Assembly (NCBI GenBank): GCA_013368515.1
Contig: JABWCI010000002.1
Coordinates: 62,001 to 126,000, forward strand
DNA length: 64,000 nucleotides
Direction: 5' to 3'
Origin: Candidatus Altimarinota bacterium
Lineage (GTDB): Bacteria; Patescibacteriota; Gracilibacteria; BD1-5; UBA6164
Shown here piece after piece: positions 1-64,000 of the stretch. Position 1 is the first letter of the stretch. Each line of letters begins with the position of its first letter. The notes under the pieces were generated by a model. The model did no database searches and was not told where the DNA came from. It saw only the letters and a list, made by a program, of their open reading frames with translations. A program made the translations under genes and the position numbers.

Positions 1-288
1 ATTTATAAAAAACTCTTCTTTATATAGGTTTTTATATGGTAATAAATAATCATTTTGAATTATTTTTAAATCTGAAATAGAATTTAGATTAATCTTGTAA
101 GAGTTATATTTTCATTCTTTTAAATTTTCATTTAACTTTGAAATTGGTAATTCTCAAATATATTCAAAACATCATATATCAAAGTTTTCTCAAACTTTAT
201 TTAATAAACTATGTTCTTCTTCATTACTTTGAGCATTTGAAAGAGGAAAAAATAGAAAAAAACATAAAATAAATATTAATTTTTTCAT
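1..288 (-). CDS. Secreted protein with signal peptide, 3' end outside the window
   Basis: I do not recognise this protein. It starts with MKKLIFILCFFLFFPLSNAQ, a classic signal peptide (two lysines, a hydrophobic core, then S-N-A-Q resembling a signal peptidase I site), so it is probably exported. About 95 residues are visible. They are acidic and polar (EEEHSLLNKVGENFDIG..), with several TGA-encoded glycines, and run off the left edge without a stop. The start at 288 is the first ATG and gives the signal peptide directly. It is divergent from the gene at 416, with a 127-base AT-rich intergenic stretch that must hold both promoters. Confidence 0.7.
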
Positions 289-415
289 ATTTGTAGATAA
301 TTAAAAAGTATTTAATTTATTATATTTAAAAGCAAATAAAAACAAATAAAAATAAGTTGAATATTACCAATTAATATGATAATATATTAATATAATATTT
401 AAAATTATAAATTTT

Positions 416-1546
416 ATGATAGATGATTTATTAAAAACTTCTTGAGTAGAAACTCCTAGAGTAAAAATTGATTGAATAGTTGTTAATTCTGATTTTTCAG
501 AACCTATTGTATCTTCAAAAACTGAAATTGATAATATATTAACTTGAGAGTTTAAATTTGATGCATCATTTTTTTCTTGAGTAACAGAAGTGCAATCTAA
601 AATTTCAAGATGAAGTTTACAAGATTATTTAGATTGATTTTCATGAAAAGATCTTAATCTAGAGCAAACTTCAGTAGTAATAAGAGAAGATATAAAAAGG
701 TTTTCTGATTTTAAAGAATTTAGTGATTTCCTTGAATTATATGATATAAATCCTCCTTCAAAAGAGTTATTTTTTCTTGCTAAAAAATGAGCGGATACTA
801 TTTTGCATAGAGATTTATTGTTGGACCCTAAAAAAATATCTATTAATGATTTAGATTACTTCCAAAAAATTGATTTAGGATTTGATGATTTATTTAGCAG
901 TTTTTTAAAATCATGAGATAAAACTGTTGTAAATGATTTTTTTGAAAAATTTAATAATTGAAATCTTGATATAAAATTAATAGATATATCTAGTAATACC
1001 TTAAATGATTTGCTTAATACTAATTTATTAGATAAGACAAAATTATCAAAATTTATATTAAGTTATTCTTGAAAAAATCTGTCTCCAGAAAATTTATATT
1101 TATTGAAAAAGTATCTAGAAAAAAATTGATTAGATTTATTTACTCAAGATATGCTTAGAAAAATTACTACTGAAATAGAAGTTAAACTTGATAAATTTAA
1201 TCCTAATAACATAGTAAAATCATATCTTGAATGAATAGATTTAGATTTTTCAACTTGAGAATTATTAATTAAAAATAGTCCTTGATATAGAGCTTGGAAT
1301 ACATTATTTGAAAGTTCATTTGACTCAAGATTTAATATGATTTTTAGATGAAAAAATCAATTTTTTCATGAATTAAACATAGACAGATTTTTTAATTTAA
1401 CTATTCATGAGTTAACTGACTTACAAAGATGAAGATTATATGAACTTGTTATTGAATGAGGTGAATATTATGATAGGATTAAGTGATATTCTGATTATGA
1501 TAATATAGTAGAAGTTCTAAAAAAATCACATAATAAAACAAAATAA
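416..1546 (+). CDS. Hypothetical protein, 376 aa
   Basis: A 376-residue ORF in table 25 with about 30 in-frame TGA codons. It has no signal peptide or membrane segment and I recognise no family. It is soluble, rich in Asn, Asp, Leu, Lys and Ser, and mostly predicted-helical by eye. Phrases of the type LxxLNDLxxxDLxxxxL recur through residues 130-260, perhaps a degenerate helical repeat. The C-terminus (..GGEYYDRIKGYSDYDNIVEVL..) is aromatic and charged. It is transcribed alone, convergent with mltG, and its stop lies inside the shared terminator hairpin. Its length and unbroken reading with TGA as Gly make it a real gene. Confidence 0.7.
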
Positions 1547-1572
1547 AAAGACATTTATGTCTTTTTATTTTG
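1539..1572. terminator. Bidirectional terminator between hypothetical gene and mltG
   Basis: Near-perfect palindrome: a 15-base arm AAAATAAAAAGACAT, a two-base loop and the complementary arm. A-runs on one side and T-runs on the other let it work on both strands for the convergent genes ending at 1546 and 1575. Confidence 0.8.
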
Positions 1573-1574
1573 TT

Positions 1575-2630
1575 TTATTTCATATATTTTACTTTATTTT
1601 GTTCATGTTCTCAATTAGTTTCAGCATAATATATTTTTCAGCTAGATACATTATGTAGATAAAACCAATAAGGAGTTTCTTTATGATTTAGAGTTGCATT
1701 TATTGTTGTAAAATTTGGATTTCAAATAGGGGTTTTTGGTAATCAAACCATTTGTCTAGTATTGTAATCATTTTTATCATATAGATATTTTGTAATAGAA
1801 AATTTACATTCTTCACTTGTAAGTTTATGAGGATAACAAACAGTTATATCAGCTCATATCATCCATCAAGCATTTAATCTTTTTTTAAGTATCCCAGCAA
1901 CTGTTGGTTTTTCGTTATTGTTTCTTTCTTCTTTTTCCACAATAGAAGCAAGATTAACCAAATCAGTTATAGTTTTTGTATCTAGATTTTTAAGTATTTT
2001 TTCATAAACTTTTATTTCAAAAGTTTCTAGTTGTTTTATCACAAAATTATTTATTTTAAATGGACTTATGCTTACCATATATGTATCAGGATATAAAAAT
2101 CACTCCAAAGTTTCTATATCTCATAAAAATGGGAAAAATTCTTTTAGTGCATTTATTTTTTCTTTATCTGTAACATAATTTATATATTCTCAGGCATCAA
2201 TCAATCATTTTTTGTTTAGTGCTTCATCTATATCATATATATTCCATCATTCTAAAATAGTTATACTAATTTCATCATTTATAGGTTTATTTAAAGATAA
2301 TATTATATCATTTATATTGCTTCAAGAATTTAATTTATAACTTCAAGCTTGTAATTCAAAATCAGGAGTATTATTTTTTATGTAGTATTTATAATAATTA
2401 TTATTTAGTTCTTCTATCTTATTTCATAAATTAGAGAAATTATCACCAGATTTTATTTCTATAATAATATCATCAGATATAAGAGATTCATTTATAAAGT
2501 TATTATAATTTATATAATGATATCATGAAAAAAATATTACAAATATAATAAAAAACTTTATTATTTTAGATAAAAAAGATCATTTTTTTTCATTTATTTT
2601 TTTGTTATTAAAACTATTCATTTTATACAT
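1575..2630 (-). CDS. mltG: Endolytic murein transglycosylase MltG (YceG family)
   Basis: A 351-residue protein. One N-terminal membrane anchor (about residues 20-42, KIIKFFIIFVIFFSG) is followed by a LysM-like extracytoplasmic segment and the YceG catalytic domain. Family landmarks visible are LEGFLYPDTY (about residue 180), the catalytic region NLASIVEKEE and TVAGILKKRLN (about 225-250), and the late block VGLPKTPIGNPNFTTINATL. The Glu of SIVEKE is the family's catalytic acid. MltG cleaves nascent peptidoglycan strands and so sets glycan length. The length is normal for the family. ATG 2630 was chosen; an in-frame ATG at 2621 is an equally possible start. It is divergent from rpoB. Confidence 0.92.
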
Positions 2631-2695
2631 TTTTATTAAATATTTTGCTTATTTTATTTTAAAAGATTTTTTTTCAAAATTTAAGTAAAAAATAT

Positions 2696-2723
2696 TTGAT
2701 TTTTTGGCTTTTATACTTATACT
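2696..2723 (+). promoter_or_regulatory. Putative rpoB promoter
   Basis: TTGATT, a 16-base spacer, then TATACT, ending about 130 bases upstream of the rpoB start. A good sigma70-like match, but AT-rich DNA yields such matches by chance, so this is an inference. Confidence 0.5.
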
Positions 2724-2762
2724 CCAAGTGTTGCGCTACTTTTGATTGTGTTTTTCTGACAA

Positions 2763-2825
2763 AGTAGGGCATTTTTAGTGTTGTTTTAAAAAGGATAAAA
2801 ATGATTGTGTAATTCCTGTCCTACT
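2763..2825 (+). promoter_or_regulatory. rpoB 5' leader with long-range stem
   Basis: Within the leader, AGTAGGGCA (2763-2771) can pair with TGTCCTACT (2817-2825), one G-T pair included. The octamer GATTGTGT occurs twice nearby, and the sequence is less AT-rich than the surrounding DNA. This is where ribosomal-protein or attenuation control of rpoBC would sit, since no rplJ or rplL precedes rpoB here. Function is inferred only from position. Confidence 0.35.
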
Positions 2826-2852
2826 ATTTTTATTTTTTTAACTCTTTTTTGT

Positions 2853-6308
<3,456 letters not shown>

Positions 6309-6349
6309 TAATGGAATAATAAAATTTTAAATCTCTAATTATAATCATA

Positions 6350-10371
<4,022 letters not shown>

Positions 10372-10372
<1 letters not shown>

Positions 10373-10407
10373 AAAAATAAAAGTACCTTTTGGTACTTTT
10401 ATTTTTT
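10372..10407 (+). terminator. rpoBC terminator
   Basis: Perfect stem of about 16 bases (..AAAAGTACC, loop TTTT, GGTACTTTT..) followed by a T-run, immediately after the rpoC stop. Confidence 0.85.
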
Positions 10408-10418
10408 GAAAAATTTAT

Positions 10419-10458
10419 AATAAAAAACTCTCAACTAATTAATTGAGAGTTTTTTATT
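10419..10458 (-). terminator. Terminator of the gene at 10457
   Basis: Stem AATAAAAAACTCTCAA / TTGAGAGTTTTTTATT with an eight-base loop. It directly follows the stop codon of the minus-strand gene and could also back up rpoC termination. Confidence 0.8.
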
Positions 10459-10837
10459 ATAAATCATTTAACATTTTTAATACATCATCTGCATTTTTTT
10501 CATCTTCATTATCTTTAGCTTGAGCATCTTTAATTTTTTGTTTAGAGTCTTTCATTTGAAATTCTTGCCATTCAATTAAATGTTTTTCATTTAACTTTTT
10601 AATCTCTGTTTGGTATTTTTCTTCAAGAGCTTCTAATTTTCTTTTTTCTATATCAAGTATGTTAAAAAGTCTATCAATTTGATCATTTGTCATAGAAGGC
10701 ATTATATCAAACCAATATTGTTTTTCATCATTATCCATTGATTCAGTATCTAAAATCAATTTTATTAATTCACTATATTGTGCTTGCATATCATCACTTA
10801 TGCTAAAAATTTTTCAATTATGATTAATTTCTGCCAT
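10457..10837 (-). CDS. Small charged coiled-coil protein, unknown function
   Basis: A 126-residue soluble protein (MAEINHNGKIFSISDDMQ..). From about residue 50 it is highly charged with heptad-like spacing (EKRKLEALEEKYQTEIKKLNEKH), so a long helix or coiled coil is likely, ending in a short acidic tail (DEKNADDVLKMLNDL). The middle part PSMTNDQIDRLFNILDIE resembles a small helical module. The start at 10837 adds 16 residues, through one TGA, upstream of an internal Met and is preferred because translation is unbroken. It is transcribed alone, divergent from the 10955 gene. I recognise no family. Confidence 0.7.
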
Positions 10838-10894
10838 GTTTTTATTTTTATATTTTAAATTTATTTATTTTATTATAACAAACTATTTTAAAAT

Positions 10895-10921
10895 TTGCAA
10901 ATAAAAAATATGAGTTATAAT
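10895..10921 (+). promoter_or_regulatory. Promoter of the 10955-12890 gene cluster
   Basis: TTGCAA, a 15-base spacer, then a perfect TATAAT, 33 bases upstream of the ATG at 10955. The spacer is slightly short, but the -10 box is exact. Confidence 0.5.
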
Positions 10922-10954
10922 GTTTTTGAGATTTTTATACTTAAAAAATATTTT

Positions 10955-11209
10955 ATGAAAATAGTATACTTGTGATTTTATACTCTATTTTTAGTTATGA
11001 TATGGTGATTTTTTATTGTCGCTAAAATACATGCTTATAAATTTAAGAATTTTTCAAATTATATAGAAAAAGTAACTCAATTTTTACTTATACTATTAAT
11101 AATTTTATCATTGTCTTGATATGTGCTTATTTTTTTATTAGATGATAATATTGTTAATAATCTAAAATTTGATAATAAAGATTTATATTTTAACGAAGTA
11201 AATTATTAA
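10955..11209 (+). CDS. Small membrane protein with two transmembrane helices
   Basis: An 84-residue protein. Two hydrophobic helices (about residues 2-24, IVYLGFYTLFLVMIWGFFIV, and about 43-64, FLLILLIILSLSGYVLIFLL) are joined by a basic cytoplasm-like loop (AKIHAYKFKNFSNYIEKV), and the tail is polar. No family is recognised. The stop is one base before the ATG of the HIT gene, so the two are cotranscribed and probably translationally coupled. TGA is used for three glycines. Confidence 0.65.
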
Positions 11210-11210
11210 T

Positions 11211-11528
11211 ATGTCTTCAATTTTTACAAAAATAATAAATAGGGAAATACCTAGTGATATAGTTTATGAAACAAACGATATAATAGTTATCAAAGATATT
11301 AACCCCCAAGCTAAAATTCATTTACTTATTATTCCTAAAAAACATATAGAAACTATTGATCACTTAGAAGAAACAGATAAAAGTTTAATTGCAGATATGT
11401 TTTTTGTTGCAAAGAAAGTAGCTTTTGATTTAGGAGTTACTTGATGATATAAATTGCATTTCAATGTTTGAAAAGCTTGATGACAAGAAGTTATGCATTT
11501 GCATTTACATTTATTATCTAATATTTAA
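11211..11528 (+). CDS. HIT-family nucleotide phosphoramidase/hydrolase (HinT-like)
   Basis: A 105-residue protein with the whole HIT domain. The N-terminus is SSIFTKIINREIPSDIVYE, followed by the HinT signature blocks VIKDINPQAKIHLLIIPKKH and, near the end, GGQEVMHLHLHLLSNI, containing the histidine triad H-x-H-x-H. HinT enzymes hydrolyse adenosine phosphoramidates and aminoacyl-AMP and act as small homodimers. Length and motif order match bacterial HinT. It is in an operon with the small membrane protein upstream and the solute-binding protein three bases downstream. Confidence 0.92.
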
Positions 11529-11531
11529 TTA

Positions 11532-12890
11532 ATGGAATATAATAAAAATAAACTTATATTTGCTGTTGTTTGAGTAATAATAGTTTTATCTATAGTTTTT
11601 TTACTTAAAACTATGAGTTCTACGGATAAAACAAGCTCAAACTCTTGAGATAAAAATAAAGTTTTTAAAATATGGGTTGTTTGAGATTTAGTAAATGATT
11701 CATCTGCTATTATTGATTGATTTAAGAAGGTTTACCCAAATTATAAAAATAGGGAAATATTATTAGAGTCTTTTAACTCATATGAAGATTATACATATAC
11801 TTTGATGTCTGCTTTAAATTCTTGATTATGACCAGATATATTTGTATTGAATAATAATGATAAATGATCTGTTTTTTCAAACCAAGTTTTGTGAATTGAT
11901 CCTAATATTGTAAACCCGAATGATTTTAGAAAAAAATATAAATTATTTTTTAGTGATGATCTTATAGGTACGTTTACTTATGATTGAGAAACAAAAGAAT
12001 ATCTAGTATGACTTCCTGTTTGATATGAAACTTTATGAGTTTTTTATAATAGAAGATATTTGAAAGAGGCAGATATAAGCAATCTCTCTACTTTAAACAA
12101 TGTTATATCTGATTTAAAAACTAAATATCCAGATATAATTCCATTTTGAATTGGTAATTGATCTACGGTAGATAATTCATCAGATATAATGACTCAATTT
12201 TTTATGATGGAATGATGAGTTACTTGATTATGAAATGTTAATTCAAAAGTTTTATGAGAATCAGTTTGAGCATACTTATTATATTGAGATATAGATTGAT
12301 ATAATTGATACAACTTAAAATACCAAGAACTAAAGGATACAAGAAAAACTTCTTTGAATTTATTTTCACTTTGAGAAGTAATGATGGTAGCTTGATATCC
12401 AAGTACGATAAAAAAGATAAAAGAAAATTGATTTAGTAAAAGTCTACTACAAGCATGACCATTTCCAACTTATTATTCTGGTGCATGAAAAATGTTAGTT
12501 AATTATAATTATTTTGCTATAAATAAAGAAACTACTAATTTAGATTTAGCTAATTCATTTATTTCTTATCTTTATTCTGATAATTGAGCTTTGAATTTTC
12601 TAGACTCATTTCCTTATTATTTACCTGCTCTATTATCTTTAGAATCTGATAAATTATGAGATAAGATAGATTCAGATTATTCTATTACCTTAGGAGATTT
12701 CTATAGTGAAAAAAATGATTATTCTAGTTTTGATAAATGAGTAAAAACTCTTTATGATAAAAGTATAACAATTTTACTAGATAAAGATTTTTATGATTCA
12801 GAATCATTTAATGCATTTAAAGAATCTGTAATGTGTAAGGCTAATAAAATAACTACATTTACAAATTTATCTGTTAATTGTGATAGATAA
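11532..12890 (+). CDS. Membrane-anchored extracellular solute-binding protein (ABC sugar-binding family)
   Basis: A 452-residue protein. The N-terminal segment KLIFAVVGVIIVLSIVFLL (residues 8-26) acts as an uncleaved anchor or signal; there is no lipobox cysteine. The rest has the fold pattern of family-1 solute-binding proteins: KIWVVGD at the first strand, an open region ending SALNSGLGPDIFVLNN (about residue 100), LVGLPVGYETLGVFYNRRYL (about 160), then SLGEVMMVAGYPSTIKKI and a C-terminal helical lobe. It presumably captures a carbohydrate-like ligand at the cell surface. No permease or ATPase gene is adjacent, so the transporter partner, if any, is encoded elsewhere. It is the last gene before a strong terminator. 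Confidence 0.8.
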
Positions 12891-12893
12891 AAT

Positions 12894-12922
12894 AAAACCG
12901 GTCGCCATTATGGACCGGTTTT
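12894..12922 (+). terminator. Terminator after solute-binding protein gene
   Basis: GC-rich stem AAAACCGGTC / GACCGGTTTT starting four bases after the stop, with a T-tract. It stands out in this AT-rich DNA. Confidence 0.85.
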
Positions 12923-12938
12923 AATTTAATTATATATT

Positions 12939-14051
12939 ATGAAAACTTATAATTGTTATATACATATTCCTTTTTGTAGTAGTAAATGCAAGTATTGTAG
13001 ATTTGCATCTTTTTCATGATTTTCAAATTTAAAAATACAAACTTATGTTGATTTTTTATGTAAAGAAATACTTGATTCTGATATAGATTGAGTTTTTTTG
13101 AATACTATTTATTTTGGATGATGAACTCCATGAGTTTTGTCTTTATCTCAATTTAATCAAATTTTTGAAACACTTAAAACAAAATTTATTTTTTCAGAAA
13201 ATATAGAGATATCTATTGAGACAACTCCATGAAATATAACTATGGAAAATATTATTTGGTGGAAAAATCTAGGCATAAATAGGATTAGTATGTGACTTCA
13301 AACATTAAATGAAAAATCTCTTTCTGAAATTTGAAGAGATAGTAAATGAGATATAATTTGAGCTTTAGATACTGTAAAAAATATATGATTTTCAAATTTT
13401 TCTATAGATTTTATTATATGATTACCTTATGTAAGATCAGGAGAAATCATTAAAAATATAGATTATTTATTAGAAAAATATGATTTTATAAAACATATTT
13501 CTGTTTATATGTTGGAGGAGTATTATGATGTTCCAGAAGTGAAGGGATCGAAGTTTGATAATATAGTTTATCCAAATGATTGGTCAAATTTATGATTGAA
13601 AGAAGAAGATTTTAGTAGAGAATATATAGAAATAAAAGATTTTTTACAAAAAAATTGATTTAATAGATATGAAATTTCAAATTACTCTAAACCTTGATTT
13701 GAGTGTAAACATAATTTATGATATTGGAATCATAAAGAAACTCTTGCATTTTGATTATGAGCACATGGATTTTTAAGTGGTATTCGTTTTTCAAATAGTG
13801 AATCTTTTATAGATTATTATACTAAAAAAAATATAATAAAAGAACATTTAAAAGAGGAAGATTTATTTTTAGAAAAAATTATGTTTTCTCTTAGAACTTC
13901 ATGAATTGATGAAATTTATTTAGAAAAACTTGATAATCTTAAAGTAAATTATTTTATAGAAAATAATATGCTTTATAAAAAAAATAAAAAAATAGCTTTA
14001 AGTGATAGTTGAGTTGTTTTTATGGACTACATACTTTGACAAATAATATAA
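12939..14051 (+). CDS. Radical SAM protein, HemW-like (coproporphyrinogen III oxidase-like)
   Basis: A 370-residue protein starting MKTYNCYIHIPFCSSKCKYC. The CxxxCxxC cluster binds the [4Fe-4S] centre that cleaves S-adenosylmethionine. Next come IYFGGGTPGVLS, SIETTPGNIT and RISMGLQTLNEKSL, all typical of the HemN/HemW family, then FSIDFIIGLPY and a C-terminal half with FNRYEISNYSKPGFECKHN and YWNHKETLAFGLGAHGF. HemW is a haem chaperone or insertase rather than a true oxidase. No haem pathway gene is visible here, so the substrate is uncertain. Length is normal. It stands alone between two hairpins. Confidence 0.88.
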
Positions 14052-14076
14052 AAAAGAAGCCGTAGGCTTCTTTTTT
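14050..14076. terminator. Bidirectional terminator between HemW-like gene and hpf
   Basis: Stem AAAAAAGAAGCC / GGCTTCTTTTTT with loop GTA, between two convergent genes ending at 14051 and 14080. Confidence 0.85.
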
Positions 14077-14079
14077 ATA

Positions 14080-14382
14080 TTATCTGTTTGATAAATCTTC
14101 TTTAAAATGTTCAAATAAGTGGTTTACTAAATCATCTAAATTTTTATAATCTTCTCTTTCATATCTAAATGAATTTCAATCTAGAGTAGCAGAAACAATT
14201 CAGTTAAATAAATCTTTTTTATTTTTCTCAACTTTTACTTCTATAGTTCCTTCAGCATCTTCTTTTGTACTAAATTTTTTTAGATAATTATCTAGTTTAT
14301 TTTCTAAATTATGTTTTACTAATCTTTCAGTAACTTCTTTTGCTTCTTCTGCATTTACGTGTATTTTTACTTGTATTTCCAT
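14080..14382 (-). CDS. hpf: Ribosome hibernation-promoting factor / RaiA-like (S30AE domain)
   Basis: A 100-residue protein matching short HPF/YfiA proteins, which bind the 30S decoding site and inactivate ribosomes in slow-growing cells. It has the beta-alpha-beta-beta-beta-alpha pattern: MEIQVKIHVNAEEAKEVTERL, the Lys/Asn-rich helix, TIEVKVEKNKKDLFNGIVSATLDG, then the diagnostic helix FRYEREDYKNLDDLVNHLFEHFK. No long C-terminal dimerisation domain follows, so it is the short form. It is divergent from gatB and the only gene of its unit. Confidence 0.82.
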
Positions 14383-14707
14383 AATTCACTTATTATCATA
14401 TAAATTTAAAAAGTAGTAAATATTTTTATAAGGCTTATTATTTAATTACTTTTTACAATAGATATTTTATCATATTAAAATTTTAAAGCAAATAAAATTA
14501 AAAAAAATTGTTGAAAAATCAATATATTTAGATATAAATATAATATATACCAAAATGAAAATAGTTTTCTTAATTTTCAGTAATAAACGAAAACTGTTTA
14601 AATCCCAAGTTTAAATTTTATTTAAACTGGTTGAGTTTTTGAGTTTATGGAAGAAATTTAAGAAAATTAAAAATTCTTTATTAATAAAATTTAAGATACA
14701 AATTAAG
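14383..14707. promoter_or_regulatory. Divergent intergenic region hpf/gatB with structured gatB leader
   Basis: This 325-base stretch has no gene I trust. It contains a candidate gatB promoter (TTGAAA at 14511, 16-base spacer, TATAAA at 14533-14538). The leader that follows has GTTTAAAT at 14596-14603 and again at 14609-14616, both complementary to ATTTAAAC at 14620-14627. The two pairings exclude each other, and the second extends to a CC(A)AGTTTAAA / TTTAAACTGG hairpin (14605-14630). A 19-codon ATG ORF (14555-14614) overlaps them. This could be an attenuator, but that is inference. Confidence 0.4.
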
Positions 14708-16141
14708 ATGACTAAATATATACCAACTATATGACTTGAAATACATGTAAGAATTAAATCTGAAACAAAAATGTTTTGTTCTTGTAAAAATGCAGTTGCA
14801 TTAGCAGAAGAACCAAATATGAATGTTTGTCCTGTTTGTATGTGATTTCCATGAATGCTACCTAGTTTAAACAAAGAAGTAGTTAGATTATGACTTATCT
14901 GAGGTATGGCTATGAACTGTGAAGTAAATAAGATTTCAAAATTTGATAGAAAAACTTATTTTTATCCAGATAATCCAACAGCATATCAAATAACTCAAAT
15001 GTATGAACCAATTGTATGAAAAGGTTCTGTGAAAACTATTGTTAATTGAGAAGAGAGAGTTTTTGCTATTCATCATATGCACCTAGAAAATGATGCTTGA
15101 AAACTTATTCATGCTTGAGGTAAAACACTTCTTGATTTTAACAGAGCAGGAAGTCCCCTTATGGAAATAGTAACTGATCCAGTTTTTCATAACAAAGATG
15201 AAGTTATGGAGTTTTTAAAAGAATTACAAAAGATATTTAGAGCAACTGGAGTTTCTGATGCTGATATGGAAAAATGACAATTAAGATGTGATGTAAACAT
15301 ATCTGTAGCACCAGAGGGAAGTACTAAATTATGAGCTAGAACTGAAACAAAAAATGTAAACTCTTTTGCTGCAATTGGTAGAGTAGTAGAACATGAAGTA
15401 AAAAGACAAATTAATATAATCGAAAAAGGTTGAGTTATAGATCAAGAAACTAGATGATGGAATGATGATACAGGGACTTCAACTACACAAAGAAGTAAAG
15501 AAGATGCTATGGATTATAGATATTTTCCAGAACCAGATTTATTACCACTTGTTTTAAGTGATGAATTTATAGAGGAAGCTAGAAAGCAAATACCAGAATT
15601 ACCTATAGAAAAAAGACTTAGATATTTAAATAACTTTAAGTTAAGTGAAGACGATGCTAGAATACTTACTTTTGATAGAGAATTAAGTGAATATTTTGAT
15701 AAATTGGTTGATTTAACTTGAGATGCAAAAAAATCTTGTTCATACATTACAACTGTTTTACTTGCAATGATGAATGAAAGTGAAACGATTAAAAATATAA
15801 GTGATTTAAAATTTGATATAAAAGAACTTGCAAAAGTTATTGATATGGTAAATCATGATGAACTATCAAGTACAAATAGTAAACAAGTGGTTGAAGAATT
15901 ATTTAATAATTGATGAGAAGCTGATATAATAGTTGATGAAAATAATTTAAGACAAAAAAATGATACATGAGCACTTGAAGCAATTGTTGATCAAGTTTTA
16001 ATTGAAAATGCATCACAAGTTGCAGATTACAAAGCTTGAAATCAAAATATATTTTGATTCTTTGTTGGTCAATGTATGAAAGCATCAAAATGAGCAGGTA
16101 ATCCAAAAATATTTAATGAATTGTTAAAAAAGAAACTTTAG
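14708..16141 (+). CDS. gatB: Aspartyl/glutamyl-tRNA(Asn/Gln) amidotransferase subunit B
   Basis: A 477-residue protein. GatB is the kinase/transamidase subunit of GatCAB, which converts Glu-tRNA(Gln) to Gln-tRNA(Gln) and Asp-tRNA(Asn) to Asn-tRNA(Asn). The N-terminus [20 protein letters not shown] is diagnostic. The zinc ligands are MFCSCKN and CPVCMGFPGMLPSLN (residues 24-55), then [31 protein letters not shown] and RCDVNISV. The GatB/Yqey tail domain fills the last 150 residues ([16 protein letters not shown].., ending [25 protein letters not shown]). Length is standard. gatA and gatC are not adjacent, which is common in CPR genomes. Confidence 0.96.
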
Positions 16142-16163
16142 AATTAAATCTAGAGTTTTTTTT
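16133..16163 (+). terminator. gatB terminator
   Basis: AAACTTTAGA / TCTAGAGTTT stem overlapping the stop codon, followed by eight T. Confidence 0.8.
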
Positions 16164-16271
16164 CTGTTTAAAATTTTTGCAAGAAAAAATATTTTATGAT
16201 ATGATTTATTTAGTTAAAAGTTTTTCTATAAAATTAGATAAAACAATTATATAAGTTTAACAATATTAATT

Positions 16272-18464
16272 ATGTTTTCTAAACTTTTTAAATCTATTTT
16301 TCAAAATAAAAAAATCCTATTATTAGTTTTATTAGGAACTTTTTTGTATTTATTTCTTGCAGATACTTCATTTGCAGTTGATCAAGCTAAAACTTTTGAG
16401 GAAACAAAAACAAAAATAGCATGAGTTGTTCAATTCATATCTACTGTTATAGCTGTTTTTTTAGCTTTGATTACTTATCTTGTTACTATGTTTTTATCTC
16501 CAGAGTGGATAAATGGTAGTTTATTTTGATTAAACTCTGTTTTTAAATCTATATGGATTTTAGTTTCAAATCTTGTGTATTTGATTTTTGCTTTTATCCT
16601 TATTTGGATTGCATTTATGAATATTATTTGAAAATGATGAGATAAATACCAATTAAAGCAGGCATTGCCTAAGTTCATAGTAGGTATATTGATAGTACCA
16701 TTTTCATGGTTTTTAGTTAATTTTATTTTGTCATTATCATCGGTTTTAACTATTTCTGCTTTAAATTTGCCTTTTGATTCTTTTCCTACTTATGCAACTA
16801 AAATGCAAGGTGTATCAATACCTACTTCTTGTGAATTTAATCCTGATAATTTATGAAAATCAACTGGTCCAACTGATCTAAATAAGATATTGAAATGTAA
16901 GCCTGATGAAAGTAAAAAATTAATAGATTTAATAAATTCAGATAAGTCTTGAGATTCTATATTTTGAATCATAGCAGTTTATACATATTGAATACTATCA
17001 TTAGAAAATTTTGATTATCTAAATGCAAGTTATATATGAAAAGTAGAAAATATGGTTCAATTAGTTGTAAAACTAGTATTTGATTTTTTATTTATAGTTG
17101 TGTATGCAATTCTAATGATTGCTCTATGACTTGTTCTTATGACAAGATGAATTTATCTATGGATATACATGATGATGTCGCCTATATTTGGTTTAATGTA
17201 TTTTTTTGATAAATCTGAATGATGAAGTTGATTTTTTGAAAAATTTAACTTGAAACAATTTATTTCACTAGCATTTGTTCCTGTTTTTTCTATGTTGGCA
17301 CTTAGTTTTTGATTATTATTTATATATGTTGTTTGAAACTGAATGACAGCATGACCTTCTGCATCTACGCCAGAATCAAATATAAGTATAGATAAAAATA
17401 CATTTAAGATTAATGATGTTTCTTTTACTCTTTCATGATCAGCTTCTAGTGAACAAAATATAACTGAATTTTTTAAAACTATTTGAACAAATTCTGCAAA
17501 TGCTACATTATGAGTTGTTGGTACTCTAATATTAAAGATATTTGGTATAGTTGTTTTATGGTGAGCAATGATGGCAGCACTTAGAACAAATGAAATTACA
17601 AAAGCAGTTATTGAGCCATTGTATCAATTCTGAACAAAAGTTTGAGAAATGGCAAAAGCTTCACCTCAATACCTACCTGTTTTTGGTGGTCAAAGTATGA
17701 GTAGTTTAAGTACTGCTGCTTGAGTAGTTAGTAATACTATAAGCTCAAAACAAGCAGAGAAAGGTAATAAGTTAGCTGAAAAATTTCTTCCATCTAAATG
17801 AACAGATAAAGAATATTGAGAGGTTATGATTAAAAATCCAGCAAATCAAAATGATGCTATTTCAAATATAAGACAATTAAATTGAATATGAAAAAGTCAA
17901 GATATAGCAAATAGTTCAAAAGCTATAGAGGCATATTCAAAAAATTTACAAAAACTTAGTCAAGAATGAATATTTTCTGATTCTAAAAAAGCTAATGAAC
18001 TAATTGAAAAATTGAATAAAGAATGAAAATGAAATGCTGAAGTTGTTAGAGAGGTTTTATCAGAACTTGATTGATTAGTTAAAGATAGTAATTATAGTAT
18101 AGTTTGATGAGCATGAAGAACTGATAAATGACAAATTGATTCAGAATTATGATCATGAAAATCTCAAACTCCTTGAACTCCAGCTTCTTGAACTCAAACT
18201 ATAAACTTAAATATAAAAAATGAATGATTAAATTCTAATTTATATAAAACAGATTCAAGTGGTAAGATAACATGAGTAACTGATGCACAAGCTGTTGCTA
18301 GTCATATTTCAGAAACTAACTTACTTACTAGAGAACAATTTATAGATGAATTTGTAAAAAAATTGATTACTGAAAAATGAAGAAGTAATATTACAGATGA
18401 AAATGCTAGAAAAATTGCTCAAGAAGTAGCATCAAAAATTACAAATTTTAAAACAACACCATAA
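16272..18464 (+). CDS. Large polytopic membrane protein, VirB6/TrbL-like
   Basis: A 730-residue protein. A signal-like first segment (KKILLLVLLGTFLYLFLADTSFA, about residues 14-36) is followed by about seven more hydrophobic helices up to roughly residue 440. The block LGLVLMTRGIYLWIYMMM then SPIFGLMYFF (about 285-315) is of the kind found in VirB6/TrbL inner-membrane components of type IV secretion. The last 260 residues are soluble, rich in Gln, Ser, Asn, Lys and Gly, and end in a charged helical region. Role in secretion, conjugation or pili is only inferred: no VirB4 or other partner is present nearby. It is monocistronic, ending at a strong hairpin. Confidence 0.65.
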
Positions 18465-18467
18465 CAT

Positions 18468-18501
18468 AAAAAAAATTTAGAACGAAGTTCTAAATTTTTT
18501 T
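18468..18501. terminator. Bidirectional terminator of convergent genes
   Basis: Near-perfect palindrome AAAAAAAATTTAGAAC / GTTCTAAATTTTTTT with loop GAA. The stop codon of the minus-strand ATPase gene (18477) lies inside the stem. Confidence 0.85.
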
Positions 18502-19658
18502 ATTAACTCTTCAATTGTAACCATCTCAACTTCACCAAAAGTAGTTTCTTTGAGATTATACTTAGTTTCTTTTTCTATTATTAGATATTTTTTTATATCT
18601 CATCTTATTTTTTGTAGTTTTCTAATTTCTTTTTTTATATTATTTATATCTTTTTGTTTAGATATATGAACTATGATTTCTTGTTTATCTTTTTTTGCAT
18701 AAAAATTTATTTCAAATACTCAATTTATTCAAGTATAAATATCATAATTGTTATAATTTAATAATACAAAAACTATATTTTCTAATAATAATTGTCTACT
18801 TAAACTAAAATTTATTAGACAATTTCTGAATCAGTTATCGCAAAAATAGTATCTTGATTTATTAACTTTTATATTATTTGTTTTGAAATCAAAAAATTCA
18901 ATTCTTTTTATTATTTTTTCTTGTATAGAAAAATCTATATAATCCATCATTGTTACAAGTGATATATTATTTACTTTTTCTATATCTCTATGGAATTCTC
19001 TTAAACTTATATCTTTTTCTAAAAAAGCTAATTTTGTTATAATTAAATTATATAAATTTATGTTTTTTACTGATTTTAGACAAAAAATCTGATTTAATAG
19101 TATATTGTCTTTTATTAGATTGATGTATTCTTTTTTAAAATTTGTATTATTTAAATAGTATGTTTTTCATAAATTTCAGTAAATTATATCTTTTTCTATA
19201 TCATCATTTACATTATTTTTTATTTCTATTTCTTCTATATTCGGTATCTTTATATCATTTCATATAAGTATAACTTTAAAATCACTTTTATATAAATATA
19301 TTATAAGATCTTTTATATTTTCTATCTTACTTATATTTTGTAAAAATATATATTTTATATTTTTGTTAAAGTTAACTTCTATATTTATCATATTTTTTAA
19401 ATCAATATCATTTTTTATGATATTCTCATTGTCTAAATTATGATTGAAATAAAAAAATTTTGATTCAATCTTTGTTTTTTTAATCATCTCTCATATTATT
19501 TGAGTCTTTCAAATATTTTTTATTCAAGATATGATGATGATTTTCTCTTTATTTAGCTTATTTACTATACTTTTTATATAGTTTGAATTATCTTTTATAC
19601 TTTTTATATCTATTATATGATTCTTATTTTTATTAATCAATTCTATTATTTTTGACAT
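18477..19658 (-). CDS. AAA+ ATPase, archaeal-type/DUF4143-like predicted ATPase
   Basis: A 393-residue protein. A P-loop appears early (KIIIISGIKNIGKTQIIGEM, about residues 37-55, G-x4-GKT). A weak Walker B-like strand (KYIFLQNISKIEN, about 112-124) is followed by the R/K-poor strand FKVILIGNDI. The C-terminal half (REFHRDIEKVNNISLVTMMDYIDF.., KSRYYFCDNWFRNCLINF) matches the DUF4143-type tail of stand-alone AAA ATPases often seen with toxin or defence genes. The aspartate normally ending Walker B is replaced by Gln/Asn, so ATP hydrolysis may be weak. The function is unknown. It is monocistronic. Confidence 0.6.
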
Positions 19659-19783
19659 ATTTTGTTATAGTTAATTTTAACATATTTATATATTTATTTT
19701 ATATTTTTATTTATATTTTAAAAAGTCTATTAGTCAATTTTTATTTTAAAAATATAAAAATATTTTTGTAAATATATTGTCTT

Positions 19784-19812
19784 TTGACTTTAAATAAGTC
19801 TAAGTATTATAT
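19784..19812 (+). promoter_or_regulatory. Putative promoter of the phosphate transporter gene
   Basis: TTGACT, a 17-base spacer, then TTATAT, about 80 bases upstream of the ATG at 19892, in the divergent region between the ATPase and transporter genes. Confidence 0.5.
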
Positions 19813-19891
19813 ATTAGTACAAAATAATTTTATTTGAGTATAATTAATTATTCATTAAAATAATTAATTTGTTTACTTTCTAAAAAAATAT

Positions 19892-21229
19892 ATGAAATAT
19901 TTTTTATTTACATTATATATTGTTTCAGCATTAGTTGGAGTTCATTTATTTGTATGATCAGATTTATGAACGACCGCTAATGCTTTTTTATTATTTGCAG
20001 TTTTTCTTGGTATCTATATGGCTGTAAATATTTGAGCAAATGATGTTGCAAATAGTGTATGACCTGCAGTTTGATCTGGAGCTTTAAATCTAAAACAAGC
20101 TATTATAATTGCAGCTATTTTTGAATTAGCTTGAGCTGTTATTGCTTGATGAGAAGTTGTTAAAACAATTAAAGATGGTATTATTGATATATCTCAAATA
20201 GGGGATTATACTATTTTTATGTTTATAATGCTTTCAGCATTGTTTTCTGCTGCTCTTTGGCTCAATTTTGCAACATATTTTAAAGCTCCTGTTTCTACAA
20301 CTCATTCTATAGTTGGTTGAGTAATGTGAGCATGAATTGCTGCAATGTGAATTTGAATAGTTTCTTGGGGAACTATGTGAAAGATAGTTTCTAGCTGGTT
20401 TATTTCTCCTATATTATGATGATTAGTAGCAGCATTATTCTTATTTTTTATTAAATTTCTTATTTTAAATAAAAAAGATAAAGTTGTTCAAGCAAAAAAA
20501 TGGGTTCCATTTTTTGTATCTATAATGGTTTGGGCATTTACTACTTATATTATATTAAAATGACTAAAAAATTTAATTAAATTAGACTTTATAGAAGCAT
20601 CGCATATCTGACTTATATTGTGATTTATAACATATTTTTCTTTTAGAGCTTATTTATCAAAGATTTCGTCTAGACTTTCAAATGATAGAAAATCTATGGC
20701 TAGATTGTTCAATATACCACTTATTTTTTCTGTAATACTTCTTACTTTTGCACATTGATCAAATGATGTTGCAAATGCAATTTGACCACTTGCTGCTATT
20801 TATGATTCACTTATAAATTCTTCTATTTCTTGAAGTGTAGGTATTCCATTTTGGATTATGCTTTTATGATGAACTTGACTATCATTTTGATTATTATTAT
20901 TTTGACCAAAACTTATCAAAGCAGTATGATGAGAAATAACTGAACTTGATCAAGTAAGAGCATTTTGTATAGCTTTATCAGCAGCTCTTACTGTTATACT
21001 TGCAAGTCAATTATGATTACCTGTAAGTTCTACTCATATTGCTATAGGTTGAGTTTTTTGAGTATGATTTTTAAGAGAATATCTTCATAAAAGGGAGCAT
21101 AAAACAAAGGAATGTTTTGTTGAAAGATCTATGCTTAAAAAAATAGTGGCTGCATGGCTTATAACAGTTCCTGTTGTTGCATTTTTATCTGGAGCAATAT
21201 TTTTTATATTTAACTTAATGTTTTTATAA
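19892..21229 (+). CDS. pit: Inorganic phosphate transporter, PiT family
   Basis: A 445-residue polytopic protein. The two internally duplicated PiT signatures are both present: NIGANDVANSVGPAVGSGAL (about residues 48-67) and TFAHGSNDVANAIGPLAAIY (about 285-304), each followed by a helix ending near APVSTTHSIVGG and GLPVSSTHIAIGG. These Asn-Asp pairs bind phosphate and cation. PiT proteins are H+ or Na+-coupled importers of phosphate at the cell membrane. Many glycines in the signatures are TGA. Length and about ten helices agree with the family. It stands alone, with its own promoter and terminator and no phoU partner nearby. Confidence 0.94.
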
Positions 21230-21257
21230 TTTATTATCAAATAAATTTTATGTTTTT

Positions 21258-21294
21258 AAAAAAGTAAAAAATATTTATTTTTTACTTTTTTTTT
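21258..21294 (+). terminator. Terminator after pit
   Basis: AAAAAAGTAAAAAATA / TATTTTTTACTTTTTT palindrome plus T-run, 29 bases after the stop. The stem is long but almost pure AT. Confidence 0.65.
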
Positions 21295-21331
21295 GTATAA
21301 TAAACAAAATTTTACAAAAAATGACTTATTT

Positions 21332-23080
21332 ATGGAAAATACATTAAAACAAGAAATACTAAAAGTAATAAAAGAAAAATACTCTATTTCGCTATACGAT
21401 TTAAATCTAACTATACCACCAAAAAAAGAGCTTTGAGATTTTGCTTTCAATTGTGGTATATTGTCTAGAGAATTAAAAAAATCACCTGCAATGATAGCAG
21501 ATGATTTACTTATTGAACTAAAAAATATCTCACTTATAAAAAATGTAACAAATGAAAATTGATTTATAAATATCACTTTAAATACTGATATTTTTACTCA
21601 AAATTTTAAAAATATCTATAACTCATATCTAAATGATAAAAATTATTTCAATATATGAGCTTGATCAAAACTTGTAGTTGATTATATAGGTGCAAATGTA
21701 TGAAAACCTCTTCATATAGGTCATATGTGTACACCAAATCAAGGTCAAGCTATGATAAATACATATAAAAAGTTATGATATGATGTGATTTCAGATAGTC
21801 ATATAGGTGATTGGTGAATTATTTTTGGTAAACTTATATTGGCTTACAAACTTTGGTGAGATGAAGAAAAACTAAAAGAAAATGCAGTAGATTATTTACT
21901 TGAACTTTATGTGAAAGTAACATCTGAAATAGAAAATGATAATGAATTAGAACAAAAAACAAGAGATGAATTTAAACTTTTATCAACTTGAGATAAAGAC
22001 TCAGTAGAATTATGGAGAAAATTTACTTCATATTCTATTGAAGCTATGAATAAAAATCTTGCAAGATTAAATGTAAAACCAGACTACAATATATGAGAAA
22101 GCTTTTATGAAGGTCTTGGTTTACCAAAGATGGAAGATTATCCAGATTTACAATTTGATATGCATTCAATAGTTGATGAGTTGATAGAAAAGTGAATTGC
22201 AGAAAAAAATGATGATAATAGTGTTTGAGTTGTTTTTCCTGGAGATAAATTACCAAGTTGCATATTACAAAAAAGAGATTGAACTCATGGTTATCTAGCA
22301 AGTGATTTAGCTTCTATAAAATATAGAACTACAAATTGGAAACCTGCAAAAATAGTTTATTTTGTAGATGTAAGACAACAATTACATTTTAAGCAAGCTT
22401 TTGAAATAGCAAAAAATGCTTGATGGTTATGAAATACAGAACTTTTTCATGCTTATAATTGATTTATTTCATGAAAAGAAGGTGCTTTTTCTACTAGAAA
22501 ATGAAATATAATAAAATTATCAGATTTACTAGATGAAGCAGAAACTAGAGCAAAAAATATCATACTTGAAAAAAGAAGTGATTTGAGCGATGATGAACTT
22601 AATAATATAAGTAAGATTGTTTGAATTTGAGCTATAAAATATGGTTATTTAAAGAAAAATAGGGAAACGGATGTGATTTTTGATTGGGATGAATTTATGA
22701 CATTTGAAGGGAATAGTGGGCCTTATATTCAATATGCTTATGTTAGAGCAATTAGAATACTTGAAAATAGCTTGGAAACTGATTTTTCAAAAGAAATATG
22801 AGTAAATTTTGAGAATAGTGAAGAGTTTGATTTGATTAAAGTTTTATCAAATTATAAAGAAGTATTGATAGAAACAAGTACAAAAAATGCTCCACATATT
22901 TTATGTAAATATGCTTATGATTTAACAAAAAGTTTTAATAGTTTTTATAATAGTGTTCATATTTTAAATGAAACAGATGTTGAAAAAAAATATGCTAGAC
23001 TTAAACTTTTAAATTTATTTTTGCTTACTATAAAAGATAGTTTTAATTTACTTGGTATAGATATGCCAAATAAAATGTAG
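21332..23080 (+). CDS. argS: Arginyl-tRNA synthetase
   Basis: A 582-residue class I synthetase. The N-terminal Arg_tRNA_synt_N domain (PPKKELGDFAFNCGILSREL) precedes the HIGH-type motif IGANVGKPLHIGHMCTPNQG (about residues 115-135). The KMSKS loop position reads GAFSTRKGNIIKLSDLL, the divergent form usual for ArgS, and the DALR anticodon-binding domain ends ..LLTIKDSFNLLGIDMPNKM, the canonical ArgRS C-terminus. The start at 21332 is used because the upstream ATG at 21321 is out of frame. The methyltransferase gene begins three bases after the stop, so the two form an operon. Confidence 0.96.
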
Positions 23081-23083
23081 TTT

Positions 23084-23755
23084 ATGAAAAAAGTTGATTA
23101 CGATAATATAGCCGCAGATTTTTCAAAATCTAGAAAAAATATGAAATGGGAAGAAGTAAATTATTTTATTTCTTCTTATTTAAGTGACTTTGAAAATAAA
23201 GATTTTTTAGATATAGGTTGTTGAAGTGGTAGATTATTAGAGCAATTTTGAGATAATTTTGATATAGAAAAAATAAATTATTTATGATTAGATTTATCTG
23301 CTCTTATGATTGATGAGGCAAAAAAATCTTATAAAAACAAAGATTTTTTAGTTTTGGATATGTTGTCTATAGATCAAATAAAAGATAGAAAATTTAATTT
23401 TATATTTTTTATAGCTTCATTTCATCACCTTCAAACAATTGAAGAAAGAACTCAAGTATTGGAAAAAGCTAAAAAATTATTGAAAAAAGATTGAGTTATT
23501 TTTATGACAAATTGGTATTTAAATTCTCCTATTAATGATAAAAAATATAAAAATGATATCATAGAAAATAGCAAAAATGAATTTTGAAGTATAGATTACA
23601 ATATATATTTTTGAGAATATGCTAGATTTTACCACTGTTTTTCTTTAGAGGAATTAAGTTATTTATTTGAAAAAACTTGATTTAGAGTTGTAGAAAATAG
23701 AGCATTTGAAACTAATAAAAATTTCATAAGTATAATAAAAAAAATCTGAGATTAA
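23084..23755 (+). CDS. Class I SAM-dependent methyltransferase
   Basis: A 223-residue protein with Rossmann methyltransferase motifs. Motif I is DFLDIGCGSGRLLEQF (about residues 43-58), motif II LGLDLSALMIDEAKK, and the post-motif FIFFIASFHHLQTIEERTQVL (about 106-126). The HH pair and LKKDGVIFMTNWYLNSP resemble Trm9/ALKBH8-type wobble-uridine methyltransferases, and the C-terminus (ARFYHCFSLEELSYLFEKTGF) also fits that group. The substrate is not proved. It is cotranscribed with argS, three bases downstream, which agrees with a tRNA-linked role. Stop codon and downstream terminator overlap. Confidence 0.82.
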
Positions 23756-23770
23756 TCTCAGATTTTTTTT
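23737..23770. terminator. Bidirectional terminator containing both stop codons
   Basis: A perfect 16-base palindrome AAAAAAAATCTGAGAT / ATCTCAGATTTTTTTT with a TA loop. The stops of the convergent methyltransferase (23755) and pilin (23769) genes both lie inside it. Confidence 0.9.
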
Positions 23771-24584
23771 ATTCAAAATCAGCTACAGGATAAGGTATAC
23801 CTTGGTTAGCTTGGTTTGATCAGAAATTTGTAAGTGCTGTTCAATTAGCTGCTTTTCATTGTTCTTGTTCATTAACTAAAACTCAAGAACCACTTCAAAT
23901 TAAAGTACTAGGACAATTTGAAGAATTTTCAAAACATGATTCACTATCATAATCTCATACTATTTTTGTTAAATATGTATCTGATCAATCTTTTCTAATA
24001 GTGTAAGCTATATTGTAATAACTACCTGTTTTGTTATCATTTCACCAGTTAGCTCAAGTTGGTTTTCTATAAACTGCATAAACATATCTACCTATTCAAG
24101 CTTCAATTAATTTTCTATTTCAGCTTGTTTCTTTTAAATCACCAACTTCTGGATCATATAAATCTTTAGTTAGATATTTTTTTCAAAGAGTTTCTTGAGA
24201 TAAAGTTCATTTTGCTCAAATTTGTTGGCTAGCATCTATATTTCTCACTACTCATCATCAATTTGCCGATACTATGTTTTGAATTTCTGCACCATTCATT
24301 GTAACATCCAAAGTATTTGATGGTGTAGCAGTACTTCAAGAACTATATCACCACATATTTGTTGTAGCACTATATATATCAACAGAAGGATAATAATTAT
24401 TATCAACTTTAAATTGTTGTAAAGAAGTTTCAATAGTTGAAACATCACCTATTTTTCTACCAGAAACTGCTTTATCAATAGCTCAACCAAAATTTTGGTA
24501 TGCAACTACAGATATAATTGCCAATATAGTAATAACAACAAGTAATTCTACAAGTGTAAAAGCTTTATTATGTAACTTTTTCAT
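23769..24584 (-). CDS. Type IV pilin-like protein (prepilin)
   Basis: A 271-residue protein with a class III signal: a short basic leader MKKLHNKA followed by FTLVELLVVITILAIISVVAY. This is the type IV pilin N-terminus with Phe at +1 and Glu at +5; the residue before Phe is Ala, not the usual Gly. The rest is a Ser/Thr/Gly/Asn-rich globular domain with two cysteines close together (ESCFENSSNCPS, about residue 220), possibly a disulfide. It would be processed by PilD and assembled into pili or a pseudopilus. No assembly ATPase or peptidase genes lie in the window. It is monocistronic. Confidence 0.85.
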
Positions 24585-24665
24585 AAAAATAAATATTATT
24601 TTAATAAATACTTATATATACTATCTTTTTTTTTAATTATGACAAGAAAATATTTAAACTAACTC

Positions 24666-24693
24666 TTTACAAATTTTTTATATGTGATATTAT
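24666..24693 (+). promoter_or_regulatory. Promoter of the Rel gene
   Basis: TTTACA, a 16-base spacer, then TATTAT, preceded by TGTGA (extended -10 flavour), ending 30 bases upstream of the ATG at 24724. Confidence 0.5.
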
Positions 24694-24723
24694 GCTGGTT
24701 ATAATTACACTTTTTTTAAAAAT

Positions 24724-26967
24724 ATGACTGATAGATATATAAAAATAGACGAAAATGTTGAACTAATAGTTAAAAGGGTTTCTTTATATATGAGAAACCT
24801 TAATTATGATTATATTAGAAATGAAATTTTTAAAGCATATATCTATGCTCGTGATGCACATGAGTGACAAAATAGATTATCAGGTGAACCATATATAAGC
24901 CATCCAGTTGAAGCAGCTTTAATATTGCTTGATTTAAATCCAGATATATATACTATACAAGCTTGTCTCTTACATGATGTTATAGAAGATACCCCTAAAA
25001 CAGCAGATGATATAAAAAATGAATTTTGAGATGAAGTTGCATTTCTTTGTGAATGATTGGCTAAACTTTCAAAGATAAGATATAAATGAGAAGAAAGAGA
25101 TGTAGGTAGTCTTAGAAAAATGATGGTTGCAATGGCAGAAGATTTGAGAGTTATTTTTGTTAAACTTTCAGATAGACTCCATAATATGAAAACTCTAAAA
25201 CATCATCCAAAAAAAGAAAAAAGAGAAAAAATAGCACTAGAAACTCTAAATATGTTTTCTCCAATAGCTGATAGATTATGATTATATCATTTTAAAAATT
25301 CTCTAGATGAAGAGTGTTTCAAAATACTTGATCCAGATTCATATAGAAAATTAAAAAGAGAACTTAGGGAGTTGGAACCACAAAGAAAAGCTTTTGTAAA
25401 AATAGTAAAAGAAGAAATAGATAATCTATTAAAAAATAATGGAATAGAAAATTATGAGATAGACTATAGAATAAAATCTATTTATTCAATACATAAAAAA
25501 CTTTTAAAAAAATGATTAACAAATGCAAATGAACTTTTTGATTTATTTGGTATAAGGATAATGGTAGAAAATGAAACTGATTGTTATAGAGTTTTATGAA
25601 TAATACATAATACTTGGACTCCATTAGTAAATAGATTTAAGGATTATATCGCTTTACCAAAACCAAATTGATATAGAAGTCTTCATACAAGTATAATGTG
25701 ACTTTTTAAAGCAGATAGAAGACAACCAACTGAAATCCAAATAAAAACATACAAGATGAAAGAGTATTCTGATTTATGAGTAGCTGCACATTTTGAATAT
25801 AAAGAAAAAGGAAGTAATATAGCTACTGATATAGATTGGGTAAAAGAATTAAAAGATTTGGTTAATAATATATGAGATAATGATTTTGTTTGAAGTCTAA
25901 AAGTTGATTTTTTTAAAGATAGGATATATGTTTTTACTCCAAAATGAGACCATATAAACTTACCATCTGGTTCTACTCCTATAGATTTTGCATATGCTGT
26001 TCATACTGAGCTTTGAAATCATATATCAATTGCAAAAGTAAATAATAGTGTATATCCTCTTGATAAAGAGTTACATAATTGAGATGTTGTAGAAATAGTA
26101 GTTGATAAAAATAAAAAACCAAATCCATTCCGGATTTGATTTGTAAAAACAATAAAGGCAAAAAATAGAATAAAAGCTACTCTAAAAAAAGAGGACCAAG
26201 AGCTTCATAGAGAAAGATGAAAAGAAATAATGAGTAAGTATTTGGAAAAAGCTTGACTTTGAAAAATAGATAAAGATTTAACTATACTTAAAACTCTTGA
26301 TTGAAAGAATTTAAATATGGAAGAAAGATTGCTTCTATTGGAACAAATATGAGATTTTTCTATGCCACCAGCATCCCTTATTAAAAAAATTTTAAAAGGT
26401 TCTCCACTTAATTTAAAAGATAGAAATACTTTAGAATCTTCTATTTGAGAAGATAAAAAAACATATGAGGAAATAGTTGAGGAAACAGAGGAGCAAAAGA
26501 ATCTAAAGAAAAATTTGATTATATGATGAGAAGTATGACTTGATTATAAACTTTGTTATTGTTCTAGAAGAAAACTTACAAACGATATAGTAGCACATAT
26601 TAATAATAAATGAATTTTTACTATTCATAGAAGAAATTGTAAGATACTAAATGATGTTAATAAAGATAGATTGTTGCCAGCTTATATTGATTGAGAAAAA
26701 GAAGAGTCTCTAATAGTAAATATAAAACTTGTAGTAAAAAATCAAATTTGAGTATTAAAAGAACTTAGTGACATTATTTATAATATGTGAATAAATGTTG
26801 ATTCTATAAATACAAATAAAATATGAAATCTTCAAACTCAGATAGATTTATGACTTAGTGTTTTAGATTATGATTATCTTATAGTAGATAGATTTATGGA
26901 TAGGATAAAACTTCATTTTAAAGATAAACTTATATCTTGAGAAATTTGAAAAATAATTAAACAATAA
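24724..26967 (+). CDS. rel: Bifunctional (p)ppGpp synthetase/hydrolase, RelA/SpoT family
   Basis: A 747-residue long RSH protein that makes and degrades (p)ppGpp in the stringent response. The HD hydrolase domain has HPVEAAL and an intact HDVIEDT (about residues 60-90) followed by [13 protein letters not shown]. The synthetase domain has LFGIRIMVE and [20 protein letters not shown] (about 300-320). Then come TGS ([20 protein letters not shown], about 402), a helical part, a CYCSRRKL segment in the zinc-finger/CC region, and a C-terminal ACT/RRM domain ([21 protein letters not shown]-like, about 680). The HD motif looks intact, so hydrolase activity is expected. It is monocistronic, flanked by promoter and terminator. 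Confidence 0.94.
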
Positions 26968-27002
26968 AAAAAGAAACTTTTTTAAAAGTTTCTTTTTTAT
27001 TA
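26963..27002. terminator. Bidirectional terminator rel/rpsO
   Basis: AATAAAAAAAGAAACTTTT / AAAAGTTTCTTTTTTATT palindrome between the convergent rel (stop 26967) and rpsO (stop 27000). Confidence 0.85.
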
Positions 27003-27269
27003 TTTTCTTAAGTTTAATTTTTCAATAACTTCATTGTATTTTACTGCATCTTTTCTTTTTAGATACGCAAGTAATTTTCTTCTTTTTGCAACCATAATTA
27101 ATATACCTCTTCTAGAGTGATTATCATTTTTATGTTCTAAAAGATGTTCTTTTAGATTTTCAATTTGTGCAGTTAAAATAGCAATTTGCACTTCACTAGA
27201 TCCTGTATCACCTTTTTTGTTTGCAAAATCAGAAATGATTTTACTTTTTATTTCTTTAGTAACTGTCAT
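27000..27269 (-). CDS. rpsO: 30S ribosomal protein S15
   Basis: An 89-residue protein, the exact family length. S15 motifs are [21 protein letters not shown] and [20 protein letters not shown]. It binds 16S rRNA helices h20-h22 and nucleates the central domain of the 30S subunit. There is no TGA codon, so it reads the same under the standard code. It lies downstream of the ClpX-like gene on the same strand, with a 117-base gap that contains two stem-loops, a place where S15 autoregulation could act. Confidence 0.97.
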
Positions 27270-27386
27270 AGTTCGTATTTTTTACGAAAATAAAATAATT
27301 TTATTGAGTAAACCGGAAAATACACCAGTAAATCAACAAAACGGATTATATAAATATTTTTTCGTTTTGCAAATTTAATGATTTAC
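27270..27386 (-). promoter_or_regulatory. rpsO upstream region with two stem-loops
   Basis: Adjacent to the rpsO start is TTCGTA / TACGAA with a T loop (27272-27288). Further up, CAAAACG (27339-27345) pairs with CGTTTTG (27363-27369) around an AT loop. The distal one could terminate the upstream ClpX-like transcript; the proximal one would overlap the ribosome entry site of rpsO. Function is inferred. Confidence 0.4.
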
Positions 27387-29525
27387 TTAACTAATATCTT
27401 CAACTTTTATCTCAAGTTTTTCTCACCTATAGTTTTCAATATCTTGTATAAATGGATTAAAAAGTTTTGATAAAATAGGTTTTATACTTCTAGCTCAAAG
27501 TTTCGCCTTTGCTTTTGTTGCTATCATTAATAAAACAGGTTCTGAAATAATTAATTCAACATTTTCAGATTTAAAATAATTGATAAACTTTTCTAATTCT
27601 GATCATGGTTTTTTCATCATTTCTACTAGTTCATTTACTCAAAGTGGCTGAAGAGGAACTATATTTGGAACTCTTCCAAGAACTTCTATTGGAACTCAAG
27701 CTTCTATTAATGTGTCAGTATTTATTTCCACTCATTTATAGTTATTTGTTTTTTCAACCTGTGCTCAGAATCATATCGAACTTCAAGAATCTTCAACTTT
27801 TTTCTCAAATAATCATTGAAAAGCTCATGCAAGCACAAACATAATTCAAGATAAATCAACTCAATTTACTTCTCCGTTTTCTAAACATCCTATAAGTTCC
27901 TTTCTAAAAGGAGAATATGGGTCAAGTAATACTTTATCTGCTTCATCTAAAAATACTATTCATTTTCAGTTGTATACCAAATCAGCAAGTCTTGCCCTAA
28001 ATTCTGCAACACTAATTCATTCAGCTAAATTTATTTTTGAAACTGGAATTTGAGCTTTTTTTGCAAGTAATTCAACTAAATAAGTTTTTCAGCTTCCAGA
28101 AGGTCAAATAAGTAAAGAATTTGGTTGTGGTAATGGTAAATCTGGATTAGCAAGTTTTTTACTATAAAGCATAAAACTTGTTGATAAAGATTTTTTTGCC
28201 TCTTCTTGTCACACAGCATAAAAATCCATATATGCAACTATACTTTTAGGACTTGTCCAATCTACTTTTATATCATCAACTTTTTCAAATTTTACTTCTT
28301 TTTTCATTAATTCTTCAACTTCGTTTGGACTTATGGTGATTTTTTCTCATTTATAATCAGCTCTATTAAAAGAATATTTTCAAACTAGTTCATTTATAAT
28401 ACTTTCAAGTCATCTAGCTCAAACTCATTTAGCACTATTTCTTGCTATAAGTCTTATTGCTTCGTCTTCAAATTCTAAAGTTATTCACATTTTTGCAAAG
28501 TCTTTCACTTTTTGTTTTAAAATAGAATTCTCAGTATGAGCAAGTATTTTATAAAGAGCTTCTTCATCTAAAGGTTCTAAAACAGCCTTATTTGCAAGTC
28601 TTCAAACAAGTTCTGGCATAATACCATATCTTACCAAATCATCATTTGTAACTTGTGATAGTACTTCACTTTCATCAACTCTTGCTTTGTTTCATCATAA
28701 TCTCTTTTGAATCATACTAGATAATGATTGTTGTCAAAATCATCAATTAAAAGCTCAAGCAGTAACTATTAGAAATTTTGATGAATCAATTCAATCAATT
28801 TTATCTCATGAAAAATATGATAATAATTCTTTTTGTAATCTTTCTGTAAATCATGAAGTTCATCTTCACTCTTCTGTTGGTGAAAGTTTATCAAATTCAT
28901 CTAAAAAAACTATAGCTCTTTCCTTTCACCTTAAAACTTGAATTTTTTCTGATAAATTTTCATTTTTGTATCAAGCACTTGTTACATTTGCCATAGAAAT
29001 CTTTACAAATGGGATTCAAGCAGCTTCGCAAAGTACTTTTAAAATATAAGTTTTTCCACTTCAAGTTGGTCAAATAAGCAAACTATGAGAAATAGTTCCA
29101 TAACTTATATAATCAGAAAATGCTACAGATAAAACTTTTTTTGCTTCTTCTTGTCCAGAAACATATTTATCTAAATATCATTTTATACTTCTTGGATCAG
29201 CCCAATCAACTTGTTCGTTAGGAGTTTCATGTTTTGGTTCAATAACTTTAGGAATATTATTTTCAATTTTTGGTTTTTTTTTGAATTTTTTTAATAAATA
29301 GTCATAAATAATTGAAGTTTCTTTTTTATGTATAGCTTCAATTAAAAAATCTATTTGTTTCTTATCTAATTTCTCAATTGTCTCAATTAAAGCATTTATT
29401 TTATCAGATTCTGCTTCTGGATACATTGCTCATAAAACTGTTCTGTATTCATCTTTTTGTTTTTGAGTTAATGAACTTGCAACTACTCATAGTCATCATC
29501 AAAATATTAAATCATTTGCTCACAT
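27387..29525 (-). CDS. Tandem double-AAA+ ATPase of the ClpX type
   Basis: A 712-residue protein with two full ClpX-like AAA+ modules in one chain. Each is introduced by a similar phrase: DWADPRSIKGYLDKYVSGQEEAKK (first 20 residues diagnostic) and DWTSPKSIVAYMDFYAVGQE. Module 1 has LLIGPTGSGKTYIL (about residue 155), Walker B AIVFLDEFDKL (about 202), MPELVGRLANKAVLEPL (about 303) and the sensor-2 block GVGARGLESIINEL. Module 2 has LLIGPSGSGKTYLV (about 472), GIVFLDEADKVLLD (about 520), PIEVLGRVPNIVPLQPLG and ALGARSIKPILSKL. The ClpX zinc finger is absent; the first 100 residues are helical and charged. Ordinary ClpX has one module. No clpP is near. It is probably an unfoldase; the substrate is unknown. 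Confidence 0.82.
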
Positions 29526-29658
29526 AAAAATAAGTTAAAAATTAAACGTACTTTTATTTTATCATATTTACATTTTGAAAGCAAATTTACTTAAACTTAA
29601 ATTTGAAATTTTAACAATAAAAACTATTATAGTTATAGTTATTTAGAGAACTATTTTT

Positions 29659-31008
29659 ATGAGAGAATTTAATTCATTTTATTTTGAAAGCTTTAGCTTT
29701 GATAAGGAAACTTTGAAGGCAAGATTTGTATGGAGTTTTGACTCAGACTATTTTTTTGAAGAAGAAATAGATTTTTTTAGTGATAGTTTTTTTATAAGAG
29801 ATGATTTAAATGATGATATAATTAATAACTTTCTTTTTTCTCTTCATATAGCTCTTTGAATAAGTTATTATAAATCATTTCCAACTAAAAATCTATATGT
29901 AAAATCATGATTTTTAGATGATAATCAAATTAATTTTTGGCAAAAATTTTATAAAAATTGATTATGAGAATTTTTGTATACAAATGATATAAAACCCCAA
30001 AATCTATTTAATTTTATTAATGATTCAGATTTAATATATAAAAAAATAGATTTTAATATTGATGAAAAATCTTTTATTGCTCTATGAGGTTGAAAAGATT
30101 CACTTGTATCTATAGATTTATTTAGAAAAAATAATCTAGATTATGATTTAGTTGTTTTTTGAAAAACTGATTCTATCAAAGAAAACTGTGCTAAACTACT
30201 TTGAAAAGATATTTATTTAATAAAAAGAAAAATAAGCCAAAGTTTACTAGAATTAAATAGACTTTGAAATTATAACTGACATGTTCCAATTACTTGAATA
30301 ATAGCTTTTTGTCTTTTATTTGCTTCATATATTTATAATTATAAATATATAGTTTTATCAAATGAAAAATCAGCAAATTCTTGAAATACATTTTGGCAAT
30401 GATTGGAAATAAATCATCAATGGAGTAAAAGTTTGGAGTTTGAAAGAGATTTAAGAGATTATGTAGAGGGTTATTTAAGTAGTGATATAAAGTATTTTTC
30501 TATTCTTAGAGGTTGGTATGAGTTAAAGATATCAGAGTATTTTTCAAAAAATCTAAAAGATTTTTTTTGAGTTTTTAGTAGTTGTAATAACAATTTTAAG
30601 ATTGATGAAACAAAAAGATTAAAACAAACTATATGGTGTAATTCTTGTCCTAAATGTGCTTTTGTATTTACTATTTTGAGACCTTATTTAACTCAAGATG
30701 AAATAATTTCTATCTTTTGAGAAGATTTATTTTTAAAAAAAGATATACAAAAAACTTTTTTAGAATTGCTTTGAATTGATTGAATTAAACCATTCGAATG
30801 TGTTTGAGAAATAGAAGAAGTAGTCCTTGCTTTTTATAAGTCATTAAGTTTTTATGAATGAAAAAACAGTGAAGTATTAGAAATATTTAGAAAAAATATT
30901 TTAACAAAATATGATTCTTTATACTTTCAATTGCTAGAAAAAAAATTTGCTACAATAAGTAGTGATGATATAATACCTGAAAATATTAAAAAATTAATAA
31001 AAAAATAA
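29659..31008 (+). CDS. murL: PP-loop ATPase, probable UDP-MurNAc-L-Ala-L-Glu epimerase (MurL-like)
   Basis: A 449-residue protein with a PP-loop ATP pyrophosphatase motif SFIALGGGKDSLVSIDLF (about residue 140) and the blocks YIVLSNEKSANSGNTFWQG then LEINHQWSKSLEFERD (about 235-265), IKYFSILRGWYELKISEYF, and TIWCNSCPKCAFVFTIL (about 330). These match my recollection of MurL, an ATP-dependent enzyme that inverts L-Glu to D-Glu on UDP-MurNAc-L-Ala-L-Glu, replacing MurI in some bacteria. The next gene, one base downstream, is a class B penicillin-binding protein, which supports a peptidoglycan role. The alternative is another member of the PP-loop superfamily of unknown substrate. Confidence 0.65.
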
Positions 31009-31009
31009 A

Positions 31010-33331
31010 ATGTTGAAATTAAACTTTCTAGAAAAGATAAAACTAAATTATAAAATAAAAAAAATATTAAATAGATGGTCATCAATGCATACTATTGTTT
31101 TATTTTTTGTTTTATTTTTTTTAACTATTGTTAAAACTCTTTTTTCTTATACAGTTTTAGATTATGAATATTATAATTGACTTGCTGACTCTCAACAAAT
31201 ATGAAAAGTTTCAGTTCCAGTTAACAGAGGTACTATTCTATCTTGATGAGAGAAATCTACAGTTATTTGAACATCTTTACATCTTTATGATTTAGCTATT
31301 GATCCACAAATAGAATGAGATAAGCAAAAATTATCTGATTTTTTAATTGATATAGTTTATAATGAATTGTGCTTAAATAAAAAACAAAATATTTGTAAAA
31401 CTAACTTATTAAAATATCTGAGAGTTTTAGATATAGAAAATTTTACTTTTGAAGAAAAATTTATAAAAGATTTATTGAAAGAAAGAATTGTTTCTAAACT
31501 TGTTCAAACAAAAGTTACAAGTGTTATGATTGATAAAGAATTATCAAATTTTGAAATAAACCAAATAAAAAATTTGAATATATCTTGATTATACCCTTGA
31601 GAAAAATACCTTTATGTAAATCCAGAAGAATTTAATAATAGTGATGAAAATATAAAAGAGCTTTCTAAAATAATATGAACCAATGAGGAGAGATTAAAAA
31701 ATTTGACTAGAAAGAGAGATTTAAGATATATTCCTATAATAAGTAAACTATCTATAACTAGTTCAGAATATATATTTGAATATATAAAAGATGAAAAAGA
31801 AGCCATAAATAGATGAATACTTACTAAAGATAAATCAATAAATGGGTTTTTTATATTAAATCCATTACCTAGTAGATATTATCCTGAATGAAATTTAGCT
31901 TCACAAGTTATATGATTTGTTGATAGCTCTTGAAAATGAAATTATTGAATAGAAGGTTATTTTAACGATATTTTAAAATGAAATAATTGAGAAATAATAA
32001 GTAGAAAAGATATAAATGGTAGAATTATAGATCCAATTTCATTAAAGCAAGAAGATTTAATCTGAGAATGAGTTGAAATAATAACTACAATTGATAGAAA
32101 TGTTCAAAGAAAAGTTGAGCAATTATTGGAAGACTGAGTTAAAAGATATAGAGCGAACAAGTGAAGTATTATTGTAATGGAGCCAAAAACTTGAAATGTT
32201 ATTGCTATGGCCAATTATCCAAGTTATGATTTAAATAATTTTTGAGATGTTTATGAACTTGAAAAAGTAAGATATAGTGAATACCCAAACCCTTCAACTG
32301 ACTTACTTTGATATCCTATTTTTGTAGAAGATAATCAAAATGGAACAAAATTTATTTATGATAATAAAGAAATTTTTCTCAGAGAAGCTAGTAGAGAAGA
32401 GTTATGAGACATTGCTTTAGTTAAATATAAATATAAAAATGGTTTTTGAGCATGAGTTTATCAAAATGATATAATTTCTGCTTTATATGAGCCATGATCT
32501 GTTATGAAAACTATAACTGTCGCAGCTTGAATTGATACTTGAGAGATAAATAAAAATTCTATGTATCAAGATAATTGATTTATAGAAATAGATAAATATA
32601 AGATATCAAATGTAGCTAAACAATGTATGTGATATCATACTTTTGGAAATGCTCTAAATTATTCTTGTAATGTTTGAATGATAAGAATTGTTCAAAGATT
32701 AGGAAAGGTAATATTTTATCAATATTTAGAAGATTTTTGATTTTGAAAGCTTAGTTGAATTGATTTACAATGAGAGGTTACATCAAAAATAGATCCTTGG
32801 GAAAAATGGTCTCAATCTTGACTTTTCTCTCGTAGTTACTGACTTTGAATATCAGCTACTCAACTTCAAGTTGCTTCTGCATATAATGTAATTGCTAATG
32901 GTTGAGTATATGTTAAACCAAAAATAATTGATAAAATAATTTATCCTGACGGTAGAGAAGTTGTTTATAAAACAGAAGAACAAAGAAGGGTTATAAAAGA
33001 ATCAACATCAAAAATAGTTTCTATGATGCTTTATGACTGAGTTGAAAATTGAGTTGCTTGAAATTGAAAAGTTCCATGATATGCTTTAGCTGCAAAATCT
33101 TGAACTGCTCAAATTTCTTATAAGTGATGATATGAAACTTGAGTTTGATCAACTATATGAACATTTGCTTGATTTTGACCAGTAGAAGATCCAAAATTTA
33201 CTATTATAGTAAAGCTTGAAAGAATTAGAACGAGTATATATTGATGAGAAACTTCATGATTTATTTTCTGAGAAGTTGCTAAATATCTTTTTGATTATTA
33301 TAAAATACCAAAAAGAGAAATAAAAGAATAA
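31010..33331 (+). CDS. Class B penicillin-binding protein (PBP2/FtsI-type transpeptidase)
   Basis: A 773-residue bitopic membrane protein. A single TM (MHTIVLFFVLFFLTIVKTLF, about residues 26-45) is followed by the PBP dimerisation domain starting VSVPVNRGTILSGG. The transpeptidase domain contains all three active-site motifs: SVMK (Ser497, in YEPGSVMKTITVAAGIDTG), SCN (Ser552, in NALNYSCNVGM) and KSGTAQ (Lys696). It cross-links peptidoglycan at septum or side wall; FtsI and PBP2 types cannot be separated by eye. It is longer than typical FtsI because of an insert between the N-domain and the transpeptidase. It forms a two-gene operon with the murL-like gene and ends at a long hairpin. Confidence 0.93.
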
Positions 33332-33361
33332 AAACTAATTGTAGTTTTTATTCTTTTATTT
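33318..33361 (+). terminator. Terminator after penicillin-binding protein gene
   Basis: Perfect 20-base stem AAATAAAAGAATAAAAACTA with loop ATTG; the stop codon lies in the left arm. Confidence 0.85.
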
Positions 33362-33388
33362 TTACTTATATAAACATTAAATAATAAA

Positions 33389-33420
33389 AAAGTACTAGAT
33401 AAATCTAGTACTTTAATTTT
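33389..33420 (-). terminator. Terminator of the tRNA-Phe gene
   Basis: AAAGTACTAGAT / ATCTAGTACTTT stem just 3' of the tRNA on its strand, followed there by AT-rich sequence with T-runs. Confidence 0.65.
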
Positions 33421-33425
33421 TTTAA

Positions 33426-33500
33426 TGGTGCCGAAGAGTAGAATTGAACTACCGACACAGGGCTTTTCAGGCCCCTGCTCTACCACTGAGCTACCCCGGC
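33426..33500 (-). tRNA. trnF: tRNA-Phe (anticodon GAA), CCA encoded
   Basis: Read on the minus strand, 75 bases. The acceptor GCCGGGG pairs with CTTCGGC (two G-T pairs). The D-arm contains AGCTCAGTGGTAGAGC, the anticodon stem is GGGGC/GCCCT with loop CTGAAAA (anticodon GAA), and the T-arm is GGTAG-TTCAATT-CTACT. The 3' ACCA is encoded. It stands between the penicillin-binding protein gene and a [2Fe-2S] protein gene and is the only tRNA I find in the window. Confidence 0.97.
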
Positions 33501-33626
33501 TTGTCTTATGCTTGTTTATTATATTAAAAAAAAATTATAAGCAAATTTTTTTTAAACTTTTTTTTGTTTTGTTTTATTTTGTCTATATAATGTCATCATT
33601 ATATTATATAAAATAATTAAAATATA

Positions 33627-33860
33627 ATGAAAATAAGAGTTTGTAAGTGAAAAGTTTGCGGTGAAAAATTTAGTAATTATATAATTTCTAGATTACAAAA
33701 TGATGTAAATAGATTTAATTTAAAGGATATAGAAATAGAAGAAACTCTTTGTATGTGAAAATGTAGCGAATGACCAAATGTTTATTTTGATAATGAGTTT
33801 CATACAAGAGTTAATCCACTTAAAGCAAGTAAGATTTTATTTAAAAAAGTTAAAAAATAA
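33627..33860 (+). CDS. Thioredoxin-like [2Fe-2S] ferredoxin-like protein
   Basis: A 77-residue protein. [19 protein letters not shown] contains two cysteines spaced C-x4-C, and later ETLCMGKCSEGPNVYFDN gives C-x3-C. The four cysteines with a following GPNV turn are the pattern of thioredoxin-fold [2Fe-2S] ferredoxins (as in NuoE and small (2Fe-2S) domain proteins). It is probably an electron carrier or iron-sulfur binding accessory. Five bases separate it from cysS, so the two are cotranscribed. It is slightly shorter than typical family members. Confidence 0.75.
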
Positions 33861-33865
33861 TATAT

Positions 33866-35329
33866 ATGTTGATTAATAATACAAAAACAAGAAAGATAGA
33901 AGAATTTAAACCATTAAGTAGTAGGGAAGTAAAAGTTTATTATTGTGGGCCTACTGTTTACAATTATGCTCATATTTGAAATTTGAGAACATTTATTTTT
34001 GAAGATATAGTAGTTAGAACACTTAGATTTCTAGGGTATAATGTAAAAACTGTTATGAATATAACAGATGTAGATGATAAAACTATTAGAGATAGTATTG
34101 CTGCTTGAGAAGATTTGATTTCTTTTACTCAAAAATACACAAAGATTTTTATAGAAGATATTAAAAAATTAAATATAATTCCAGCAGACGATATAGTTCC
34201 TGTTACTACTTTGATACCAGAAATGGTTAGGATGATTCAAACAATGATAAATAGGAAAAATGCTTATCTTTGAGAAGATTGAAGTATCTATTTTGATGTA
34301 AAAACATTTAAAAAATATTGAAATCTAGCTTGAATTGATATGTGTAATTGTGGTTTACAACATTGAGCTAGAGTAAATAGTGATGAATATGATAAAGAAA
34401 ATGTAGCTGATTTTGTGCTTTGGAAAGCATGGAAAGAAAGTGATTGAGAAAATTTTTGGAATGAAAAGTTTACTATAAATGGTAATGAAGTAATTTTAAA
34501 ATGAAGACCAGGTTGGCATATAGAATGTAGTGCATGTAATATGAAATATTTTGGTGCTCAAATTGATATCCACATGTGAGGAGTTGATTTGATATTTCCT
34601 CATCATCAAAATGAAATTGCTCAAAGTGAAAGTTGTACTAGAAAAGAATTTAGTAAATATTGGTTGCATAGTGGTCATCTTATGGTAGATGGTAAAAAGA
34701 TGGCAAAAAGTGCAAATAATTTTTATAGATTAAAAGATTTAGAAGAAAAATATATTGATATAAAACCTAGTGTTTTATATAGAGCTATAAGATTGTCTTT
34801 TATGAATGCAAAATATAATAGCGAAGTAAATTTCACTTTTGATAAAATTGAATCAAATATAACTGTTATAAACTCTATAGATGAACTTATAAAAAATATA
34901 AATAGAGAAATAGAAAACTCTGATAATTTGGCTATAGTTTCTAGAGATTTTAGAGAAACTATGCAAGATTATATCCATGAATATATGTATCATTTAGAAG
35001 ATGATTTCAATATACCAGAATGTCTTGCTGTAATGCATAACTTTATAAAGTTTTTAAATACTGGTATAAGAGAAAAATTATTTTCAGTTTCTGAATTAAA
35101 TAGTGCTCTTGATATGTTTAAGACATTTAATCAAGTTTTAGGGATAATAGATTTTGATATTGTTGTTTTTGATGAAATTCCAAGTGAAATATTATCAAAA
35201 TTGGAGGAAAGAAATACAGCAAAAAAATCAAAGAATTTTGAACTTGCTGATAAGCTTAGAGATGAATTGATTTCACTTTGATATAAGATAGTAGATACTA
35301 GAGATGGTAGTTTTTTAGAAAAAATTTAA
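33866..35329 (+). CDS. cysS: Cysteinyl-tRNA synthetase
   Basis: A 487-residue class I synthetase. The N-terminal zinc/HIGH region is [20 protein letters not shown] (residues 22-41), followed by [21 protein letters not shown] gives the other zinc ligands, [20 protein letters not shown] is the conserved HH region (about 235-255), and the KMSKS equivalent is [10 protein letters not shown] (about 278). The C-terminal DALR-like domain ends [20 protein letters not shown], diagnostic of CysRS. Length is normal. The Ste24-like protease gene follows 19 bases later, probably in the same operon. Confidence 0.97.
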
Positions 35330-35348
35330 TTATTTATTTTAAAATTAT

Positions 35349-36602
35349 ATGCAATATATTTTTTATGTTATTATTGGTTTTGTTATTTTTGAATTTGTTT
35401 TAAGTAAAACTCTTTCATATTTAAATACAACAAAATGGTCAAATAAATTACCAAAAGAATTGGAAGAAATATATGATGAGAAAAAATATGCAAAATCTAT
35501 GGATTATGAAAAAGCAAAACATAGATTTTGAAATATAAGTGATATAATTACTTTCAACATAACAATATTATTATTATTGTTTTGATTATTTGGAGGTTTA
35601 TATAATTATCTTATGAACTTTACTCAAAATACTATACTTTTAACTCTTTATTTTTTCTGAATTATAGCATTTTTACAAAGTGTATTCTCTCTACCTTTTT
35701 CATATTATTCTACTTTTGTTATAGAAGAAAAATTTGGTTTTAATAAGATGTCAAAAAAGCTTTTCTTTGTAGATTTTGTAAAATGATTAATTCTTACATT
35801 TATTATTTGAGGTATAATATTGGCTATAATAACTTGGTTATATACTATAACTAAAAGCAATTTCTGGTTTTATGCTTGGATATTGATTACAGCATTTTCA
35901 GTATTTATGATGATGTTTTATAGTAGTTTGATTGTACCACTTTTCAATAAACAAACTCCTCTTGAAAAATGAAAACTTAGAGATGAGATAGAGGCATTTG
36001 CTCATAGTGTAGGTTTTAAACTTGATAATATATATGTTATAGATTGAAGTAAAAGATCAAGTAAGGCAAATGCTTATTTTTCAGGATTTGGTCCTAAAAA
36101 AAGAATAGTTTTATATGATACACTTATAAAAGACCTTACAAACAATGAACTTGTAGCTGTTTTGGCTCATGAAATAGGGCATTATAAGAAAAAACATACT
36201 CTTCAAATGCTTTCTTTTAGTATAGTTCAAACTTGAATTATGTTTTATGTGCTTTGAATAACTCTATGATATGGAGAAGTTTCATATGCTCTTTGATGAA
36301 ATGTAAGTGCTTTTGCTCTATGATTACTTGCTTTTGGTATACTTTTTACTCCGATTTCTATTATTTTTTGAGTTATTTGAAATATATTATCAAGAAAAAA
36401 TGAATATGAAGCTGACCATTATGCTGCAAAACACTATAAGGCAAATAAACTAAAAAGTGCACTTATAAAATTATCTAGAAACAATTTATCAAATCTGAGA
36501 CCACATCCTGCTTATGAATTTTTTCATTATAGTCATCCAACTGTATTAAAAAGATTACATGCTCTTGATAAATTTATAAATAAAAATAAAAAACATAGTT
36601 AA
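35349..36602 (+). CDS. M48-family membrane metalloprotease, Ste24-type
   Basis: A 417-residue polytopic protein. Zinc-protease motif VLAHEIGHYKKKHT lies at His274-His278 (HExxH), and the third ligand region is SRKNEYEADHYAAKHYKANK (about 360). Before it, SKRSSKANAYFSGFGPKKRIVLYDT is the classic Ste24 block, and near the end come HPAYEFFHYSHPTVLKRLHAL. About seven membrane helices surround the active site. Ste24-type M48 enzymes cleave CAAX proteins in eukaryotes; bacterial members probably act in membrane protein quality control. It is larger than HtpX and matches the Ste24 length. TGA glycines include those in the membrane helices. Confidence 0.92.
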
Positions 36603-36614
36603 ACTATGTTTTTT
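36588..36614. terminator. Bidirectional terminator between protease and DUF1538 genes
   Basis: AAAAAACATAG / CTATGTTTTTT stem with loop TTAAA. The protease stop is inside and the DUF1538 stop (36613) is at its edge. Confidence 0.8.
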
Positions 36615-38166
36615 ATTTTTTAAATATTTTTTGTATTAAAGTTTTCTTTGTTTCTATTTCAACTTCTTCATGTATAAGCATTTCTTCATATTTTGGTCTT
36701 ATTCTAATTTGAATATATTTTGTTATTATACCATAACTAAGTACACTTGCTATCGGAAATAATGATGCAAATGCAATAAGTCAAAATCAATCAATCATTG
36801 GATCTCTACCTGGTATATTTGTGGCAAGTCATAATCAAAGTGCTGCAACAAGTGGAACGGTAATAGTTGATGTTGTAACTCAACCACTATCATATGCTAT
36901 AGGTATGATATGTTTTGGAGAAAATAGTGTTAAAAATATAACTATCAGATATCAAATAATAATATAATAATGTATAAAATCTCAATAAATTATCCTATAT
37001 GCTCAGATAGTTATTCATATTCAAACTCATAGAGCTACAAATATTCTAAGTATAAATGCATTTATTTTTCAACTTGATATTTCACTTGCTTTATTTGCAA
37101 TTGCAATCAAAGTAGGTTCTGCCATTGTTGTAGAAAATCAAATCAAAAATGCAAATATATATATTATTAGATTGTTATCTAATGCAGTTAATTGAAATGC
37201 CATTTGTTCTCACAAATTAAACAATCACATTTCAAGTCAAAGAATGAAAAAATATAATCAAAATATAACCATTATAAATCACAAAATTATATTTTTTAAT
37301 TCTTCTTTTGGGATTTTTTGTTTAAGTATTATGTATTGAAAAAATCAAATAGTTAAAATTATAGGTATAACTCATCTTATAACTTCAAATAAAGAAGAAA
37401 AAATACTAGTTTTTTTAACTTCATATATTGTTTCTATTAATATATTTTCATTTCAAGCAAAATTGTAAATATATATACCATATAATTGTACTGAAAACAT
37501 AGGTATAAGAGCTGCACAAGCTATAAGTCAAAATCAATTTCAAAAAAGATTTTTATGTTTTGATATAGCAGAGACTCATATTCATATTGCTACTACAAGA
37601 GGAACTGTAATTGTAGAAGTTGTTACTCATCATAAATCATAAGCAAGTCATACTATTTCCCTTGGTGTGAAATAAGTAATAGATAATACAAATATATATC
37701 AAATTATTATTAGATAATGTATAGCAATACCTCTCAATATACTAAAAATTCATATACTTATAGCAAATCATACAGAAATTCATATTATAAGTCTAAGTAT
37801 AAATGGATCTATTAATCAGTTACTTATTATATTTGCTTTATGTGTTATTACATATAAAGCTGGTTCTGCCATAGATGTAGAAAAACCAATTAAAAATCAA
37901 AACAATAGTAAAAGATAAAATGAATTTTTATTTGCGAAACTATTTGTTAATTTTTCTCAAATAGGAAAAATACCATATTTTAATCACATCAAAAAAATAC
38001 TTAATCAAAGTGCTACTATACTTATTCATAAACTAGTTTGTTGCCAATTTTCAGGTATTTTTTGTATTATCACTAGTTGAAAAAATAATACAACCAATAT
38101 AATAGGTGTTAAATCTCTTATAGATTCTTTTAAAAATTTCAGAAAATTACTAAAAAGCAGACTCAT
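36613..38166 (-). CDS. Polytopic membrane protein, two DUF1538 repeats
   Basis: A 517-residue protein made of two homologous halves. Repeat 1 has LKYGIFPIGEKL, a GFSTSMAEPALYVI-type block and AYDLGGVTTSTITVPLVVAI (about residues 170-190). Repeat 2 has FSTTMAEPTLIAIANKASEI and AYDSGGVTTSTITVPLVAAL (about 420-440). These -AEPxL- and -D-x-GGVTTxxxTVPLV- signatures are those of DUF1538 proteins, transporter-like membrane proteins of unknown substrate; the paired inverted architecture suggests a channel or carrier. Both repeats carry many TGA glycines. The final 35 residues are a charged cytoplasmic tail. It is monocistronic and divergent from metG. Confidence 0.78.
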
Positions 38167-38252
38167 AAAAATTCATTTAAAAATATTTAATAAATTTTAT
38201 CATTTTCTTTGAATAAAAGCAATTTTAAAGGGAAATATTTTTTAGTTTTTTC

Positions 38253-38280
38253 TTTACTTAAAATCATTTTTATGTAAAAT
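38253..38280 (+). promoter_or_regulatory. Putative metG promoter
   Basis: TTTACT, a 16-base spacer, then TAAAAT preceded by TATG, 36 bases upstream of the metG start. Confidence 0.45.
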
Positions 38281-38316
38281 CAAAACTAATTAATTTTAAT
38301 TTTTTAGAAAAATAAA

Positions 38317-40008
<1,692 letters not shown>

Positions 40009-40009
40009 T

Positions 40010-40294
40010 ATGATAATAATTAAAAATAAAGACTGAGAAATAATTAAAACTATAGAAGCTGATATAAGTAAAACTTTACTTAGACAATTACAAGATAATG
40101 AGGTAGAAATGGCTTATGCTTGTCATACTGGTATATGTTGAGCTTGTATGTGTATGATAGAATCTGGAAGTGAAAATGTAAATAAAAGTTTTAAATGAGA
40201 ACCTTGATTTCCTTTATGAGATGATGAAGTTATGACTTGTATTTGAGGTGTAAAAGATAAAAATATAGATGTAGTTTTAAAAACTATATATTAA
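40010..40294 (+). CDS. Plant-type [2Fe-2S] ferredoxin
   Basis: A 94-residue protein with the plant-type ferredoxin cluster motif ACHTGICGACMCMIESG (C-x4-C-x2-C, about residues 38-52) and the fourth cysteine in DDEVMTCIGGVKDKN (about 80). The beta-grasp N-terminus IIIKNKDGEIIKTIEADISK fits. It transfers single electrons to a partner reductase or synthase not identified here. One extra cysteine (MCM) sits just after the motif. The start overlaps the end of metG by spacing of one base, and galU follows 21 bases later, making a metG-fdx-galU-yvcK operon. Confidence 0.88.
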
Positions 40295-40315
40295 AATTTA
40301 TAATAAATTAAATTT

Positions 40316-41185
40316 ATGCAAAAAGTAAAAAAATGTGTTATCCCTGCTGCTTGAATGTGAACTAGATTTTTACCAGCAACAAAAGCACTACCAAAAGAGA
40401 TGTTTCCAATCATAGATAAACCAGTTATGCAAATGCTTGTAGAAGAAGCTATTTCAGCTGGTTGTACAGATATAATAATAGTTACTGGTAGAAGTAAAAG
40501 AGCAATTGAAGATCATTTTGATTCAAATTTTGAACTAGAAGAAAGACTAGATAGAAGTTGAAAATTTGATTATTTAAAAACAGTTAAATGATTGAATAGT
40601 ATGGCAAATATAGTTTATGTAAGACAGCCATATCCAAAATGAGATTGAGATGCTATTCTTAGAACAAAAAATTTGATTTGAGATGAGCCATTTTTGGTAC
40701 TTTTTTGAGATGATATCATAGATAATGAAGTTTCAGCAGCAACACAACTTGTACAAGCTTATGAAAAAACAAACTCTTCAGTAATTTGTTCTTTTCAAGT
40801 TCCAGAAGAAAGGATGTGAAGTTATGGTATCCTTGAATCATCTTCAACTGATGAAGTTTTTAAAGTTGATAGATTTATGGAAAAACCAAAGGCAGAAGCT
40901 ACAAAATCAAGAAATGGTAATATATGAAAATATGTATTAACTCCAGATATTTTTGAGTATCTTGAAAAATCAGAGTCGCTTCATAGTGATTGAGAAACTA
41001 GATTAATAGATGCTTTTGAAGCAATGAGAAAAGATAAAAGTGTATATTGAGTTAGAGTAAAATGAACTCGGCATGATACTTGAAGTAAGATATGATTTTT
41101 AAAAGCAACAATTTCTTACTGACTTAAAAACGATGAAGTAAAAGAAGAACTTAAACAATTTATAAAATCTTTAAATTTAGATTAA
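40316..41185 (+). CDS. galU: UTP-glucose-1-phosphate uridylyltransferase
   Basis: A 289-residue nucleotidyltransferase. [20 protein letters not shown] (residues 7-26) is the GalU nucleotide-binding signature, with both glycines in AGMGTR as [47 protein letters not shown] and FLVLFGDDIID follow. The C-terminus has the [13 protein letters not shown]-type block ([10 protein letters not shown]). It makes UDP-glucose for cell-surface glycans. Length is typical. Its TAA overlaps the ATG of yvcK by one base (TAATG), implying coupled translation. Confidence 0.95.
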
Positions 41186-42384
41186 TGAAAAAAGTAACAA
41201 CAATCGGATGATGAAATGGTCAATCAAATCTACTTGATGGTTTATTTACTATAATATGAGATAGAATAGAGATAACTTCTATAGTTTCTATGAGCGATGA
41301 TGGTAGAACAACTTGAGAACTTATGAGAGTTTTTGAAGATGAATTATGACTTCATCTGCCTCCACCATGAGATTTGAGAAGATGTCTATTTTCTCTTTCA
41401 AATTCTATTTATAGAGACTATTTTAAACTCATTTTTGAATATATATTTTTAAATGAAGAAAATATATCAAAATTTGATATACTTAATTTATTTAGGCAAG
41501 CAAACAAAGAACTTTTATTTTTTTGAAAAGCTTGAATTTTTAAGTCTGAACTTGAAGAGTTTGATCTATCTAGATGAAATTTGTATAGTTTTATAAAAAA
41601 TAAATTTAATAGTTATTTTTCATTTAAGCTGCCTCTAAAAAGTAGTATAAAATGACACAAATTTTGAAATATATTGATGGCAAATTTGTATTATAATCTA
41701 GAAAAAGATTATGATGAGATGATAGATTTTATGCATTATTTACTAGAAGTAAAAGCAAGTGTAGTTCCAGTTACTACAAAAAAAGCTTATATTAGAGCTA
41801 TATTGTGAAATGGAGAAATAGTAGAAAGTCAAGATAGGATTTCAAATGTAGCAAATTACAATTCTTGAATTGCAGATTTAGAGCTTATGGAATGTTCTAT
41901 GGATGCCACACATAATAATGATGTGCATAATTCTATAATTGATAGTGATTTTATAATTATATGACCATGAGATTTATTTACTTCTATTATATCAAATTTT
42001 ATAATTGGTTGAGTTAGTGATTCTATAAGAGAATCTAAAGCAAAACTTATTTATATATGAAACTCTACAAATAAATGATGAGAAACAACAGGTTTAACAC
42101 AACTTGATTTTGTAAATAAGATAGAGAGATTTTTGTGAAGAAGAATAGATTTTTTTGTTATAAATAATAAAAAACCAGAGTTAGATGAAAATCAATTATT
42201 AGAATTTAAAAATGATATTTCAGTAAAAGGTTGAGATTATTTATTTTTGTCTCCTTGAGAAAAAAAAGAACTTGAAAGAAGGAAAATAGTTGTTTTAGAA
42301 AGTGATTTACTTGATAAAAATAGTTTTTATAAACATTCAAAAGAAAAGATAGTTGATGTTTTATCTAAGATATTTTTCTACTAA
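41185..42384 (+). CDS. yvcK: YvcK/CofD-family protein (gluconeogenesis factor)
   Basis: A 399-residue protein. KKVTTIGGGNGQSNLLDGL (residues 2-20) is the family's nucleotide-binding opening. SIVSMSDDGRTTGELMRVF and LPPPGDLRRCLFSLS (about 38-75) are diagnostic of YvcK. Later SDFIIIGPGDLFTSIISNFI (about 255) and LIYIGNSTNKGGETTGLTQLDFV fit. YvcK binds UDP-sugars and is needed for cell shape and peptidoglycan under gluconeogenic growth; its position just after galU (maker of UDP-glucose) fits that. It is somewhat longer than the typical 320 residues, with an insert around residues 90-165. Confidence 0.88.
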
Positions 42385-42388
42385 AAAG

Positions 42389-42469
42389 ACTTTAAAATCT
42401 TAATTTTTAGAAACGAGTACTGTCTGAGCGAAGCGAGTTACGCAGTGAGAAAAACTAAGATTTTAAAGT
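42389..42469. repeat. 81-base GC-containing inverted repeat
   Basis: Arms ACTTTAAAATCTTAATTTTT (42389-42408) and its complement (42450-42469, one mismatch) enclose a core much richer in G and C than its surroundings. The core contains ACTG (42419) pairing with CAGT (42443) around GAGCGAAGCGAG. It lies just after the yvcK stop, so it may serve as the terminator, but core and length go beyond a simple terminator and suggest a REP-like mobile palindrome. Confidence 0.7.
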
Positions 42470-42504
42470 AGAACTAATATCTCTTAATTTTTAATAATTT
42501 TATT

Positions 42505-42903
42505 ATGAATATATTTTCATGAAATTTTACCTTGAAAGGTAATAAAAAAATAGATCTAGATTTTGATTTTGTAGAAACTATTTCTAAAAGTTGAGATAAA
42601 GTTGTATTTGTTTTTGGTGAAACAGAGTTAAAAACAAGTAAAGATTTACTTTTACATATAGTAGAACAAGTTTGAGAACTTAAAAACTATGATTTATCTA
42701 TTTCTAGTGAAGAAAAAGTAGAAATAATTAATCTAGCTTATGAAGATGGTATCTATGAACTTGCTACTTTTGAATGAGAAGAAGTTAGTTTTCAAGAGAT
42801 ATATGATAGATTTAAAGATTTTGAAGAAGTAGTTTCTATCAGAGAAGTAGAGATTTCAGATAGATTTTGAAATAAAAAAGTAAGAGTAGATTTTGTTTAT
42901 TAA
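42505..42903 (+). CDS. Hypothetical protein, 132 aa
   Basis: A soluble acidic 132-residue protein (MNIFSGNFTLKGNKKIDLDF..). It looks alternately beta and alpha: strands KVVFVFGETEL and YELATFEGEEVSF, then a C-terminal EVEISDRFGNKKVRVDFVY. I recognise no family. Its last codons are nine bases from the start of the U32-like gene, so the two are probably translated from one message. It has no signal peptide, TM or cysteine. TGA glycines occur at turns (SGNF, RFGNK), as expected for real coding sequence. Confidence 0.65.
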
Positions 42904-42912
42904 TAAAAAACA

Positions 42913-43983
42913 ATGGAGATTTTTATACATCTAGGAACGAATTTAGAATATTTTGATTTATTAAATAAAGGGAAGCTTTTATCTATGTGAAAGCAAGATA
43001 GAGAGCTTGCTTCTTTTTTCATGGAAAATTTTCCAGGTGAATTAGCTACTACTATTTCACCTCAATATGAAGTAAATTTTATGTGAATCAGGGAAATAAA
43101 AAAGAGATTTTGAACGGATGCTTTCAATAAAATATGAGGTATATATTATGGTAGTGATAATTGTGAATTTTTGGCTCCTACAAAAATCGAAATTGAAAAA
43201 GCGATAGAAAAATTTGTAGAGTTCAATAAAAATTTTCCACCTCATAAAGTAAGAAGTTTTACACTTGTTACCCCTTATGTTTGAGATGCTATGCTTGAAA
43301 GACTTGAAGAATGACTTGCATATTTAAATGAAATAAAAATAAAAAATCCAATTGAAATTGTAGTAAATGATTTTTGAGTTTTGAGATTATTAAACAAAAA
43401 ATATACAAACTTAAAACCTATTTTTGGTAGAGTTGTTCACAAGATTTTAAAAACACCACTTATAGATACTTTTGGTTATGAAGCTCATCCGGCATGAGAA
43501 CTTATAAAAAATAAAACAGAGCAAGAAAAACTAAAACTTAGAGAAGAAATAGTAAAGTGGCAAATGAGATTTTATAATAGTAGTGAGGTAAGTTTAGATG
43601 TATTTAGAAGTTTTTTACAAAAATATAATGTAGGTAGAGTTGCTCTAGATTTTATGGAAAAAAGAGAAGATTTGTTTGATAATAATAGATTTTGAGATGT
43701 AGGCATAGATTTATATTATCCTTGGGCTCTTATATTTACTGGTAGACTTTGTGATACTAGTGCTATAGAAAATCCAGTTAGATGAATGTATGCAACTGAT
43801 GATATATGTCCTAGAACTTGTAATAGATATGATATTTATTATAAGATTAAAACTGTTTGATACAATATGATTCAAAGATGAAATGCTGGTTATAGAAGTG
43901 AACTTAATCTAGATTTTCTAAGAGATGATTTTATAAAAAATCCAAAAAATAGATTTATATTTTCTCCTTTCATAAGTGTATAA
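42913..43983 (+). CDS. Peptidase U32-like protein (UbiV-like), probable [4Fe-4S]
   Basis: A 356-residue protein. The strand IEIVVNDFGVLRLLNKKYTN (about residue 155) resembles the VND-x-G-x-L block of U32 proteins, after SFTLVTPYVGDAMLERLEEG. The C-terminal part LYYPWALIFTGRLCDTSAIE and DDICPRTCNRYD recalls the U32/UbiV family. Exactly four cysteines are evident: SDNC (about 77), RLC, DIC and RTC, the last pair C-x3-C, as in UbiV-type proteins that carry a [4Fe-4S] cluster. The enzymatic role is unknown, and RNA or ubiquinone hydroxylation roles of relatives cannot be transferred. It is cotranscribed with the 42505 gene. Confidence 0.6.
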
Positions 43984-44014
43984 AAAAGATGTGATTTTTA
44001 ATCACATCTTTTTT
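43982..44014. terminator. Bidirectional terminator
   Basis: AAAAAAGATGTGATT / AATCACATCTTTTTT palindrome with a TTT loop between convergent genes ending at 43983 and 44013. Confidence 0.88.
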
Positions 44015-44855
44015 ATTTTTGAGTTTTATATTCTGCTTCATCATAAAGTAAATCAAATTCTTTTAGTAGACTTACTCAAGTATCTGGTATAACCACATAA
44101 GCTTCTTTAATTATTGCTGTTTTATTATTGATTAGAGTATCAAGTAATTTTTTATTATAGTCATTTAATAATGCATATTCTCTTAAAAATTGATTTATGT
44201 ATATCACATAAGTTCTAGCATAATTGTATTTATTTTTTTGTTCTAGATAGTTATTTATGTTTTCTTTACTTGCAACTGCATCTCTCTTTTGATAGTCTGT
44301 ATTTATCTTATTTTTTAGTAATTCAGTCTGTGCATTTGCATCTACCATTTCTCTTGAAAATATATCTTTTTGTTCATTTAGTGATATTATTTGTTTTACT
44401 GATTTTTCATATCTGAATTCCAATTGTCATATTATAGCATCAAGAGTTTCAGCTCTATTTTTAGAGTTTGAAAGTAATCATTTTATATCAGTTTTAAGTA
44501 CATTTTTATATTCTTCTAAAACTATCATATTTGCAGCAATAAGTTCTTGACTTCAAACTTCTCAATTTAAAACTAGATTATTAACTGAAAAGACATCTTT
44601 ATAAATAGTTGCAGGTATTTCGGTTCTTTGTTTATATCTGATACCTATATTTGTTGTTATAGCAACTCATGTTTTTCAAAGTTTAGAGTTATTTACATTT
44701 TGATAATTTATATTATTTGTATTTTGCTCTGTTGCACTATTTAGTTTAGTGGTTTCAGTTGCATTTAATATATTATTTCATAATGAAAAACCAACTACTA
44801 TAATTGTAGTTAGAGTAATAACTTTCAATAAAAATCATTTAAATTTTCTAGACAT
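44013..44855 (-). CDS. Exported or membrane-anchored coiled-coil protein, unknown
   Basis: A 280-residue protein. The N-terminus is basic then hydrophobic (RKFKGFLLKVITLTTIIVVG, residues 3-22), a signal peptide or anchor. After a Thr/Asn-rich linker come helices with coiled-coil character: ELIAANMIVLEEYKNVLKTD, QLEFRYEKSVKQIISLNEQK and EMVDANAQTELLKNKINTDY, up to about residue 210. I recognise no family. It is monocistronic, divergent from the pilin gene at 44995, so a role at the cell surface with the pilin is possible but is inference only. Confidence 0.65.
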
Positions 44856-44994
44856 ATTTTTTCTTTATAAGTTTATTTATCTTATTTTAACATATTTTTT
44901 TTGTATATGAAAATATTTTAATAGTTTTTTTTATTTTTTGATTTTTATCATATTTTTAATATGATTTTAATATAATATTTTTAATATTTAAAAT

Positions 44995-45888
44995 ATGAAT
45001 AAAAAAGCTTTTACCTTGGTAGAATTGATAGTTGTTATAACTATTTTGGCTATTTTATGAACTATATGATTTACAACTTATACTGGATATACTTCAGAAG
45101 CTAGAGATTCTTCTAGATTAGCAGATTTATCAAATATAAAAAAAGCTATAGATTTATATGAAATAAACAATTCTAAATTACCAGAAATAACTTCAAGTTT
45201 TGATGTCTATTTTTGAGCAAATCTTTTATTTTCTCAATGAACTTTTTGATCAGATACTGTTCCTACTTTAAAATGACTTATAAATGAAGTTCCTAAAGAT
45301 CCAGTTACTTGAGATGCTTATTCTTATTCTCTTTCTCAAGATAAAACTGAATATGAGACAGGATGATTTTTAGAAAATGAAAAACTTTCTTATTCTCCTA
45401 TATCAAAAGCAAACGCTTGAACAACTATAGCACAATCAGTACTTAGATGAAACTATAACTGACAATTTATAAAAATCATATCATGAGATAATGTTTTAGC
45501 TTTTGCCTCTCCTTCTATCACAACAAATAATCAAGGAGTTAATTCTTTACAAGATATTTCAAATCAAAATTTATTTGTTTATGATGGTTTCTATAATCTA
45601 CCTGCAAATTTTGTAAATAGTAGATATAGTGTAGTTTGAAGTACAACAAATAGATTTTTAAATACTGATAGTATAGAGATATATAATTGAACTTTAGTAG
45701 ATTTAAATCAAGATGTAAACCAATTGAGATTTATAGAAAATTTACAAAATGCATATAGAGATACAGATTTATCAGGTAAATTTATAATAAGTAAATTATT
45801 AAGTAAAGATTTAAATAGTAGTGAAACTTTAAAAGATGCAAAAATCATGTTAAACACTTTGGTTTCAGATAAAATCTCAATAAAATAA
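44995..45888 (+). CDS. Type IV pilin-like protein (second prepilin)
   Basis: A 297-residue protein starting MNKKAFTLVELIVVITILAI, a class III signal with cleavage expected between Ala and Phe and Glu at +5; the helix continues through LGTIGFTTYTGYTSEARDSS, with several TGA glycines. The globular part is Ser/Asn/Asp-rich, without cysteines, and includes VPKDPVTGDAYSYSLSQDK, the pattern of pseudopilins that bind calcium or peptide. It differs in sequence from the pilin at 23769-24584 beyond the N-terminal helix. The pilus assembly machinery is not in the window. A hairpin follows the stop. Confidence 0.85.
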
Positions 45889-45913
45889 GTAAACACTTTG
45901 TTTACTTTTTTTT
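45887..45913 (+). terminator. Terminator after pilin gene
   Basis: AAGTAAACA / TGTTTACTT stem with CTT loop and a run of T. Confidence 0.8.
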
Positions 45914-45974
45914 GTGTTTTTACAATTTATTTGTATACTTCAAACTATTGTTTAAACATCTAAAAATATAAAAA

Positions 45975-48137
45975 ATGAGTGAAAATTTATTTGAATTGAA
46001 ATCAAAATACAAACCAAGTCCTGACCAGCAAAATGCGATAACTCAGTTGACTTGATTTTTAAATTCTGGACACAAATTTCAAACACTTTGGTGAGTAACT
46101 TGAAGTGGTAAGACATTTACCATGGCAAATATAATAAAAGAGATAAATAAACCAACTTTGATTATAGCTCATAACAAAACTCTGGCAGCTCAACTTGCTC
46201 AAGAATTTAAAGAGTTTTTTCCAAATAATGCAGTCCATTACTTTGTGTCATATTATGATTATTATCAACCAGAAGCTTATGTATCAAAAACAGATACATA
46301 TATAGAAAAAGAGGCAACAATAAATGAAGAAATAGATAGACTTCGCCATGCTGCAACTCAAGATTTACTGACTCGTAGAGATGTAGTAATAGTAGCTTCT
46401 GTTTCATGTATCTATGGTATATGAGATATAAGTGCATATAGTGATGCTACTTTTGACTTAAAAGTAGGGGAAAACTATGTACTTGAAGACTTACTAAAAA
46501 AACTAGTAAGTATGCAATATAAGAGATCATTTAATGATTTTAAACCAGGTAATTTTCTCGTGATGTGAGATGTACTTGAGATATATCCTGCTAGTAGCGA
46601 AACTGTTATTACAGTAGAGTTTTGGTGAGAAGAAATTAGTCAAATCACAAGTAGAAATTACCTAACAGGTGAGATATATGAATATCTTAACGAAGTGACT
46701 ATATTTCCAGCAAAACATACAGTTACAACAAAAGATGAAATAGAAAAAATAGTTCCAGATATAAAAGCAGAATTAGAAGAAAGACTTGCTTATTTTCAAA
46801 GTATTTGAGATGTACTTAAATATGAAAGACTTAAAACAAAGGTAGAATACGACCTAGAAATGATGCAAGAAGTATGATATGTAAATGGTATAGAAAACTA
46901 TTCTAGATACTTAGATGGTAGAACTTCGTGAGTAGCTCCTGCAACTCTTATGGATTATTTTGGTGATGATTATCTGATGCTTGTCGATGAATCACATATG
47001 ACTTTTAGTCAAATAGGTTGAATGTATGCTGGAGATAGAGCAAGAAAAGTAAATCTAGTAGAAAATGGTTTTAGATTGCCAAGTGCGATGGATAATAGAC
47101 CTCTTAAATTTGAAGAATTTGAATCAAAAATGAAAAAAGTAGTTGCAGTTTCAGCAACTCCAGGTAAATACGATATAGCAAATAGTACAAATAATCCAGA
47201 ATTATTTTACGATTTTGACCCAATAGTTGATTGAGTTTGGAAAGCAGATGAAAATACTAGAATAGTACCTCAAATGATGAGACCAACATGACTTCTTGAC
47301 CCAGAAATAATACTTAGACCTATGGAATTTATGGTTGATGATATCATGAAAAATATAAGCGATGTAGTTGAAAAAAACGAAAGAATTTTGATTACAACTA
47401 TTACAAAAAGATCAAGCGAAGAATTGACAGATTATCTACTTTGAAACTGAGTAAAAGTAAAATATCTTCACTCTGAAATAGAAACTCTAGAGAGACTTGA
47501 AACTCTAAAGGAATTAAGAGAATGAAAAATAGATGTAATAGTTTGAGTGAATTTACTTAGAGAAGGTCTTGATTTACCAGAAGTAAGCAAGATATGTATA
47601 CTAGATGCTGATAAACAAGGTTTCCTTAGAAGTGAATCTTCTCTTATACAGATAATTTGAAGAGCTGCAAGAAATCAAAATGGTAAGGTTTATATGTATA
47701 GTGAACAACTAAAAAGATGAGAATTTGATGGAAAAAACATGATAGTAAAAGAAAAATCAGGAGATAAAATATTACCTATAGAACAAGACTGACTTTTTAG
47801 AGTAGATGCTTGAAAACTATGTAACAATGAGTGACTTATCATAAGTGAAGCTATGAGAAAAGCTATAAATTTAACTTATTATAGAAGAAATTTACAACAA
47901 AAATACAACGAAGAAAATGGTATAACTCCGACAACAGTTTTTAGCGAAATCAAAGATATGTGACTTAAATCAAATAAAACAAAAAGAGATTATAGTACTC
48001 TTGATAAAAAATCAGTTGAAAAAGAGTTAGCAAGACTAGAATTGGAGATGGATATAGCTGCTGCAAATATGGAATACGAAAAAGCAGCAGAACTTAGAGA
48101 TCAGATATTGGAACTAAAAAAACCAAGAAAAAAATAA
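45975..48137 (+). CDS. uvrB: Excinuclease ABC subunit B
   Basis: A 720-residue UvrB, the damage-verifying helicase-like subunit of nucleotide excision repair. Walker A is [18 protein letters not shown] (about residues 37-54); two of its glycines, including GSGKT, are TGA. Next are [40 protein letters not shown] (the beta-hairpin region), [24 protein letters not shown]-equivalent [10 protein letters not shown], then [14 protein letters not shown] and [13 protein letters not shown]. The C-terminal UVR domain ([21 protein letters not shown]) contacts UvrC. It is slightly longer than average. uvrA and uvrC are not in the window. It may share a message with the next gene, 21 bases on. Confidence 0.97.
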
Positions 48138-48158
48138 TTATAATTTAAAAATATTTTT

Positions 48159-49076
48159 ATGAATTACAATCATATAACAGATGTTTGAGCTACCCAATGA
48201 AGTGGTACAGATTCACTTTTGAGAATACAAAAACAATATGAAACTCTAAATATGCCAGCTAGAATAATTCCAGCTGGACATTCTCCTTTGCATGTAGCAT
48301 TTACAGCTTGTAGTGAACTAGATGCAAAAGCATACAACAATGCAAAACAAGTACTAGATATATTTTCTCTTAAATCATGAGAAATAAAAGCATTTGCATT
48401 AAATAGTGCTCCAAGAAATGAAAAAAGTGCAAAAGAAAACTGACAAGAAAATCATATAATTAGAGTAGTTTCAAAACACGGAAGAGTATTTTTAATCTAT
48501 GGTTTAGATGTGGCTTCTTGGGTTTGTGAATTTGAATGAAGAGAAAATGTATCATTACAAAAAATCATTTCTCTATGAGATATAATCCCAGATACTTCTA
48601 GTGGTTCTCAATTTCGTTCTGCTGAACATTTGCCAATAGTTCATTTTTTAGAATCAAAATGAGCTACACTTAAACATACAAAATACGAAGAATTAAATGT
48701 AGGAGATGTAGCGCCTCTTATAGACTTAAAAGAAGAAAATACTTTTGTTATAGCTCCACCAGATGAATTTGGAAATGGTAGAATCATACTTTCAAAAAAA
48801 CTTTTTGAAAAAGTATTGGAACAAAAAACAGTAAAACTTACTTGAGATATAGATAAATCATTTGTAGTGAAAAAATCTCTGACTCTTGTAGAACCAGGGG
48901 AATTATCTATTTGGCCTAGTTCAAATCATTTTTATAATCCTGATATCATAGTTGCAAATTTAGGTACTAGATGGAAAGCTGGTACTACAAAAACAACAGA
49001 TAAAGATACTGTTGATTTATCAAAAAAACTAGAAAAATGTGTAGGTCAAAAAGGTGAAATAAAATTTAAAAAATAA
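48159..49076 (+). CDS. Conserved hypothetical protein, possibly SAM hydrolase/adenosyltransferase-like
   Basis: A 305-residue soluble protein that I cannot place firmly. The N-terminus NHITDVGATQGSGTDSLLRI, the later EIKAFALNSAPRN and VFLIYGLDVASWVCEFEG, and the C-terminal VIAPPDEFGNGRIILSKKLF are arranged like the TDFG, VDPGVG, PDNG and D-x-FGN blocks of the SAM-hydroxide adenosyltransferase family, but all are degenerate. If related, the catalytic residues are altered. It has no signal peptide or TM. It follows uvrB by 21 bases and precedes a strong promoter. The call rests on spacing and weak similarity only. Confidence 0.4.
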
Positions 49077-49078
49077 TT

Positions 49079-49106
49079 TTGACAAATATATATTATATAG
49101 TATAAT
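49079..49106 (+). promoter_or_regulatory. Consensus sigma70-type promoter
   Basis: Perfect TTGACA, a 16-base spacer, then perfect TATAAT, with the -10 box ending 32 bases before the ATG at 49139. The -35 box begins two bases after the stop of the preceding gene. It is the best promoter in the window. Confidence 0.8.
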
Positions 49107-49138
49107 CTAAATTACTTTAATAAGTAATAATTATAGAT

Positions 49139-49507
49139 ATGACAAATGAATCTTTACAAACTGGTACAAATGTTGTTAAAATGCCTATAACTACTTTGAT
49201 GCATGCAAGTTTAAATACTAAAGATGTTATGTTTAATAAACCATTTGAAAGTGTAAAAGATGTACAAGATTTTATGATATGGCTTGTTATAAATGGTTCT
49301 ATGGATGCAACTATAAAATGATTGGATTGAAAAACATTGACTCAAAGAGAATGTGTTTGAAAAGACCATTTTATCTTGTCTCAAGAATCTATAAATCTTT
49401 GCATATGAGCACTTAAATTGATAAACAAGGATGCTAGATTATTACTTACTCCATGAGTTGAAGAACAAGTGAGTTTGATTATAAATAAATGAAGAAAAAC
49501 TGCATAA
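49139..49507 (+). CDS. Small hypothetical protein, probably highly expressed
   Basis: A 122-residue soluble protein (MTNESLQTGTNVVKMPITTL..). Helix-rich by eye: SVKDVQDFMIWLVINGSMDA, then LSQESINLCIGALKLINKDA, ending LLLTPGVEEQVSLIINKGRKTA. I recognise no family. The exact-consensus promoter just upstream and the strong terminator at the stop codon make a self-contained monocistronic unit placed immediately before ssrA, which suggests abundant expression. No cysteine-rich or DNA-binding motif is evident. Confidence 0.65.
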
Positions 49508-49525
49508 GCAGTTTTTTATTTTTTA
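49495..49525 (+). terminator. Terminator overlapping a stop codon
   Basis: AAAAACTGC / GCAGTTTTT stem; the loop ATAA contains the stop codon of the small hypothetical gene. Confidence 0.85.
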
Positions 49526-49527
49526 CT

Positions 49528-49554
49528 TTGAAAAATCAGTTTTTCAAATATAAT
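49528..49554 (+). promoter_or_regulatory. ssrA promoter
   Basis: TTGAAA, 15-base spacer, perfect TATAAT (49549-49554). The tmRNA 5' end at 49563 is at the expected distance for transcription start. Confidence 0.7.
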
Positions 49555-49562
49555 AAAAATAC

Positions 49563-50007
49563 GGGGCTATTTATGGTTTCTATCGGGAGAATCGTCCGGG
49601 TTATATGCTATTAGGGAGATGTTTATGCCTTCCTCAATCAATCATAAACAAGCATAATTGCTAAAACAAGAATTCAAGGTGGTTTAACTGCATTTAAAAA
49701 TGCTTTAACTCCAGCTTTCGTTGTTGCATAATAACTTGCAATAACAGTAGCCTTCACAAGTTGATGAGCGCCGGTTGGCCTGCTACAAAATCTATAATCT
49801 TTCACTTGAAGAATTTTATAGATTATACATTCAAGTCTTATAGGATCGGTTTTGACAAAGTCTTGTACCTATAAGTACCGATAGACAAGGTCTTCTTTTA
49901 CACTTTTTGTTTGTTTTTCATGTAAAAGAATATCAAAATAAACTATAATAGTAGATGTGTTTCCTTGGCCTTCCGAGACACGAGTTCAAATCTCGTTAGC
50001 TCCACCA
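49563..50007 (+). ncRNA. ssrA: tmRNA (SsrA)
   Basis: A 445-base transfer-messenger RNA that rescues ribosomes stalled on broken messages. The 5' end GGGGCTATTTATGG and 3' end TTAGCTCCACCA form the Ala-tRNA-like acceptor (GGGGCTA / TAGCTCC). The T-arm is ACGAG-TTCAAAT-CTCGT, and the CCA is encoded. Between them lie the pseudoknot region GC-richer than the genome and the tag ORF at 49660. The downstream pairing ATCTATAATCT... / AGATTATA region forms internal helices. Its 3' end is a well-known integration site for mobile DNA, and an accessory island starts right after it. Confidence 0.95.
49660..49731 (+). other. tmRNA tag-peptide reading frame
   Basis: Starting at the resume codon GCT, the frame reads AKTRIQGGLTAFKNALTP then AFVVA, followed by TAA TAA. 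At 23 residues it is longer than the usual 8-15 and more basic. The hydrophobic end FVVA is analogous to the LAA end recognised by proteases. Glycines use GGT here, not TGA. The exact resume codon is inferred from conservation of Ala. Confidence 0.7.
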
Positions 50008-50262
50008 TTCTTCGTTTTTTCGAAGAAAAAACTTCGAATGGCACAGCCATTTGAACAGAAGAATGCCCTTCGTAGCTTTAGCGAAGAATGGGCAATAATG
50101 GCACAGCCATTCTTCTTTTGTGAAAATTAAAATTATAAAAAGAACATTATATTAAAAAGCGAAAAATGTCCTTCGTAGCCTTGGCGAAGAATGGACAAAA
50201 TTTCCATTTCATTACATTAGCTTCGAATGGCATCTTTCTTCACTAAAGTTACGAAGGACAAG
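50008..50262. repeat. Cluster of REP-like palindromes 3' of ssrA
   Basis: Three versions of a motif of the form CCTTCGTAGCYTTRGCGAAGAATGG occur: GCCC-TTCG..CGAA-GAAT-GGGC at 50065-50093, TGTCC-TTCG..CGAA-GAAT-GGACA at 50167-50197, and an inverted copy ending ACGAAGGACA at 50237-50260. The 14-base ATGGCACAGCCATT appears at 50038-50051 and exactly 60 bases later at 50098-50111. A TTCTTCG / CGAAGAA hairpin (50008-50027) touches the tmRNA end and may terminate it. There is no gene in this stretch. Confidence 0.8.
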
Positions 50263-50293
50263 CTAGTCTAAATATATTTTAATAAAATAAAAA

Positions 50294-50542
50294 ATGTATT
50301 ATGTGTATATTATAAGAAGTTTAGAAAAAAAAGATGAATTTTATACTTGATTTTCTGAAAATCTGAAAGATAGAATAGAAGAACATAATTCTTGAAAATC
50401 TAAATATACACAAAAATATAAACCTTGGGAGCTGATTTTTTATTCAGCATTTCAAGATAAGAAACAAGCACTTGATTTTGAAAAATACTTAAAAACTAGT
50501 TCTTGAATAGCTTTTAGAAATAAAAGATTAATACAAAAATAA
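50294..50542 (+). CDS. Stand-alone GIY-YIG endonuclease domain protein (UPF0213 type)
   Basis: An 82-residue protein. MYYVYIIRSLEKKDEFYTGF contains the GIY-YIG core as YVYII..YTG, followed by ENLKDRIEEHNSGKSKYTQK (Arg and Glu/His of the fold) and KPWELIFYSAFQDKKQALDF then EKYLKTSSGIAFR. It is the single-domain form, about 80-95 residues. Such proteins are predicted nucleases; many lie beside short palindromic repeats in CPR genomes, and the palindrome cluster directly upstream fits. The link between nuclease and repeats is inference. It is followed by a long terminator-like stem. Confidence 0.88.
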
Positions 50543-50543
50543 C

Positions 50544-50608
50544 AAGTCTCTCCAAAAAATTCCATTACATATTTATAACATATGTTATGTTTTTTGAGGG
50601 ACTTTTTT
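50544..50608 (+). terminator. Long stem-loop after GIY-YIG gene
   Basis: AAGTCTCTCCAAAAAA can pair with TTTTTTGAGGGACTT, enclosing a smaller TAACATATGTTA palindrome; T-rich on the 3' side. Confidence 0.65.
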
Positions 50609-50634
50609 AGAGAATAAAACTATTTTTGAGTGTA

Positions 50635-50707
50635 TTTAAATGTTTTTAAATATATAAAAAAGTGGTTTTAATAGAAATAATTTATTATTTTAAAGTAATA
50701 TTAAAAT
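50635..50707 (+). promoter_or_regulatory. Shared promoter/operator repeat, copy A (before BRO-N/Fic gene)
   Basis: About 70 bases, TTTAAATGTTTTTAAATATA.. through TGGTTTTAATAGAAATA.., nearly the same as 51583-51652 before hsdM. Conservation of a noncoding block upstream of two adjacent genes implies shared control of both. Confidence 0.7.
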
Positions 50708-51571
50708 ATGAGTAAGGTTTCGATTAGATTTTTCGATGATAGGGAAGTTAGAGCTATTTGGGATGAGCAAAATTCTAAATGGTGGTATTCTATTATTGAT
50801 ATAATATCTATTTTAACAGATAGTAAATCTCCAAGAAAATATTGGAGTGTTATGAAAACAAGATTAAAAAAAGAATGAAATCAGTTGACTACAAAATGTA
50901 GCCAACTGAAATTGGAATCTTCAGATGGAAAAAAATATGCTACAGATTGTTTTTCTCAAGATGATATTTTAGAGGTTATTAAGCTCATTCCGTGAAAAAA
51001 CTCTATAAAATTTCTTGATTGGTTTACTTATAATGATAATAGTATTGACTGACAAAGTAAACTAAAAGCATATAATTTGTTTGAAAGTAATTTAATCAAT
51101 GAATTTGAAATTGGTACATCAAAATGATTACAACAAATACATGCATATCTTTTTGGTTGACTTTATGATTTTGCTTGAAAAATCAGACAAAAAAATATCT
51201 CAAAATGAGGTTTTAGATTTGCAAGTGCAGAGTTTTTAGAAGATACTCTAAAAGATATAGAAAAAATGCCAGAAAATACATTTGAAGAGATCATAAATAA
51301 ATACATAGAGATGAATATCGCTCATCCATTTATGGAATGAAATGGTAGAAGTGCAAGGATTTGGCTTGATCTTATTATGAAAAAACAATTAAAAAAATGT
51401 GTTGATTGGAGTCAAATAAGTAAAAATGACTATATGAATGCTATGATAGAAAGTCCTAAAAATACTGATAATATAACAAACTTGATAAAAAATGCATTAA
51501 CTCCAGAAATACATAGTCGTGAAATGTATATGAAATGAATCGATTATAGTTATTATTATGAAGAAGAATAA
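50708..51571 (+). CDS. Fic-domain protein with N-terminal BRO-N (antirepressor-like) domain
   Basis: A 287-residue protein with two domains. Residues 1-100 ([54 protein letters not shown]) match the BRO-N domain of phage antirepressors, a DNA-binding module. Residues 120-260 are a Fic domain: [20 protein letters not shown], the NISKGGFRFA loop and the catalytic [18 protein letters not shown] (His207), which is intact. Fic enzymes transfer AMP or another nucleotide to target proteins. No N-terminal inhibitory SxxxEG helix is seen. It is placed at the head of the restriction island and shares its upstream repeat with hsdM. It may be a toxin or a regulator. Confidence 0.85.
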
Positions 51572-51582
51572 AAAGCATTTAT

Positions 51583-51652
51583 TTTAAATGTTTTTGAATA
51601 TATAAAAAATGGTTTTAATAGAAATAGTTTAATTAATTTTAATGATGAAAAT
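51583..51652 (+). promoter_or_regulatory. Shared promoter/operator repeat, copy B (before hsdM)
   Basis: Second copy of the block at 50635-50707, with the same order of AAATGTTTTT, AATATATAAAAAA and TGGTTTTAATAGAAATA, and a one-base deletion. It fills nearly all of the gap between the Fic and hsdM genes. Confidence 0.7.
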
Positions 51653-53224
51653 ATGACAGATGCACAAAAACAACTCCTTGAAAAACAACTTTGGAATATA
51701 GCAGATGAACTTAGAGGTAAGATGTCTGCAGATGAGTTTAGAGATTATATTTTAGGGTTTATTTTTTATAAATATTTATCTGAAAAAATAGAATTAAAAG
51801 CTAATAAACTTTTAAAAGATTGATGAGTAAATAAAAAATATAATGAATTAAATACAAAAACTGAATCTGATATAATAGAAGCTGTAAAAGAGGAGTCTAT
51901 TGAAGATTTGTGATATTTTTTGATGCCACAAGAACTTTTTTCTGAAATAGCAAAAAAATGAAATAGTACAAGTGAAAAACAAGATAATAATTTCATACTT
52001 GATGATTTACAAAAAATCTTAAAAAATATAGAATCTTCTACTATGTGAGCTGATAGTGAAGATGATTTTAATGATTTATTTAGAGATTTAGATTTAACTA
52101 ATCCTAAACTTGGTAGAACTACAGAAGAAAAAAATAAACTAGTTTCAAAGATATTATGACACTTAGATAAAATAGATTTTGCTTTAGAAAATACTGAAAT
52201 AGATGTACTTTGAGATGCTTATGAATATCTAATAGCACAATTTGCAAGTTGAGCAGGAAAAAAAGCATGAGAATTTTATACACCACAACAAGTTTCTACA
52301 ATTCTTGCGAAACTTGTAACAAGTGGAAAAACTCAAATAAAATCAGTTTATGATCCAACTTGTTGAAGTTGAAGTCTACTTTTGAGAGTTGCAAAACAAG
52401 TAAAACAAGTTTGAGAATTTTTTGGTCAAGAAATGAATCTAACAACATACAATCTTGCTCGTATGAATATGATTTTGCACGATGTAAATTATAGAAATTT
52501 TGATATAAAAAATGGTGATACTTTAGAACATCCAGAACATTTAGAAAAAAGATTTGAAGCAATAGTTGCAAATCCTCCATTTTCTCTTCAATGGTCTCAT
52601 CAATGAAAAAATACTGATGATAGATTTAGTCAATATTGAAGATTAGCTCCTATAAAAAGAGCTGATTATGCTTTTGTACAACATATGATTTATCAACTTG
52701 ATGAAAATGGTATTATGGCAGTTGTATTACCACATTGAGTTTTATTTACAGGTGATGCAAATTGACATATAAGAAGATATTTAATAGAAAATAAAAATTA
52801 TTTAGATACTGTTATATGATTACCAGCAAATATATTTTATGGTACTTCTATACCTACTTGTATTTTGGTATTTAAAAAATGTAGAGAAAATCCAGATGAT
52901 ATCTTGTTTATAGATGCCTCAAATGATTTTGAAAAAGGAAAAAATCAAAATAGATTGAGAGATGAAGATATAGAAAAAATTATTGATACTTATAAAAATA
53001 GAACTGAAATAAAAAAATATTCTCATAAAGCAAATTTAACTGAAATATCAGAAAATGATTACAATTTAAATATTCCTCGTTATGTAGATACTTTTGAAGA
53101 AGAAGATGAAATAGATTTAAATTCAGTTGCTGAAAGGATTATAGAAATAGAAAAAGAAAGTGAAATTTTAGATGAGAAAATAAGAAATTATTGTAATGAG
53201 CTCTGAATAAAAAGTCCATTTTAG
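51653..53224 (+). CDS. hsdM: Type I restriction-modification methyltransferase subunit HsdM
   Basis: A 523-residue N6-adenine methyltransferase. HsdM N-terminal helical domain: [20 protein letters not shown] and [20 protein letters not shown]-binding block [20 protein letters not shown] (about residues 235-254) and catalytic NPPF at Asn307 ([17 protein letters not shown]), with [20 protein letters not shown] downstream. It forms M2S with HsdS for methylation and R2M2S with HsdR for cleavage. Length is standard. It precedes the NYN nuclease gene by 68 bases. The stop is TAG. Confidence 0.97.
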
Positions 53225-53292
53225 TTAAAAATTTTACTCTTAATTTTTAATTTTTAAAATTGATACTGATTTTAAAGTTAATTTAATAAATT

Positions 53293-53799
53293 ATGACAAC
53301 AAAAGAAAGGAATATAGCTTTTATAGATGCCCAAAATTTACATCTATGAACAGCATCAGAGGATTGGAAAATAGATTTTAAAAGATTTAGAATTTATTTA
53401 AAAGATAAATTTCATATAGAGGAAGCTTATTTTTTCTTATGATTTATTAATGACGATCATAAAGAAATGTATAGAAAAATACAAAAAGCAGGTTTTATAT
53501 TAGAATTCAGAGATCATAATTCTAATATGTTATGAAAGAAAAAATGAAATGTAGATGTTGATATAGTTTTTGAAGTTATGCATAGACTTCTAGAAGAAGA
53601 TGATTTTAATAAAATTGTATTAGTTACTTGAGATTGAGATTATATTCAGTTAGTTAAATATTTAATTCAAAAAGAAAGGTTGAAAAGGATTTTGTTTCCA
53701 AATAGTAAATATTCTAGTTTATATAAACCTTTTAAGGATTTATATTGAATGAATCTTTCTGAAGAGAGAGTGAAGAATATATTAAAATTTATACAATAA
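53293..53799 (+). CDS. NYN-domain (PIN-like) nuclease, LabA/DUF88 type
   Basis: A 168-residue protein. RNIAFIDAQNLHLGTASEDW gives the first catalytic Asp, GNVDVDIVFEVMHRLL (about residue 85) the central acids, and IVLVTGDGDYIQLVKYLIQK (about 112) the D-x-D site. This is the NYN/LabA fold of metal-dependent RNases. It sits between hsdM and hsdS, where small accessory nucleases occur in many type I loci. Its target could be RNA of invading elements or tRNA, but that is inference. It ends in an imperfect hairpin. TGA codes glycines in the catalytic block. Confidence 0.85.
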
Positions 53800-53843
53800 A
53801 AAAGAGCCGTCCGGAAGCACTAACACTTTTAGGAGACTCTTTT
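53798..53843 (+). terminator. Imperfect hairpin after the NYN gene
   Basis: AAAAGAGCCGTCC can pair with GGAGACTCTTTT; mismatched, with a 20-base loop. It separates hsdM-NYN from hsdS. Confidence 0.5.
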
Positions 53844-53932
53844 GTCGTGAACATATAAATTATATCAAAAATAATCTATTTTGTCAAAAATACTTTTATT
53901 ATTTATCTTGACATCATTTAATAATTAAACCT

Positions 53933-55078
53933 ATGACACAAATAAAAGCACATATTCCAAAAATAAGATTTAAAGAATTTTCTTGAGAATGGGAAAATTG
54001 AAAAATAGAAGATAATTTTCAAGTTCGTATGTGTAAAATAATTTTTAATCATGAAACTTCTAATGATTGAGAAATCCCATTTTATAAAATATGAACTATT
54101 TGAAAACAAGCAGATTCTTTTATTTCAAAAGAACTTTTTGATGAGTATAAAACAAAATATAATTATCCTAAAAAGTGAGAGTTAATGCTTACTTGTAGCT
54201 GAACAGTTTGAAGAACAATAATTTTTGATTGAAAAGATTCTTATTTTCAAGATTCAAATATAGTTTGGCTAGATAATCAAAAATCTGAAATAAATAATAA
54301 TTTTCTTTATTATATTATATCAAACTATGATTGGTGAAAATTAAATGCAACTACAATCACAAGAATATATAATGATGATTTAAGAAAATTAAAAATTTCT
54401 TTCCCTTCTCTTCCAGAACAACAAAAAATTGCTTCTTTTCTCTCATCAGTTGATGAAAAAATAGAAAAAATCAAAGAAAAAAAGAAAAATCTTGAAGAGT
54501 ATAAAAAGTGAGTTATGCAAAAGATTTTTAGTCAAGAAATAAGATTTAAAGATGAGAATTGAGAAGAGTTTGGAGAGTGGGAAGAGAAGAAGTTGGCAGA
54601 GATTTGTGAAAAACAATCTTCAAATATCTCTGCAAATACTTTAGAAACAAATACTTGAAATTATAAAATTTATTGAGCAACTTGATTTTTAAAATTCATT
54701 GATTTTTATCAAGAAGAAGATGATTATATATCAATAGTTAAAGATTGAGCTTGAGTTTGAAGAGTTTTATATTGTGAATGAAAAAGTTCAGTTTTAGGAA
54801 CTTTAGATAAAATCAAACCTAAAAAATGAACAAATTTAAATTTTTTACTTTCAGTATTAAGCAATATTGATTTTACTAAATATACTATTTGAAGTACAAT
54901 TCCACATATTTATTTTAAAGATTATTGAAAAGAGAAAGTTAATCTTCCAACTTTAAAAGAACAAGAAAAAATCGCAGATTTTTTATCTGGAATTGATGAA
55001 AAAATAGAAAAAGTAAGTGATGAACTTGAAAAAATGAAAGAGTTTAAAAAAGGTTTGTTGCAGGGGATGTTTGTTTAA
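53933..55078 (+). CDS. hsdS: Type I restriction specificity subunit HsdS
   Basis: A 381-residue protein with the two-fold architecture of HsdS. TRD1 covers about residues 10-165 ([36 protein letters not shown]), ending in the conserved helix [23 protein letters not shown]2 follows from about 205 ([20 protein letters not shown]) and ends in [20 protein letters not shown]. The similar helices space the two target-recognition domains that read the bipartite DNA site. The start at 53933 gives the standard N-terminus; the molecule looks intact. Confidence 0.93.
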
Positions 55079-55105
55079 TTAGTTTATATTTAAATTTTAG
55101 AAATT

Positions 55106-55822
55106 ATGGAAAATAAAATTTATAAAAAATACGATTTTAGCTTTTATTTAACTAAAGAAAATTTTAATAAATTATATGATTTTTTAAATAAATATTATAA
55201 TAAAATAGATTTAGAAATAATTATTAGAGATTCTACTGAAATTAAACTAACAAAAGAGGATTTTCTAAATTACGATAATTATTATTGAGAAGATATAATT
55301 GAACTTAAAATTAATTGTAGTATTAGTAATGATTATAAAAACAGCTTAGATATAAAACTTTGAGATAGTGATATAAATGATTTTTTCGAATCTTGAAATA
55401 GCTTTAGATTACACTCAACTGATAAATTAAAGTTTAAAGAAATTAAAGAATGATTAGAAAAAATACTATTTAATGATTTTAAAGTTTGGTATAGTTTTTT
55501 AAATAAATGAGTTATATATTCTATTTTAAATGTTATAATACTAGATATTATAATATATTTATGTTTTAAAAATTATTTTGACCATGAAAATAAATATATA
55601 ATTATTTATCTTTTATCAATTGCTGTGCTTATTTTTATACAACATACTCCATATAAAGCATTATTCAGGTTTATTTTTCCTAAATTTATTTTTTGAATAT
55701 GAAATCAAGAAAAACAAATTGAAAATAAAAAAAATTGGAGAAATATAATTTTCATAGTTATTATATTGTGAATAATATTATCAATAGTAGGTAGTTATTT
55801 ATATAGTTTTATATCTAAATAA
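55106..55822 (+). CDS. Membrane protein within the restriction locus, unknown
   Basis: A 238-residue protein. The first 135 residues are soluble, acidic and beta-rich (YDFSFYLTKENFNKLYDFLN, LEIIIRDSTEIKLTKED, IIELKINCSISNDYKNSL). Then come three hydrophobic helices: GVIYSILNVIILDIIIYLCF, IIIYLLSIAVLIFIQ and IIFIVIILGIILSIVGSYLYS. No known domain. It is placed between hsdS and the second Fic gene and has the same orientation as both. Membrane proteins inside defence islands can be effectors, but nothing in the sequence shows that here. Confidence 0.7.
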
Positions 55823-55937
55823 TTCAGAAAATAATCTAATAAAAACACCCAACATTTTTATATAAATTTAATGATTATAAGTTGATTATTTAAAAAATCA
55901 TTATCAATTAATTATATTATGATAATGTTTTGATAAT

Positions 55938-56047
55938 ATAATACTACTAATTAGTAATAAACTAGTAATATTATAGTAATATAATTTGATTTATATAAAA
56001 ATAATATATAATACTACTAATTAGTAATAAATTAGTAATGTTTTAGT
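55938..56047 (+). promoter_or_regulatory. Two direct repeats with palindromic core, operator-like
   Basis: A 40-base unit ATAATACTACTAATTAGTAA.. occurs at 55938-55977 and 56008-56047, exactly 70 bases apart. Each contains the 12-base palindrome TACTAATTAGTA (55945-55956, 56015-56026) and a downstream half-site CTAGTAAT. They lie just before the Fic gene at 56069, whose C-terminus looks like a winged helix, so autoregulation is likely. This is inference. Confidence 0.75.
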
Positions 56048-56068
56048 TGTATAATTTAAAAATTATTT

Positions 56069-57397
56069 ATGATAGAATATAAAATAGAAAAACCTGATTT
56101 TTTAAAAATTTCAAAAGAAAGAAAAGCTTTTTTAAATGAAAATATGTTTAAATTATTTTTCAAATATAATTTATTTAAGTATTCAAATGAAACTTATTAT
56201 TATTGGGATAAAATTAAATTTCAAACTCTTCCAGAAGAATTAGAAAATCATATAGAGCTTTGGTATATTGTGTCAAATGTTAGAATTTTATCATATACTG
56301 TAGTTAATGATAAAAATGGAAATCATTTTCTACTTGAAAAACCTAAATTTTTAGAGGAATTATTACACAAGCTTGATTTATCATTAGGATGAACTTTTTT
56401 ATGAATGAATTTTAACGATAATGAAAGAAAAATATTTTTACAAAATGGTATTACAGAAGAAGCAATTTCAACAAGTCAATTAGAGTGAGCTATGACTAGT
56501 TCAAAAGATGCTCGTGAGATGATACAAAAATGAAGAAAACCAATCACAAAAGATGAGAAAATGATTTTAAATAGTTATAAGGCTATGAATTTCATAAATA
56601 GTGAGGAATTTTTAGAAAAAAAACTTAGTATAGAGTCACTTTTAGAATTACAAAGTATTTTAACTAAAGATACTTTAGATGATAAAACAGAAGAATGAAG
56701 ATTTAGAAATGATAGTGATGAAATAGTTGTTCAAAATTCTACTTGAACAGAGATTTATCATATCCCACCAAATGAAAAAATATTGCAAGAAGAACTTAAA
56801 AAACTTGTTTCTTATGCTAATGATGAAGATTCTAATTTTACACACCCTTTTATCAAAGCAACTATATTACATTTTTGGATTTGATATTTACATCCTTTTT
56901 GTGATTGAAATGGTAGAACTGCTAGGAGTCTATTTTATTGGTATTTATTAAAAAAATGATATTGGGGATTTAGTTATATTCCTATTTCAAGTGTTATTAA
57001 AAATTCTAAAACACAATATAATAATGCATATATTTACAGTGAACAAGATGACAATAACTTAACTTATTTTTTAGTCTATATAGCAAATAAAACAAAACAA
57101 GCTTTTGAAGATTTTGAAAAATATTTAGATAAAAAAAGAAAAGAACAAAAATCTGTTATTTCTCTAGTTAGTCATTTATGATTAAATGAAAGACAGACAA
57201 AACTTATTTCTTATTTTTTAAAGAATAATTGAAGTTATACAAATAATTCAATTCATAAAAATTATTATTGAATTGCAATAGATACTGCTAAAAGAGATTT
57301 AGAATATTTGCTTGAAAAATGATTTTTAATAAAACAAAAACAATGAAAATATGTAAATTATTTTCCAGTAAAAAATTTAGCAGATTTAATAAAATAA
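56069..57397 (+). CDS. Fic-family protein with inhibitory helix and C-terminal winged helix
   Basis: A 442-residue protein. An N-terminal region of about 120 residues precedes an inhibitory motif EEAISTSQLEGAMTS (about 130-145; the S/T-x3-E-G pattern of class II Fic proteins that self-block ATP). The catalytic motif is LHPFCDGNGRTARSLF (His275), intact. The last 80 residues (LGLNERQTKLISYFLKNNGS, TAKRDLEYLLEKGFLIKQ) look like a winged helix-turn-helix. Probably a protein AMP-transferase held off by its own helix and regulating its own promoter through the repeats upstream. The hsdR start follows three bases after its stop, so it is embedded in the restriction operon. Confidence 0.88.
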
Positions 57398-57400
57398 TCT

Positions 57401-60220
57401 ATGAACACAATCCAATCAGAAGCACAACTAGAAAATAATCTAATAAAACAACTACAAGGTCTAGAATATGATTTTGTAACTATAAAAGATGAAAAAGAAC
57501 TTCTAGAAAATCTGAAAAAACAACTTGAAATACACAATTTTAAAACTCTAAATTGAAAAACTCTAACAAATACAGAATTTGATAGAGTTTTAAATCATCT
57601 TAATAAATGAAATGTATTTGAAAGAGCGAAGATTTTGAGAGATAAAATGAGTTTAGAGCTTGATAATGGTAATAAAGCTTGGATTGAGTTTATAAATATG
57701 GATAATTGGTGTCAAAATGAGTTTCAAGTAACAAATCAAATAACTATAGAATGAACTTATAAAAATCGTTATGATGTCACTTTACTTATAAATGGGCTTC
57801 CTCTTGTACAAATAGAACTCAAAAGAAGATGACTCGAACTCAAAGAAGCCTTTAATCAAACAAATCGTTACCAAAGACATAGTTTTTGAAGTGGTATTTG
57901 ATTATTTTCTTATGTTCAATTATTTGTTATAAGTAACGGAGTAAATACAAAGTATTATGCAAATAATAGAAAACAAAGTTTTAAACAAACTTTTTTCTGG
58001 TCAGATGTAAAAAATGAAAACATCACAAAACTAGAAGATTTTACAAAAGTTTTTTTAGAGCCTTGTCATATATCTAAAATGATCACTAGATATATAGTTT
58101 TAAACGAAACTGATAAGATACTTATGGTTTTGAGACCTTATCAATATTTTGCTGTTGAAGCGATTGTTGATAGAGTAAAAAATTCTACTAAAAATGGTTA
58201 TATTTGGCATACAACTTGAAGTGGTAAAACTCTTACTTCTTTTAAGACTGCCCAAATACTTACTAGAATCCCAGAAGTGAAAAAAGTAGTTTTTGTTGTA
58301 GATAGAAAAGATCTAGATTATCAAACTACAAAAGAATTTAATAGTTTTTCAAAATGAAGTATTGATTGAACTGATAATACAACTCAATTAGTAAAACAAT
58401 TTGAGGACAATAACACTCCATTGATTGTTACAACTATACAAAAGCTAAATACAGCTATTTCAAAAGAGAAATATTTGAAAAAAATGGAAGCTTTATCGTG
58501 AGAAAAAATAGTTTTTATCTTTGATGAATGCCATAGAAGTCAATTTTGAGATACTCATGATAGAGTCAAAAAATTTTTTACAAACAATCAAATGTTTGGT
58601 TTTACTGGAACTCCTATATTTGCAGAAAATCACAATAATAAAAGAACTACAAAAGATCTTTTTGAAGAACAACTTCATAGTTATGTCATCACTGATGCTA
58701 TAAAAGATGAAAATGTTTTGAGGTTTTCTGTTGAATATATAGGAAAGTACAAAGAGAAATCAAATACCAATCTTGACATTCAAGTAGAAGATATTGATAC
58801 AAAAGAATTACTGGAATCACCAGATAGACTGGAAAAAATAACTAAGTATATAATAGATAATCATAATTCAAAAACACATAATAAAAGTTTTACTGCTATG
58901 TTTTGTGTGAGTTCTGTTGATACTCTTATTAAGTATTATGAATTATTTAAAAAACAAAATCACAATTTAAAAATAGCTACTATATTTTCTTATGGAGTAA
59001 ATGAAGATGACAAAGATGCTGATTGATTAAATGATGATGTAAATTTAGATATTCCAGAGAATCAAGTAAATAAACATAGTAGAGAAAAACTGGATGAATT
59101 TATATCAGATTATAATAAAACTTTTTGAACAAAATTTTCTACAAAAGATACTGGGGATTTTTATAATTATTACAATGATATAGCAAAAAAGGTAAAAGAA
59201 AGACAAATAGATATTTTACTTGTTGTAAATATGTTTTTGACTTGATTTGATAGTAAAACACTAAATACTTTATATGTAGATAAAAATCTAAGATATCATT
59301 GACTTGTACAAGCTTTTTCTAGAACAAATAGAATATTAAATGAACAAAAATCACAAGGTAATATAGTTTGTTTTAGAAACTTAAAACAAAATGTAGATGA
59401 TGCAATTGCACTTTTTTCAAATAAAGACGCAAAAGAAATTATTTTGATTGAAAGTTTTGAAACTTATGTTAAGTATTTTAATAATGCTTTAGAAAAGCTT
59501 ATTTTAATAGCTCCAAGTATAGAATCTGTGGACTGACTTATTTCAGAAGAAGAACAATTTGAATTTGTAAAAGCTTTTAGAGATTTACTCAGACTTAAAA
59601 ATATACTTGAAACTTTTGTTGATTTTAGTTTTGATAAACTTGAAATTGATGAACAAACATTTGAGGATTATAAATCAAAATATCTAGATATTTATAGAAA
59701 AGTAAAAATAGATAATGAAAAAAATAAAGTTTCAATTCTTGATGATGTAGATTTTGAACTTGAACTTCTTGCAACTGATATAATAAATGTAGATTATATA
59801 TTAAAGCTTCTTTGAAATATACTTGATTCTAGTGATGAAAATTATAAATTAAAGCTTAAAGAACAAGTTTTAAGAACTGTTTCATCAGATCCAAAGATGA
59901 TGAGTAAAAGAGACCTAATTGAGAGATTTATAGAAGAAAATCTTTGAAATATAAAAGATTCTTCAAATTTATCAAATGAGTTTGATAAATTTATGATAAT
60001 ACAAAAATCAAAAGAATTTGAAAAAATGTGTAAAGAAGAAGATATTGATTCTGCTAGATTTGCAAAATTGATAAATGATTATCTTTATACTGAAAAGATG
60101 CCATTAAAAGAAGAAATAGCTGAAACATTGAATTATAAACCAAAATTACTTGAAAGAAAAAATGTAATTGAAAGAATAAAAAATAAGCTTGTAGAATTTA
60201 TAAATATTTTTGAAAGTTAA
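57401..60220 (+). CDS. hsdR: Type I restriction endonuclease subunit HsdR
   Basis: A 939-residue translocase/nuclease. N-terminal nuclease region has [20 protein letters not shown] and [18 protein letters not shown], with Asp and E-x-K of the PD-(D/E)xK site. The helicase part: [13 protein letters not shown], Walker [19 protein letters not shown] (about residue 267), [17 protein letters not shown] box [11 protein letters not shown] (Asp375), [11 protein letters not shown], then [20 protein letters not shown] and AFSRTNRI. It uses ATP to pull DNA and cuts away from the site. It looks intact in full length, and ends at a strong terminator closing the hsd operon. Confidence 0.96.
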
Positions 60221-60256
60221 AAACCCCTAGAAAACTAATTTCTAGGGGTTTTTTTT
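60219..60256. terminator. Terminator of the hsd operon
   Basis: Stem AAAAACCCCTAGAAA / TTTCTAGGGGTTTTT with T-run, directly after hsdR; the stop of the DUF1801 gene (60242, opposite strand) lies in the right arm. Confidence 0.9.
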
Positions 60257-60583
60257 ATATCTCACAATCTCTCATATCAATTCGTAAGGAATCTCTTTAT
60301 CAAGAGAAAATTGAATAGTTCATTTTGATATCTTGTATACTGATAATTTAGCTGAAAATACTTCTATAGCTTCAGGTCATGGAAAAAGTGATATATGTTT
60401 TTTAAAAGCTCAAAAATGTACTATATTTTTTTCAGATAGTTTAAAAGTAGGTACTCCATAATTTATAGTTTCTGTTAAATCTGGATTTGCTTCTACAATA
60501 GTTTTTCTCACTTTTTGAAGAATGATTTGTACATCACTAGGAAAACTTGATATATAATCATCTATAGTTTTTGTTTCTTGCAT
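60242..60583 (-). CDS. DUF1801 protein (YdhG-like)
   Basis: A 113-residue protein. TIDDYISSFPSDVQIILQKV and LTETINYGVPTFKLSEKNIV give the DUF1801 signature, with HFGAFKKHISLFPGPEAIEV. YdhG-like proteins are small alpha-beta proteins, proposed in some bacteria to deliver iron (Fra-like) or to act with DNA repair; the function is not established. Length is typical. It is convergent with hsdR, which overlaps in the terminator, and has its own promoter region upstream. Confidence 0.86.
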
Positions 60584-60660
60584 ATTTACTAGAGGATTTT
60601 TTTAAAATAGTATGTTTATATTATTGTATTATTTTGTATTAAAACAAATTATTTTGATTT

Positions 60661-60756
60661 AATTTTAATACGGATTTAATATGCTGGACATTATTTTAAA
60701 ATGAGTATAGTTAGAGTATTTAATAATTAAAAAAATGAATATGTTAAATAAAATTA
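60661..60756 (+). repeat. 96-base promoter repeat, copy 1
   Basis: From AATTTTAATACGGATTTAAT to the first codons of the 60735 gene. It matches 61384-61479 at about 88 of 96 bases. Contains TGGACA (60685), a 15-base spacer and TATAGT (60706), plausible promoter boxes. Confidence 0.85.
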
Positions 60757-60959
60757 TACTTATTTTTATTATTATTTTTATAAATTTTAGCTATTGATAT
60801 GCTTCTGAAAATGAAATGGTTAATCTTTTAGACAATGTTGCAACTTGATGACTTAATGTTGCATTTAGAATTGCTTGATATTTATTAGCATGATTAGTTA
60901 TAATTTTATTAATAACTTTTATTTTTATAAAAATTCTATGAAACAAACAAGAAAAGTAG
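60735..60959 (+). CDS. Small exported/membrane protein, 74 aa
   Basis: A 74-residue protein: an N-terminal hydrophobic signal (NKIILIFIIIFINFSYGYAS, with YA-S as possible cleavage), a short polar stretch, then one TM (IAGYLLAGLVIILLITFIFI) and a basic tail. The pattern of signal plus one TM in a short protein resembles small pilin or toxin-like peptides, but no family is recognised. Its first six codons belong to the 96-base repeat. The NUDIX gene begins inside its last codons (overlap 60938-60959), so translation is coupled. Confidence 0.65.
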
Positions 60960-61345
60960 CATTTATATGATTTTATAATGAAAATAATGAAATCTTGTTA
61001 CAAGAAAGATGAGATTATTCAAAAAATGGGGAAGAGTGGGCATTTTTTTGATGATGAATTGAGCCATGAGAGACTCCAGAAGAGTGATTTTTAAGAGAGG
61101 CAAAAGAAGAGTTGTGACTAGATATGAGAGATTTTGATTATAAATACATATGAGATTATACATTTGAATTTAGTGATAGGATAATTTATAGAAGTATATT
61201 TTTAATCAAGACAGATTTAAAAGAAACTGATTTTACAGTTTATGAATGAGCTGGAGCAAAATACTTTAATCTAGAAGATGCAAAAAAATTGAAATTTCCA
61301 AATTCAGTTGATGAGACAATAGAGATAATAAAAAAACATATGTAA
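60938..61345 (+). CDS. NUDIX hydrolase
   Basis: A 135-residue protein with a complete NUDIX box: GGGIEPGETPEEGFLREA followed by KEELGLD, fitting G-x5-E-x7-R-E-U-x-E-E-x-G-U (about residues 38-60). All seven glycine positions checked in this box, except the first Gly of some, are TGA. It hydrolyses nucleoside diphosphate derivatives with Mg2+; substrate unknown (8-oxo-dGTP and others possible). It overlaps the small membrane protein gene by 22 bases. A hairpin follows the stop. Confidence 0.93.
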
Positions 61346-61377
61346 AAAAATAACTAAGATTTCTTAGTTATTTTTTA
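61344..61377 (+). terminator. Terminator, first copy of a duplicated element
   Basis: AAAAAATAACTAAGA / TCTTAGTTATTTTTT. Nearly the same hairpin ends the next gene (62359-62391). Confidence 0.8.
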
Positions 61378-61383
61378 TTTCTA

Positions 61384-61479
61384 AATTTTAATATGGTTTT
61401 AATATCCTGGACTTATTTTTAAAATGAGTATAGTAAGAGTATTTAATAATTAAAAAAATGATTATGTTAAATAAAATTA
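61384..61479 (+). repeat. 96-base promoter repeat, copy 2
   Basis: Second copy of the block at 60661-60756, offset exactly 723 bases, again running into the start of a gene (61458). TGGACT (61408), 15-base spacer, TATAGT (61429). Confidence 0.85.
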
Positions 61480-62357
61480 AATCAGTATTTAAAAAAGGAG
61501 ATGTAAAAATTGTGACTACATTTAAAACTTATATTAAAGATTTTTTCTTTAGTTTATTTTCATTTATAATTTCATTTGTACTTACTTTCTATTTAGAACA
61601 AAATATTTTTACTTCAGAAACAACAATTATTTCATTTTTTTTCCCAATTTTTTATATAAGTATTTATTATTTTTTTAATATAATATTTAAAATATATAAT
61701 TGATCTAAAAAAAGTTTAATATATTTTTTTATATTCCTTTCGTTAGTTTTAATTATATTTTCATTTACTATATATAGTGTATTTTTTTATAGATGACCAA
61801 TTATTGCTCATAAACCAATAATCTACCTATATCCAGAACAAAAACAAGAAGTAAAAGTAGAACTAGAAGTAGAATGAAAATTGATAGCAGATTATCCAAG
61901 ATATGATGAAGAAATAAAAGGTTGGGAAGTGACAGCATATCCAGATAGTACTATAATAGAAGATGAAAAAGAATATAGTTATCTATTTTGGGAAGCAGAA
62001 TTTGAAAACAATGATTGGGATTTAAGTAGTTGATTTGTAGTAGAGTGAAAAGATGCAAGAGAATTTTTACAAGAGAAATTATCATATATATGATTAACAC
62101 CAAAAGAATACAATGAATTTATAGTATATTGGTACCCAAAAATGATGAACAACAAATATAATCTAGTATATTTTGCATGACTAGATTATACATCAAAAGC
62201 ACCATTAAACATCATACCAGAACCTGATTCTTTACTTAGAGTATTTACAGTGATAAAACCACTAAAAGAAAAAATAGATATACAAGAACAAGTTTTAGAA
62301 AGATTTGATAGAAAATGATTTAGTGTAGTAGAATGGTGATGAACTATTTTGGAATAA
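61458..62357 (+). CDS. Membrane-anchored protein with conserved extracellular domain
   Basis: A 299-residue protein. Three hydrophobic helices lie in the first 115 residues (FSLFSFIISFVLTFYLE, ISFFFPIFYISIYYFF, IYFFIFLSLVLIIFSF). A conserved domain follows: KPIIYLYPEQKQEVKVELEV, ADYPRYDEEIKGWEVTAYPD and EYSYLFWEAEFE, a combination I associate with an uncharacterised family common in CPR genomes, without known function. It ends ..RKGFSVVEWGGTILE. The N-terminal codons MIMLNKI belong to the promoter repeat shared with the 60735 gene. Probably displayed on the outside of the membrane. Confidence 0.75.
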
Positions 62358-62358
62358 T

Positions 62359-62391
62359 AAAAAAATAATTAAGATTTCTTAGTTATTTTTT
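62359..62391. terminator. Bidirectional terminator, second copy of a duplicated element
   Basis: AAAAAATAATTAAGA / TCTTAGTTATTTTTTT, one base different in the stem from 61344-61377; the stop codon of tag (62383) is inside. Confidence 0.8.
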
Positions 62392-62943
62392 TATACACTT
62401 AAAACATCATTGTCCGTGATCATTTGTCATACCGACTGCTTGCATAAACGCATAGATTATAGTAGAACCTACGAAATTCATATCTCTTTTTTTCAAGTCT
62501 TTTGATATAGCATCTGATAATTGAGTTTTTGTTTGATAATCACTCAATTTTTCGTGATTATTTACTATTTGTTTACCACCTATAAACTTCCATAGATAAT
62601 TATAAAAACTACCAAATTCTTTTTGTATTTCTAAAAATGCTTTTGCATTTTTAGTTACTGATATGATTTTGAGTTTATTTCTAATAATTCATGGGTTTTG
62701 CATAAGATCTTCTTGTTTTTTTGAATCGTAATTTGCTATTTTTTCTGCATCAAAATTATCAAAAGCAATTCTATAATTTTCTCTCTTGTTAAGTACAGTT
62801 TCCCAAGAAATTCCAGCTTGTGCTCACTCCAAAATAAGCATCTCAAAAAGCTCTTTATCATCAGTCACTATTTCTCACCACTCATTGTCATGATAATCTA
62901 CATAAAGGGGATTATTTAGATTTAACCAGTCACATCTTTTCAT
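62383..62943 (-). CDS. tag: DNA-3-methyladenine glycosylase I
   Basis: A 186-residue base-excision repair enzyme removing 3-methyladenine. MKRCDWLNLNNPLYVDYHDN gives the first zinc ligand Cys4 and the family start; EWGEIVTDDKELFEMLILEG, AQAGISWETVLNKRENYR (about residue 45) and NFVGSTIIYAFMQAVGMTND near the C-terminus are diagnostic. His and Cys near the end (DHGQGCFKC) complete the zinc snap. Length is normal. It lies downstream of rhuM on the same strand, five bases between stop and start, so probably one transcript. Confidence 0.95.
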
Positions 62944-62947
62944 AGGT

Positions 62948-63442
62948 TTAGTTTATTAGATTTATAAGTAATTTAAATTTTTGTGATAAATTTCAAGACT
63001 TAAGAGTATTTTTAAATAGATTTAGAGTATTTTCTAATTCTTTATATCATTTTTCTTCTAATCTTTTTTGATTTACAGCATATCATTTTATTAGATATTC
63101 TTTTAGAATATTACTAACCCATTTACGAAAATTCATAGCTTTTTCAGAATTAGTCCTATATCATATAGATAAAATCATATCTAAATTATATATATTTTTA
63201 TCTCTTTTAACTAATCTTTCTCATTCATTTTTAACTTGTGCATTTTTTGCACATGTTAAATTTTTATCTAGTTCTCAAGATCAATAAATATTTTTGATAT
63301 GTCTTTGTATAGTTGTTCTATCTTTTCAAAAAATAGATGCAATTTGATAACTATCTAACCAAACAGTTTCTTCTTTAAAGTTTACTTGAACATCAATATC
63401 TCAAGTCTTATCTTTATATATTTGAATTTCTCCTTTATTCAT
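62948..63442 (-). CDS. RhuM-family protein, short form
   Basis: A 164-residue protein (MNKGEIQIYKDKTGDIDVQV..). It has the RhuM-type opening ETVWLDSYQIASIFGKDRTT followed by IQRHIKNIYGSGELDKNLTC, with a helix-turn-helix feel, and NLDMILSIGYRTNSEKAMNF RKW. RhuM was named in Salmonella pathogenicity islands; in other genomes it is associated with mobile islands and toxin-like loci; its biochemical role is unknown. It is about half of the long RhuM form (300+), lacking the Fic/DOC-like tail. Cotranscribed with tag. Confidence 0.8.
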
Positions 63443-63550
63443 AATAATATAATTATATACTAAATATATACTTATTATAATAATAAATATTAAATTACAA
63501 ATTAAAAAAAATAAATATAATAGACTTAATTTAAATCTAAATACAAATTT

Positions 63551-63952
63551 ATGCAAAAATCTAGAGATATTTGGAAAGCTAGAGAAAAAGAGCTAGTTTG
63601 AGTTGAAAATTGTCCTTTTTGTGACTCTCATTCTCAATGAGATTGTATTATTTGGAAAGGAAAATATTGGTATATTCAGCACAATATGTATCCATATCTT
63701 TGATTAAAAGAACATATTATGGCTGTACCTTTTTCACACAAAACTTTTACTTATGAATTAACAAGTGAAGAGTATAGCGAATTTAGCGAAGTGCAAAAAT
63801 TTGTAAAAAGTTTTTTTTGAGATAGAGATTACTTTTCTTTTATTCGTGAATCATTGTCAAATAGAAGTATAGAGCATTTGCATTATCATTTTTTACCATG
63901 AGTTTTGAGAACTAGTAGAATAGAAAATATACTTAGAGAACAAGGGTTTTAA
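63551..63952 (+). CDS. HIT-like (histidine triad superfamily) protein
   Basis: A 133-residue protein. ENCPFCDSHSQGDCIIWKGK near the start has a CxxC-like pair, then YIQHNMYPYLGLKEHIMAVP (HIT beta strands) and the triad-like SNRSIEHLHYHFLPGVLRT (H-x-H-x-H variant). It probably belongs to the HIT/GalT superfamily, binding or hydrolysing nucleotides. It differs from the first HIT protein at 11211 in having the zinc-like cysteines and a shifted triad. It is divergent from rhuM. An AT-rich 48-base stretch with no feature remains to the right edge. Confidence 0.8.
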
Positions 63953-64000
63953 TTTTTTTGCAATATTTAGAAAAACAAATTATTTTTCTCTTACTTGATT

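Follow-up and report, generated by a model that had tools for sequence, protein, structure and literature searches.

The window, the whole stretch of DNA analyzed here, is 64,000 nucleotides long and comes from a Gracilibacteria-type genome of 1.15 Mb (28 contigs, 95% complete) in which TGA is read as glycine. The gene at 27387..29525 on the minus strand, designated tandem clpX, encodes a 712-aa protein with two AAA+ modules of the ClpX type. The standard code (table 11) breaks the frame and the mycoplasma code (table 4) places Trp at the Walker A glycines, so translation table 25 (TGA=Gly) was used. Under this code, 27387-29525(-) is a single uninterrupted frame with 49 TGA codons located at glycines, including G152, G155, G474, and G479 of the Walker A motifs. 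An ortholog with the same architecture, 85% identity, and nearly the same length is found at L040:6001-8157 in the independently assembled MAG Candidatus Gracilibacteria bacterium STE_177 (genome G149, JAQVGG010000009.1). The two loci have a common gene order of cysS, ftsI-like, murL-like, tandem clpX, relA/spoT-like, pilin, methyltransferase, and argS, with the names of the neighbors assigned by inspection. Between the two orthologs, dN/dS is 0.08 for the first module (module A) and 0.15 for the second (module B), and it reaches 0.66 in the N-terminal 105 residues. Both motor modules are constrained. The syntenic, independently assembled ortholog shows that the tandem gene is real, and the original prediction of one fused protein stands without a frameshift that joined two genes. 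An artifact of assembly or of the genetic code is extremely improbable, because an independent MAG carries the same gene at the same place, both modules are under purifying selection, and the TGA codons sit on invariant glycines.

The domain layout was derived from alignment, structure matches, and profile scores, and all of the features that follow are on the minus strand. Module A covers residues 106–409 (28299..29210) and module B covers about residues 421–712 (27390..28298). The tether between them is located at about residues 410–425 (28251..28298), and residues 411–421 are disordered in the predicted structure. The modules are 32% identical over 303 columns (130 bits, E 3e-40). Each opens with the DW-x2-P-(R/K)-SI phrase named in the original prediction, VDWADPRSI in module A (106–114; 29184..29210) and VDWTSPKSI in module B (421–429; 28239..28265). 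Alignment with E. coli ClpX confirms that each module has its own Walker A, Walker B, and sensor-2 motifs and locates an arginine finger in both. In module A, these are GPTGSGKT (152–159; 29049..29072), FLDE (207–210; 28896..28907), GAR (369–371 with R371; 28413..28421), and R309, the counterpart of E. coli ClpX R307 (28599..28601). The module B motifs are GPSGSGKT (474–481; 28083..28106), FLDE (525–528; 27942..27953), GAR (677–679 with R679; 27489..27497), and R618 (27672..27674).

Scored alone, each module has ClpX as its best family: module A gives 163 bits with ClpX versus 116 with HslU, and module B gives 121 versus 55. The predicted structure of module A matches the solved ClpX 4i4l with a Z of 30.7 over 282 residues (rmsd 2.2). 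The full-chain structure search covered only module A; module B was therefore folded and searched alone, and it matches 4i4l with a Z of 28.6 over 278 residues (rmsd 2.7). Profile scores, the phylogenetic tree, and the structure matches place both halves in the ClpX clade, and neither is an HslU or a Lon module. The whole protein scores 256 bits with the curated ClpX model TIGR00382 (cut-off 370.75) and 275 bits with NF003745 (cut-off 359). These scores below the cut-offs make a plain ClpX annotation appear unsuitable, and the protein should not carry one.

The loops that contact substrate and ClpP are distributed between the modules. Module A keeps the pore-1 tyrosine (AGY186KN) in a GYKN loop (185–188; 28962..28973) in place of the GYVG of ClpX, and Tyr186 aligns with E. 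coli ClpX Tyr153. It retains the pore-2 loop in part and has no IGF loop. In module B, SIGFGA (583–588) aligns with E. coli I268-G269-F270, so the ClpP-docking loop whose presence was to be checked is found in this module only (SGSSIGFGAQV, 580–590; 27756..27788). A deletion at LAEGISV (500–506; 28008..28028) takes the G-Y-V of pore-1 out of module B, and its pore-2 loop is also absent. The RKH loop aligns in neither module. Residues I584, F586, and V590 align with Ile268, Phe270, and Val274, the E. coli IGF residues that pack into ClpP (PMC7112951). The IGF loop of module B is predicted to be flexible in the structure models, like the flexible IGF loop of the solved ClpXP. The loop pattern is identical in both orthologs, with IGF stretches of SSIGFGAQV and NSIGFGADI. 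The original prediction described two complete ClpX-type modules, which is correct for the module type and the full set of ATPase motifs. With these loops lost, they are no longer equivalent complete ClpX modules. Judged by the alignments, the divergence of the two modules is complementary, a feature that the original prediction did not note. This pattern suggests that module A is the gripping module and module B the ClpP-docking module.

The N-terminal region (residues 1–105; 29211..29525) evolves fast, has four predicted helices between residues 21 and 81, and matches no Pfam family above the cut-off. None of the four zinc-finger (C4) cysteines of ClpX is present at the aligned positions of the tandem protein. 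Thus, the zinc-binding domain is missing, as originally proposed, and the helical N-terminal region is in its place. This fast-evolving region would replace the zinc finger in substrate choice.

The window genome has one ClpP gene (L009), and no other ClpX was found in it. We consider it an even call that the tandem protein is a ClpX-type unfoldase with the work divided between its two modules, acting as a single ring of three chains on ClpP. Module A would feed the substrate, having kept the pore-1 tyrosine and lost the ClpP-binding loop. Module B would be the coupling module, with an ATPase site that appears complete and with the IGF loop, but without the pore-1, pore-2, and RKH substrate-contact loops. 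Three chains, each with a tether of ~16 residues, would most likely close into one six-module A-B-A-B-A-B ring. Three flexible IGF loops would anchor this ring on the only ClpP of the genome while three tyrosine loops pull the polypeptide, with up to six ATP sites in use. The sequence shows two ClpX modules with intact catalytic residues, loop losses that complement each other, constraint, and a ClpP gene in the genome; from these we infer the ring layout, ClpP binding, ATPase activity, and substrate choice. More tentatively, the protein may be a naturally tethered ClpX dimer whose alternating A-B-A-B-A-B single ring has three modules that grip and three that dock on ClpP, in which case evolution reached, and then specialized, the linked-ring arrangement known from laboratory constructs.

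Structure matches in the PDB include hexamers titled W-W-W, W-W-R, and E-R ClpX, which we take to be linked constructs. A single-chain ClpX without the N-domain functions as a single ring when its subunits are joined by six-residue linkers, and linked rings still support degradation when most subunits are unable to hydrolyze ATP (PMC7112951). The tether of ~16 residues in the tandem protein compares with six residues plus the natural tails in the linked construct (PMC7112951). The full-chain AlphaFold model, a single chain with a pTM of 0.51, has no confident module-module geometry and cannot decide the layout. Double-ring proteins are absent from the 50 structure matches listed, a result that excludes nothing. 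Dropping single IGF loops from engineered rings hurts ClpP binding. Changes in the IGF loop also lower ClpP affinity (PMC7112951), so a ring with three loops rather than six may have only weak ClpP binding. The ClpP of the window genome ends with ...YGLIDKIIK and lacks the C-terminal HRN of the E. coli protein; by eye, it has no counterpart of Arg192, the E. coli ClpP residue that binds the IGF loop (PMC7112951). Most relatives have ClpP and not the tandem protein, which counts against the mechanism.

The original prediction was a ClpA/ClpB-like two-tier ring with twelve sites. In this arrangement, six chains built from ClpX domains would form two stacked rings, with the B modules in the tier next to ClpP and the A modules in the tier above. 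We regard this layout as doubtful. It gains from the complete ATPase sites in both modules and from the location of the IGF loop in the second module only, as in ClpA and ClpC, which would supply six IGF loops. The window genome also encodes a ClpC-like protein (L002), whose second module itself carries TIGF, and a ClpB-like protein (L001), both named by inspection. However, the ClpP loop is kept in one module only and the pore-1 tyrosine only in the other, and the ring on the ClpP side would be without any pore-1 loop. ClpA-type proteins combine two modules from different AAA+ clades, and their ClpP-side ring has aromatic pore loops. No ring-stacking element was identified in the tandem protein, and linked ClpX modules form single rings (PMC7112951). 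No result specifically supports the two-tier, twelve-site ring. The single three-chain ring is no less likely, and we place it first with about an even chance of being correct.

How the two modules came to be joined is a matter of history that is independent of the mechanism. Modules A and B group in the tree with a support of 98/90, and both branches are very long. Approximately unbiased (AU) tests reject joining module A alone (p 0.018) or module B alone (p 0.037) to canonical ClpX. When module A is left out of the tree, module B moves near a Lachnospiraceae ClpX-like group (77/94), and an AU test does not reject constraining module B to that group in the full tree (p 0.171). This placement, together with a match of module B to the Lachnospiraceae locus L050 about as good as its match to module A (129 versus 127 bits), is what a fusion of two different ClpX-like genes has in its favor. 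The 98/90 grouping argues against a fusion, as does the long opening phrase common to A and B in the window protein, VDW-x2-P-(R/K)-SI-x2-Y-x3-Y-x2-GQEEAKK-x-LS. A fusion is unlikely, but it retains some weight. The internal duplication put forward in the original prediction is the better reading; it is favored and not proven, given the long branches and the alternative placement of module B near the Lachnospiraceae group. The Lachnospiraceae MAGs (L051:3468-9573, L050:5500-8616, and L053) have two or three ClpX-like genes of ~500 aa close together, and the encoded proteins have an additional N-terminal region of ~180 residues.

Tandem clpX is rare, and the survey of relatives for the fusion yielded one ortholog. 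The gene is present in 2 of the 77 genomes of the order, G000 and G149. A protein search of 99 class genomes at E 1e-20 returned only the query itself, and relaxing the threshold to E 1e-3 over the order added the G149 ortholog and short, weak AAA+ matches. There were no further tandem copies among the matches examined from the class, the phylum (380 genomes), GTDB genome contigs, IMG/VR, phages, and plasmids; the phylum search scored few candidates per genome with TGA as a stop and was not exhaustive. The phage and plasmid matches span ~1 kb, equal to one module. Three loci with matches over 2.5 kb were rejected as further tandems: L050 has two adjacent genes, and in L054 and L055 a separate 794-aa frame comes after a ClpX-like gene.

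The 77 order genomes yielded no canonical ClpX apart from a zinc-finger fragment in G146. The ClpX cut-off was passed by no gene in 242 class genomes and in 3 of 287 phylum genomes, all from one family. These searches read TGA as a stop, which lowers the scores in code-25 genomes. Even with TGA read as a stop, the tandem gene, with its 14 TGA codons, reached 79 bits, so a canonical ClpX gene probably would have been seen. ClpP is present in 68 of the 77 order genomes.

The gene occupies a variable site between rpsO and murL, with flanks at 27270-27386 and 29526-29658 of the window that were compared with relatives L137, L138, L139, L140, L142, and L143. The rpsO gene is followed directly by the murL-like gene in G144, G143, G140, and G152, and among the murL-like neighbors compared, that of G144 is the closest (90%). 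When the joined flanks are aligned, the gene is missing from the interval in G144, G143, and G140. Elsewhere, the interval contains unrelated frames of 512 aa (G141), 458 aa (G043), and 379 aa with an SLT domain (G138). The empty or otherwise filled interval in relatives shows that tandem clpX was acquired recently, with losses in some relatives, and that the site accepts different cargo. In the window, the insert is bordered on both sides by GCAAATTTA; this is a possible target repeat, and in AT-rich DNA chance can explain it. Before rpsO, the block AAACCGGAAAATACACCAGTAAAT.AACAAA...GGATTATATAA at 27310-27360 has stayed almost constant in G144, G143, and G140, whereas the sequence around it drifts; this block may be a leader or promoter of rpsO.

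Two other regions of the window were recorded. A tmRNA gene at 49563-50007 (+) was detected with Rfam RF00023 (74.6 bits) and missed by ARAGORN. Translated by eye under code 25, its tag is AKTRIQGGLTAFKNALTPAFVVA, which ends in FVVA instead of the usual LAA. The region 50708-60220 contains type I restriction-modification genes (51653, 53933, and 57401) and, nearby, two Fic-like proteins (50708 and 56069), assigned by inspection.

The rarity of tandem clpX, and its absence from close relatives that keep ClpP, would fit a chaperone or regulator that remodels particular targets independently of ClpP and carries the IGF loop as a relic. The three single-module ClpX-like relatives checked, L049 (Caulobacter), L083 (Hoeflea), and L119 (class relative G223), point the same way, having neither a zinc finger nor an IGF loop; they also lack the RKH loop. 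This explanation is improbable, because neighboring positions vary between the two orthologs but both retain the IGF loop. An anti-phage role was rejected because the PADLOC matches are generic AAA matches.

The tandem protein bears on whether all six ClpX subunits need to grip the substrate and hold ClpP, a question studied so far with artificial linked rings. A natural enzyme with gripping and ClpP docking apparently in different modules of one chain makes this requirement testable on an evolved product. It is also a ClpX-type protein from a phylum whose sampled genomes almost entirely lack canonical ClpX (3/287), though ClpP is nearly universal in the order (68/77).

We found no earlier report of a natural tandem ClpX in the open-licence literature, and the tandem protein was compared with the closest known systems. 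HslU (TIGR00390) belongs to the same AAA+ branch and has a similar fold (Z of 26 for module A and 24 for module B), but the tandem alignment has no I-domain and the HslU clade (100/100) leaves out both modules. The zinc-finger-free, single-module ClpX-like proteins L049, L083, and L057 (Catellatospora) are weakly nearest to A+B in the tree (93/91). L049 and L083 are like the tandem protein in having no zinc finger and no RKH loop; they also have no IGF loop and no pore-1 tyrosine. ClpA and ClpC likewise have two AAA+ modules per chain with the ClpP loop in the second. However, both tandem modules are of the ClpX type, and the second is without a pore-1 loop. The two-tier Hsp100 models give scores far below their cut-offs (ClpA, 61 bits with a cut-off of 993; ClpB, 35 bits with a cut-off of 1232). 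The tandem protein fails defining tests of ClpX (zinc finger, RKH loop, and cut-off) and of the two-tier Hsp100 proteins. With ClpX, it has in common the fold, the Walker A and B motifs, the arginine finger, and sensor-2 in both modules, along with the IGF loop in module B and the pore-1 tyrosine in module A. It differs in its two modules per chain, in lacking the zinc finger and the RKH loop, and in the division of loops between the modules. Like the engineered single-chain ClpX without the N-domain, it has zinc-finger-free ClpX modules joined head to tail by a short tether (PMC7112951). Unlike the engineered linked pseudohexamers, it is natural and has two modules per chain that are 32% identical with different loops. 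By analogy, the tandem protein would work like ClpX, and its closest resemblance is to a linked ClpX dimer.
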